From Prostheceraeus crozeri (taxonomy: Eukaryota > Platyhelminthes > Polycladida > Euryleptidae): 64,000 bases of DNA. How positions within the stretch are numbered: position 1 is the stretch's first letter; each line of letters starts with the position of its first letter. Shown here in pieces: positions 1-64,000 of the stretch. Under the pieces are notes generated by a model that did no database searches, was not told the DNA's origin, and worked only from the letters and a program-made list of their open reading frames with translations. A program made the translations under genes and the position numbers. Location of the stretch: contig CAJQUW010001438.1 of assembly GCA_907163375.1 (NCBI GenBank), forward strand, positions 62,001 through 126,000, in the 5' to 3' direction.

Positions 1-585
1 ATATGGGTTAGATTCAAGTTCATGATAAATCATTTCAGACCACAGAACTCCATTTTCCCGCTTTCTCCGAATTCACCCATAAAATGTCATCCATTCCAGA
101 TAGAGACAATCAAGACCTTCGTCAAATTACGATTTTCTTGCAATATGTATTGAATAAATCTTTATCATACCCTCAGCTTTCTTAAGATCAGTCATTGGTA
201 AAGGATGACTATAGTAGGTCAAATTTGTGACGGCACAAATCATCATAATCAAACAGAGAGACATATCTTCAATTTGCACCACTAAAGAATCAAAAATCTG
301 CGCTACGCGGAGGTCACTCAAATTTCCGCGCTGTGGGGATGATACCTTACCGGGTATCCGCGCAGCATATCTTAGAAAACCGTCAACATCTAAGCTGTTT
401 AATATTTGTGGAATGGATGTTTGCATCATACTTAGCAAAATCACAAAGTAATGGCACTATTCCTAAGACATATCATGTGAAATTATTGAAGAACGCCATC
501 GTAATAAAACCGATCCGAACTCTGACACACAATAGTATGAAACCGATGATACATGTAAAACAATGAAACATACATGCAAGCTTAC
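1..585. other. Probable intron or downstream part of CACTA-like relic
   Basis: A clean splice donor (GGCAG then GTAAGC on the minus strand) ends the transposase-like exon at 586, so this stretch would be intron plus possibly later exons running off the window edge. Open frames exist on both strands (for example minus 127-444), but none shows a motif I recognise. Confidence 0.3.
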
Positions 586-1594
586 CTGCCATTGGTGTTT
601 TGAATGAAGCAACAGCTACTTTTTGCCGGCGCATCCGCGACCAGTGCGACTATTTGGCACTGTACCTCTTTATCGGACAGAATCAATGGTCCATCGATAC
701 AAATGTTGAGGTGATCAAGTAAGCGCTTCCACGGAGGTTTCGATGACTTTCCAACATAGAATCCAACCATTACAACATTGCACACTCTTTTTCGCTCACG
801 AGGATCAAGATTCACAAAGCTCAATAATAGAGGCCATACCTGTACCCGCCTTGATTGTATCGGTGAGAATCCATCGGTATTCAATATGAAATATAATGTA
901 TTTGGTGAAACACGAGGAAACATTCGTCCAAGTAAAAATGTCAGTGTATTTGTTGACATTAGAATCGTGTCTATCAATTGCTAGCGTTTGAGCATTAGGA
1001 TATTTCTGTAAGATCGTATCAACCTGGCTAGCGAATGGGAGGAAGTACATGTATATTTCTCCGTCTTCACATGTTTCTATTTCTACAGAAGTGGTCCTCA
1101 CAGTTGTTTCTTTCTTCAACTTGTACAAAGTAGGACACTTGTTTGGTCGCGGCAATACATCACCAATTAGTTCAAGTATGTCGCCGACTGCAGCGTCTGA
1201 CAGTATGTGCTTAGATGCGATGGATAAAAATGTTCTGGAGAGTCCAGACACGGTTTCGTGTGAGCAGAAGTTCAGAATCATCATCATCACTACTTTCATC
1301 GAAACTTTGATCAGGTGATTCTGACAAAATCGAGCTTTCGGGTGATTCAAACTTAACTGGCGATGAGGCTCGGAGGGGTTGAAAATTCATGTAAAAATCA
1401 GGGTCATCAACCAGCAGCACTTCATCTCCGCTACTTCGTGATGCCAACATAGTATTCAAATCACTGTTTGATTGTGATTCAGATGTCGAAATTGATGAAT
1501 CAGACGAAGAACCACTTGTCTGAGCAGTAGACCTGCGTATTGATCTCATTCGAGTGTAGGATCGAATGGGGAAGCATTTCTTTCGTTTCACCAT
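586..1594 (-). pseudogene. CACTA/EnSpm-like (tnp2-type) transposase relic
   Basis: Minus-strand DDE transposase remnant of the CACTA/tnp2 group. Three reading frames must be joined. An acidic, Ser-rich N-terminus (ATG at 1594, to about 1280) leads into a block ending NKCPTLYKLKK (about 1280-1120). The catalytic start is the NTDGFSPIQS block near 890, where the D of TDG is the expected first catalytic Asp. A WPLLLSF tract follows, then ADAPAKSS near 640, the usual site of the second Asp. The exon ends at a good GT donor (586/585). The frame changes near 1270 and between 977 and 900 indicate decay, though one could be a small intron. The third catalytic residue is not seen. Family assignment rests on recognising the tnp2 blocks; no TIRs were found because the element may leave the window. 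Confidence 0.65.
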
Positions 1595-1639
1595 CTCTGA
1601 AAGAACAAATACAGACCTCCATTCAGGAAATGTCGAATG

Positions 1640-3141
1640 GCATGTGAAAACAAACGAACATGCATGTACATATTACGTTCGAACGAATCGAACAACTTGG
1701 CGCTACTTTTCACCATGTCAACACGCTCGCTACTAGGACTAATCTTGTGTAGCGCCCAATGCCAAAGAAAGGTGTTGTATCATATTGATTACAATTATCT
1801 CCAGAATATGTATTTGGAATTACTTATGACACATTCAAATGGTTTGTTTAAATTTGAAAGGTGGGAGCTGTCAGTGTAAATGGAGGTAAACCTCCTGTCT
1901 CCATTGCCAATGACGAGTTAACTCGCGCATTGCTCGATCACGTCTAATTGCAGATTAATTCACGTCTAACGATTTGACAGCGTGTTTCGAGTCTCATCAA
2001 TTACTAGCTATTTCAAGAATTCTAGTGTCACAGTAGTCAAAATTGACCATCACATCAAATGACCTACTACAGGAACTATAATTTTAACATGTCACGAATC
2101 CACGAACACCAGACCCTATTTCTAGTTAGTACCATGGTAGGCCTCATATCAAAATACGTTCAGAATTACAGTTCATCAATTACTGAAATACATCTTACCT
2201 AAACACATTATATAAGTTTGGATGTCATCCGTTTAGTCTGACCTAAGAATCACCGAACAATCATTTAAGAGCTTCGCGTGAAAATTTCTTTTGCCGAATA
2301 CGTTTTGTCAGGATATGCTTTACCTTCAAAACATCGGTTAGCAAAAAAAGCAATATTCTGTAATTACGCACTCCCACCCTTCTCATTGTTGCTGCTGATT
2401 TTGCATCGATCTCAGAAATGACAATTCATCTCTAAATTAGCGGAAATCCGCTACGGAAAAGTAGGCTGCCTGATTTCTGCAGTACACAACTGTTCTTTAA
2501 AAGAAGCTATACGAAGATGTTGTAAATGCATCAGTCATGCCTTTGCTTTTAGGATGCAGGAGTAGCAGAATGATCAATGAATGGAAGAATAATGTTGATC
2601 AACAAAGAGTAATCCACCCTTTAATGAATGCATTATATTACTTGAGTAAAAGATGCCCAGTGAAGGAACTTCTAGATATGCCGAATCCGAGGAAGATAAT
2701 AAAGATAGTTTTTTATTACTGATGAATCCGTTGATGACAAAGACATGCATTTGAGAACATTGCAGAGGCTCTTTGAAACTGCAGTCAAAGCTTGTTAATT
2801 AAGACCATACATGCCAGACTTTCAATGTCCCAATTATCGAAATTCTTCATTAAACATATGTTTATACATGCAAAAGATTCAAAAAAATGCCACGGCCGTA
2901 TGATCTTTATTAACCGAAGTCTTGATTATCCGTGTCCGAATTAACGAGCTTCGAACTTTCAGAAGCAGAAAGTCCCAGATTTACATTTTCAGTCCGCTTT
3001 CAATTCTATAGTCATCATATGGAAGAGACTCCGACTCGTCATTTTTAGGTTTATGTATGGTTGAAAAGAGCCAGAAGTTTTTCATGATGAAATTATTATT
3101 ATTGCAAATTTGTACAAACTTTATTGACTTAATATCCATGG
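1640..3141. other. Unassigned AT-rich intergenic DNA
   Basis: I see no convincing gene or repeat. A 61-codon plus-strand frame at 2537-2722 has no recognisable motif, no splice context and ordinary composition, so it is not called. Confidence 0.5.
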
Positions 3142-3251
3142 AATTAATATCCATCACTTCAACGGTGCGGTGTTTTAGATGATGATCACTAAGGTGGCCA
3201 GAGTGATAATCATCTAAAACACCTTACCGTTGACATAATGGATATTAATTA
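3142..3251. repeat. Imperfect ~110-bp palindrome (foldback/MITE-like)
   Basis: The left side carries AATTAATATCCAT, then AACGG and GGTGTTTTAGATGAT. The right side carries ATCATCTAAAACACC, then CCGTT and ATGGATATTAATT in reverse-complement order around a short centre near 3195-3203. Arms differ by small mismatches. No coding capacity. Confidence 0.7.
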
Positions 3252-3697
3252 TTTCAACTGTAATATCTTGGATAAACAGAAATCGGCTATATCTACTGAG
3301 ACGGATGAATCTCGCAGGATTTCGTCGAATATGTCTAATTTGATGAATAGGCGTCATGAGTTAGTGCTAGCACTTATCGAATCCGTGATCAAAGTATACA
3401 ACCCTTGACATTTAGCCTACCAGTGCACCCTTGAAGCAGTCCGCAAGACGAAACGAGTCGGGTTATTCTACTTTTCGGGGGATTTTTAGTTTAAAACTTC
3501 GCGAGTAAAAAGGGAGTGGGCAAATGCTTGATTACGAAAATGGTAAAACTCAAGGGTTAAAAGGTTAAATGACATGGTATAAAATCAAACAGTCAATTTA
3601 CTCGAGACTCATAATTCTGGTAAGGATTGTTAGCATCGGGTAAGTTACAAAATGGAGAGTGCTAGTAAAACGACAGTCTCAAAGAACGGGAAGAACT
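3252..3697. other. Unassigned intergenic DNA
   Basis: No gene, RNA or repeat recognised. Confidence 0.5.
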
Positions 3698-4689
3698 TCA
3701 CTCAGTGTTCACTAATTGTATGTTTTCTCTTCTTTTCCTTCGTCCTCTTTTGATATCAATGCCCAGTTGGTTGACGCCGCTAACTGCGGACTTCAGTGCA
3801 TCATCGTCATCGTGAAAGCGCGATAGAACTGCTTTTCTAAACAACAGAGATCTAGTGGGTAAAAGAGATGTACGACCACATTCATTCTGTGGAAATAACA
3901 TGAACTTTGATAACTCCTCATCGCTGAATAACGCTCTAGCCAAATTTTCATCATATAAAGATGGTTCCATAAAATTTCTTCCCAGCGACACCAAATCCTG
4001 ACCATTGAACATAACTTTCTGTAGTGGCTCCTGATTAGCTATTTTTTCATCTCTGACTGTGTACTGTCCTTCCTTCCTTTGCGTATTTCCTTCCAAACTT
4101 TGTGCTGATTCGAGGCGATATCCTTTAGAAGTTTCCCATGTCTTGATAGAGTAGATGTAATGAATTCTAGACGCTTCTCATGCGCATTTTTGGCTTCATC
4201 AATCATTAATTCCTCATCAAGTATAACCATGTCATCGTCATTTTCACTGTCTTCCGTTGATGTCCCGAACACACTTGTCTTGCTATCGGTAGCTAACGAA
4301 TGACTGCGAACACTTCCTAGAGAGTTATTAAAAGAACTTCTCGACGATAATTCATCAGAGTCGTTCACTGTCAATGTATTGTCAAGGAAATTAAAGGAAG
4401 TACTTTCAATATCCATGCTGCCCTCTGCTAATTTCCTTTGCATTCGCCTTTTATAAATCTCCATGTCTTTCTTATTTTCAGATTTGGCAATTAATTTACC
4501 ACGAAGATCTGGTTTAAGTAGTATTTCGTCTTTAGCGTTTGCTGCATCGTAATTAAAATTAGTTTGCAGTAGCATTGAAGATGTTGTCAATATATCATAA
4601 GTCCTGTCGCACTCAAAATAAATCAATAAGAAGCAGACATGCCTCTGTGCAAACTTCTCCGGAACAGTCCTTTGCCGTTTGTTCGACGC
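3698..4689 (-). pseudogene. Frameshifted exon block, BEN-domain-like protein
   Basis: Two overlapping minus-strand frames form one protein-like block. The first (4689 to about 4050) starts just after a good splice acceptor (pyrimidine run then CAG, ending 4690), so earlier exons lie upstream. It holds a basic KRQR segment, a Ser/Asp-rich stretch and a likely coiled coil ending KVWKEIRKGRK. The second frame (about 4096-3698) holds LARALFSDEELSKF, then GRTSLLP and a basic tail GRRKRR. The 'LFSDEEL ... L-P' pattern resembles the end of BEN domains, which bind DNA or chromatin. The frames differ by one register and I find no credible short intron joining them, so a frameshift is likelier. BEN assignment is tentative, from pattern only. 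Confidence 0.4.
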
Positions 4690-5866
4690 CTGAAAAAGAA
4701 AGATGTACAAATAGATATAACTTACAATAACTTGAATTTAAATGGACTGATTGCACGAAAATTAATGCATCAATTTGACAAATAAATGCGTAGGCTACTA
4801 GCAAGAGTAGGTCATTGATAGCACTGGTCAACATCTCGTTTTCTCTTGCGCCAACTAAACGAAACGGTGTCTGAATTCCTTTTCAACGTTGTCGTCTGGG
4901 GTGATATCAATAAACCATTAAGATGTTTTATTGATTGCAGATAACCATAATTTGACGTTATTAGACTTCGGCACGGCTGACGAGAACACACATGTTAAAC
5001 CATTAGCGCCCGCGGGTGACATTCGTCACCATGAGAACAGGTTTTGCTGACACGATTTTGATCAATGCTACGAACATCATTGTGCTTTTATCTATGCATT
5101 TTAATCATTGAAAATGGACTGAAACCTAAATATAGCGAAAGAGCTGGGGAATGTGATATGATACTTATGAACGAAATATGTGGCTAAATAGATTTGAATT
5201 TCAAATTACATATTACACGCAATCACATTTTTAGTACCTGTCTAGACAGTCATCGACAAGACTAATAGCATCAGTTTCTAATGGAACAGCATAGTTGATT
5301 AATGATGAAATGTCCTAAGGACTCATAATACAGCTGTGGCTCGCATTTCATCATTATCTTCATGCCACTTGTCACCAAGCTAAAATGGTTACACTGCGTT
5401 CCATGGGTAAAACAATATCCAGCTTGTTTATGACTTATACATCAGAGTATCTCTTTATGAAAATTGAGTATCGTAAAATTAAGACAAAAATTGATTTCTG
5501 ATGACATCACACAATTCAATTTTGCAGTCAATGGCTCCTAAATGACACGCATGACATTTTACACCATTAAGATTACAGATCGGCAGGTACAGATGTAGTA
5601 TGTGACGTCAACCTACATGTTTGATATCAAAAAGCATTAGACCTGGTGAGTTTAAGATTTATAGCTATCTAGCTGGCATTCCTGGCCACATATTCGATGA
5701 ATCCAATTCCGTGTAAGATTCCCGAATTTCCGCTCAAACAGGATTACCTAATTAATGCTCACAGAATGGCGAGCGTGGAATTGCTGTGGAAAATCTGTCG
5801 GATCTATGTTCACTACTTTCCTACGGGGTGGATATTTGCAAATGTATTCTATTCACTAAGAAGTGT
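4690..5866. other. Unassigned DNA upstream of BEN-like block
   Basis: Should contain the intron and earlier exons of the minus-strand BEN-like block if that gene is real. I could not place an exon. No repeat recognised. Confidence 0.4.
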
Positions 5867-6635
5867 GGGGTAAATGAGACAAGACTCACAGGGGTAATTG
5901 AGACAACGCTCAAAAGTATGATTTTGTTGATGAATTTTCTTAGACACTTCGGTGATATTTTTAACTTTCTAATACTCTGTTCCTATTCGTCAATGAAATC
6001 GTCACCAACATATTTGACATCATAGGCATCTCAAGCGTTGACAGGGAACAACACTGAATTATAATGAAAATATTTTAACCATAATGCTGAAGATTCCAGC
6101 TTGATTCGAGTTCAAGGACTTTGATCGTTTAGCAACATAAAAGCGTCTTTTTATTAAGTTAAAGGAAAGGCTCCGCGTATAGAAAGGGCGAGAAACCTTG
6201 CCGATATTTAGGATCTGAATTTTAAATTCCTTTCTCTAGCATATTTCATGAAAAAGGCCGCTTAACTTTTCGAACGCAGATCAGTTTTAGCACCACATTG
6301 GCCCGTTCGGCATCAAAATATTCACATGATACTTAATATAAAAATGACCGCAGTAATGAAAGATTTCAACTCTACTATCAAGGAGGCCTAGATCAGGTAC
6401 TGTGTGAGAAACGTCACTTTTCTTGGTACAGATAAGGTCCTTGTGATTATCTTATCAAGATCAGATGCTCTAGCAATAGCATAGAAGCGTAATTCATCAT
6501 GGTCATTTCCTATTACATTCCCAATCTCTCATCGAAATGTACTTCATGTCAGCTATCTATAAGTGTACTTAGTCAGAATTACTTACTCATCCCACCCCAT
6601 GTCGCAATTACTCCCAATTACGGGGCAAATGCGAC
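5867..6635. repeat. Region with four copies of a GGGGYAAWTGMGAC motif
   Basis: Related 14-mers occur at 5867-5880 and 5891-5904 (plus). At the other end an inverted pair lies at 6601-6615 (minus) and 6622-6635 (plus). The clustering at both ends of a ~770-bp stretch hints at a short non-autonomous element, but no target duplication was found. Confidence 0.3.
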
Positions 6636-7165
6636 ATCGAAAGTCATTCAATATCTTTGACGGCTAATGTTTCAAACTCATCAATTGAGAGCTGTACTTT
6701 TCAAGAATTTCGGCTTCCGTTGTCTGCTGTGACTGAACACACCGAAGAAAACGTTGACCATTGACGAATGCATAGACAAATACATATAAATATAAAAATA
6801 AAAATACCAAAAATATGCTTCATGAATAGAAGCCATCTCATATGAAATTCTATTGAAGTGTGCCATAGTACCTGTACGTCTACGCGAGTATCGAAAATTC
6901 TTGTTAATGATCAAAAATTCTACAACGGAAGTGATGTTACACGATATTCCTTACATAGATAACCATAGATATGACAAAAATTCGCTGATCATGTATAGAC
7001 ATGGGAAAGTTAACATTTTCTCAACATTTTGTGATAATGGTGACATACAACTATGTAATGATTGAACATTTGCTGCAAGTCATAAACTCAATGCAAATCG
7101 AACTAGATCGTAATACACCTGCAAGATACATAGCTAATTCATTGAAAATCAGATATTTTCTCATT
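6636..7165. other. Unassigned AT-rich DNA
   Basis: Only short overlapping frames on both strands; none has recognisable features. Confidence 0.5.
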
Positions 7166-8160
7166 CACTGTAAATCGCTGGATACGAAAATTGCATACAA
7201 ACACATACCAAGTTTACATACAATTTGAAACCAACATTTGATACGAGATTCTGGTATATATAAAGAAATCTGGTATGTTTTTCATACGAATGGCCATTTA
7301 CTTTCGTATGTGATTGGTATGTAAACGATACGAACTATGCTAACTGTGATTGGCTGTTTTACGTTGAAATACGAATTCTTGGTATGTTTTATATACGAGA
7401 CCCGATGCAAATTGGTATGTGTTTCGTATGTCTTTCGTATGAATAGCTTTATGTCATATGGCAAAAAATATGTTATACTACATACTACTTACAAATAACT
7501 TTTTTCCAGTAATACCAGCCGTGAATATTTCTTTGTGAAAGTGTGGTATTTAACTAGATTAGATTTGTTGTGAAATTAAAGCCGCATGTCATCTTTGCAA
7601 CTTGTCTTATAGCATTGACAAGACTCATAATTAGCTCATTTTTCTTGAACTTAATTGATAAACATCATTTCAATAAAACGATAACTTTTCAGCAACCATG
7701 TTGACTTATATATCTCAAACATCATTTTTTGCGTTCATGAATTATAATGTGTCTTTATTTTGGATTGATAATATGCTTAGTTCCAAAATTACATAATGCA
7801 TAATTGTTGATGCTCAAATACTTATTGATTATTTATGAAATGCCTCGGACTTACATGTATTAAAATCGAATTCAGTATTGTTAGTTTGACTATAAAATGT
7901 CATTATGTCACTACTTACAAAGCAGGAGTAGCATTAGTGTGATCTTTATTGACAAAAAGCCTTAAATCAACATACTTTGGACATGATTGATGCTTTCTTT
8001 TAACATTGTGCTGGTATGGCTTTAGTATGTAAAGCATACCACACTTGAAATAACATGCGAAAAGCATACAAATATATACCAAGATCATACAGAAATGTAC
8101 CAGAAAAGTATTTTGGTATGCATCCTTCGTATGTGATTGGTATTGATCGATTTACAGTGT
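7166..8160. mobile_element. Non-autonomous TIR element with GGTATG/CGTATG subterminal motifs
   Basis: A 12-bp terminal inverted repeat, CACTGTAAATCG at 7166-7177 and its complement at 8149-8160, bounds about 995 bp. Both ends are dense in GGTATG, CGTATG and their complements, with the strongest clusters at 7195-7445 and 8010-8150. Such subterminal arrays are typical transposase-binding zones of TIR elements. No transposase frame lies inside. No clear target duplication was found, so the superfamily is unknown. Confidence 0.5.
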
Positions 8161-8252
8161 GACTGACGATGGATCGGTAAACAGGCATTGCTGCTGCTAA
8201 GACGGAAGTAACAGTCAGTAGAATATCAATCTATAAAGCCTCCAGGCAATAG

Positions 8253-8645
8253 GCCTACGGCATTCTCGAGGCCACATTGAGAAGAAATGTCAAAATTTCT
8301 ATCAATCCGAATACTGGTAACCCACGATCCCTAATCGACAGCCCAGAGGGGGAGTTTATGAAGTATTCGGCGGATCTGATTCGGTTACGGTTCAGATTGA
8401 AAACAATCAATATGATTCGTTTTGAGAATACTATGGCTAGAAATAACACTTATATTGACTGGAACTGGCGGACCTCTTTCAAACAACGTGACAATATTTC
8501 AGTGAGATTGCTCGCGCCAGTAGCCAACTATCGAGAAGCGATTGCTAAACGCGTTATGATGGACGACTTCTTAGGGAACGGAGCTTTGGGAGACGAACTG
8601 CATCTGGAAGATAAGTCTCATCTCATACAATCTGGATGGAACTAG
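8253..8645 (+). CDS. Unrecognised open frame, possible exon
   Basis: Continuous plus-strand frame of about 130 codons bounded by TAG at 8250 and a TAG stop at 8643-8645. The product is basic in its first half, with an acidic end (ELHLEDKSHL). I recognise no family. It lies 55 bp before the insertion site of the hAT element at 8701, so the locus may have been interrupted, although the stop precedes the insertion. There is no good ATG near the start; the first internal ATG follows about 35 codons. It could be a 3' exon or chance. Confidence 0.3.
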   Translation, partial: AYGILEATLRRNVKISINPNTGNPRSLIDSPEGEFMKYSADLIRLRFRLKTINMIRFENTMARNNTYIDWNWRTSFKQRDNISVRLLAPVANYREAIAKRVMMDDFLGNGALGDELHLEDKSHLIQSGWN

Positions 8646-9278
8646 ACTTGAAATGGTGGGAGGATCCAGCGTCTGGTGTCATTCAAAAATAGGTTAAATT
8701 AGGGTGTCTACCCTATCTGAAAAAACATTTACGTACAATTCACGTACATGACAAAAAATTCACGTGCCACTATTTCAGGCCTACTTGCCCGGCAAGCGAC
8801 AGTTGATTGAGTCAAAATCATTCAAAAACACTACCCGCAGCTCAAAGAAATGAAGTAATGAGATCTTTACAGTAGAAAGATAGTTCTTCAGAACTATCTT
8901 GTATACACACTGCACACATAATAATATAAGTGCATTCGATGCTGCTTTGAGGCCATCATTTCACAAATAAATGGTATTTTTGGTAACTCAATAATCTCTA
9001 AATACAACATAATTCACGGCTACAAAAATCAAGGGTAATAATAATAGGGTTCGTGTTTTTAGATTTATAGAAGCAGATTAAAACTAAGAGTATTAGTGAG
9101 CATATTCAAGGAGATAACTTTTTATTTCTCTTAAAAACATCAGGATAGAAACAATAGACTCAGTCCACCATAGCAAAAAAACTAATCAATCTAAAAGTCT
9201 TCCAATAGTTGGCGCTTCCGTTGTGCACATAAGTATGAAATTTCCGCTTCCTTCTCCTTCTCCCTTGCCTCATTCAAT

Positions 9279-9806
9279 TCAATAGCTTTCCTTTTTCGGA
9301 TGGACTTCGGAGCAATATCTAATCAATGAAGGGATCAGTTCAATAAAACGTTTTGCAACGTCAAGATTTTTACACCACCTGATTCGGCAAAACTTTTTCG
9401 GGAACTGTTTGGACCCAGTGATTTCGATTAATTGTGCTCGTCTATGAGGCGAATTTTGAAAAACATAATGAGAGGAGGACAGAATTTCGTCAATTTTCCA
9501 ACCACATTTTGTATGACCTAATGAAGATGCTCCATGAACAATGTGCAGGCCACACGAGCATAATTCCAACAAAGCAGGAAAGCCCTCAACTTTTCTACGA
9601 CTACTGAGCATTCGCAAAAGTGACCAATTAACATTTGGCCCATCCATGGACACAGATGTCAATTTCTTGAGTCCCAAAGGTTCTAAAACTCGCCATAAAG
9701 CATCAAGCAAGTTTGAGGCTGACGTGCGATCTAAAAATTCGGAACTTAGATACCTTGTTATGACTTGTTGATTTTCTTTCTTCCAGAATCGAACCAAAAC
9801 ATCCAT
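9279..9806 (-). pseudogene. hAT-family transposase fragment
   Basis: A 175-codon minus-strand frame resembling the central part of a hAT-type transposase family common in invertebrates and fish. Diagnostic stretches are SVSMDGPNVNW, CSCGLHIVHGA, a later NSPHRRAQL...ITGS, and KFCRIRWCKN. The DGPNVN segment corresponds to one of the catalytic Asp regions and the CGLHIVHG segment to the Cys/His-containing region typical of hAT proteins. The BED finger and the C-terminal dimerisation region are missing, so this is a truncated relic. It sits within the TIRs of the 8701-10899 element, which matches hAT. Confidence 0.75.
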
Positions 9807-10543
9807 TTGAGAGCGGTGACTTATCTTATGCTCTGCAGGTCGTCATGTTTTGATGTTTATAGTTCATGGTGATTATCGTACGATAATTCCATCCGACTAA
9901 GCCAAAACATGATCCGTCAATTAAATGACTGAAGCCATCCATACATTATCTAGCACTGTCAAAATCTGCAACTGACAACAAGCTGGAACGACAGTCTCAC
10001 CATTTTTCACCACGCATGCATTTCTATCTGTAAGTAATACAACACGTCATAGAATGAACGTTTGAGTCAACCGACCCAATTGTTTGCTGGCCTTGGCCAA
10101 GCACTGACAATTTTGCGCAGCCACATATGCATGTACATCTATATATGGGCCTTATAGAGACATAAAGCCCTAGTATATGACTGCACAATACACATGTATA
10201 CATCTATTACAAAAAGCATAAAATAATTCATGACACAAAGATGTCAAGACGCTGCTTACCAGAATTTCACAATTTTTTTATTGTCTGAACCCGTTGTCAG
10301 TAGCGGCTATATTATGTAAGCATATCTACATGTCTATGACTTTCTTCATTGTAACATACTTTTTTGTAGAACCAAGTCAGAGTTAGTGCAACAACGGAAG
10401 AAAAAAAATTTAGCACATGTAACAAGAATCTGTAGATATCAAGTAGGAGTAAATAGCAGTAAATACCACTATCTGCGCAACTGAGCTGAAATTCACGTAC
10501 AATTCACGTACATACAGGATGGCCGCCAACAGGAGGTTCTTCA

Positions 10544-10790
10544 TACTTCAGTTGATGTTAAAAACAGCTTTCGTCTCTCCTTGAAATTTATTGGCCAGAT
10601 TAAAATAGTTAATTAAAAGATATGTACAACCCCTACGCGTTTCGAGCGTAGGTTTTTAGCGAATTACCCCCTGAGGAAGAGCGAACGCTCGAAACGCGTA
10701 GGGGTTGTACATATCTTTTAATTAACTATTTTAATCTGGCCAATAAATTTCAAGGAGAGACGAAAGCTGTTTTTAACATCAACTGAAGTA
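10544..10790. repeat. Perfect palindrome, 106-bp arms, 35-nt loop
   Basis: Bases 10544-10649 and 10685-10790 are exact reverse complements as far as I can check; the central 10650-10684 is unique. As RNA or single-stranded DNA this would form a very stable hairpin. It interrupts the hAT element near its right end. Lack of mismatches implies recent origin or strong homogenisation. Confidence 0.92.
10666..10705 (+). ncRNA. Hammerhead-like motif with one extra core nucleotide
   Basis: Stem I ACCCC/GGGGT closes a CTGAGGA core. One extra A follows, then stem II GAGC-GAAC-GCTC, then GAAA, a self-complementary stem III ACGCGT, and a GTA cleavage triplet. Position 7 of the core tolerates change, so CTGAGGA is allowed; the extra A before stem II and the missing G10.1-C11.1 pair argue against full activity. 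It spans the loop and right arm of the palindrome. Confidence 0.45.
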
Positions 10791-10907
10791 ATTCACGTAC
10801 ACCTTCGCATTTTCCCAAAATGTATGTGTAATGTCATAATTTTCAAAATTCATGTACAATTCACGTACATACGTGAATTTCACGTACAGTGGACACCCTG
10901 TTAAATT

Positions 10908-13025
10908 CATGGATTATTGTGTTGACATTTTCAATTCTGAAGTTAAGGGATATTCAGTTGAGCTTCAAATTATCGACACAGGTCTACTTCTTGTTGGCAA
11001 AATCAAATATCAAGAAAAATTAATGGTAAAACCTTATTGATATGTTGAAAGAACAAAGAAATAATTATAGTACCAATTTCATAGTAATTTCCCTCATGTA
11101 TGCACTACATTATCAAATACTACCAAATTGGGAAACTTACCATCGAAATAGCTTTGATTAGAATTTACCCCCAAATTAACCAAGTCATCTATCATTATTC
11201 TGATTGGTTTTCTTCTGTACGTAAATGAAACAAAGTTGCGTTACAATCATGTGTGGCTTCCTGAACTACGCTGAGTAAATATAGCACAATCGAATGACCC
11301 ATACCTGTATTATAACTTTTTTTGAAAAAAAAATTGAGGAAGATTTGATCAGAATTTGATTGAAAGAATCAGCAACCAATTAAGTTTTTTAATGCGCACT
11401 ATTAATACAGATTGTGTTCGATAATTCAGGTGATTCTAAGAAAAAGTATATCCAATTTTCGTGTATTCATGCCCACTTGACTAAGTCGTGGCCGGGCACC
11501 GGTGCCCAAATCCGACCACTGCTGTCTGCACCAGTTCACAAACAATAGCAACACGCCTACTAGCGTACGATATGAAATGATCAGTAAGCAACGAACTTGC
11601 TATCACTGCTGACTTCATTCAATAAGCCAGACCTGAGACTTTCCTAAGACTAGTGTCTCGAATGGTCAAGTGAATAAATTCAATGATCAATCAATAAAGA
11701 GTTCACGATCAAATTTGATGAGAATAAGCAAAACATAGAACTTTCGTGCTGGTCAGCGATTAAGGAAACGGTCTACATAATTTTTTATCAGTATTATGAT
11801 GTAAGCCTAAAAGCCCAAATTTACGAGATCATCTCTAGATTCAGCCTTCTAACAAAGTTACACATCATCAACCAAATACATCTACAACAATTCTATCAGT
11901 GTCCTTTGGAGAAGTGGGAAATGGGCAAAACTAAAACCAGACCAATCAGAATACCAAGACAACACGAAATGCGGTCTAACAGGATTTACATCTAACACTT
12001 ATAGACCAGTCTTATCATTCCTCAGTAAATGCAACGATAGAACACGCAATGGTCGTATTTTGAGTGGTCTTGTTTTAGGATTTGTAGTTTGTTTTTACTT
12101 AAGACAAGATAAAGCTAGTGACAGATTTGCTGGAGTTGCCCACAACATTCAAAGCAAAAGTTTAAGTGCGTGTGGAACTGCTCGCATTTAAACAATGGCA
12201 AGTATTGGCTATTATCTCTATTGGATAAATCGTAAATTCATACCATAAAGATTAATAATAACATTAGTGAGATGAAGGCATTAAGGTCAATAGCATTATC
12301 AGAATGTGCCTTTCACAGATACAATGATGGAAGGAGAATCGTGTAGCCATCGCGTAGACAATTCATTTACGGGCATTGCCGCATCATGATTTAGCAAGCT
12401 AAATGTTTATTGCATAGGTCATACAATTTGAATGACAGAGCTATCAGAAGGTATTGAAACATGTATATCCAAACTGCAAGGCTGGTTGGTGTTAAGCGAG
12501 GTAACCTAACCAAACATCTTTGGTAGAAACCACACCTACTCCATGGTCGAAGCCACTTCGATGAAAACTAGTTGCAGCTGGTTGAAACCGCACTACAAAA
12601 ATTTATGCATCATGATGATGCTTGCTCGACCCAATCCTCCGACCAAGCTTTGGGAAACACATCTTGATTCACGTAAGGACTTAGAATGTTGTGTACATTG
12701 TGCAGTTCTTGGAGTAACTGTATGTACACTATGATACAGATTCAATATCTTTGTGCAAATTTATGACTGCGTTTCACAAATGTTGTTCCGCAGTCAGATA
12801 AAGCATATCATCACATCAATTTCTAAAGTGTTGCACTATTTAGAAGTTTGCAACGTCTATGGCAATTCCTTTGCTACAATACACTACCTAAGATATTATA
12901 CACTACATCATTTAACACATATCATTCCTACATCACTTTGATCAATACATCACTTGAGATTTTCAGCACTTTCATCAGCTTGAAAATTTGTTAGAGAATA
13001 ACAGCGATGATAACCATAGAAATCG
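10908..13025. other. Unassigned intergenic DNA
   Basis: No gene, RNA or obvious repeat recognised on either strand. Confidence 0.5.
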
Positions 13026-13055
13026 GATTACATTATTAGTCCTAATAATGTAATC
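13026..13055. repeat. Short palindrome, 14-bp arms
   Basis: GATTACATTATTAG at 13026-13039 is exactly complementary to 13042-13055 with a 2-nt centre. It may be a small foldback remnant; it is T-poor on the 3' side, so not a clear terminator. Confidence 0.6.
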
Positions 13056-15810
13056 TATGATGTAATCCGAATGTCTTTGATGATAGCCATGTTGAGATCA
13101 GTTCCCATGAAGAAGCTAAGTTGGATCTGTGAGACGGAGAATAGTACAAAGTCATGAGTCTCTAACATAGATTCCAACAAAAAATTCCCAACAAGGATAT
13201 TCTAACAAATCCTGTGGCTTTAACTTTCTTGAAAGACTGAAAGATAAAGATTTTAAAATTATTGAACATAATGCCACTGTTCCATACATATGTCGATGTA
13301 TAGTTTTAACTGACAAATATTTGCAAGTAGAAGATCTGAGATAATTGTATCTGTATAAATGCTGCTTTCATGGTTTAAGAGTATATGTTTAGATACTCCA
13401 TTTATCCAGCTGTGATAAATATAATCCCATTTGGAAGCGGTTTCAATTTTTCATGCATGTGCTGCATTTGACGAATTCAACTTGAGCAACGCATTTGCCA
13501 GGTTTTCAACCGCTTCTTATTCGCATTCGTTGATGACAAGTTTCAAGACTGCTTAGGTGAATCACTATTTTATAAGAACGACTGCCTTTAATCGATATAA
13601 TGCATGAAAACTTACCTCTCTAAGTGATTATGCTGCCACTTAATCAATGACAGGGAGAGATTTCATGCAAATGATTCAGCTGGTTCAATAAATCGCTGAA
13701 ATAAACCAATACGAACACATCGCTTCTGAAAGCATGGGTGAAAGCTTGTGTGACTTTGACTGTGGTAAAATCCAAGCAAAAGTTCAGCGCGGCCATGTTA
13801 TATATGCAATGGCATAATTCAACCAAAATGTAGTCCTAAGCATCAAAAAGGCCATGCCTGTCCTCGATTTAGCACATCCGAGCAGGGGAACCTAACCGAC
13901 TTACACCCGAGAAGCCCATAAGTCAGTCTAGTCGGATGTATTAAATCATTGTCCGACAGATTATTCCGATGCTGAGGATAAAATTTTCGTCTAAAGAATA
14001 TATTTATGAAGCACATTTGTCACTGAGTTGTTTAGCGTTGTTCGTACTTTATCATGGTCGCATTCGGCCAGGACGTAGAAACCCGTCTAAGCATGTATAA
14101 TATGATCGGCTTCTTTTTTTCCGTTTATCATTGCACACGGATTATTATAACATGTAGCGTTGAAAACATGGGCTGACCACACTTGACAACATCAAATCAA
14201 ACCCAGCCTACATGACCCTCACCATTGAAGTTGCAAAGGGAAATCGGTCTAGAAGGTTAAATTGCGACCGGTTCTGGGGTTTTTATGCTGAAAAATTTAT
14301 CTATTTATTCTGAAATGGCTTGTGACAAGTCAGTGCAGACTACAGTTCAAATGCTTAATTGTGTTTGGTCGGATTATACCAATGTCACGTAAATCTGTAA
14401 CTTTTGCTTTGGAGAACTTACTATGGAATTTATGTCCATGATGTTAGACCGAAAACAAGAGGGAGGACATACAAAACTCGTGTAGCTCATAACCTTGTAT
14501 TGTAACACTTTGGTCATTGGTGGCGGCCATTACTTCAAATCATACTGATAGTATACCCACTGCATGTATCCCCCTAAAAAATGTTCCAGTTTTCTTATAC
14601 AAGTTTTCTTATTTACTTACTAAAGTTCTACAGACCGTTCCATAAATGATTGCACAAAAAAGTTGACCCATTTCCAAATGTAATTTTCGTGAAGTTCTGG
14701 TTCAATTTTTATAGACGGTGTGCCATATGAAACCTTATGTTCCATAGATCATTTTAACATAGATATTACTTTTTGAGTGGTCAATTGTGGTCAGTAGGCC
14801 TTCCGAAAGAAAGTTGAAAGTTTCTTTGATGCAGGATCTAAACATGGCGACAGAATGTTTTAATTAAAATTGTCACAGTGTGAACTATAATTCAGCTTCA
14901 TCATGATGTTCAAGAATTTAGCAAGATTTCAAATAAGATTCCATGATGTCAAACTTTACAAATTTAATAGCATTGACTGATGCTTACCAACCATTGTTTT
15001 AATGTGCAGAAAGATGGCATCGAAATTGAAAATTAACCGTGATCATCGATAGTGCATAGGTAATGCTCATAGTTACTAATTACAACAATATTCTTATTGT
15101 GTATAGTCAAGCCCACGCGTTTTTCATCCAAAGCATATAAACCCATGACGCCTTCTATCTAAGAATTTGCTAGAAATGGTGATTCAACCTCACTGCATTG
15201 AAGTGTTTTATTAATTAGAATATTCATATTTTGTGTTTTAGCTGTAGAGGTCAGGGCATTCGTATCGGAGTAGAAATGCTCCACTCCGGTGTTGTAGGAG
15301 TTTGAATACAATGACTGACTGTCTGGAAATAAAGCGACTTCTTTGCAGGAGAAGTGCATACATTGTGGGTGTCCCTGGTTAGAAAATGGCAAAATAGCGC
15401 AAATATATGTGTGTCCGACCTTCTGAAGTAGGCCATGCAAATTGTTATCATACAGAGTGTATTTTTCTATAATAACAATTCTTCATAGCAGCTAGTACTA
15501 AATCATCAAAATTATACAACGCTATTAATATAGCCTATCAGAAAGTTTTTTTAATGTAATATATATTACCGGACACCGAGCTTTCTTATCGCACAATCAC
15601 GCATCAAATTGGACTTCAAGTTGTCATGTCGCATAATTACGTCATTTTGTTTTCGTCATTTAAGTCTTTATTTGTGTGATTTTTACGGCATGCTGAACTT
15701 ATACCATTTATTTTCATTAAATCAACGAATGCTTGCGTTGAACACTATTCAGTGTTGTTGATTATCTGTGTTATGAAGCAATACAATATTTGCTTCCTTC
15801 ACAGCTAAAA
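13056..15810. other. Unassigned intergenic DNA
   Basis: Nothing convincing. A weak inverted pair with ATTTAGCACATCCGA near 13868 and TCGGATGTATTAAAT near 13934 may be a MITE trace. Sequence at 14632-14665 looks like a mariner-type end (CAGACCGTTCCATAAATG), but I found no partner. Confidence 0.4.
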
Positions 15811-16563
15811 ATGAATGAGACAGAGAAGGTGCGAATTCAACTGTGGACTCTGGCGCAATACACAACAAAGACGCAGAGGCTGTTGGAATAATTCAGGCAG
15901 GTGTCTCAAAGATCATGAAAAGTGTGACAGAACGTAGAACAACAGCCATTGCGTTCGATAATTGCGGCGGTCACAACAAGATTTCTGACACATCGCTAAG
16001 GCATTTAAAGCAAGTCATCATGAAGCATCCGAGTGAGACAGCAGAAGATGTTAGGAACCATCTCGGAGAGGAGTTCGAAGACGTGAGTGTCAGAACTGTG
16101 AGGCGAGCACTCGTGGAAGTTGGGTGTCGTACCATGAGACCCAAAACAAAGCCGCTTCTGACAAGCCTGCACAGAGCCAAATGATATCAAAGGACACGAT
16201 AGCACCAAGAATGGACCTTGCAGCAGTGGAGGTGAGCCTTTTGGAGTGACATGATATTCATTTGTTTAGCAAACGGAGCTCCAAAGTTTGTTCGTGTCGT
16301 CGAAGGGTATTCATTAACAAAGGATCACTGCAAATTCACGGTCAAACATCCTACCAAGTGATGATATAGGCCTGCTTTTTCTACGAAGGTCCTGGACGGG
16401 CATATGTCATTGAGGACTCCATGAATACAGATCGCTACATCAATGACATCCTTGAGCGGCGAGTCTTCCCAGAAATCGCTGAAACGTTTCAGAACGTCGC
16501 GATATTTCAGCAGGACAACGCATCCTGCCACGTCAGCAAAAGAGGAAAAGAGGACTCTGCCTA
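15811..16563 (+). pseudogene. Tc1/mariner transposase relic, 3' truncated
   Basis: Likely original ATG at 15811 (MNETEKVRIQLW), then a frame change into the frame of 15843-16184. That frame has the N-terminal DNA-binding region: IIQAGVSKIMKSV, CGGHNKISD, KHPSETAEDVRNHLG, VSVRTVRRAL and KPLLT. Read past stops and another shift, the frame shows QEWTLQQW, then WSDMIF (first catalytic Asp, near 16245), and FQQDNASCHVSK near 16505 (second catalytic Asp). The block with the third acidic residue (SPDLNPIEN type) is absent, so the gene is truncated. It has several disruptions and cannot be functional. The family assignment is firm; no TIR pair was found. Confidence 0.82.
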
Positions 16564-16711
16564 AAAGAGTGAAGTCCAATATTGAGTAAGGCCAGGGTAG
16601 GATGCTATTGATTCTTATAAGCTACTTGGCAGGTATTATGATGGCATTTAATATACTTAGTTTGATTATTCAAAGAAATAGTATGATAGTGCCGGATAGG
16701 GTTAGAAAAAT

Positions 16712-16960
16712 CATAACATGACATACTTTGCTTTACCAATTTAGTAGGTGCTTGATATGTGCCTGGTAGGCATATGGTAATCATACCGTGACATCAATTG
16801 CTCAACAAATTTAGTAGGTGCTTCATATGTGCCTGGTAGGCATACGGTGATCATGATTTGCTTAACCAATTTAGTAGGTGCTTGATCTGTGCCCGGTAGG
16901 CATATAATGATTTTGCGTGCTTCTATGTCGCCTGCTAGGCTTACCGTGCATGTAGCATGA
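16712..16960. repeat. Tandem array, ~65-70 bp unit, three to four copies
   Basis: Units share TTTAGTAGGTGCTT and TGCCTGGTAGGCAT, the latter itself nearly palindromic (GCCTGGTAGGC). Three clear units end near 16785, 16853 and 16911; a degenerate fourth with GCCTGCTAGGC ends about 16940. It lies just downstream of the truncated Tc1 relic. Confidence 0.7.
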
Positions 16961-18893
16961 CGCCTAGCAAGCTAAACATAATTTTTTTACTCGGGCACTA
17001 ACTCGAGCAGTGAAATAAAATAATTGATAGTCAAGGTGTTTGGCAGCCTATATAAATCCCTTGAAATTTTTCAGATCATTATGTGGACATATAAAAAGCT
17101 CTGAAATCGTTGCTTGTTCGCAATTGGTAGGACAACATTGAGTTAGAGACAGCAGATAACCATAGCATTATATTCAGTATATTGTGCTAGCTTTTCGGTC
17201 GTCTAGTTATATGCGTCTTCTATACGGCCTTGTAAAATTTAATACAAAATTTAATTTTCTTCAAAGGCAATCGAGGTTGATTATCCTCACAATTAAAGCC
17301 CATCGAAATAATTCCCTCGTAGCTAATGACCTCGAAATCTTCACCGAAACAGCAGCCAGCCTTTGAATTTTCAGTAAAATAGTTAGAAGTGGTTTTGACA
17401 AGGATAGCGAATTTCCTAACACCGAGTCTATAACAAAAACTCTGACTTCGAGTAGATGGCACAATAATGTGCTACATTCTTCTAATTTGTTATACAGCTG
17501 ATCAGAACCTCAACAGTCTTACTGTTTTAGTCTGATTTAGGATGACAAAAATTGAGAATTCTGTCTCACGAATATGTCGCATGTACCTGGCGTCAATTTG
17601 ACATTGGCAATTGTAATTTCTTGAAGTGACATGAATTGATTAACGACTGAGAACAAAGATGGGTGTGACAGAAGCAGATCATTGAACTCTCATTCATTTT
17701 ATTATCTCATTCTGTAACTAATTAGAACATTTGAATGGCATGTGTAAATAAGAACGTACTGATCGGCATCTCGCGGCTGGAAGCTGCACAGAGGTGTGAT
17801 CGTGACAGATAGTGGAAGCTCTCAATTCCCTTCTCTATTCATTGAGGTGTGTCTCATAGCATTGCCACAAGATGTGAAAATTATGCTGTTAATTGCTCTA
17901 AAAATGCAGAAATGATAACATCGCGCTACCACTGGCTCTCACCTCCTAAAAGTTCCTAAGACATTCCTTACAACTAAACAATTTTTCCGATCAAGGGAAG
18001 AAGTCGAATCTTAAGTCATTGCCTATCCTATCCGTCAAACAGCAGGCTCAAACCCGGGGAAGCATTCAATCTCAACATAATTTCTATGGTTGGCCAAAGG
18101 ATTGAGTCCCTCAAAAATTTGTAGACATTTTTTACGAAATTTTACTGTATTTAGACTATTTATAGTCGTTTTCGGCTTCCTTTGTGAGACAATTCACTTA
18201 CAATAGCAACCACTTCCAGGCGACCTCGGAGTCGATCTTACATTTCATTTACATGTTATTACTGGAAAAGAATGCAGGCATCCTGAGGTATGATATGCAC
18301 GTATGTTTATGGGATCAACATACATGTATATTAGATGAATTTAAAGCAGCACTCTAAAGTGAAAAATCTCAAAATTAACAGATGTTGCCATTTTAATCCA
18401 CAATATTCTATGATGACAGCAATTTCTTCAAGTTTCTGACTTGTAAACTTTCTAAACTGTAGATTTCTATTTGGCGATATACATGTATATATATTATTCT
18501 ATTCAAAAGTAGAAATTCTGTGCACAAAGTCAACAGAAGTCGGCCGGAGTCGAAGTAAACTCAAGGCCGGCCCGGCGGCCGAATTCCGATGCACATGTCA
18601 TTGTTTTCCTTCATATTTTCATTATAACAAAGCCTTCGTGCTGCATAGATGCAGATATATGACAATCAAAGACATGTTTTTTTCTGCTTCCGCTACCAAA
18701 CGTCTTTGTTGTAGAATCTCCCACTAATAAGTCGTGACACGCCGCGGAAAGGGGAGATATTTTACAGCATTTCTCTATGTTTAATCACACTGTACATGAC
18801 TGTCTGCCTTTGTGTTCATCATTTTTATTACAATATCTAAAGATTCAAGGTCGCTACATTTCAGGAAATGTGCAGAATTTTGACGTCAGTTTA
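16961..18893. other. Unassigned intergenic DNA with a GC-rich patch
   Basis: No supported gene. A short GC-rich patch (about 18540-18592, with GGCCGGCCCGGCGGCC) stands out from the AT-rich background; I cannot assign it a function. Confidence 0.45.
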
Positions 18894-19661
18894 ATTGTAT
18901 CTAGACGTGTGCGACAGCGCCGCGCGCCGCCGCCGATGCAAATTGACAGCGCGCCGACATTTGGTGCAGTCACGCCGCCGCCGCCGCCGGTCAATTCAGA
19001 CCGGCGCGCCGCTCAGTGTTTTGTGCAGCAAAATTTCTATCAACTTAAACAATTAATGTTCTTCATGCAAAAATCTTTCTTTTTTGAGGACAAACTGACT
19101 TCCTTTTGACATTCCTTAATCATACAGTGATGACGTAAACTGATGTGACCTTTGTTTTCGGAACATATTTCGTACTTCTAGACTTGCTCAAACATATTTT
19201 ATGAAGAGCAATATATTATCTAAAATCCTCTTTCTAGAAGAGCATTAAATATGATCCTTCACGCATAACGACGATGCAATGGAAGAACGATGTGATAGAG
19301 AGAACCGGAGTCTCACCCAGGATTATTTGCAAATCAGTGTTAAGCTTAGTCGATTCGAAACGGCCACATCCAGGGACTACTTACTATCAATAGTTAGTGT
19401 TAGTCCCTTTCATGTCACGCTTTGTTGTGTCACACACAGACAATCATGGGACAGGCGATTCAAGCTATGGATCGCGTTGTTAATGAAGACGTCATTCAGC
19501 TATTCATTTCATTCAGGTTATACTTTTGTACCATGGATATCTCAACAAGATGTGTACTGAATGGCTGGTCGGTGTTCGTTGTCATTAGTGATGCTGAACA
19601 ACTGTCTGCAGATCGCCTTATAGTGGATATGGGAAGCTCGAGTTCTCAGAAATCACTTTGA

Positions 19662-22164
19662 TTGTTGAACCGCGATATGACCGAGGCAAACCCTGCAAAA
19701 AGTGTGAGAATTGTGATTCAGCCTAAGGCTAAGAGCTACAGTCATTGCTGGAATTACTTTGGACGATTGCAAGTGAAGGATAGTGGATCATGGAATGACA
19801 TACATACTGACAAGATATATTGCAAATCATGCCTTGATGGAATTGCTGAAAGTCAGAGAGACAATCAACATTTGCGACAAATTCATCATTATAAGAATCA
19901 AGTGTCTACTACAAATTTGATCAAGCATTTGTTGGATAGACATGGCATCAGCGGCAAACCATCTTCACAAAGCAAAGAAGAGATAGAATCGATGCGTCGA
20001 ACTTTCTTTGAAGTCAAAAAGAGAAACAATTCTACGACCAGTGATCAGAAACTGAAATGGACTCTGGCGAGAGACATATGTGCTTGGTTCGCAAGAGATA
20101 TGATCCTTTCAGTAAAGTTGAAGGTGAGGGCTTTAAAGATTTTTGTATCAAGCAAGGTCTTATTGATGAAAATGAACCTCGGCAGCTTCCAACTCGATCT
20201 GCTCTTTCTAGATGTGCTTTAACAGATTTGTATTCTGCTGGCTTGAACGTAGTGAAAGGCATCCTTTCATCTAGTCCTGTACACGCTGCAATTTGCATCG
20301 ATCTTGGTATGGACAATCACAAACGTCTAAGCTACAATGGTATCACCTGTCATTTCATCGATGATTCTTGGACTCTGATAGCCATTACTTTAAAAACTTC
20401 TGTTCTCTATGATCGACACACTGGTGTGAATATCAGTGAAGACGTTTTGCAGACACTAAAATTGTTTGATCTTCAAAACAAAAAACTTCAGTATGTTCCT
20501 GACGAAGGAAAGAATGTGAAAAAAGCTTGTCGTTTTCTTGGGAACGTCGGACATCCGTGCTTGGGACACGCAATCCATAATAACGTTCTGAGGGATGGAA
20601 TATTGAAGGTGATGGAACTATCCACTCTGCTGAAAAGATGTCGTTAGCAATACAAAGCTTTGATTTACAAAACAGGCGAACTGTTGCAAGATGATTTGCT
20701 GGATGACGGTGACGTCACTGAAACTGAAGAGCTTCTCGATAACTTGAATGATGTTGAGGAAGAAATCTTACTTAACGAACAATTTGCTTCTGCTGACGAA
20801 ATGGAAAATTGTGATGATGATGATGAATGTAAGGGCTTGTTTGTGTTGCAAATGATGAACTTTTGATTGATAATGTCTAGATTGGAAATCTAGGAAAATC
20901 TGCCTTCTTTAGTAATCTACGCAATTGTAGTAGTAGCTGTAGGCCTATGCAGGAGAAAAACCACTTTTGGTGGACTCGAATAAGTCTACTAAAATGGCAA
21001 GTCGTTCACAAGCTTTTGGACTATGTCCTTCAACAGGAGAAAGCTGGTGAAAGCCATTTGAAGGACATAGTCCGAAAGCTTGTGAACGACAAGCTTTAAC
21101 CAAGTACAACAACTAACACAAAAATCAAATTCATATGATAATTAGGCATCTAAATAACAGAACGTCGAAATGAAAAACAGCATCTTATCACTTTTCTATG
21201 ATGTAGCTAGGAGGACATGGGTCCAACTTTGTTTAAGTTTCATTGGGCTCAACACTTCATTTTCGAGTCAGCTACTGTCAGTTTCATCAACACTAACTAT
21301 TCTTTCAGATAACAACAATGCAACAATAATCAAGATTGACTGTCCAACTCGCTGGAATAGCATACTGCGCATGTGCCAAAGTGTTATTTATAACAGAAAA
21401 AGGATCAACTAATTACTCGATTCTTTGGAAAAATCTGAATTGAAATTGAATAAGCGTGAAGTATCCATTCTTGAAAATCTTGTTTCATTTCTGTCTCTGT
21501 TCAATAATCTGACAATATCTCTATCAAGTGAAACTGAGCCCACAATTAGCAAGGCTTTAGCAACCAGAATCTTGATAAAAACTAAGCTGCAAAATGCCGA
21601 TGACGATTGTGAAGCAGTTCGAAAATTGAAAGAAAACATGAGAATAGGATTCGAGAAAAGGTATCCAGTTTCAGACCTTGTCTTGATTTCTGCTTTGCTG
21701 GATCCTCGGTTTTGTCGATTGGATGATATATCTCATCAACTTAACTTGCGTGGAGCGACTAGATCTAGACTTGTGAATCTGCTGAAGAATTTGAAAAGTA
21801 TCAGTCTACTTCCAAGCGCATGAAATTCGATGATCCCTTGATGGAGATTGCTGCTTGCAGCTCTATGGGAGAAGAGCGGAATAACGAACATTCTGGTGTC
21901 GTGGCTGAATACTTGCAGTTCTATTCCAGCAAAAAGATGATCGAGACCAGCATTCTCCAATTCTGGAAGAATAGAGCAAATGATTTTCCTATCCTTTCCG
22001 AAATGGCCAAACACGTGCTTGCCGTTCCTGCGACGAATACTTCTGTCGAAAGACTATTTTCTAAGTTGGGATTGGTTGTCACAAGTCGACAATCACAACT
22101 GAGTTCCGTGAATGTCGATAAACTACTTTTCATTTACGACAACTACAAGCTCATTATTGTTTAG
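19662..22164 (+). pseudogene. hAT transposase with BED finger, multiply frameshifted
   Basis: Several plus-strand frames in order make a hAT transposase. A BED-type zinc finger comes first (WNYFGRL..., CKSC, ...HLLDRH, about 19750-19955). The catalytic region includes AICIDLGMDNHKR (near 20300), YVPDEGKNVKKACR (near 20495) and the CLGHAIHN segment (near 20560), which fits the hAT CxxH signature. An acidic tract follows at 20700-20830. The C-terminal dimerisation block reads FWKNRANDFP, then VPATNTSVERLFSKLG and LLFIYDNYKL (21960-22160). Shifts or stops occur near 20100, 20647, 20870-21170, 21412 and 21823. The interior also holds an inverted duplication (21001-21090). It is clearly inactive. 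Confidence 0.9.
21001..21090. repeat. 33-bp inverted duplication within the hAT relic
   Basis: Bases 21001-21033 and 21058-21090 are complementary with a single mismatch around a 24-nt spacer. The right arm reads as hAT-like coding sequence (KDIVRKLVNDKL), so the left arm looks like an inverted copy of coding sequence that breaks the frame. Confidence 0.88.
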
Positions 22165-22716
22165 TAGGTCTACATGTACGTGTATACATAGCATTTAATA
22201 AAGGAGTATTTCTAGTTTCCTAAGTCAACGATGCTTTTACAATTTTCTATGTGCAGTGCAGCAGGATCAAATTATGTCTGCAAAATGTAATATATCATGT
22301 ATATCATGCTATTATCAATGCCTATGACTTCAGACATCATGACACAATCATTTGATAATAACAGGGCTAATGCATGTGTCATTTCAGCGAGTGACATGAA
22401 GAATCCAAACAAACTTTTCCATATGATGATCATAGCATTATTTTGATTGCTCAGAAAGAAGTATCGCAAAAAATTAAAATCTTGCATTGCTGTTCACTTC
22501 CAAGTCTAGCTACTGGACTATGTAGGCCTACGTAATCTGTACCCAGATAGCTAGGCCTACACAGCATGCTCAATTCAGTAGAAATTAGATACCGCACTGG
22601 GAATTCGTGTGATAGTCGAATTGAATACGCATCGGCGCGCCACCGCCGCCGACCGAAGATACCGGCGCAAACGCCGCCGTTTATTTTTTTGCCGGCGCAC
22701 ACGTCTAATTATATCC

Positions 22717-23016
22717 CTTACCGGGTTTATGGCGGAAAAGGAACAATTTTTTTCTTCACATCATTTTATAGGTGAACTAACTCACTGAGAGAATTTTGAA
22801 TTTTTTAACTGCTGACCAATTGTGAAAAAAAGCTAGAGCATATTTTTAGCCGCGTCCTATGATTTGCAAACATTAATAACAGCAGTTCTTTCTAAGAACT
22901 AGGAATCTTCTTCCTATAAAAATGTTGGATTCAACATCATTTTACGGAAATTTTCAATATAATTTTGCTTTTTTGACACAATCTTGTTTTCAGAAATAAA
23001 AAGTCAATTTTCACGC
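22717..23016. other. Unassigned DNA
   Basis: Flank of the hAT insertion; nothing recognised. Confidence 0.5.
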
Positions 23017-23232
23017 CATGGGCTCGCTTGTTCACTTGGTGGAAGTACATCACGGAATGTTAAAAACCGAAATTTGTGCTATAACTATGGGCTTCTATTT
23101 TGCACAGATAGCGAATCAGATAAGCTGTTAAAGGTATTCAATATGTAATGGATTTTAGCTGATATTAACCAAACCTCTCATTATTTTGTCATTCCTTGAT
23201 GTACTTCCACCAATAGAACAAGTGGGGCCATG
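23017..23232. repeat. Inverted repeat pair, ~43-bp imperfect arms
   Basis: Left arm 23017-23059 and right arm about 23190-23232 share CTTGTT, TGGTGGAAGTACATCA and GGAATG in inverted order, about 80% identical, around a 130-bp spacer. GAAATTTTCAATATA also occurs as a direct repeat outside each arm (near 22955 and 23256). Probably a small foldback element. Confidence 0.6.
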
Positions 23233-24506
23233 AAGAGAATATTAACTTCTTATTCCCGAAATTTTCAATATACATGTACATATGTATATATGATTGCATG
23301 TTGGCAACATGTAGGCATACGATTGGTTATAATCAACCGAAGTATTTTCGACGAGCTTTGGATCTTGATGGCATCAAATCTGCAGTTCTTTACAATGAAG
23401 TTGTTCATAATAGTCAAATGGAATCACTCTAGTTATTAACATCTACCGTATTGAAGTTCTTTTAAATCATTTCAAAGAAGATAATACACCAATCGCTAAA
23501 ACACCTATTCAGTGGATTTTACAAATGCTTCAATGGTCACATAAGACTTTCTCAACATCTGTCTTCTGGTATCTGTGAATTGCTGTGAACATCAGAGGTA
23601 TGTAGTTTTGTAAAAGTATATTTCTGTATAAAAATATTTAATCATGATATTAATCGTGTATTAAGATTACATAAAATATTGTAATTTGTATATAGTTGTA
23701 TAATTTCTCTATTGAATTATATTTGTGTCAGCTTTTGTATCAAAACTTTATTCGTAAATACAATTCTGAGTCAATATTGCGCAAAGTCTTCTGAACAATT
23801 TAACAACTCAGCAGTCAGGAATCATAAGCAGTAAACATTGGAAATAAGTAATATCTATTTCATTAACAATTTAACTGTTTTGCAAATTAGAAATGAATTT
23901 GACAAATAAATATCAGAAGCAATCATTGACTTCACTCCTCCAATGAGAAGCGATGACAAATCGGTCTTCAGTTGCACAACAAAAGAAAACGCCCTCTAAG
24001 TTATTGAGATGATATAAATTATTCAGCAAGACGCTGCTTCTATCAATCTGCTGCACCAACACATGAACATGGAGAGAAAAGTGCAGGTAAGTAGCTCCAA
24101 ACTTCTCTTAAGTATAACTCGTGCCATGGCCTCGTTGATGCCCTCATTGCAAACAGGAGTTCTGAGCAAGACCTGTGCATTCTTGGTTGGCGCTCAGTGT
24201 TAGATAGCAAATAGTACAGCAGTAGAAAGAAAGAAAAATCTAAGGCGGAGAATTTCATTACATATTTTGCCTGTCATCTGCACACAGCTGTCTGCGGTCT
24301 CGCTATGAGCTACATGCTCAAGATTCCATGTTGACGGATTTAATGAAGTAGCTTCTTTCAATCAAAACTGCAGGTACATGTTGAATTGTGGAATATTTAG
24401 TAGAATTCTCAGTTGAAAATTGGGAACAAACTTGAATAGTATAATATAGTAAATTGTTTCCGGAAAAATTGAATAGCTGACATGCAATACTCTAACTTCT
24501 CAACAT
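23233..24506. other. Unassigned AT-rich DNA
   Basis: No gene or repeat supported. A 71-codon minus frame at 24043-24258 lacks any recognisable feature. Confidence 0.5.
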
Positions 24507-24888
24507 CAACACAACTGCTTGTCTATCATGCAGTTTTGAAGTAAATTTGAGAGGCTTGATAATAGACGAAATTTTGAATATTCGTACTTTGGATTTGAGA
24601 TAATTGTGTTGCTTTGGGTAATCAGCTGGAAATAGCAGGTCAAGGGATGTCATTACGCTATACGAAGATTAAAAGACGAGCTGTAAAAGACAATTCAGAG
24701 GAAACTTCGTCAATAATCGCAAATGCAGCTTACTAGCGTTATTCATCGTGTCCTATTCGATCATGAAATGGCAAGGATGGATGTCTAAGTGATATTTTGC
24801 GAAAACGAGACTTGTGCATGTTTTGGAATGAGCATTTACGCTACAACATAATTAATCCTACATTTCTAGCTGAGCAAGCAAACAAACT

Positions 24889-27616
24889 TATCGCACAGCG
24901 AACGATAACAAGAGCTCCCGTGCGACAACCAACTAGTGGATTGATTATCGCACAGCGAGCTTTTTTTGGTTGCTTATTGCACTCCTCCAAATCATGGCTG
25001 TATGCAATGTGTGAATGCCATTGTGTAGGAATGGAATGAATCGCGGTGTTTACATCATCAACACGAGTTGAAAGTGAAGTCTGTTTGCGGATGAGAATGC
25101 AAATGTATGAAGTTAAGTCTTGGTCATGTCACACAAACACAGTAAACAAAACATGGATCGGGCGCTTACGATTTTGTGGTAATTAATGTGATTTCTTTTA
25201 GTTTGCTCTCTATAGTCGGGATAAAGTTGTTTCAAATGTTTCAATGGTAATCAGCACAAGAAGATATAAAGATTTCAAGATTCTTAATTCATGCGGGAGA
25301 ATTTTAAAGAAAGTTCTCTGAGTGATGGAAAATATACTTCGGATACAATTGCACATAAATAGGTGAAAAAGTAATTAACACCAAAGGAAACGTGGGAGAC
25401 TTTCTCGCTCCTCCAAAATTGATCACATAGTGAAGTGGTATAAGTTATTGCCATCGCACAAGGAAAGCGGTCATCCAACAATGATGCAACGATGAAGTAC
25501 AGTAAAAACATGGAACCGACAGATTTCTTTAACCGCTAACTGCCTAAATATTGAAAGTATTCTAATTGATGCAAATCGCGAATATCAAGCAATGAGTACA
25601 TGCAAAGTAACGAAGAGCACATATAATCGAGAAAGCAGTACAAAGCAAATTTTTAAACATGAAGTAAGGAAGGATGAAGTTCTGGGAGTGATGAAAACCA
25701 TAATACATATAAAACCACACATAAATAAGTGAGAAGATAGATAACTGACACCAAAGGAAACGTATGAGACTTTATCGCTCCTAGAAAATTGATCACATAG
25801 TGGAGTGGAAGAAATTATCGATGTTGTGGAAAGAAAGCGGTCAGCCCAAATGTAGCGATAAAATGGAGCGAAAACATGGAACATGCACACTTCTGTCAAA
25901 CATTTTTAACTGCTTGCGTCTCACAATCTTTAAATTTCTCAGACTCCAGACTATTAATCATGAAGTGTAGAGATAATAGAAAAGCAAGGAAACTAGACAC
26001 TTCAATGAAAATCTGAAAGTATTTGATTCTAATCATCTTCTCTCAATTCTCGGACTGCAGACTCCCAATTAATTATCCACATTCGTTCGAGAATTCCAAA
26101 TTCATTCCAAATTCATTCCAAATTCATATCCAAATTCATTCGAGAAAGCAGTACAAAGCAAATTTTTAAACATGAAGTAAGGAAGGATGAAGTTCTGGGA
26201 GTGATGAAAACCATAATACATATAAAACCACACATAAATAAGTGAGAAGATAGATAACTGACACCAAAGGAAACGTATGAGACTTTATCGCTCCTAGAAA
26301 ATTGATCACATAGTGGAGTGGAAGAAATTATCGATGTTGTGGAAAGAAAGCGGTCAGCCCAAATGTAGCGATAAAATGGAGCGAAAACATGGAACATGCA
26401 CACTTCTGTCAAACATTTTTAACTGCTTGCGTCTCACAATCTTTAAATTTCTCAGACTCCAGACTATTAATCATGAAGTGTAGAGATAATAGAAAAGCAA
26501 GGAAACTAGACACTTCAATGAAAATCTGAAAGTATTTGATTCTAATCATCTTCTCTCAATTCTCGGACTGCAGACTCCCAATTAATTATCCACATTCGTT
26601 CGAGAATTCCAAATTCATTCCAAATTCATTCCAAATTCATATCCAAATTCATTCGAGAAAGCAGTACAAAGCAAATTTTTAAACATGAAGTAAGGAAGGA
26701 TGAAGTTCTGGGAGTGATGAAAACCATAATACATATAAAACCACACATAAATAAGTGAGAAGATAGATAACTGACACCAAAGGAAACGTATGAGACTTTA
26801 TCGCTCCTAGAAAATTGATCACATAGTGGAGTGGAAGAAATTATCGATGTTGTGGAAAGAAAGCGGTCAGCCCAAATGTAGCGATAAAATGGAGCGAAAA
26901 CATGGAACATGCACACTTCTGTCAAACATTTTTAACTGCTTGCGTCTCACAATCTTTAAATTTCTCAGACTCCAGACTATTAATCATGAAGTGTAGAGAT
27001 AATAGAAAAGCAAGGAAACTAGACACTTCAATGAAAATCTGAAAGTATTTGATTCTAATCATCTTCTCTCAATTCTCGGACTGCAGACTCCCAATTAATT
27101 ATCACATGTCGCTGTCACTCATATTAGAGAAATAATTACTCCGGGTTTCTGTTCCACAGCGGTATGACGCGTGCTCCTCATAACACGTTCCATAAAACAT
27201 TCCTAAAATAACACTTAGAAATTACAGTAAAGTCGAAGTGATTCAAACGAACAATCAATAACGTTTTATGTTTGACGGTTAGTCCTCATGTGGAGATCAT
27301 CTAAAATAAAAGCAAAGCACTAAGAGACAACTCAGTGAAATTTTGACTACATATTTAACTTCTCATCTTCTCTTGAATCTCTCCGTGTCTCTGTCAACTA
27401 CAAGAGAGAAATGTCCAGTCCGTGTTTCAATGCCAGAGTGGACTGAAGCGTGCTGCACGTGTGCTACACATGTGCTCACACATGGCTCACACAAGAAAAA
27501 GGGAAGATTTGTGTGACACCGTGCACAGAAAGCAGTGCCGATAAGTTAGTTACCGCACTGGAAGCCAGTCTCGCGCTACGCGCTCGACTGTTGCTCCCAG
27601 TGCAATAACTATTACT
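24889..27616. mobile_element. 2.73-kb insertion in duplication copy 1
   Basis: Copy 2 reads straight through this point (AACAAACTAGCTGCG), while copy 1 has 2728 extra bases flanked by ACT on both sides (24886-24888 and 27614-27616), consistent with a 3-bp target duplication. TTATCGCAC or TTATTGCAC occurs near the left end (from about 24888, and near 24945 and 24974), and its complement GTGCAATAA near the right end (about 27600), an imperfect terminal inverted repeat. No transposase is encoded. Most of the interior is a tandem array. Deletion from copy 2 is the alternative. Confidence 0.75.
25628..27104. repeat. 513-bp tandem repeats, about 2.9 near-identical units
   Basis: Units start at 25628, 26141 and 26654; the last is partial. 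They appear essentially identical. A diverged unit precedes them (about 25266-25590), sharing AAATTGATCACATAGTG and flanking sequence. Unit junctions contain short repeats of CCAAATTCATT. A minus-strand frame of about 99 codons stays open in each unit and partly in the diverged one; I regard it as unproven. Confidence 0.93.
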
Positions 27617-28686
27617 AGCTGCGTGAAAGGTATGAACTTTCCTACTTGTGCAATGTTGCTTGAAACTTTCATTCTGCTCTACTGAAAAGTTAAAAAGTGG
27701 CGCTTATACACAATCTTTCATTCAGGGAGACGGTACCTACAAGCTGCATTGGCAAATGATTAAAAACTGTAGGTAGAGATTGATGGAAACCAAAAAGGCT
27801 GAAACACAGAATTAGATTCATCTGCGTGCGCTTCGGTTTCCTATGTAGAAAGGAAGAATTGTATGTAACCTTAAAATTGAAATGGCACATCACCGAATTA
27901 GAAAACTTGCTCCTTCTCGAATGGATAATTCGTGTATCGCTTGGTATTGGAAATGGCGAACAATAAGATGTCAGCAGAGGACAGTAGAGCCAGTGAGAGA
28001 TGCGTGCGTGCTGTGCACACACCAAAACACACATCGATGCCTGGCTTCGATTCAATGTATGCACTATACAGTGAGCAATGCCGAGGAGAGGATGTGAAAT
28101 CATCAAGTGAACTAATTTTCGTGCGCCTGCTACTTTCTTTAATAATGATCGGAAGGGCCAACATTATGGAGAAAACTTGTGGGCAATGATCTCATTTCTT
28201 AGAATCTGAAGGAATTTTGGCAATCGAAGCACTTTGCTGGAACTCACATTAATCCGCAAGCGACGCACGACTTTTTTTCCTATCTCTGTAAGGTATTAGG
28301 AATTCCTTTTTGCCCACCTAATAGGTTCCTCAATGTGCGTCCATTTCGTATTAATCACACTTCTAGCAAACCGAAGCAGATAAACAAAATATTTAATTCT
28401 GTGGGCTGAAAGGTCGTTTATTTATTTTGTATCCTTTTAGACACAGAAAATGCTGCTACTGAAGTTTTTTAAGTTTGAGAGATTGCTCTGATTAGGAAAT
28501 ATTAGGCCTCAGATGGAGTCGTAGAATGGTCGAGCGAAATTCAGCAACTGCAGGTCATCGCTGGTGAAGCTGAGGGCCGACTCCAAGCAGACCATTGCAA
28601 AAAGCTGAATGAGAATTGTTTTTCGTAATTTTTGATATTTAAGTACAATTCATCAATTCATCGATCATTATCTTTCTCTATTTCAG

Positions 28687-29043
28687 ACGTTGCTTATTTT
28701 TTCGCTGGCGATAATGGTGTCCGGCATTTCAGGAGGAGTTTACAAAGACTATTTTGATTATATATTTTTCGAAGGTGTGGAGAGGATACTCAGTAGGGAA
28801 GTGATTGACAGAGCATTAAATGATTGCAATAAAGAATGCTTCAAGAATATAACCTGCTTAAACGAGTGTGCAGAAATGATGAAGTTGCGACTGTGTAAAG
28901 TGGCAAAGGATAGCTGTGGTTATGAGATGTCTGCGTGCGAAGCATTCTATCAAACATGCTTACATTGCTACATTGTTAAATATTCCCTTACACCAAAAGG
29001 TCGACTGGAGCGGAAGATGACAGAAATCAGATATTATCCATAA
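28687..29043 (+). CDS. Secreted nine-cysteine protein, copy 1 (main exon)
   Basis: Last coding exon of a small secreted protein. A strong acceptor (pyrimidine run then TTTCAG, ending 28686) precedes an open frame of 118 codons to TAA. It starts with the hydrophobic core of a signal peptide (LLIFSLAIMVSGISG), so the initiator Met lies in an upstream exon I could not place; ATG at 28714 is a weaker alternative. The mature part has nine Cys: C-x3-C-x5-C-x3-C-x8-C-x6-C-x6-C-x6-C-x2-C, all between residues about 50 and 98, one N-glycosylation site (NIT), then a basic tail. I do not recognise the family. The twin at 61597 differs by two amino-acid changes and about two silent ones. An odd Cys number suggests dimerisation or one free Cys. 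Confidence 0.7.
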   Translation, partial: TLLIFSLAIMVSGISGGVYKDYFDYIFFEGVERILSREVIDRALNDCNKECFKNITCLNECAEMMKLRLCKVAKDSCGYEMSACEAFYQTCLHCYIVKYSLTPKGRLERKMTEIRYYP

Positions 29044-29334
29044 CTTAGTGACGATTTCCGCGAAGGATGAAGTGTTGAAGGAACAGTATTTTGGAAATGT
29101 CCAAACAAAGCTATGTCAGATGTGATTTACTGTGTTACCAGATTCAAAATCATTCAAATATAATGATAATTTTTCAATTAATTGTTTTATTTCTCCGTAA
29201 AATAATAATAATTATTATCGTATAATTTGATATCAATAAGCCTCAACAATGATAATCGTGAGGCAGAATTTTACAAAAATTATGAACTATAACAAGAACA
29301 AAGTGAAAGGAAAGTTAATGAAAAGTTAAATAAA

Positions 29335-29713
29335 TCAAACTATCAGAGAGAAGCCACTGTTATAAAGTCGAATCATAGTAATCAAAAAAGACTTGTCTCG
29401 TAGACCACTCTTACAGACTGGAAGTCGAAAACCCCTGGAATGCTTCAAAGGAATCGGCGACATGTGGTTCAGAGGATTGTCGTCATTGGTAATAAGTGCC
29501 ATGAACAGTTTAAATCCAATCATCGAGCGGCGATGACTTAACGGAACAAAGTCTGCACACATGCAAGAGGAAGATCCGCAAATGATTGAATGAGCTCGAG
29601 ATTGAATTCTTTCGAGGTTTTGGCTGAGTTTCACCTAGGCCAACAAAAAGAGGAGCTGCATATTTGAGAATGCTTCGTATACAGTTATTGAAAACTAATA
29701 ATAATCGGATCAT
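29335..29713 (-). pseudogene. LINE reverse-transcriptase 3'-end relic, copy 1
   Basis: Two minus-strand frames give the end of a non-LTR retrotransposon ORF2. The first reads CIRSILKYAAPLFVGLGE (about 29680-29620). After a shift comes NLERIQSRAHSIICG, a RR(S/M)IGFKLF stretch, NPLNHMSPIP and SFLITMIRLYNSG. This order (C-x-RS-LEYA-P, ERIQ-RA, RR, HPL, IRLYN) is typical of the C-terminal part of jockey/CR1-like and related LINE proteins. The relic is truncated and frameshifted. The same relic is in duplication copy 2. Confidence 0.75.
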
Positions 29714-29844
29714 TATTGTAGAGGCCTATACAATGAATGTAAATACAGGGTTACCAGTTCATGGGAAATTAATTTGAAAATTTATTGTGATGCTTGCAAG
29801 AGAATGACAACGATTAAGTCAATAAAGGACAACAACCCCGCACG

Positions 29845-29922
29845 CGCATGACCCAGGAATCGAACTGAAGTCTACGATGGAGACGAGCTTATACCTTCTC
29901 CACTTGGCCATACCGATGCTAC
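29845..29922 (-). mobile_element. tRNA-derived SINE head, copy 1
   Basis: On the minus strand TGGCCAAGTGG (29900-29910) matches a pol III A box and GTTCGATTCCT (29855-29865) a B box, with spacing suitable for a tRNA with a long variable arm. The 5' end is GTAGCATCGGTATGG. A non-tRNA body follows (GGGGTTGTTGTCC). No intact acceptor stem, so it is a SINE or tRNA relic. Confidence 0.6.
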
Positions 29923-32054
29923 AAGAGGAATCAATAAAAAGTAGAAAGATGTAATTAACAATAATCTGTCGATATCACTTAGAGAGAGAGAGCTTCTGCC
30001 TTCACTCACGTTGTTTCCTCACCGTTCACGCGGACAAGTGAAGAAAGTGCGAGCTCATCTCCACCACGGAATTCAGTTCGATTCGTGGGTCGAGGAATCA
30101 AGGGTCTTGGTGTCTTTTATTGACTTCTGTCGTCATTCTCTTTAGATATTTAATATATTGCGATAATTATTTCTTGTCGTGATCATGCTCTTGATGTAAA
30201 CATTTTGTGTCAAAGATGAGATTTGAAAAGTGGTAAGTAAAACAAGTAAATGTAAATGGCAAAAATGTTTTAAAATATCATCATTATAAATGCCTAGTTG
30301 ATGTGAATATAATCAATATCTACTTATGCGATGGGTATGGTATGGCAAAAGAAAATAAACCAATTTAAGGATGAAACCAAAATAGATATCAGTTTTCTAA
30401 CACGGATCAGAACTTCATGAATTGAGAGCCACAACCACAAGTAATCCCTTGATTGGTTCCATCAATTTGTCACACCATAAACCCTTCACCGTTCAGCGCG
30501 ATTTGATCCAATCTCCTCCTCCATTGCATCTAGAGTGTAGCTCCAAATCGAATGAACTCCACTTTGCAATATCTGTAGGGTACAAACATTCCAATCACAC
30601 TAGAAAAATTGTGATCAACTACATACACTGTAGCCATTTAAATGTAAAATAATTACAATTGCATCAGCACTATTAAATATTCATGCAGCTTCATGTTCAC
30701 GCAGTTGCAGTTACTTCTCTCCTCGTCGATAATGCGTTTGTCATGCTTAGATGTGCACCGAATGTGCAAATACCGGCAATTCTTTATAAATTGTTTGTGA
30801 CGAAATTTATTGACAAAGTCAGAATTTGGTGACGGTGCTGTAATATTCCTCCCCCGCCCCCCACATCCACAATGCTGATGAGAAATGTAAATCAGAAAAT
30901 TTACATAATTTACACCTTGGAAAAAGAGAGGCAAATGAGCTCTTCTAGAAGCCACTCAGTTCGAATCATTACATCAATATAGATTTTAGCAGAAGTGTAA
31001 AATACAGACTTACAAAAATCTGCTGGAAGCCACAAGCCTCGATCTCTCAGCATTGCACACTCAGCTTGAATCACTGGAGATACAAATAGGATATAAAATA
31101 AAAGCATTTATGGAGGAGGAAGAAAGAGACGATAGTTTTATATCAACGCTACAACCGCAGTGCTTTTCCGGGGAGTAATTAACAATGGAACATCCGCCGG
31201 AGAAGAAAAGCGGTGTGAATGCGTATAATGTAACACTGATAATTATCTTAAGCAAAGTATTTAAATATGATCTCAAGTACACTGTAATTGAAGAAAACGG
31301 AGTAGAATTACATTTTTAAGTAAGCAACTTCAATTACAATTTGAATAATTGACAAAAGTTTGGTTCTAATGGAGGTATGCAGTTGATCTAGATCGCTCAT
31401 CTTCCTCTATGAATAGCAGTTCAATAATTTTTACCGATTTCGGATTTTTGGCTCTAACTGAGTTTTATTTGTGATGCCACTGATTGAATGTGTTGAGAAG
31501 TTGCTCAAATATCCGCTTCTCTTCCATATAGTTAACTATTCTCATGTACCTATAATTCTATACACACGATTACAACCAGCAAAAGTTCATTCCACAGACC
31601 CTAGTCTGTCCGCAGCGCTGATGTATTCTTCCCCAAATTTCTGGGCAGACAGTGATTGGTTGAATATTGGTTGAATCAAAGTATGTCCTAATTGCATTAC
31701 TCAAAGCTTTGATGATTGACAACTGACCTGCAATGTTTTGACTTAGTTGATGCTATGATTGCTATCAAAAGGCATTATTTCGCATAAGTATTACACTATC
31801 AAATCTGATAATGGGTGGAATTGTAAACGACAACTTCATTGAAAAAAGGTCTTTATGATTTCGACTCAAGACATCAAAAGTTGAACAGCCACCTATTTGT
31901 CTCCATTTATTCAAAGTTAAGACTTATAGAATCCGAAGGATGTAGAATATTTTGTATTCTGTTCTCTCCTTCTTATATTTGACATCAAAGCTCATTAATA
32001 GGTAACAAGTATTTTAACAAAACTCATAATATAAACAAGTTTATTTGAGATTGT
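29923..32054. other. Duplication tail and unassigned DNA
   Basis: Up to 31065 this is shared with copy 2; beyond, unique as far as this window shows. Contains a short AG run near 29981. No gene recognised. Confidence 0.5.
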
Positions 32055-33595
32055 TTAACTGAAGCAGCCAGTGATACATCCAACACTGCTGACACCGCAT
32101 GAGGTGGCGAGACAAGCGGCAATGAATGGAGCCTGGATCATGAGGAGACATTGTGAGGTGAAGACACAGGTTCCACTGTCGAGTCCACAGTTGCCGAGGC
32201 ATCCCCAATCAACACTGACCTTTGGGCTGGTGCGTTTGGCAATGAAATTATTCATCAACTGGTCCATTTCGCGGTCAGCGGAGGCCATGGCGACCAAACA
32301 GAGGCAAGCGAGGAGGATGATGACCTGTAGAGAAAGAGAGAAAGGTCTTCAGGTGGTTGTGATGAAGCAAATGATTGTTCATAATTCATTTTTAATTTAT
32401 CATTGACATTATTACTGTCAATCAAATGATTTCTGCTTCAATTAGCACTCAATTACTAACTCCGTTTCTATGAAAACTTAAAAACTACCTTAATATCAGA
32501 ATTATGACTATAACTTTTGAACATCTATTACGGTATATTGTCACAAATTGATGAAAAGTGATTTTTAGGTATGCATGTCATACTTAAATGTGTAGCATTT
32601 CCAAAGCTACATAGGCCTAGAAGGTAGGTCTATAGACAGCGGTTCAAAGAAAAAAAATCAACGTTGAAACAGCAAATACTTTTTAGATACATGTGGAGTA
32701 TTTTCAGCATCTCTGTATACTTTTTATACTAGTCCTGTATTTTTCAAATTACAAAGCCATCAGACACAGCACTGATGTTTCCAATGATACTTTTCAGGGC
32801 AGTGTGGACTTACAAGAATTAAAACGCAATGTTCATTTGGAATGCTCAACACTAAAGGTGCAGTATCAAGATTTCAAATAAAAGTTTTACTACAATGTAG
32901 TAGAAACTAGTTCTATAAAACGCTTAACATTTTATGTGAACCACTCGTCTCGTATCGAAACTATTCATATCATGCTGTACCTACATAGATGTTTTTGTTG
33001 TTGAATGAACTTGCTTATAACAGTTTTATTTTTTCTATGACATTGGTCTACAAGTGATTTGAATTGATGAAAGTGTCCATCTTTTCAAGAAATTTGCAAA
33101 AATTCTTGGCTGTCTAGTGTTTGTTTTAAAGTTCTGATTTTGAATGACATCCAACGCTATGCGAGTGATGTCCGTGTCAGTTGTATGCCTAGCCTTAACG
33201 GTGTATGACTATGCTAGATCTACTTCACGGATTCCGGAACACAAGACAACGCAAATTCAACCGATGAAAGCAGACACATGACTATATCATCAAACAGCTT
33301 CACTATTTTCTTCAAAAAATGTCAAGCCTAGAATAGTCAATACAGCATAATGATATGTACATCGTATCACATTATGCCATATATGAAATCAGAGCATATT
33401 CAAAAGTGATCTGATACCTAGTTGATCCGCAAAGCAAATTTTACTCATTTTCATCTTATTTCAGCTACATCGATCTGTTTTATATGGCGCTTACATGTAA
33501 AGCTGTGACAGCGTGCTTTAAACATGGATAGATATTACCTATCGACATTACTAAACAAGCTACTATTGTCTCAATCTCCACGAACTCACCTTCAT
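32055..33595 (-). CDS. Secreted eight-cysteine peptide precursor, two exons
   Basis: Exon 1 is just ATGAAG (33595-33590) followed by GTGAGT; intron 33589-32325 ends TCTCTACAG; exon 2 is 32324-32055, in phase, giving 91 residues. Residues 1-18 (MKVIILLACLCLVAMASA) are a textbook signal peptide, 19-33 a short acidic-to-basic propeptide ending AKR (dibasic processing site), and 34-91 the mature peptide with eight Cys spaced 3-6-5-11-4-6-3. The mature chain is hydrophobic, with few charges. This layout (signal, propeptide, KR, Cys-rich core) is typical of secreted host-defence, hormone-like or venom-type peptides; the sequence fits no family I know, so function is open. Exon 1 was chosen because it is the only ATG plus donor upstream that I saw and it completes a signal peptide exactly. 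Confidence 0.72.
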
Positions 33596-33708
33596 GTCTG
33601 TTGTCAGATAGTTTGTATGAAAATTACACCTAGTTGATCCGCAAAGCAAATTCCACTCATTTTCATCTTATTTCAGATAGATCGATCTGTTTTATATGGC
33701 GTATACAT
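33416..33708. repeat. Two ~80-bp direct repeats flanking signal-peptide exon 1
   Basis: 33416-33495 and 33628-33708 share CCTAGTTGATCCGCAAAGCA, CTCATTTTCATCTTATTTCAG and ATCGATCTGTTTTATATGGCG with few differences, spaced 212 bp. Exon 1 of the minus-strand peptide gene lies between them. Confidence 0.85.
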
Positions 33709-33900
33709 TCGATCGTTGGCTTTCATGGTTAACGGTCGGATTGCTCTGCGGCTCTTGCAAACTGTGTATCTGCTGTGCATATCTATGATGGAATTAGATC
33801 AACGCATTACCTATACACCAAATGAGTTACAAAGAATAAGATCTCTAGGATGTACTGGACTGAACTAATCACATTGAAAAAATGGTAAAGAAAGCAAAAA

Positions 33901-34341
33901 ATGAGAATGCATTTTATAAGTGAAATGATGCGATGTGGACTTCAAAATGAGGATATTATGCGGTATTTCTGTGCTTGTGTCCGAAGCATCCTCGAATATG
34001 GTGCTCCAGTGTGGCACTTCGGAATCACCAAAGCTCAATCAATTGCTATCGAATCTGTTCAAAGACGACTGATAAGAATGATGGAACACATCCCATATGA
34101 TTATCATGACTATGATTATGACCGTCTTCTGCAAAAATATTCACTGGAAACACTTAGTTCACGACGCATGAACATCTGTCGGAATTATTTTAAAAATTTG
34201 CCAAGAGCTTTGAGTGAAAGAATTTCACATCTTCCACAAAAAACAGAAATATTGAGACGTAAAGCAAATATCATCTTTTGTAACACCAACAGGTATAAAA
34301 CTCCTTCTTGCCATCTGCAGTACAGAACTTCTGGTAATTGA
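33901..34341 (+). pseudogene. LINE reverse-transcriptase 3'-end relic
   Basis: A 146-codon plus-strand frame matches the C-terminal part of non-LTR retrotransposon ORF2: YFCACVRSILEYGAPVW, then AQSIAIESVQRRLIRMM, SLETLSSRRMNICRNYF, and HLPQKTEILRRKA followed by NTNRYKTPSC. These are the conserved thumb-to-tail blocks (RS-LEY-AP-W, IE-VQ-R, L--RR, TNRY). Upstream reverse-transcriptase motifs are missing, so it is a 5'-truncated copy. It is distinct in sequence from the relic at 29.4 kb. Confidence 0.82.
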
Positions 34342-36018
34342 TTTTTAGTGTGTATACACAGTGTAATCTGGCACCTCCTAAAATCAAAAGAAACTACATA
34401 CTAAAGCCTCACACACTGAAATTTCAGGAGGCTATACTGAGACAGTAGGTTGGCATCCTAGAAGGTCAGTAACCTCCTAAATTCACTTTTCTCGTGGAAC
34501 ATGCATTTTTACAGCAAGTTAGATATCATGACTTTGTTGAAATAATTTACACAGACCATATTCACTGTATTTTATAAAAAATATTATATGTTAAGCGAAA
34601 TAAGATAAATTGGTTATAATTTGTTTTAGTCAGTAACACTTCTTTAAAATTTTAGGAGGTTGTCCTGAAATAGGAGGCTATTCTATTAAACGCTTGTCTC
34701 TGCATTGCAAAGAAATTTACATTGTCACCATTCCCAAAAATTTGTTGTGATTGAGAAAGTTTCTCTTGATTGGCTATTACTTGAAAAATCCTCTTACATT
34801 GCGTGTAAAACAGGAGAGTGAAAAATTGTCAATTTTTGTTTCAAATAGTACGACATGATTTGCAATTAAACGTGTTAGCCATGTTAGTTTTGTGTGATGT
34901 TCTGTTGTAGTATTTGTGAAGTTACTGGAAGTAATCTCTATGAGTACTTGAAGCACGTTAGCAACCATTCAGCCCAACGCAAAAGGTGATTGAAATTATG
35001 TCTGTGATATCTATTTATGTCAATTCGTTAGGAAATAGGCGAACAGAACAATTGTTCCTGAAGCTTTCTTGTCTATTGGATGTGATAGTCAAAAGAAAGA
35101 TCAGGTGCATTTTATGAAAAATACATGATGTATTACGAGCAAAATTGGGATTTATATCCCTTGACTCTCATACAACACTCTATGAGCAACCTACCTAAGT
35201 TACGCAACGCACCTTGACCCTCAAACCCTTGTGACACTTTATGACAATCAACCGAGGTCTACATCAATCCCCATGTTCGACACGTAATATGTGTATACTC
35301 CCTAAGATCGCAGCAGATGGTTAATCTAAAAATAATAACAGTTCTGTGAAAGTTGTTTGTCCACAGTAAAACGTCCTCCTGCTTTGCAATCCTTGGCAAC
35401 GTTGTCAAACAGTATGTTCAAAGTAATGGCTGTACGGAAATTCCATTAAATCTAACAATAACTAATATGCTGGAATAAAGCTATTTTATTGGGTACTGCG
35501 AAAATATGGATGCTAAGGTAGCTTTTTTTATGCATTGTAAAAGATTATGGTAATAGCAAGACTACAAGTCAAAGTTTTGGGAAAACCTAAAGCCATGACA
35601 TTTCGAGGTTGGTGGTGGCTATTACACCGACTGAGCAAGTATGTAAAATATATGTTCCATACATATTTCCATGCCTCATATTTATCAGCTAGACTCTCCA
35701 TCATTCAATATAACAAAAATATGTATAAAAATGTGCTTGTCGCTGCTCCTGTCTTGGTCTTGCTTAGTCATCCAATTTTTTATGAGAATTTTAGTGAATT
35801 CTAAGGCGAAACAAGCTTGTTTCCGTGCTATGAACGACTCCTATCCTTTCAATATAACAAGAAACTCAATTTGGCGGTTTATCTTCTGACTAAATTTTCG
35901 ATCTCTTGCTTACTTATCGGCTTATTTGTCAGCATTACCGGCTCAGTCAGTGTCCACAGCCATCGAGATAAGACATTCAATTGAGTGATCAAAGCATGAA
36001 TTGCTATTATTGCTCAAA
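34342..36018. other. Unassigned intergenic DNA
   Basis: No supported gene. Repeated 'cctcctaaa' and 'aggaggct' patches at 34370-34680 suggest an old inverted-repeat remnant, not defined further. Confidence 0.4.
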
Positions 36019-37687
36019 TACAGATTGTTTCATAAAAAATGGATCACCCTTAAACATCACCTTAACTTCAACTTTGTCTAACTCCGCCAAACTTGAACGA
36101 ATTTCTCTGAAATTTGGAAGATATCTCAGTTGCGCTTACTAATATCATTGTTGGAAATTTCAAGCATTAATATTTAGTTGTTTTCCTGTTATAGATAAAA
36201 AAGTAGTAGATAATTTGATCTTCATTTAGCAATGTTACACAAAATCATACCTCACTCTTATAAAATTATTTTTGTTTCCTTTGTTATGTAATATGTTGTT
36301 CTACAAGCCAAAAGCTATCAAGCAAAACAAAAATAAAGAAAATCGGTCAATCAGAGCCAGTATAGCACCATTATTCATCAACAATAATGTAACTGCTACA
36401 TGTGATTAACTGGACTTCATGTTCCATAGCTTCCTGACTTCGTAGCGGTGGTGTTGGCAGCACTCCTGATTGCTTTCAGCTAGAAATCTATCTCTTACCG
36501 GTTGAAAACAATACAAAGCACAAATGAACAATAACGAGATCGCATTCACAAAAGGCAAAGTGTCAGCCTTGCTAGAACTAGGCGAGGGTTTTCTTTGCGA
36601 GCTACAAGCAAGCGACTAAATGTCCCTTACACAAATGTGCATCGATGGCATAATGATGATTTTCGACTCTGTCGTAAAGAGGGCTCTGGCCGTCCACGCA
36701 AAACATCCAAACGTAGAGACCGCCTAATTTTCAGATTTGTTAAAGTTGATCCAAGTCTCTCGTTAACTGAGATGGCTGCACTAGACTCGTCTATTTCTAA
36801 GTCCACTATTCGTAGAAGACTTATTGAGTCGAATTTCAAGAGCTGTAAGAGGCCCTCTCAGATCGAATTATCAGATCAGCATATAAAAAGACGTCTCAGA
36901 TGGGCAATGAGTCATTCATTGTCACTGGCGAAATCAATGGGATCGGGTTGTCTGGTCTGATGAGGCATCAATCCGTCTGAAGGATAGTGATGGTCGATTG
37001 AGATTATGGATAAAATCTGATCAGGAAATTCCGAGACATTTACATCGTCCCCGGGTACGAGGTGGTGCGACTCTACTGATTTGGGCTGGCATTTGGACCA
37101 ATGGCCGCTCTGAACTTCACATACAGCAAGGAACCATGAATTCTGAACGCTATGTGAATGTTTTAAGAATGAACATTGGCCAAATGACAGATCAACTTGG
37201 TGATCCATCGACTTGGTTATTTATGGATGATAATACTACGTGTCACAGGAGTAGTAGAGTCAACTTATGCAAGTCTCAATTAGGGCTTAGGACATTATCT
37301 TGGCCAGGTCGTTCTCCTGATCTGAATCCCATAGAAAATGTATGGAGTATTCTAAAACGTAACGTTCGTCGTTCACTGCTACCTACAGATGGCGTATCAC
37401 AACTTACGTCACTGTTAAAAGGAGAGTGGAGAAAGTTAGATCAGTCAAAAATCAACGATATCATCGAATCAATGCCTAGAAGAATTGGTAATGTCATTGA
37501 CAATAAGGGTAGGGCCACAAAATATTAGCTTCTTAGGAACCGTTACTGTATCATAGCTTGTCAGATTATATAGGGACATTTAAATATATTAGGGACATGA
37601 AATAACATGAAAAATGCTTTCTGTATCATACTTATGTTTTATTTAGTCAAATTTTAGGATGATCCACTTTTTATGAAACGGACTGTA
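36019..37687. mobile_element. Tc1/mariner transposon with TIRs and TA target site
   Basis: Element 36021-37685 flanked by TA (36019-36020 and 37686-37687). The ends are inverted repeats of about 33 bp sharing GTTTCATAAAAA and TGGATCA with few mismatches. The interior is a DD34E transposase gene in plus orientation with two frameshifts. Size (1.67 kb) is normal for Tc1 elements. Confidence 0.9.
36524..37528 (+). pseudogene. Tc1-type DD34E transposase, two frameshifts
   Basis: ATG at 36524 begins MNNNEIAFTKGKVSALLELG, the first helix of the paired-type DNA-binding region. The frame shifts near 36590 to RATSKRLNVPYTNVHRW and a GRPRK AT-hook-like GSGRPRKT. SLSLTEMA and STIRRRL follow. A second shift near 36930 is needed to reach WDRVVWSDEASIRL (first Asp). 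WAGIW, then WLFMDDNTTCHRS (second Asp), and SPDLNPIENVW (Glu) complete the triad, with 34 residues between the second Asp and Glu. The rest to the stop at 37528 is intact. Only two lesions suggest fairly recent inactivation. Confidence 0.92.
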
Positions 37688-38964
37688 TATATTTTTTCAA
37701 ACATAAATGTACATCATTATTGAGTTCAATTTATTTTTCAATCTGATGACAAAGGCAATGCAACACCTGCTGTAGATTACTAACCTCTGTTTGCCAAGAT
37801 GAAGTTAGATTTTCTGAAAGGGATACTCAAGATAATTAAATTGGTTGAGGCTAACCTCCGGTAGATCATAAAGAAAAATAATAATACTACAAATACTACA
37901 GGCCTAACTAAAAACTGAGAGAAAAAAATATAACTTACTACTGCGTTTTAAACAAAATTATAAATCTAACAACTTACTTATGACATTAGCGTCTAAAAAG
38001 GAGTGATTATAGACATGACACTTGTGTGTCTGCTTATATACTTCAAACTTTGTAACTTATCTAAATCCCAATCTGCTATCAGTCAAATACAATTACAAAC
38101 AGACCTGTCATTTCTAATGCGGATAACTGGTCAACCACGTGTGGTGTTACGCAAATGCTTCAATCGAAGTGAGAAGATGAAGCTGAAGATAATGAAAAGT
38201 AAAGAATTTGATCCCTCCAAAGGACCGATCTGGCTTTCCCACAGGTTACATGAAGTGCAACTAAAACAGATAATTGATATATGCTGAGATAAAGTTGATG
38301 AGGACAAAAGCAATAGAGGTCATCAGCAGGAACTTGAGCAAGATTCACGTTTCGGCCCCTTAATTCCTGTACGTTCAAACTCAAGAGTCATATATCAAGT
38401 GTGCTTAGGTTGCTCAGCAAATTCTAGAATTGTTCTATATGGTTTTTTTGAGATTCCCTTTGACACTGACGTTTGTTTAGAGGGATTGATAAATTGTGCA
38501 TAGTGCAGTGATACTGGTCTGCTGATTTATGACGGACGGTGAACATATTTGTTTGCTAATATACGTTAGCGAGGTCATGTGCTGAAAATCAACACACTCC
38601 CCTTCCCATTGTCACACATATCATGTCAGATAGGAGGTAGTGATTCACACATTCTTACATCGAGGGGAAAAATATTTCACTCACTATATCAGAGATGATA
38701 GAGCAAAAGTTATTACGTTACTCTCAGCAGCTGTGGCATACTTACTTCAGATATGATATCATCACACAAGCTGTTTGTGAAAATGCAGCTCGGGTACAAG
38801 AGTGAAATTATTGCACCCAAATTACCGAATGAATCGTTGCCGATCACTGACGCAGCAATTCGATTCCAACTTGACTAAAATCGTTTAAAAGACCAGATCT
38901 CAGACAATGATTGTTTCAGCAAATGTTGTTCTCACTCAATTTTTTCTGTAGATAAGCCTAGATA
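37688..38964. other. Unassigned intergenic DNA
   Basis: A 94-codon plus-strand frame at 38003-38287 has no recognisable motif or splice signals I trust. Nothing else seen. Confidence 0.45.
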
Positions 38965-41900
38965 GACTATGCCCGAAATTCTAGCGACTCTTTGTATCTT
39001 GTGATATTGTGACGTGAAATCTACATGTAAACGTTTCAGCTTATCGAATCCTTGAGCTCAGCCCTAGGGGTCACTATGCCAAATTTCTAGCGGTTGTTGG
39101 TATCTTGTGATGCTGTGACGTGAAGTCCACATGTAGATGTTTCAGCTTATATAATCCCTGGGTTCAGCTTTGTGGGCCATTATGTCCGAATTCACAGCGG
39201 TTGTTGGTGTCTTGTGATATTTTGACTTGAAATCTACATGTAGATATTTCAGCTTATGTAATCCTTGGACTCAGCCCCAGGAGCCACTATGCCCGAATTT
39301 CTAGCGGTTCTTGATATCTTGTGATATTGTGACTTGAAATCTAAGTGTTTCAGCTTATATAATCTTTGGACTCAGCCCCAGGAGCCACTATGCCCGAATT
39401 TCTAGCGGGTCTTGATATCTTGTGATATTGTGACTTGAAATCTAAGTGTTTCAGCTCATTGAATCCTTAGGCTGAGCCCTAGGGGCCACTGTGCCCGAAT
39501 TCACAGCGGCTCTTGGTGTTTTGTGATATTGTGACTTGAAATCTATATGTAGATATTTCAGCTTATAACCCTGGGTTCAGCCCCAGGAGCCACTATGCCC
39601 GAATTTCTAGCGGTTCTTGATATCTTATGATATTGTGACCTGAAATCTAAGTGTTTCAGCTTATATAATCCTTGGACTCAGCCCCAGTGGCCACTATGCC
39701 CGAATTTCTAGCGGTTCTTGATATCTTGTGATATTGTGACTTGAAATCTAAATGTTTCAGCTTATTGAATCCTTAGGCTGAGCCCTAGGGGCCACTATGC
39801 CCGAATTCACAGCGGCTCTTGGTGTTTTGTGATATTGTGACTTGAAATCTGAGTGTTTCAGCTTATTGAATTCTTGGGCTCAGCCCTAGGGGCCACCATG
39901 CCCGAATCTCTATTGACTGTTGATATCTTGTGATATTGTGACCTGAAATCTAAGTGTTTCAGCTTATATAATCCTTGGACTCAGCCCCAGGAGCCACTAT
40001 GCCCGAATTTCTAGCGGTTCTTGATATCTTGTGATATTGTGACTTGAAATCTAAGTGTTTCAGCTTATATAATCCTTGGACTCAGCCCCAGGAGCCACTA
40101 TGCCCGAATTTCTAGCGGTTCTTGATATCTTGTGATATTGTGACTTGAAATCTAAATGTTTCAGCTTATTGAATTCTTAGGCTGTGCCCTAGTGGCCACT
40201 ATGCCCGAATTCACAGCGGCTCTTGGTGTTTTGTGATATTGTGACTTGAAATCTGAGTGTTTCAGCTTATTGAATCCTTAGGCTGAGCCCTAGGGGCCAC
40301 TATGCCCGAATTCACAGCGGCTCTTGGTGTTTTGTGATATTGTGACTTGAAATCTGAGTGTTTCAGCTTATTGAATTCTTGGGCTGAGCCCTAGGGGCCA
40401 CTATGCCCGAATCACTATTGACTGTTGATATCTTGTGATATTGTGACCTGAAATCTAAGTGTTTCAGCTTATATAATCCTTGGACTCAGCCCCAGTGGCC
40501 ACTATGCCTGAATCTCTAGCGGTTCTTGATATCTTGTGATATTGTGACTTGAAATCTAAATGTTTCAGCTTATTGAATCCTTAGGCTGAGCCCTAGGGGC
40601 CACTATGCCCGAATTCACAGCGGCTCTTGGTGTTTTGTGATATTGTGACTTGAAATCTGAGTGTTTCAGCTTATTGAATCCTTAGGCTGAGCCCTAGGGG
40701 CCACTATGCCCGAATTCACAGCGGCTCTTTGTGTTTTGTGATATTGTGACCTGAAATCTGAGTGTTTCAGTTTATTGAATCCTTAGGCTGAGCCCTAGGG
40801 GCCACTATGCCCGAATTCACAGCGGCTCTTGGTGTTTTGTGATATTGTGACTTGAAATCTGAGTGTTTCAGCTTATTGAATTCTTGGGCTCAGCCCTAGG
40901 GCCACTATGCCCGAATCTCTATTGTCTGTTGATATTTTGTGATATTGTGACCTGAAATCTAAGTGTTTCAGCTTATATAATCCTTGGACTCAGCCCCAGG
41001 AGCCACTATGCCCGAATTTCTAGCGGTTATTGATATCTTGTGATATTGTGACTTGAAATCTAAATGTTTCAGCTTATTGAATTCTTAGGCTGAGCCCTAG
41101 GGGCCACTATGCCCGAATTCACAGCGGCTCTTGGTGTTTTGTGATATTGTGACCTGAAATCTGAGTGTTTCAGCTTATTGAATCCTTAGGCTGAGCCCTA
41201 GGGGCCACTATGCCCGAATTCACAGCGGCTCTTTGTGTTTTGTGATATTGTGACTTGAAATCTGAGTGTTTCAGTTTATTGAATCCTTAGGCTGAGCCCT
41301 AGGGGCCACTATGCCCGAATTCACAGCGGCTCTTGGTGTTTTGTGATATTGTGACTTGAAATCTGAGTGTTTCAGCTTATTGAATTCTTGGGCTCAGCCC
41401 TAGGGGCCACTATGCCCGAATCTCTATTGACTGTTGATATTTTGTGATATTGTGACCTGAAATCTAAGTGTTTCAGCTTATATAATCCTTGGACTCAGCC
41501 CCAGGAGCCACTATGCCCGAATTTCTAGCGGTTCTTGATATCTTGTGATATTGTGACTTGAAATCTAAATGTTTCAGCTTATTGAATTCTTAGGCTGAGC
41601 CCTAGGGGCCACTATGCCCGAATCTCTATTGACTGTTGATATCTTGTGATATTGTGACCTGAAATCTAAGCGTTTCAGCTTATATAATCCTTGGACTCAG
41701 CCCCAGTGGCCACTATGCCCGAATCTCTAGCGGTTCTTGATATCTTGTGATATTGTGACTTGAAATCTAAATGTTTCAGCTTATTGAATTCTTAGGCTGA
41801 GCCCTAGGGGCCACTATGCCCGAATTCACAGCGGCTCTTGGTGTTTTGTGATATTGTGACTTGAAATCTGAGTGTTTCAGTTTATTGAATCCTTAGGCTG

Positions 41901-42533
41901 AGCCCTAGGGGCCACTATGCCCGAATTCACAGCGGCTCTTGGTGTTTTGTGATATTGTGACTTGAAATCTGAGTGTTTCAGCTTATTGAATTCTTGGGCT
42001 CAGCCCTAGGGGCCACCATGCCCGAATCTCTATTGACTGTTGATATTTTGTGATATTGTGACCTGAAATCTAAGTGTTTCAGCTTATATAATCCTTGGAC
42101 TCAGCCCCAGGAGCCACTATGCCCGAATTCACAGCGGCTCTTGATATCTTGTGATATTGTGACTTGAAATCTAAATGTTTCAGCTTATTGAATTCTTAGG
42201 CTGAGCCCTATGGGCCACTATGCCCGAATTCACAGCGGCTCTTGGTGTTTTGTGATATTGTGACTTGAAATCTGAGTGTTTCAGCTTATTGAATCCTTAG
42301 GCTGAGCCCTAGGGGCCACTATGCCCGAATTCACAGCGGCTCTTGGTGTTTTGTGATATTGTGACTTGAAATCTGAGTGTTTCAGCTTATTGAATCCTTA
42401 GGCTCAGCCCTAGGGGCCACCATGCCCGAATCTCTATTGACTGTTGATATCTTGTGATATTGTGACCTGAAATCTAAGTGTTTCAGCTTATATAATCCTT
42501 GGACTCAGCCCCAGGAGCCACTATGCCCGAATT
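38965..42533. repeat. ~101-bp satellite array, about 36 units
   Basis: Each unit contains ATGCCCGAAT, then a variable 'agcggttcttgatatc' part, TGTGATATTGTGAC, TGAAATCT, GTTTCAGCTTAT and a G/C-rich 'agccc(c/t)agg' part. Spacing between successive ATGCCCGAAT sites is 100-102 bp through most of the array, slightly irregular in the first five. Several unit types recur: TATATAATCCTTGGACTCAG, TTGAATCCTTAGGCTGAG and TTGAATTCTTGGGCTCAG, each with its own downstream variant. They alternate in runs, a higher-order pattern. Units at the left edge are the most diverged, as expected at an array margin. No coding role seen. Confidence 0.97.
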
Positions 42534-42554
42534 TTGTTTTAAAATCTCAGCTTT

Positions 42555-44807
42555 AGCAGAGATCTAATGGCCTTGCATTAAGAGACTTTTATGACCATTT
42601 CAGAATTATTTGTCCATTTCATGGTTGTCCCGTTTCACAAATTACTTTGTCTGGTATCAAAAAACATGTATATTCTCATCATGAAGTGCTGGAAACTGAT
42701 AATCGAGTGGAAGACGAGGAACGCGGTGAACCCTCAGTTGTTGACCATGATGACGCTTCAATCTCATGTGGAAATGATTTGGTAAATGAAGTGGAGATGG
42801 AGGATCGCGAATCCGATGACAGTTTGACGCCCAGAAGACGGATCATGAAAGATTTATCCGACGATTTTTTCTTATTTTATGGCTATGCTATGGATATCCT
42901 ATGTTTGTCTGAGAGGGCTGCGCTTGAATTAACGGCTCGAACTGAAGCAATTGTGTCAAACATTGCATCCAATATTGCTTCTGCGGCAGTTGATGATATG
43001 ACAAGTGGTTCCAGCGCAGTGGATACGTCGTATTTTCACCCCTTACCGACAATGGCAATTAATCGAATGATACTCGATGATTATCTTGAAAAGAAGTTTA
43101 AATTTTATCCTGGCGACGAGGTGCTGTGTTCGAATGGTGATACATTCACCTATGTTCCTTTGTCGGTGTACATACGGACGAAATTCTTACAGGATGAGAA
43201 TATATTTGAACCGAACGATGAATATTTTCAATCACCATACTTAACAGAACACATCAAACTAGAAACAAATGAAAACGATAAGTATGTACACATTTTGCTA
43301 TATAGTGACGAATTTGAGGTGTAAATCCCATAGGTGTTGCGCGTTCAAAACATAAATTATTTGCTATCTATTTTAAGGTGCTTAATTTTCATCGCCATAA
43401 TTCGAATCTAGATGCGATTCATTTACTGATGCTTGCGAAGTGCTCAACTCTAAAAAATGTTGGCATTCGCCCTCTGATTGATGAGTTGAATGAGCTATAT
43501 TTCTGTGGTGTTCAAGTTGAGTCTTTCAGATGCTATGCAATTGCAAATAGCATCAGTGGTGATAATCTGTCGAATAACTTTGTAGGAGGTTTCTCATTGT
43601 CTTTTTCTAGAGGAATGTTTTGCAGATACTGTAAGGTATCTGGGTGTAACGTCAATTTGGTAGTATCTGATGTGGAGCTTGAACGGTTAGATCTCATGTA
43701 AACATTGTTTCGGACGCTATTAATAATGAAAATGGTATGACTTTCATTACTCCGTTTCTCGACTTACCTTACATGAAAATGCCTTATTTCCTTTCACCAG
43801 ACGTGTTTCATGATTTGTTTGAAGGGGTCTCACACCTTGTGTTGTGCACTGCTCTCAATGACTTATTGAGGCGGTCTGTCATATCTTCAGATACAATGAA
43901 CAAAATATTTCGTGACCATTCTACATTTTCTCCTGCTGATGTAAAACTTCATCACATCAGAAACGGACACTTACCATTCTCTGGATCGCAAATGATTTAT
44001 TGGTTGCAAATGTTTTGTTCTTATTTCGGTTGCTTATTTGATTTGGAGAATTCTGTTTGGCAACTAGTATTGTCACATTGTGAAATGATTGAAATATTGA
44101 CATGCCTTCATGTAATTCCTGATGCAAAAATTGAACATTTGCGTTTTCTAATTACTCAGCAAAACGAGATTTTGTCAGATATCTACCATTCAGGTATTCG
44201 ATACAAGTGTAAATTTCATATAATGCAACATTACCCTGATCTTCTGAAAATTTATGGAAACTTAGCTTGTTTTTCAACTATGCGCTTTGAGGGACTGCAT
44301 CAATATTCTAAAGGATTGATGCAGACTATCAGACAGTTTATAAATTTGCCTAAAACGCTGTGTTACCGATATCAGAGACGGTCAGCTATACTCAGAAATG
44401 AAAGGTCATTGATAAACGGGGTGATGTGTGATGTTGCATTACCGTTTCACTTCAGAAACTTAGATTACAGTCAAAGGAAAGCAATTTTTGACTATTTTCA
44501 GTGTTCGGAGAGAGAAGTGTTTGATTTTCCGATGCGAATCTCATATCACATAGTCCACTGTGGCTATCACTACTTCAGCAAAACTCGGCAATCTGTCATT
44601 GCCATGTCTGTTTGTGATATAGAAAATGATCCCATTTTTTGGATGGTTGAGCTCATTTTGTACGTCAGAGAACAATGGGTATTCCTACTTCAGAAATTGG
44701 AATGTTCCTTTGAACCACATTTCAGATCGTATATCGTTATTCGGCGAACACCGGAACTCAGATGTATACCTCCTTCAGCACCAATACACCCTCCACTTGA
44801 AACTTAA
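42555..44807 (+). pseudogene. DDE-type transposase-like gene, two frameshifts
   Basis: Begins only ~20 bp after the satellite. A C2H2-like finger comes first (CPFHGC ... HVYSHH), then an acidic linker and a region ending VHILLYSDEFEV (about 43300). One missing base turns the expected valine-valine-Asn-Pro junction into TAA. The frame continues NPIG, SKHKLFAIYF, and then SGDNLSNNFVGGF plus CRYCK. A second shift at about 43700 leads to FLSPDVFHDLFEGV, HLPFSGSQMIYWL, FHIMQHYPDLLK, and CFSTMRFEGLHQYSK. The Asp of SDEFE, Asp of SGDNL and Glu of RFEGLH are likely catalytic. I recognise this as a transposon protein family widespread in animals, distantly like tnp2/CACTA; exact superfamily uncertain. 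Confidence 0.72.
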
Positions 44808-46296
44808 ATTTTGGGTGGTTTCATGTCAATGTCAATGAAACAGATCATAAAAGACATTAATGATGCTTTTTCTGTGTGACTGCAACGGTTTTCATCTAAT
44901 AGCAGAACGATAGCGAATCAAGAAGATCTGTTGCATTATGTAACATTAGATGCCTCCTTAAATACGTCGTGAACTATTATAAATTGAATTTTATTTGACT
45001 TACTTTAAGTGTCATAGCTCAAGTGGACCGATTTTAATTTTTTTACCTTAGAATCATGCACCTTCAAGGAATTGGACTTTCAAAGATCCATTGACTTCCA
45101 CACCGTGTTAAAACAGTAGACAGAAATATGCGTACTCAAACATACACGATCCCTCTGTCATATTCATGTCATCTTGTTTCTATAATATCACATGATAATA
45201 ATTGTTGAATTTTTCCTTTATTCAATTAGACATGTATTTGAACTGTTCGTCTATAAACAAAGTTCCATATAAACAAAGTGCACCCTATGGCTGCTATGGA
45301 TATGAGTGTCCGTCCAGTTCTACATGGTTCCTCTTCTTGTCAGACAGGATGAAAAACAGACATGGATTCGATGGGACGCAGATTGAAGTATTTGGTTGAA
45401 ATGATATATTCTATGTTATATCTTATTAAGCAATAAGACATAAGTCTAAAGACATAATTTTTGACACAGTTTGTCTTCAGGTCATTTCCGATGACGTGTT
45501 TGTGTTATTATCACGTTCTGATCGGCGATGTATGTGGATAAAATAGGTCAAAATACGTCTTTTTGCCGAAATTAAGTGGATTGCCAAATCTTAATGCGTT
45601 CAGCTTCATAGACAAAGGTACATGAACATCATAGGAAAATACCTGCAGACATTCCATGTCAAAAACTTAGTACTTTTCATTCAACAAGATGAAACTTGGA
45701 AAATGTTTTATTTGTGTATGCATCAGAGCAAGCGCTGAGCTGAACTTGTTGTAGGCCTATAGCGAATTTGTGATAAGAAGTTCAGCTAATTTTAGTAAAC
45801 AAAAAGTGTCATTGCAGTCATTCCATGACAATTAAAAATCTCCAATTTCTGCAAGGGGTCAAGTGTCTTCAATTTCTTCAAAAGTCAGAGTATCTTACGA
45901 ATAATCGGTTATACACAGTTTCATTTGCATCACTCCACTACAATTGGGATTTTCTGTCAAAATGACAGGCAAGATGGTTCGTTAATGAAATCATTTTACT
46001 TCAGTTGATACAATATGGGTATGTTGTCCATGAAAATATCGGGGAGCAGTTTCTAAAAGTATTGGGAGATATCATTTTATTCATGTCAATATAGGCAAAA
46101 TGGGAAAGTCGTCATTCCACGACGATAAAAATGCACATATGTAGTAAGCTTAGGAGTTGCATTAATGAACCGGATAGATTGTCATACCACGGGTCTTGGT
46201 AGTCCCTCTGTCTTTTGCATTTTTAATTATGCCAGTTTCTATTGCATCATTAACCTATGAACTATTGCAGATCGAAGCAGATTTAGAAGCATCATT
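44808..46296. other. Unassigned intergenic DNA, 5' flank of the 46.3-kb gene
   Basis: No gene or clear repeat. A possible non-coding first-exon acceptor (TTGCAG) ends at 46270 just before the start codon of the next gene, so the promoter and 5' UTR exons probably lie here. Confidence 0.4.
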
Positions 46297-49200
46297 ATGA
46301 CACAGGTACGTTCAATTACATGTGAACGTACACAATGTGAGAACGGTCACAATTGTGACGTGTTATTTATTCATTGATTATTATTGCCTTGACAACTGAT
46401 GTGTGGTGGTGAGGGTTTGATCCTGCCAATTGACAGAGTCGCGTAAGTGGCTCGTAGCTCAGTTGGTTAGAGCGCAGGTCTAGTTAACCTTGGTCGTAGG
46501 TTCGAATCCTACCAGCCACACATCTTTTGCATGGCAATTTGATCTATCGTTTATTTAATTTCATTGTTGTTAATGATAGTAATTTATATAGATTATGTGA
46601 TACAGTATTGCGAATATCATTATTTAAATGCTGCATAGATTATATCATCTGCCAATGATTGTGTTTCAGGTACTTAAGATATCGGCAACTGAAAATGGTA
46701 AGATCAAATTTTTGAAGGTGAAGCCAATAGAGGAATTTGTAAGAGAAGGTGAGTGATTCGGGCTGAGTCATTAAATCTCGAATCAGATGGCTATTATTAT
46801 TATTATAACCCAAATACAAAATCTTTTCACAGCGGACTTAAATGTAATTTTTTTCATTTAAACCTGGTAAGTAAATCTCATTGGAGTTGCATGCATTAGA
46901 AAATGACATTCAAGTCCTCTAACAATTAATATAAATACTCTCTTTCATACTTATTTCGCTTTCGAAAGCTATTCTTGCTCCACTTGACAAATTGAGCACA
47001 ATTTTACTAAAGAAGAGGAAAACTGTGACTGATATGATCATCGCAACAGATACCACAAAGAAATTTATTCAACGTCTATTCAAAAATGCGGAAAGTGTTA
47101 TTTCTGATGCTCGGGTGAAAGTCAAAAAGTTGAACTTAAGTCCACCTGGATTATCGATCGACCGATCACTCCGTTTTGAATCCTCCTCAGCAGACTATCA
47201 GCAAGGAATAGATAAATACTTCAGAACTGAGTTCTATGAAGTTTTTGACTTTCAATGACGCAAATCTCGGCATGTTTTAATCAAGAATCAACAATATGTG
47301 ATCATAGAATCTGCTTTACTTCACACCGAAAATGAAAACGTTTCTAGACCTTCTGCATATCCCGAGTTCGATAAAGAGCACCTGATCATGCAGCTTAGAA
47401 AGTTTAAAGATCAGTATTTGTATTCTGTTATCTAGTGTTGAGGAGGTACTGGCTATAATCATGAATTTTCCATATGAACTGGGAATGCTGCATGATGAAG
47501 TAATAAAACTGAATTTTTGAATGTCATAGCTATTCGGCAACCGCCGAAAGAAGTCTCAGCGTTTTAAGACGCATGAAATATAAAACATGGCTACGATCTA
47601 CGATGCGACAGGAAAGATTGAATCATTAAGCGATCCTCAATACTCACAGAAATCGAATTGATGAGATTGACTTTGGTCGCGTTTGTAATAACTTTATTAC
47701 CTATCGTTTATCACGTGTGTCGCAGATTGGACTGTTCAATACTTATTGAAATTTTCATGAAATCGGTTTCTGTTGATGAACTGTTCACCAATTTTTGATT
47801 CATTTATGTAATACTACATGTACTAGGCCTATGCCCATATCCATAGAATGAATACATGATCTTACCAATGGCTACATGTGCAAAAGCATGAAATTATATC
47901 ATCTTTGAACATGCTATTACCGTAATGTAGTCATGTTTTAACATTAAATTCAAATATTATAATTTTGGTAAAAAAAGTGGCACCTGATATGCAACCACAC
48001 ACATGTATACATTTTCATTTCTATGACTGTTTCTTATATTTACTTCTACTTTTGCTTGAATTTTTCTTATTACTTTCGAAGTTGTCTAATTTCATTATTT
48101 ATATTATTTCAGGGAAAGAGTTGTTAGGGATTTCTGCTTCTGTAACCCTCTATACAGACGGTTTAGAAGTCGAAACCGATGATGGCCCGATCTGGGCAGC
48201 CCAGGCCGGAACAGTCATATACTTCAAAGATCGACAGCAACATTCCGTCGACATTCCCACAACAGCAACAAATGATGAAAATTCACTGGAGCCTTGGCCC
48301 TTGATTTACGTGTTGCCGCCAGTTGACCCCACCGTGCGACAGCAGATAGCAAGTTGGAGAACCAAGGAGGAGGCAAACAAACTGAAGTCAACGGCTAGCT
48401 TCTGCAAGTCATTCCTCTACCCAATCGTTGACGACATTGCGAGATACGTGGGGAATGAAAGGTAGAACAGTTAACGGAAACTAAATTTTTCAACAGCTGT
48501 TGACATAGCAAAATTGGACAATTCATATTTTTATGGCAAAATTTCATAAATTATACTTGAATTTCAATTACACAAGCTGCATACTTCTACAAATGAGGAT
48601 ATACTTCACGCCTCTCTGCGCCATACCCGTAAGATGTTCCAAAAAGTCAGACTTTCAAAAAATTAAAAGTCATGAAATGATCATATTACAAAATTGTCAT
48701 AAGGAAATTTTATATTTCAAATTACATTTTCAATTTGTGTAAATACTTGTGTTTACTGTGATTTATTTTATTGATTGATTTTGAATTTTATTCCCGAAAG
48801 ATGCACAACGAAATGCATGTTGGAGCATTTTGGGGTGGAGGCTTGATCTTGAATGCTAATCCCTCTACTGTTTCACTTGTGACAAATGCCTAATGAGTAG
48901 AAGGTGATTGATAGCCGAAGATACATTGGAGAACGTCGTGTCTCCGTTTAGATACCTGCATAGGCGGCTACACTGTTTTCTCGTAGAAAATATTGCAGGA
49001 AATAATAAATAAACACTATTTCATGTTGATATATTCACGTTTTATTATTTTACCGGTTGATGAAAACAGAAACCGGTGTTGAAGGCACAGTAGGTTGCTT
49101 TAAAAGTAGTGTTACATATCCACTGTACAGTCTTGTATCTTCCAAATATCCAGATGATTCATAGTTTATATACCAGTTCTCATAGTGAATATGTTCTTTA

Positions 49201-52200
49201 TTGCGGATTTTAGGAAAACTAATAATTGACCCAAGACCCAAGATCCAGACTTGATTGCATGACTGACGTAATTTTGGACACATTGCAATTTTGATCACAA
49301 AATGGCTTGATATTCAGACTAACTTGTCGTCCATTAATCTGCGATTTAATGAATGCGAACTAATTAATGAGAGATAATACTCCAAACATTAATCCTAATA
49401 CAATGTAGTACATGTTCACATTTATTGTCAAATGCATGCAGATAAGCTTTTACACAAAAGCATGTATATCTATATCTTTCTTCCAGGTATCTTCGTTCAT
49501 GGCAATACAAAGCCATAGGTGATGCCATTAGAACACAATTTCCATTGCTCATGGATAAAGATGAGTCATGGGTAAGCAACAAAGATAATTCCATTACTAA
49601 ATTGTATTTTGTTAAATTTTGTCGTCGCCATCCTTCATCGGAAATCTAAGATGTATAGTAGTGTAATAAGTTATGAGAAGGGCTACGTCTTTACATGGGA
49701 AATAATCTTATTGTGATCATTCTGTCCGTAATGACATAAAATGCATGATAGAGAAGTCTGCGATTGTCATCAAATTTTGGCTCATAAAAGGAGCTTTACA
49801 CACTGAGTAATTATAAATTCATTCAAATCAAGAGACCATTCGTATCTATCAAATTGAGTATGTTCGATAAGCGGTTACCATTTGCTTTAGATGTACATCT
49901 GAAACGTTACATTTCTCATTAATCAGTATTCACAGGAATATGTAAAAGAGCTAATTTGATGATATGAATCATGATTATTGAATGATTTTTTTGCAGAGTC
50001 CCCATTGATCGATATTGAAGTATTGCAGTTAGTAAAAAGAGTGGACAAATTTAGGAAAGTCACGGACTGCGATCAGAATTCTAATAAATAAATATTCTAA
50101 TATCATTAAGAATTCTGATACTAGAATTAATCGTAAATTACCGGAGTTTTCCACTTAATATACCCGGTAAAGTGGAAAATGACGAAATTACAGAATAAGT
50201 TTGGATAAGGTTAACATACCCGGGTATATTAAGTGGAGACACCACAAAATAAGCATATTCAATACATGAGATGCAATTCGTCACTTAAAGTAACTATAAT
50301 GTATTACATGCGCTTATAATTTGATACATATGAGTTTCAAACTATAAACTGTAATGAAAAAAAATCACAATTTGAATGTAATTTATCACAATTGTTAGGG
50401 TATAAAATGAGCAATGCCGTAATAAGCATCTGAATAACAGAATCACAGTTCTTTGGTGTAGGCTACAGTAGGGTTTTCAATCCCGGGATTATGTAATATC
50501 TGTTCTTAGGCAGTTAGTAGCTGTATGAAGATGAAGTAGCAAGGCTGTAGACAAGTAACATGGCGTAACAGATGCAATGCGTGAAACGTGGATGCTAACC
50601 CTATGCAAAAACTAAATTCAGACTTCCCACGATCAACTTAACGAAAGACACCTAAGTTGCAAACTCGAAACAGAGCTACTTGCATGCACAACTGCATAGA
50701 ATAACTGAATAATATACTAGTATTGTCTATCTCAACTAATTGACATAAAAAATGAAAAAATGTATGTTCAGGCAGTCGAGAGAAGGAAAGAGAGAGAGAG
50801 CGTTATACATACAGGGGTACAATATCTAATGAAGTTTTAAATCGATTAGTACACAATATCGGGCTTTCACCAGACAGAAAAATCGCGGGATTTGCATTTC
50901 GATTTGAAAATCTCATACCAGGTTTTAATGCGACAACGCATGTTGTGTGTGATAACCAGATACATTTGTTGTTATAGTTTGTGTCTGCATGTGAAAAGAT
51001 AACTTTATATTATATTAATTCATGGGCAGTAAGGCACATGTCTATCTGATATCATTAGTTGTATTGTACAGTGTATCGTTCAAAATGCTCATCAACGAAT
51101 ATAAAACAACGTCTAGTATTGTTCAGCCTACGCCAGGCTAAGAAAACCATCGGTAAATGAATTAAGCTTGCTAATCCCGAGATCAGAAAAAGTCGGGATT
51201 TTGAAAACCCTAGTTTACAGGTAATTAGACTTATTACTTCGCCTAATCCTTTTCCGGTGTGATCACATGCGAACCCAAGATGGGTGCTTGATTTACAAAA
51301 ATCAGCAGAAGTGTTATTTCCAAGAAAGACGTTGGATTCTACAAAGACATAATGACAGTTTGGCGGGAGTTAATAGACCCGGGTATATCAACTGGCACTA
51401 ACTTCCACTTAACATACCCGGATATATTAAGTGGAAAACTCCGGTACATGTATGGATCAACAATTAACTATATTAACGGTCAAAGGCTGAATAACAGTGT
51501 ATTCAGTGTATGATTGCATATGTTACAATATCGAGTGTTGTGCTATATTCCACTCAACACAAAATTTGTCGCATAAAACTTCAAGATGATGTAACATCCT
51601 CTATTTCAGGAGGTATTGAAGTTCAAATTTATTAAAAGAATTCAGTACATGCGGACAAAGATGGACTCCGAAAAGATCCTCGAAATGCGGCAACGATATG
51701 AGAAGATTAAAGAGAATTACAGGAAGCGTAAGAGCCAAGAAGCCCAGATCCGAACAGGAAAGAAACAGTAAGGGAAATGATTATTGATCAGTAATGATTA
51801 GTGGGATGCGTTAAAGAGTACTTGAACACTGTATCAAGTACATTGAATAATGTATCAAGACATTTCTTGTTTACATCATGCTCATGTAGCCTATACGTGT
51901 AAGTGCGTTGAGCTGGAGGATCGTGAGTACTAAGCATGTTACTTTGGCACGTGACAACGCTTGACTGATTGGCATATGTGATCAGCTAAGTAGCCTATAA
52001 TTCAATATCTAAGATCAAAGTTATACTTATTTTAATTGTTCTACGCCAAAATTTACTGTTGACCACGTTTTCACTGCAGCTATTGATTAGCCTAAGATAT
52101 CCACAGCTGTTTTGAGAGTCAAGGCTTGTTTTGTTGCGGTAGGCGTATTTCTGACACAAGCGGATAAAACTAAAAAAATAATCAAGTGCTAGGGTCTTGC

Positions 52201-52812
52201 AAATAAACAATTAATCATTTTCAATAAAGCTTTCTTACATACCGTAATATCTGGGGTTACATTGTAACAGAAAACATCGCAAAACCGCTTCCTTAGTGCC
52301 AAATGTCCTTGACTTTCAAAAATACTGTTTCGCACGTATTTAAAAGGAAGAGTGAATGCCAATCTAAATATAACACATGTTGTTTAGCTATAAGTAAGCA
52401 TAATTGTTTTTCATAAACTATATTTTTCCTGATGATCCAAGCTACGAAATTAAGAATTGATGAAAGGAGTCCACTAGGTCTCAGAGGGCATAGAAAAGCT
52501 GAAGTATCTGAGGTTTAAAATGAATTGTCTATGAAAATCAAGCTTGTACTATAATGAGGCTTGCATGAATGTTTTGGAAGTTTGAAATATATATTTTGTA
52601 TTTCAGCGCCACCGTTAAGATGCATGAAGAGACGTTTGGAATGTTCTCTTGGAGGATACTGCCCTTGACAGGTAAGTTTTAGTCATCTACCCATCATTGC
52701 CAATTACAATTACTCCTGTAGTGAATGCCAGATTATTATTATTCCACACCATAATAATGCATTATCATCACTGATGTCTTCCTTTTTCTATTTTACAGCA
52801 CTCCAGCCATAG
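46297..52812 (+). CDS. Seven-exon gene, uncharacterised 252-aa protein
   Basis: Coding exons 46297-46305 (ATGACACAG), 46670-46748, 48113-48461, 49487-49571, 51610-51767, 52607-52671 and 52799-52812 join in phase with GT-AG borders and end in TAG, giving 252 residues with no internal stop. Residues 1-70 (VLKISATENGKIKFLKVKPI to GTVIYFKDRQQ) resemble a ubiquitin-like fold of CIDE-N/PB1 type. The middle (FCKSFLYPIVDDIARYVGNE ... AIGDAIRTQFPLL ... SWEVLKFKFIKRIQYMR) resembles a conserved region of uncharacterised invertebrate and fish proteins that pairs with such a domain. A basic coiled coil follows (MRQRYEKIKENYRKRK). No catalytic motif seen. Introns carry a tRNA-like sequence and nested MITEs. 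The open seven-exon frame argues for a real gene; function unknown. Confidence 0.75.
46447..46520 (+). tRNA. tRNA-Thr(AGT)-like sequence, possibly a pseudogene
   Basis: Lies in intron 1 of the gene above. Features: D arm with AGCTCAGTTGG and GAGC; anticodon loop CTAGTTA giving AGT (Thr); T arm GTAGG-TTCGAAT-CCTAC; acceptor GTGGCT/AGCCAC. A and B boxes are good. An extra C between acceptor and position 8 and a mismatch at the base of the anticodon stem (C27-T43) weaken it, so it may be a pseudogene or a SINE head. Confidence 0.6.
46969..47258 (+). other. Open segment in intron 2, possible alternative last exon
   Basis: Follows a possible acceptor (CGAAAG, weak pyrimidine tract) and is open in the same phase left by exon 2, so it could splice to exon 2 and end the protein at 125 residues with TGA at 47258. 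Sequence includes TVTDMIIATDTTKKFIQRLF and FESSSADYQQGIDKYF. Skipping it also keeps frame (exon 2 to 48113). It could instead be a transposon-protein relic; I do not recognise it. Confidence 0.35.
47259..48112. other. Intron 2, no other feature
   Basis: Apart from the open segment before it, this intronic stretch shows no recognisable feature. A pyrimidine-rich tract precedes the acceptor at 48112. Confidence 0.5.
50139..51446. mobile_element. MITE-like element in intron, TA target site
   Basis: Element 50141-51444. Inverted ends CCGGAGTTTTCCACTTAATA, flanked by TA on both sides (50139-50140, 51445-51446). Further copies of CCACTTAATATACCCGG-type motifs lie inside each end (50149-50241, 51375-51430). 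No coding capacity, so non-autonomous, probably Tc1/mariner-type by its TA site. It contains a second, nested element. Confidence 0.78.
50461..51220. mobile_element. Nested hAT-like MITE
   Basis: Element 50469-51212 inside the MITE above. Ends TAGGGTTTTCAA and its complement TTGAAAACCCTA, with TCCCG just inside both. Candidate 8-bp duplication GGCTACAG / GTTTACAG (6 of 8 match). TAGGG ends plus 8 bp fit hAT. No transposase. Confidence 0.6.
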
Positions 52813-53318
52813 AAATCGACAACAATAAAACCTCTAGAACGGAGGTTAAGCTTCATGCAATGCACAATAACGGCACATAAATCGCACGCATTTTCACTTA
52901 GATACACCTGTCAACGGCTGTATCATTGGGTTAGAATCAGTCACATGCGTAAATCTAAGCTTTTCATTGGTCATTCATGCCCCAACTTAGTTCCCCCGGA
53001 TGTGCCACGACCTTGAGTCAATTTCCATTCTGGTCAACTTCAGATAAACAATATATTTCTATGACTCCAGTTGGATCAGTTTATTAAGATGAAGCGGACG
53101 GGTGCATGAATACGTCAGCATTGTGAGTTGATAAATGTAATTCAACACACTGAAGGTTGTAATTCATGGCTCTATTGTGTATTCTATTGCGTAGCTACTT
53201 CCATTGCAAGTGACCTTCAGAATTGACTTCATTTTGTGACTTCAGTGATTTTATCTCGGTGACCTAATGACTTGTAATTTTGTATTTAAAGATTGTTTTA
53301 ACTTTGTTTGCTTGAATT
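52813..53318. other. 3' flank of the 46.3-52.8-kb gene
   Basis: Presumed 3' UTR then intergenic DNA leading into the hammerhead-like motif. No other feature recognised; an AATAAA-like AATAAAAC lies at about 52823. Confidence 0.4.
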
Positions 53319-53357
53319 CACCTGAGGATGGCAAATGATTTGCTGAAACATGTTGTG
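53319..53357 (+). ncRNA. Degenerate hammerhead-like motif, plus strand
   Basis: CAC/GTG stem I (3 bp), CTGAGGA core, one extra T, stem II GGCAAA-TGA-TTTGCT, GAAA, self-complementary stem III ACATGT and a TGTT junction. The extra base before stem II and short stem I suggest inactivity. The same extra-base fault occurs at 10666-10705. Located 50 bp before the (AT)n tract and the intact hammerheads on the other strand. Confidence 0.4.
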
Positions 53358-53406
53358 CGCTCCTAACAATCTTGTTTTCAATTTCAATAACTTTGGGCTA
53401 TTTCCG

Positions 53407-53408
<2 letters not shown>

Positions 53409-53460
<52 letters not shown>
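53409..53460. repeat. (AT)26 microsatellite, left flank
   Basis: Uninterrupted AT dinucleotide run immediately left of the hammerhead element. Confidence 0.99.
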
Positions 53461-53464
<4 letters not shown>

Positions 53465-53491
53465 TTATCAAATCTCAACAGATGTAGCCAC

Positions 53492-53531
53492 CACGAGACA
53501 TGTTTCGGCCTGTTGGGCCTCATCAGTCGTG
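53492..53531 (-). ncRNA. Hammerhead ribozyme A
   Basis: Minus strand: stem I CACGA/TCGTG; core CTGATGA; stem II GGCC-CAACA-GGCC; GAAA; stem III ACA/TGT with no loop; GTC cleavage triplet, cut between 53497 and 53496. Every conserved core position (C3-A9, G12-A14, A15.1-U16.1, C17) is present. The loopless self-complementary stem III means two molecules, or a tandem transcript, would pair to form a dimeric active form, as known for metazoan Penelope and retrozyme hammerheads. Confidence 0.88.
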
Positions 53532-53794
53532 AGTAGGCTTGAACCAGCGACGTTGGAGCTAGAGGACGTGCAAGCATACCCTCTAACCACAAGGCCACCG
53601 GACCATCTGTTGAGAGCGTGAATTAGCCAGGAAGGCACTGCTTTAACGCAGACACGTGGAGGACGGACTGCTTTCTGCAATCACTTAATACCACATCCGA
53701 GATTGAGGCGCTTCACGCAGGCGCTACTCATTACATGTTCAGGCAAGTAACCTGGCAATTGATAAATTTATCAAATCTCAACAGATGTAACCAC

Positions 53795-53834
53795 CACGAG
53801 ACATGTTTCGGCCTGTTGGGCCTCATCAGTCGTG
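53795..53834 (-). ncRNA. Hammerhead ribozyme B
   Basis: Identical core and stems to ribozyme A, 303 bp away, cut predicted between 53800 and 53799. Stem I is one pair longer (CCACGA/TCGTGG) because the flanking base differs from copy A (wobble there), which keeps pairing and hints at selection on structure. Confidence 0.88.
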
Positions 53835-53966
53835 GGTAGGTTTGAACCAGCGACGTTGGAGATAGAGGACGTGCAAGCATACCCTCTAACCACAAGGCCA
53901 CCGGACCATCTGTTGAGAGAATGAATTAGCCAGGAAGGCACTGCTTTAACGCAGGCACGTCGAGGG

Positions 53967-53968
<2 letters not shown>

Positions 53969-54016
<48 letters not shown>
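53969..54016. repeat. (AT)24 microsatellite, right flank
   Basis: Uninterrupted AT run immediately right of the hammerhead element; with the left tract it brackets the insertion. Confidence 0.99.
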
Positions 54017-54018
<2 letters not shown>

Positions 54019-54661
54019 CAAATAACAACATGACGCGAAACGTCTTTTAACTAATCATGATAGATATTGATTCTATTAATTCTAAATTAGGAACGTCATT
54101 CAACCCACTCAGAGCCTCAATTGCAACGATATCTCATGGACATTTGAATATCTGGTAATCTGAACAGGAAACGTTTGGTTACGACGAAAATTTAGAACGA
54201 TATTCTATGCTTTATTTCTGCTCGTTTGAAATCCAAAAATAATATACAATTATACTAATATACAAATCACTATTGGATTCATCAAGCATTTGTTTCAAGT
54301 TCTTTTGGATTTTTGTTTTAAATGAATTTATTATTTGGTTTTGTGTATAGGAATAGCATTTAGTTAATACGATTAAGACAAAATATGTCGCAGATGTCAA
54401 CCAAGGAGAGGTGTTGGTGAATTATTGCGCTAGGAAATATAAGTTGTCATAGGTGTCGATTGAAAATCTACGGGAGATACTGACCATATAATTCTCTCGT
54501 AATTGAAGGCAACAGAAATATCAGTTTATCATATTTCCTTGATCGTATTTCCGTTGTATGGAAGTTTATTATTGAAAGAGATTATATAGAAGCTTATCTT
54601 ACAAAACATTAATTGTCCAAATATGCAGATGTCAAAGGATTTTTATTCTTTGATTTTGCAG
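54017..54661. other. Unassigned AT-rich DNA
   Basis: Nothing recognised until the acceptor at 54661. Confidence 0.5.
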
Positions 54662-56199
54662 TCCGGTGTTAACGTTAATTTCAATTGCGCGATGTCCGAT
54701 GTGGAGATTAAACAGAAGCTGGAGGAATCACTTTCTGTTCGCAAGAACTCTGCGATGAACGAAACCGTCTTCCAAGAAGTGCTTAACTGCCCACAACTGC
54801 GCCTTCCTGAATATGTGAGTGTTCTCTTTGCAGACAACTATATCACATAAACTATGTTTTATGTTTCTCGTTTTTTTCTTTTTATTCCAGCTTTTAACAT
54901 CGTTCTGACATAAGTATTTCTCTTTTACTTGTCTTAATCTGCTATAAACGGAACGTCAAGGTGCCTATCAACTAGTCTATGCCACACTTATTGGGATCTT
55001 AAATTAGTTTAATAAACATTCCTTTTTTTAAATTCATCTCTAGAAGATGTGATTTAAATAGTCTTAAGAACAAGGTTTTGCATTCCAACCATTTGCTTTG
55101 CTCACAACAGAGTATAAAACTACCTTTCAAACACGACTGATAATTTCAAGGTCAGTAAGCATCGAAATGGCATTTAAATGCATAATTTATTCCATTCAAA
55201 TATTTTCAATTTTCATAGCAGGAATTGTGGTGTCCTAGAGACTAGAATGAAAAGACAATGTTAATTTTTTGAATTAGACTCCGCAAGACATAGTCAAATG
55301 GCCTGATATATTTCGCCGGTCCTCCTAAGCTCTAGTTATAGTATTTCGTTTAGGGACTGAACAGTGATCGATGATAACCTGGAATATGAATTACCGCATA
55401 TTTCCACTATTAAGGAATCTTCCTCTTTGAGGCATGTCCCAAGACATCTTCCTCTGTTAAGGTATCTTAACAGATTAAGGTGTTTCTTTAAACGTTATTA
55501 TATAGACTATTTTATTCATACACAATGTGCACTGTCGGATTGGAAATCGTCGGTGTTGGTGCTACCCATCTCAGTTAAAATTTCACTCTAGCTCTCGATT
55601 CCGAGCAGAGACTGAATTATATGTGCTTAGGTCTGAATAACGGAAGGACCCAGATTCAGGTGATCTTTTATTTATATTTATCAAAATTATACTGTCGAAC
55701 GTTTTCGGTTATCGTTCACTAGCCATGTTCACGACAAATTAACAGAGACGCTGTATCTGAACATACGGTAAAAACACATGATGCAAGCATTGCCATTAAT
55801 TGCATTTTTCTGTAAACTGATTTACATTTTCCATCTATGAAATTCCTTCTAATATTCCCATTTCCTTCCACAGCTCATGTTTGAAGCATCATTGATGCTA
55901 CGTGCGCGCGTATTGCGCAAATGAAAAATCCCCGTACCAGCTTGGGGACTTTCGATCCACGCAAGATAGAGTTAGAGCTTTTGCGCGCCTACCGAATTTT
56001 GGGCTTGCCGTTTTCCCGCAGATTGGAGCTGAAGGAGGCTCCAAACAGCTTGAGTAAGTTTTTTACTTTAATTGACTTGTTGGACTTGAATATTATTTCA
56101 AATTTTATTTTATTTGCAGTTGGCACTCTTTCGATGTCATTTTTGACAGTGGTGGCCAAGACAAAGGAAGCAGCCTCGGCCTTCTTCTCCGAAGGAAAT
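54662..56199 (+). CDS. Partial spliced gene, unrecognised product
   Basis: Exon A 54662-54814 (acceptor TTTTGCAG, donor GTGAGT, phase 0; SGVNVNFNCAMSDVEIKQKL to RLPEY). Exon B starts after CCACAG at 55873; its phase-0 reading ends at TGA 55922-55924 after 16 codons. An overlapping ATG (55921) opens MKNPRTSLGTFDPRK ... ELKEAPNSL to donor GTAAGT at 56054. Exon C 56120-56199 (acceptor TTTGCAG, donor GTAAGT) joins exon B in phase (IGTLSMSFLTVVAKTKEAAS). Base composition of B and C is markedly more GC-rich than the flanks, supporting coding. A to B needs a missing exon, alternative acceptor or frameshift. First and last exons were not found. I do not recognise the family. Confidence 0.5.
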
Positions 56200-57795
56200 G
56201 TAAGTTCATCTACTTGTGACACCTCTATTGTTGTAACGGCATTGTTTCATGGCTTAAAGTAATGATTGTGTTGTAAATTAGTTGCATGCTTGCTTACAGT
56301 AAGTGCAGTGCTATTTCACACAATGTTAATACGCACTTCGTCAAACTCCTATGTCAGTTCAAGTGCTGTGTCATTGGCATTGGGTGCTTTATCTAAGAAT
56401 GCATGTTCATTCACATTAAATCTATTAGGGGAACTCTGCATCAAGTACATGTATGATGCTCAAAGCACTCCTTTGATTTCTTTGAATATTGGAGAGTAAA
56501 ATGCTCAATTTTTTAAAAAATTCAAATTATCTTGCCGATTGATTGCTCTAAGAATTGAACTATTTCAGAATCAATAGTTCAATTCATTGACAGTTTTGAT
56601 TATTAGACCTACAGTAAGCTTTGCATGTGATATTTGTTATTCACATGCTCTGACAGATACATATTCTATGATAAGTGTACAAAACCGTCATCAAAATAAG
56701 AGAATTTCGAAAAAAGTAAACCTTTTACTTTGAACTCAAAGCCCCTGACATCATCGTCCGGCAGTTTCAGGTTTACCATACTGCTGAGGAATGAGTTATT
56801 CTCTCGATTGATGTGTTGTTATATCATGCATGATAAAGTGAATATTTCATTTATAAATGTAAAAGGAATTACAATGGATAAATTTAAAAGGAAAATTAAA
56901 TAATGACTGGGCATTCAGGACATTGATTCAGGATCGGAGCCATTTTTTGTGTAATGGCTTTCGTGTAATTTAATTGTATTGTGAAATATAGTAAAACTTA
57001 AGTCTCTCAATTGTCTCTCAAATTAAAATTTAGAGTTTGAAAGAAATCAAGTTTGATTTCATATAAACGCACGGTGGTCCTAAAATAGCCGATTAACAAA
57101 AAAATTACAACAGACATAAATGATACACCATTTGAAAGCTTATCGATAATGAAAACTCATGAGGGCAAAATAAAAAAAATCTGTCGATATCTTTATGAGT
57201 AGTATCACAAAACGTATTTTTTGTATTTCTATAGCAATAAATCATCGTTTTAGCTGATTCTACAACTGAAATTCTGATCGAAATAGGGATCAATGAAGCA
57301 ATATAGGCCGTTTTATTTTTATTATAGAAAAACAGAGCTATTAAAACCCTTCAACCATTCTTATGTAGTACTATATTTTATAAGTAGTGAGTTTAGGACA
57401 CATAATTATTTTTATCAAAGAAAGAATAATTTTTACCCTATCTATAGTTTCGTTGCAGTCTACAATCATTATTAACTATGCAAAACTATCTATAAGATAT
57501 AATAACTATACAATATACTAACTACACAAATCACACTATACAAAACAATCTATACGATATAATAACTATACAATATACTAACTACACAAAATTGGTTTAT
57601 TATCACTATCTCAGAAAATGACATCATTCATGGGTTGATTTTTTATAGGCCATATTCCCTTTTCCCTTATTTTTTCGCTTCATTCATCTTTTATTTTGCA
57701 AAACAGTCGAATTGATTAAAAACTATACGTTATATTATAACAAGAAATTTACCAAAACGAAATCTTTAGCATAACATACATGCAATATTGTAAAC
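56200..57795. other. Unassigned AT-rich DNA
   Basis: Further exons of the preceding gene may lie here but none could be placed. A 60-bp direct duplication sits at 57481-57530 and 57541-57591 (shared ATAATAACTATACAATATAC). Confidence 0.4.
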
Positions 57796-59811
57796 TTATA
57801 AATGAGATGAGTTGTATTCTTGTACAGTTCGGAGTAGACGATCATTGAATCTTTCATGCGATTGTGGTACTTTATATCTTTGCCAGTGCTTATCGAAATC
57901 AGAACTAACTGATTCAAAGGCCTGTTCCGACCAAGTCCCAAGTTCTGATTGCTTCAAATCACAAAACTCACTGACATGAAAAAAAATCGAGTGAATTTTA
58001 GAAGTCGGTCGCAGACGAAGAACTTCAAAATTTTCACGGAAGGTAGAGATCCTGTCTTTGTAGTCATCACGAAGACACTGGCCGAAACAGCCGACGACAA
58101 CGTCATTAAATGACCTGAAAGCTGCCACGAAGGCCTCCTTTTCGATATTTAGACTTGATGGCCACTCAATCACCTCAGGCCATTTCTTCTCCAAGTTCGA
58201 ATAGAGAAAGTTAACTGTTCCAAGCATGAGGTGCAGTTCTGGAGGTGGCAATATAACCAAAACGCGTGTGTTATCTGAATACTTGAACATCGGCGCGTGC
58301 ACACAATTTCCATAAATTTTCGCCTTGGCAGATCCTCTCTCCGATTCGACGAATTGCATGTACTGGGCACGAATAGACCCCAAAGTACGAAGATTGCCTT
58401 GACAAAATAAATTATCCTTTCGTGAATCACACCAAGTACAGGGATGAAGGCATGAGTGGGACATAAGTCCAACAACAATATTTGCCAACTTGAGATCCAT
58501 ACAGAATGTGTAAGGAGGTAAAATCTCGGGCGTCGTGAATTTCAGTAAATTCCACAATATGAGGACATTTCGGTAAGATTCCTGTGCCTCAGGAACAATT
58601 GCTAGTATGAACAACTTGCTTGTGTCCTTGAGACTTTTTGGTGCAACACCTTCGGAGAGTTTACTTCTGGTCGGCGTCATGGGATCACGGTGATCGGAGG
58701 ACGATGATGACAAACGGACAGTCAAACAAATCTTAAGAAATCCACCACCGGAATCGATCCCAATGATCGATTCAAAATTATTCTCCGGAAAATTTCGATG
58801 CGACGCGATGCGATCTGTCAGTGTGCTCACATCACAATAATAAATAACCGGAACACCGGATGCTGTTGGCCATTTGGTTGAAGAAACGACGTCAAAATCA
58901 CGAATCTCATAAAGAAAGTAACTGTCAAGTTCATGAGCCTTCAGCTGGAGAGTTTCTCTGATGAATGGTTCTGTCACTTTTCGCGTCCCAAATGCAGATC
59001 GAATATGCTTTCCAAGAGTTTTTGTTTGATTTTTTGACAAATGCAAGTCACTCTGAATTTTGTGGAAGTCCTCTGCTGTCATCTTTTTCTTTGGAAGTCT
59101 TCTGTTGTCGGAGACGGAAATGGATAAGGGTCTTCCTCTTTCAGCCGACAGGGTACAGGAATCATCATTCACTTCACACTTTTGAATCTTGCCTCGAATA
59201 ATTGTTGAAGCTAACTTTTCTCCGGAAGATGAATCGCCGTTGTTGGGACCTGTACCAGACGCAAAAGATAGCAGATTCTTTTGCCGCTAGCTCTAAGTAC
59301 AATGGTGGGGCCTACCCCTGGCGAATTCTGAGAGGCAGATGGTGCATAAAGTAATCGATGATGGACTAGAGTCACAAGAGTTAGTAGGCAATGGTCCATT
59401 CTTCTTCTTTTCAACAGTAGAGTTGGACAATCCAAAGTTCTTACTCGTCGATGCTCTCGCAATATCACACAGTAAGCAAGTGCATTTGTCAGTAGTTCTT
59501 GTCATTATTCGTTTCAGCTTTGAAAAATCGAACAATTTGATCTTGTGAGTAAAGTCGCCTTTTCTGTACTCGCAAACGATAGCGTAACAATTACTGCGCA
59601 GTGCCGTTGGATAGCGTTCGTCGTCGAAGTCAATATTGATAATGGAGCGTTGAATAATTTCTCGCATGGAAAAAGAAATATTTCTCATAACCTTTGTCTT
59701 TGAAAAACATACTAAACAATATACACATGCTCTGCAGTCATTGTGTGATCTAGCATGCGTGGGCATGTTGTTGAACACAACGTGTGATGATAATTGAAGA
59801 GAACCAGCCAT
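57796..59811 (-). pseudogene. Transposase-like DDE protein gene with two in-frame stops
   Basis: One minus-strand frame of 672 codons from ATG at 59811 to 57796, broken only by TAG at 59295-59293 and 59289-59287 (T-stop-S-stop). The N-terminal part has Cys/His clusters (CRACVYCLVC, CTCLLCDIA, CTICLSEFARGRPHHC), zinc-binding in appearance. After a linker come IIGIDSGGGFLKICLTV, FCMDLKLANIVVG, SCLHPCTWCD, LPPPELHLMLGTVNFLY, and IHSIFFHVSEFC followed by WSEQAFESVSSDF. The Asp of GIDSG, Asp of CMDLK and Glu of WSEQAFES are plausible catalytic residues, with a CxxC insert between the second and third as in many eukaryotic DDE superfamilies. I recognise the family from other invertebrates as a repetitive transposon-like protein but cannot name the superfamily. 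No TIRs found. Confidence 0.7.
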
Positions 59812-60146
59812 ATGTGTAAGAATAAAATCAAATTAGAAATTTGAATTTATCGATCAGTGAAGCTACATACATACTGCAGTTACATTCGTGTTCAACACGT
59901 ACTTGTCAAAACGAGAAGTCTATGCTGGAATGTCATTCAGAAGTCGAAATTACCATAGACATCTATCGATTTCCGCACATTACTTTGTTGATTTCAAGCA
60001 ACAGTTGCCAATATACATACACATCGTATGCTATGTACAGAAATGCCTTTGACTTATGTAATAGCGCGAGAAAGCTTATCGCAAATTGAAGAAGTCGATA
60101 ATAAAATTAGGGAATAGGTAATTATTTATGATTTCTGATCATAATC
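59812..60146. other. Unassigned DNA
   Basis: Short spacer between the transposase-like gene and duplication copy 2; nothing recognised. Confidence 0.5.
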
Positions 60147-61596
60147 AACACAACTGCTTGTCTATCATGCAGTTTTGAAGTAAATTTGAGAGGCTTGAAA
60201 ATAGACGAAATTTTGAATATTCGTACTTTGGATTTGAGATAATTGTGTTGCATTGGGTAATCAGCTGGAAATAGCAGGTCAAGGGATGTCATTACGCTAT
60301 ACGAAGATTAAAAGACGAGCTGTAAAAGACAATTCAGAGGAAAATTAGTCAATAATCACAAATGCAGCTTACTAGCGTTATTCATCGTGTCCTATTCGAT
60401 CATGAAATGACAAGGATGGGTGTCTAAGTGATATTTTGCGAAAACGAGACTTGTGCATGTTTTGGAATGAGCATTTACGCTACAACATAATTAATCCTAC
60501 ATTTCTAGCTGAGCAAGCAAACAAACTAGCTGCGTGAAAGGTATGAACTTTCCTACTTGTGCAATGTTGCTTGAAACTTTCATTCTGCTCTACTGAAAAG
60601 TTAAAAAGTGGCGCTTATACACAATCTTTCATTCAGGGAGACGGTACCTACAAGCTGCATTGGCAAATGATTAAAAACTGTAGGTAGAGATTGATGGAAA
60701 CCAAAAAGGCTGAAACACAGAATTAGATTCATCTGCGCGCTCTTCGGTTTCCTATGTAGAAAGGAAGAATTGTATGTAACCTTAAAATTGAAATGGCACA
60801 TCACCGAATTAGAAAACTTGCTCCTTCTCGAATGGATAATTCGTGTATCGCTTGGTATTGGAAATGGCGAACAATAAGATGTCAGCAGAGGACAGTAGAG
60901 CCAGTGAGAGATGCGTGCGTGCTGTGCACACACCAAAACACACATCGATGCCTGGCTTCGATTCAATGTATGCACTATACAGTGAGCAATGCCGAGGAGA
61001 GGATGTGAAATCATCAAGTGAACTAATTTTCGTGCGCCTGCTACTTTCTTTAATAATGATCGGAAGGGCCAACATTATGGAGAAAACTTGTGGGCAATGA
61101 TCTCATTTCTTAGAATCTGAAGGAATTTTGGCAATCGAAGCACTTTGCTGGAACTCACATTAATCCGCAAGCGACGCACGACTTTTTTCCTATCTCTGTA
61201 AGGTATTAGGAATTCCTTTTTGCCCACCTAATAGGTTCCTCAATGTGCGTCCATTTCGTATTAATCACACTTCTAGCAAACCGAAGCAGATAAACAAAAT
61301 ATTTAATTCTGTGGGCTGAAAGGTCGTTTATTTATTTTGTATCCTTTTAGACACAGAAAATGCTGCTACTGAAGTTTTTTAAGTTTGAGAGATTGCTCTG
61401 ATTAGGAAATATTAGGCCTCAGATGGAGTCGTAGAATGGTCGAGCGAAATTCAGCAACTGCAGGTCATCGCTGGTGAAGCTGAGGGCCGACTCCAAGCAG
61501 ACCATTGCAAAAAGCTGAATGAGAATTTTTTTTCGTAATTTTTGATATTTAAGTACAATTCATCAATTCATCGATCATTATCTTTCTCTATTTCAG

Positions 61597-61953
61597 ACGT
61601 TGCTTATTTTTTCGCTGGCGATGATGGTGTCCGGCATTTCAGGAGGAGTTTACAAAGACTATTTTGATTATATATTTTTCGAAGGTGTGGAGAGGATACT
61701 CAGTAGGGAAGTAATTGACAGAGCACTAAATGATTGCAATAAAGAATGCTTCAAGAATATAACCTGCTTAAACGAGTGTGCAGAAATGATGAAGTTGCGA
61801 CTGTGTAAAGTGGCAAAGGATAGCTGTGGTTATGAGATGTCTGCGTGCGAAGCATTCTATCAAACATGCTTACATTGCTACACTGTTAAATATTCCCTTA
61901 CACCAAAAGGTCGACTGGAGCGGAAGATGACAGAAATCAGATATTATCCATAA
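61597..61953 (+). CDS. Secreted nine-cysteine protein, copy 2 (main exon)
   Basis: Duplicate of the exon at 28687-29043, with the same acceptor, length, stop and all nine cysteines. Changes seen are Ile to Met in the signal peptide core and Ile to Thr in the last Cys-rich segment, plus silent changes in the codons for Val (GTG to GTA) and Leu (TTA to CTA). The upstream intron sequence is almost identical, so exon 1, if within the duplicated block, should also be shared. Both copies look intact, so both may be expressed. Function is unknown; the layout is that of a secreted, disulfide-rich extracellular protein. Confidence 0.7.
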   Translation, partial: TLLIFSLAMMVSGISGGVYKDYFDYIFFEGVERILSREVIDRALNDCNKECFKNITCLNECAEMMKLRLCKVAKDSCGYEMSACEAFYQTCLHCYTVKYSLTPKGRLERKMTEIRYYP

Positions 61954-62246
61954 CTTAGTGACGATTTCCGCGGAGGATGAAGTGTTGAAGGAACAGTATT
62001 TTGGAAATGTCCAAACAAAGTTATGTCAGATGTGATTTACTGTGTTACCAGATTCAAAATCATTCAAATATAATGATAATTTTTCAATTAATTGTTTTAT
62101 TTCTCCGTAAAATAATAATAATTATTATCGATTATTTGATACCAATAAGCCTCAACAATGATAATCGTGAGGCAGAATTTTGCTATGCTTTGAAAAATGT
62201 TAGCACAAAAATTATGAACTATAACAAGAACAAAGTGAAAGGAAAG

Positions 62247-62649
62247 TTAATGAAAAGTTAAATAAATCAAACTATCAGAGAGAGAGAGGCCACTGTTATA
62301 AAGTCGAATCATAGTAATCAAAAAAGACTTGTCTCGTAGACCACTCTTACAGACTGGAAGTCGAAAACCCCTGGAATGCTTCAAAGGAATCGGCGACATG
62401 TGGTTCAGAGGATGGTCGTCATTGGTAATAAGTGCCATGAACAGTTCAAATCCAATCATCGAGCGGCGATGACTTAACGGAACAAAGTCTGCACACATGC
62501 AAGAGGAAGATCCGCAAATGATTGAATGAGCTCGAGATTGAATCCTTTCGAGGTTTTGGCTGAGTTTCACCTAGGCCAACAAAAAGAGGAGCTGCATATT
62601 CGAGAGTGCTTCGTATACAGTTATTGAAAACTAATAATAATCGGATCAT
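62247..62649 (-). pseudogene. LINE reverse-transcriptase 3'-end relic, copy 2
   Basis: Duplicate of the relic at 29335-29713 with the same frameshift between CIRSTLEYAAPLFVGLGE and NLERIQSRAHSIICG, showing the lesion predates the duplication. Copy 2 keeps EYA and HPLN where copy 1 has KYA and NPLN; the copy 2 forms match the usual LINE consensus better. Confidence 0.75.
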
Positions 62650-62780
62650 TATTGTAGAGGCCTATGCAATGAATGTAAATACAGGGTTGCCAGTTCATGG
62701 GAAATTAATTTGAAAATTTATTGTGATGCTTGCAAGAGAATGACAACGATTAAGTCAATAAAGGACAACAACCCCGCACG

Positions 62781-62858
62781 CGCATGACCCAGGAATCGAA
62801 CTGAAGTCTACGGTGGAGACGAGCTTATACCTTCTTCACTTGGCCATACCGATGCTAC
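62781..62858 (-). mobile_element. tRNA-derived SINE head, copy 2
   Basis: Duplicate of 29845-29922. B box unchanged (GTTCGATTCCT); A box has one change (TGGCCAAGTGA). Confidence 0.55.
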
Positions 62859-64000
62859 AAGAGGAATCAATAAAAAGTAGAAAGATGTAATAAACAATAA
62901 TCTGTCGATATCACTTAGAGAGAGAGAGAGAGAGCTTCTGCCTTCACTCACGTTGTTTCCTCACCGTTCACGCGGACAAGTGAAGAAAGTGCGAGCTCAT
63001 CTCCACCGCGGAATTCAGTTCGGTTCGTGGGTCGAGGAATCAAGGGTCTTGGTGTCTTTTATTGACTTCTGTCGTCATTCTCTTTAGATATTTAATATAT
63101 TGCGATAATTATTTCTTGTCGTGATCATGCTCTTGATGTAAACATTTTGTGTCAAAGATGAGATTTGAAAAGTGGTAAGTAAAACAAGTAAATGTAAATG
63201 GCAAAAATGTTTTAAAATATCATCATTATAAATGCCTAGTTGATGTGAATATAATCAATATCAGCTTATGCGATGGGTATGGTATGGCAAAAGAAAATAA
63301 ACCAATTTAAGGATGAAACCAAAATAGATATCAGTTTTCTGACACGGATCAGAACTTCATGAATTGAGAGCCACAACCACAAGTAATCTCTTGATTGGTT
63401 CCATCAATTTGTAAACCCTCCACCGTTCAGCGCGATTTGATCCAATCTCCTCCTCCATTGCATCTAGAGTGTAGCTCCAAATCGAATGAACTTCACGTTG
63501 CAATATCTGTAGGGTACAAACATTTCAATCACACTAGAAAAATTGTGATCAACTACATACACTTTAGCCATTTAAATGTGAAATAATTACAATTGCATCA
63601 GCACTATTAAATATTCATGCAGCTTCATGTTCACGCAATTGAAGTTACTTCTCTCCTCGTCGATAATGCGTTTGTCATGCTTAGATGTGTACCGAATGTA
63701 AAAACACCGGCAATTCTTTATAAATTGTTTGTGACGAAATTTATTGACAAAGTCAGAATTTGGTAACGGTGCTGTAATATTCCTCCCCCGCCCCCCACAT
63801 CCACAATGCTGATGGGAAATTGTAAATCAGAAAATTTACATAATTTGCACCTTGGAAAAAGAGAGGCAAATGAGCTCTTCTAGAAGCCACTCAGTTTGAA
63901 TCATTACATCAATATAGATTTTAGCAGAAGTGTAAAATACAGACTTACAAAAATCTGCTGGAAGCCACAAGCTTCGATCTCTCAGCATTGCACACTCAGC

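Follow-up and report, generated by a model that had tools for sequence, protein, structure and literature searches.

Insertion ends of a hammerhead retrozyme in the flatworm Prostheceraeus crozeri point to Penelope-like, doubly primed reverse transcription

Introduction

What kind of element leaves two hammerhead ribozymes one repeat period apart in a flatworm genome, and how does it get there? The pair lies in a 64,000-nucleotide stretch of Prostheceraeus crozeri contig CAJQUW010001438.1 (positions 62,001 to 126,000), which we call the window. Metazoan non-LTR retrozymes are likewise tandem repeats of 150-450 bp with type I hammerheads (Cervera and de la Pena 2020, PMC7229834); according to the available text of that paper, their RNAs measure about 170-400 nt, and they are thought to be mobilised by LINEs or Penelope-like elements. 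Both the mover of animal retrozymes and the role of circles as intermediates are described as likely but unproven in the accessible parts of PMC7229834 (2020) and PMC11722881 (2024). The anatomy of retrozyme ends opens the mobility of such RNA elements to direct test, in that hundreds of insertion ends record the start sites, the target, the pairing of ends and, by inference, the topology of the template. The ends described below suggest machinery of the Penelope type and single out nucleotides 34 and 62 of the unit as its exact candidate start points.

Results and Discussion

Two complete hammerheads 303 nt apart

The minus strand at 53463-53965 is a 503-nt retrozyme insertion with an (AT)n tract on either side. 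The initial annotation, made from the window alone, had placed it at 53467..53966, essentially the same insertion with slightly different ends. Its features are as follows.

53463..53965, minus strand: one-armed insertion, made of a 5'-truncated unit of 166 nt, a full unit of 303 nt and a third unit of 34 nt
53497..53799, minus strand: full 303-nt unit, cleavage site to cleavage site, with 7 departures from the family majority
53780..53845, minus strand: upstream type I hammerhead, predicted cut 53800/53799
53477..53542, minus strand: downstream type I hammerhead, predicted cut 53497/53496
53463..53463, minus strand: 3' end of the insertion, type A (unit position 34), followed by (TA)n
53759..53774, minus strand: hairpin A, unit 26-41, with start point A in its loop at 53766 (fold of the majority-type unit and end mapping)
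53730..53751, minus strand: hairpin B, unit 49-70, with start point B at about 53738 (fold of the majority-type unit)
53409..53462, no strand: (AT)n tract on the 3' side of the insertion
53966..54016, no strand: (AT)n tract on the 5' side of the insertion

Each unit boundary in the insertion is spanned by a complete type I hammerhead. The two cores are identical, CTGATGAG GCC CAACA GGC CGAAACATGTC, and the cleavage sites predicted from them, spaced by exactly 303 nt, are those that the initial annotation had named. The stems that it had described were also all recovered. Stem II is GGCC/GGCC (4 bp) and stem III the loopless palindrome ACATGT (3 bp) in both hammerheads, and stem I is CCACGA/TCGTGG in the upstream motif and TCACGA/TCGTGG, with one wobble, in the downstream motif. 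Stem I has an outer 4-bp extension that the initial annotation had not listed, AACC/GGTT upstream and AGCC/GGCT downstream, in which one pair is changed on both sides, from A-U to G-C in the downstream copy; this is a single compensatory case, with no statistical test.

A shuffle test gives an expectation of 0.02 occurrences of the core pattern per shuffled window, the six matches returned for the window being overlapping reports of the same two motifs, and local folds reproduce the hammerhead stems (z -2.29 downstream, -1.73 upstream). A covariance search had been proposed as a check. The best Rfam model, RF02275 (Hammerhead_HH9), matches with 33.5 and 32.6 bits (E 1.6e-6 and 3.3e-6 in a search of 801 bases), but both scores lie below its gathering score of 52, and at gathering scores Rfam reports one tRNA only in the whole window. 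The two motifs are complete type I hammerheads, and self-cleavage is predicted from their sequence.

A dispersed family of non-coding units

The genome, 2.05 Gb in size, contains 1,650 exact copies of the 36-nt ribozyme string (899 forward, 751 reverse) and none of its backward control. A search with the unit gave 184 matches, from 39 scored of 707 candidate places. The 303-bp units are dispersed on many contigs and are much alike: in a comparison of 126 full-length 303-nt units, departures from the majority base exceed two at 11 positions only. The full unit in the window, with its seven departures, is therefore probably older than most units examined; the window's two units differ from each other at 7 of 166 aligned bases. 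The longest stop-free stretch in the tandem unit is 70 codons, which bears out the earlier reading of a monomer that has no protein, and a Pfam search of ten ORFs in the window found no reverse transcriptase and one DDE_3 transposase.

By the features tested, the element is a metazoan non-LTR retrozyme, a known kind. Every unit carries a type I hammerhead with a conserved core, the dispersed tandem units of 303 bp fall within the range of 150-450 bp, no protein is encoded, and six insertions outside (TA)n have target duplications of 12-14 bp. The text available to us of PMC7229834 describes no LTR features in metazoan retrozymes and duplications longer than 4 bp, as here, and gives their GC content as under 50%, against 50.5% for this unit, a marginal difference in a trait that is descriptive rather than defining. 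The resemblance to metazoan retrozymes seen by the initial annotation holds, with type I hammerheads in tandem one period apart in a dispersed, multicopy element. Its suggestion that the short monomer could be a new family does not, since tandem type I repeats of 150-450 bp are the described anatomy of metazoan retrozymes (PMC7229834). Canonical Penelope elements encode a reverse transcriptase and a GIY-YIG endonuclease, whereas this unit encodes nothing and is therefore not a Penelope element.

Other hammerhead repeats offer further comparisons. Schistosoma W-elements and other satellite-like hammerhead repeats, compared by description only, share the satellite-like form and possible target duplications, and evidence of functional hammerheads is reported for some of them; the A and B ends described below do not figure in the accessible part of that account (PMC8490949). 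Plant LTR retrozymes are likewise non-coding, hammerhead-processed and found as circular RNA in the part of PMC11722881 available, cleavage and circles being inferred for the present element. They differ in having type III hammerheads, LTRs, a PBS, a PPT and units of about 700 bp, according to the text seen of PMC7761336.

Two fixed ends, one on each arm

Thirty-seven regions, with six extensions, were fetched around the best unit matches, so that long, young arrays are over-represented among them. Most of these regions hold two arrays of tandem units in opposite orientation, joined 5' to 5', that is, head to head. The 3' ends that face outward occur at two fixed places in the unit, A (position 34, ..TTTGATAAAT) and B (about position 62, ..TTGTCTAAA), 28 nt apart, beyond which lies (TA)n or other host DNA. 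The window copy has a single arm and a single A end, and the two-armed anatomy escaped the initial annotation because one window cannot show it.

Among insertions typed by script at both ends, 15 are A..B, 14 are B..A and one is A..A, so that 29 of 30 have one A and one B end. Outside these 30 are 14 single-ended entries and the paired entries L042 2674/3621 and L051, which represent internal noisy units or a contig end. Reading by hand added A/B insertions missed by the script (L037, the first copy in L038 and the third in L042), and script-typed and hand-read insertions together show A/B pairing in 32 of 36. This tally includes L037, whose B end lies at about 66-68, and L046, counted as A/B and irregular inside. 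The exceptions within the 36 are L047, which is A/A, the first and second insertions of L042, each with an arm that ends at position 300, and the first of L050, with one arm that ends at 216. The two L042 arms (1351 and 2015) run directly into (TA)n three bases before the ribozyme cut, and their template was perhaps a cut linear RNA.

A genome-wide search for junction strings with (TA)n found A and B ends in similar numbers, 266 and 211 respectively, with backward controls at 0. These strings must be exact and lie in (TA)n, so other end types are invisible in such lists. Pairing was checked within the first 100 places of each end type, unranked and in contig order, as far as contig C5241, where the A list stops (100 A and 74 B places). 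In 32 insertions among these, the left and right ends lie no more than 8 kb apart; 18 of them are A..B and 14 B..A, with 0 A..A and 0 B..B, and nine of the 32 are common to the script-typed set. Two further adjacent pairs face outward and are neighbouring insertions. For many ends the lists contain no mate, which is what one-armed insertions, mutated ends and ends outside exact (TA)n would produce. The distances between end strings in the 32 run from 58 to 6,104 nt, and A/B pairing is therefore independent of array length. Even very short two-ended insertions, whose end strings are separated by 58-83 nt, pair an A end with a B end (G000 C2991:2251-2336, C4378:333709-333809 and C2198:307841-307951). 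Orientation of the ribozymes agrees: among the first 100 ribozyme places, unranked, opposite neighbours less than 3 kb apart are head to head in 14 cases and tail to tail in 2.

We found no description of this two-ended anatomy in the open-access papers searched, and the accessible text of PMC7229834 contains no mention of 'microsatellite' or 'target site', of two fixed ends or of head-to-head arms. The insertion anatomy, with the connection to Penelope-like elements that it suggests, thus appears new for an element of a kind already known, with priority uncertain because the search covered the main text of open-access papers.

Targets, joints and RNA folding

Targets are mostly (TA)n. Elsewhere, target duplications of about 12-14 bp flank insertions in L022, L034, L044, L045 and L053, and the one-armed L031 has a 13-bp duplication; a few of the duplicated bases may belong to the ends of the element. 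The 5' stops of the arms are variable and spread along the unit, and the joints between arms overlap by at least 2 nt in 12 of 30 insertions (about 15% expected), are flush in 3 and carry filler of 2-58 nt in 15, which looks like end joining. Arms reach about 5 kb, and the lengths of A and B arms are correlated (rho 0.69, n=29), a relation to which the choice of loci may contribute. From sequence alone, the anatomy comprises two fixed ends, one per arm, head-to-head joints, target duplications and sameness of units within an insertion.

The whole unit folds better than its shuffles (z -3.56). When it is folded as a circle, A falls in the apical loop of the hairpin spanning 26-41, and B lies where the loop of an adjoining hairpin begins or ends. 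Taken by themselves, the two hairpins do not outperform shuffled sequences (z -0.96), so their link to A and B is one of position only. One subfamily breaks a pair of hairpin A (position 39), and the window copy has two base changes in hairpin B (unit 57, 60).

Comparison with Penelope-like elements

In the parts of PMC11167929 available, reverse transcription by the purified lizard Penelope protein begins at two internal sites of the RNA that lie next to each other; the protein also cleaves both strands of its target, extends them and favours AT-rich DNA. The interval between its start sites corresponds to the genomic tail of 30-40 bp, and in vitro its choice of start site did not differ detectably from one strand to the other. 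Adineta Penelope inserts, as described in the accessible text of PMC3846280, have head-to-head inverted terminal repeats, duplications of 8-10 bp and a 31-bp tail on one side. By these partial accounts (PMC11167929, PMC3846280), Penelope-like elements share with the retrozyme two adjacent internal start sites, AT-rich targets, short duplications, head-to-head inverted copies and a hammerhead upstream of the start sites. The retrozyme matches in each respect that concerns the insertion: A and B leave a one-sided tail of 28 nt (30-40 nt in Penelope, PMC11167929), and copies lie head to head in AT-rich targets with short duplications. Two differences stand out in the same sources (PMC11167929, PMC3846280), namely that Penelope-like elements encode a reverse transcriptase and GIY-YIG endonuclease and the retrozyme nothing, and that the Penelope tail is called optional while one retrozyme arm is tailed in nearly every insertion examined.

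GIY-YIG sequences are common in this genome (150 places scored of 11,858 candidates), many of them within ORFs of 720-741 codons. ORFs that match GIY-YIG, reverse transcriptase or both flank L054, L042, L050, L038 and L026, although several scores are weak. Among 15 local Penelope pieces, none shares the A/B region, and no match beyond the bases of the retrozyme itself has an E value under 0.4. Two fixed ends or a tail were not seen in two local two-ORF Penelope families, which have one end cluster each: in the first, 37 of 41 matches end at query 141-160, and of the 12 in the second, 3 stop at 145 while the other nine continue to 267-281.

Several minor observations concern these elements. 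Penelope-like ORF pieces adjoin retrozymes in the same or neighbouring (TA)n in L026, L036, L038, L040, L042, L050 and L054, and one neighbouring Penelope ORF has named relatives from Crassostrea, Argonauta, Octopus, Mytilus, Priapulus, Ptychodera and Xenopus. Inspection by eye shows motifs resembling hammerheads near Penelope ends. In L064-L072, inspection by eye also suggests such motifs with the core UUGAUAA..GAAACCGGUC, located between the two ORFs of Penelope-like elements (in L069 at about 290-335, for instance), in which the usual C3-G8 pair seems to be replaced by U3-A8.

Proposed mechanism and its alternatives

We propose that this non-LTR retrozyme is moved by Penelope-like, doubly primed reverse transcription, and give this reading a probability of roughly 70%. 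Tandem copies would be transcribed, the hammerheads would cut the transcript into 303-nt monomers, and these would be ligated into circles. A Penelope-type reverse transcriptase/endonuclease would cleave the two strands at an AT-rich site, in most cases (TA)n, with a stagger of about 12-14 bp. The 3' ends exposed on the target would then each prime a cDNA on the RNA, one at A (34) and the other at B (about 62), and each cDNA might circle the template several times, to give two opposite arrays with free ends joined head to head by end joining. The pairing of A with B in 29 of 30 and 32 of 32 insertions, the head-to-head joints, the target duplications, the abundance of GIY-YIG elements and the position of both ends at loops or loop edges of adjoining hairpins support priming of the Penelope type. 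Against it stand the local Penelope pieces that lack the A/B region and the two local families described above, the exceptional insertions, the hairpin z score, the break in hairpin A, the lizard enzyme's like choice of start site on either strand and its indifference to ribozyme mutations (PMC11167929), and L056, discussed below. The anatomy suggests that an insertion consists of two separately primed cDNAs that are then end-joined, as opposed to the self-primed inverted repeat proposed for Adineta in the available text of PMC3846280.

A more specific version, which we put forward tentatively and would not bet on, has one circle copied simultaneously by both halves of a dimeric Penelope-type enzyme, on two hairpins 28 nt apart. 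Each half would be fed by one target strand, and the cDNAs would chase each other round the circle and be joined head to head. If true, it would account for the tail of Penelope, for copies in head-to-head orientation and for the re-entry of animal RNA circles into the genome.

The template bears on the closest competitor, in which the same doubly primed Penelope-type insertion copies a long, uncut tandem transcript and the ribozyme is not needed for insertion. Lizard Penelope ribozyme mutants insert normally in vitro, with unprocessed RNA as the main substrate, in the portion of PMC11167929 available, and arms of up to about 5 kb could derive from long transcripts. A mixed parent array, however, should give mixed arms, whereas most departures from the majority are confined to one unit (304) or shared by all units (13), and 28 are partial. 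This counterpoint is weakened by the clustering of some of the 304 in noisy units, which may be assembly errors. Variants run through every unit of both arms in L036 (19/19), L041 (12/12), L054 (10/10), L024 (8/8) and L039 (3/3); L056 is a counter-case, with a variant confined to one arm. Such uniform arms fit one monomer-sized, presumably circular template per insertion, copied round by two polymerases, but a homogeneous uncut linear multimer could likewise yield them. On balance we consider the uncut transcript an unlikely template.

A LINE-type enzyme acting in trans, with the inverted arm as an ordinary product of twin priming, seems distinctly improbable. LINE products are known to carry 5' inversions, but the second site of twin priming is variable, whereas the second end here is fixed at A or B, and the starts are internal to the unit rather than at the RNA 3' end or at poly(A). 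Tandem arrays and 303-bp spacing might suggest a satellite that was amplified as DNA and carried its hammerheads along as passengers, but this is scarcely credible in view of the many contigs, fixed 3' ends, variable 5' stops and target duplications.

Three other candidates were set aside. A self-primed hairpin cDNA is disfavoured because in most insertions the two arms break off at unequal places in the unit and meet through microhomology or filler. A linear monomer as the general template would place ends at the ribozyme cut, and only the two L042 arms come near it, three bases short. An internal Pol III promoter, as in SINEs, had been considered from boxes seen by eye, but the best A/B-box pair has 3 mismatches and 461 of 5,000 shuffles are equal or better; no tRNA model matches in the element region.

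Other features of the window

Elsewhere in the window, a tandem array at 38966-42534 has about 35 copies of 101 bp with a higher-order period of 404 bp. Near-identical repeat copies at 27690-29043 and 60601-61953, about 33 kb apart, contain the same opposite ORF pair (157 and 135 codons). A Tc1/mariner-type transposase remnant in two frames, with a DDE_3 match, lies at 36535-37528, and a tRNA-Thr(AGT) gene at 46447-46521.
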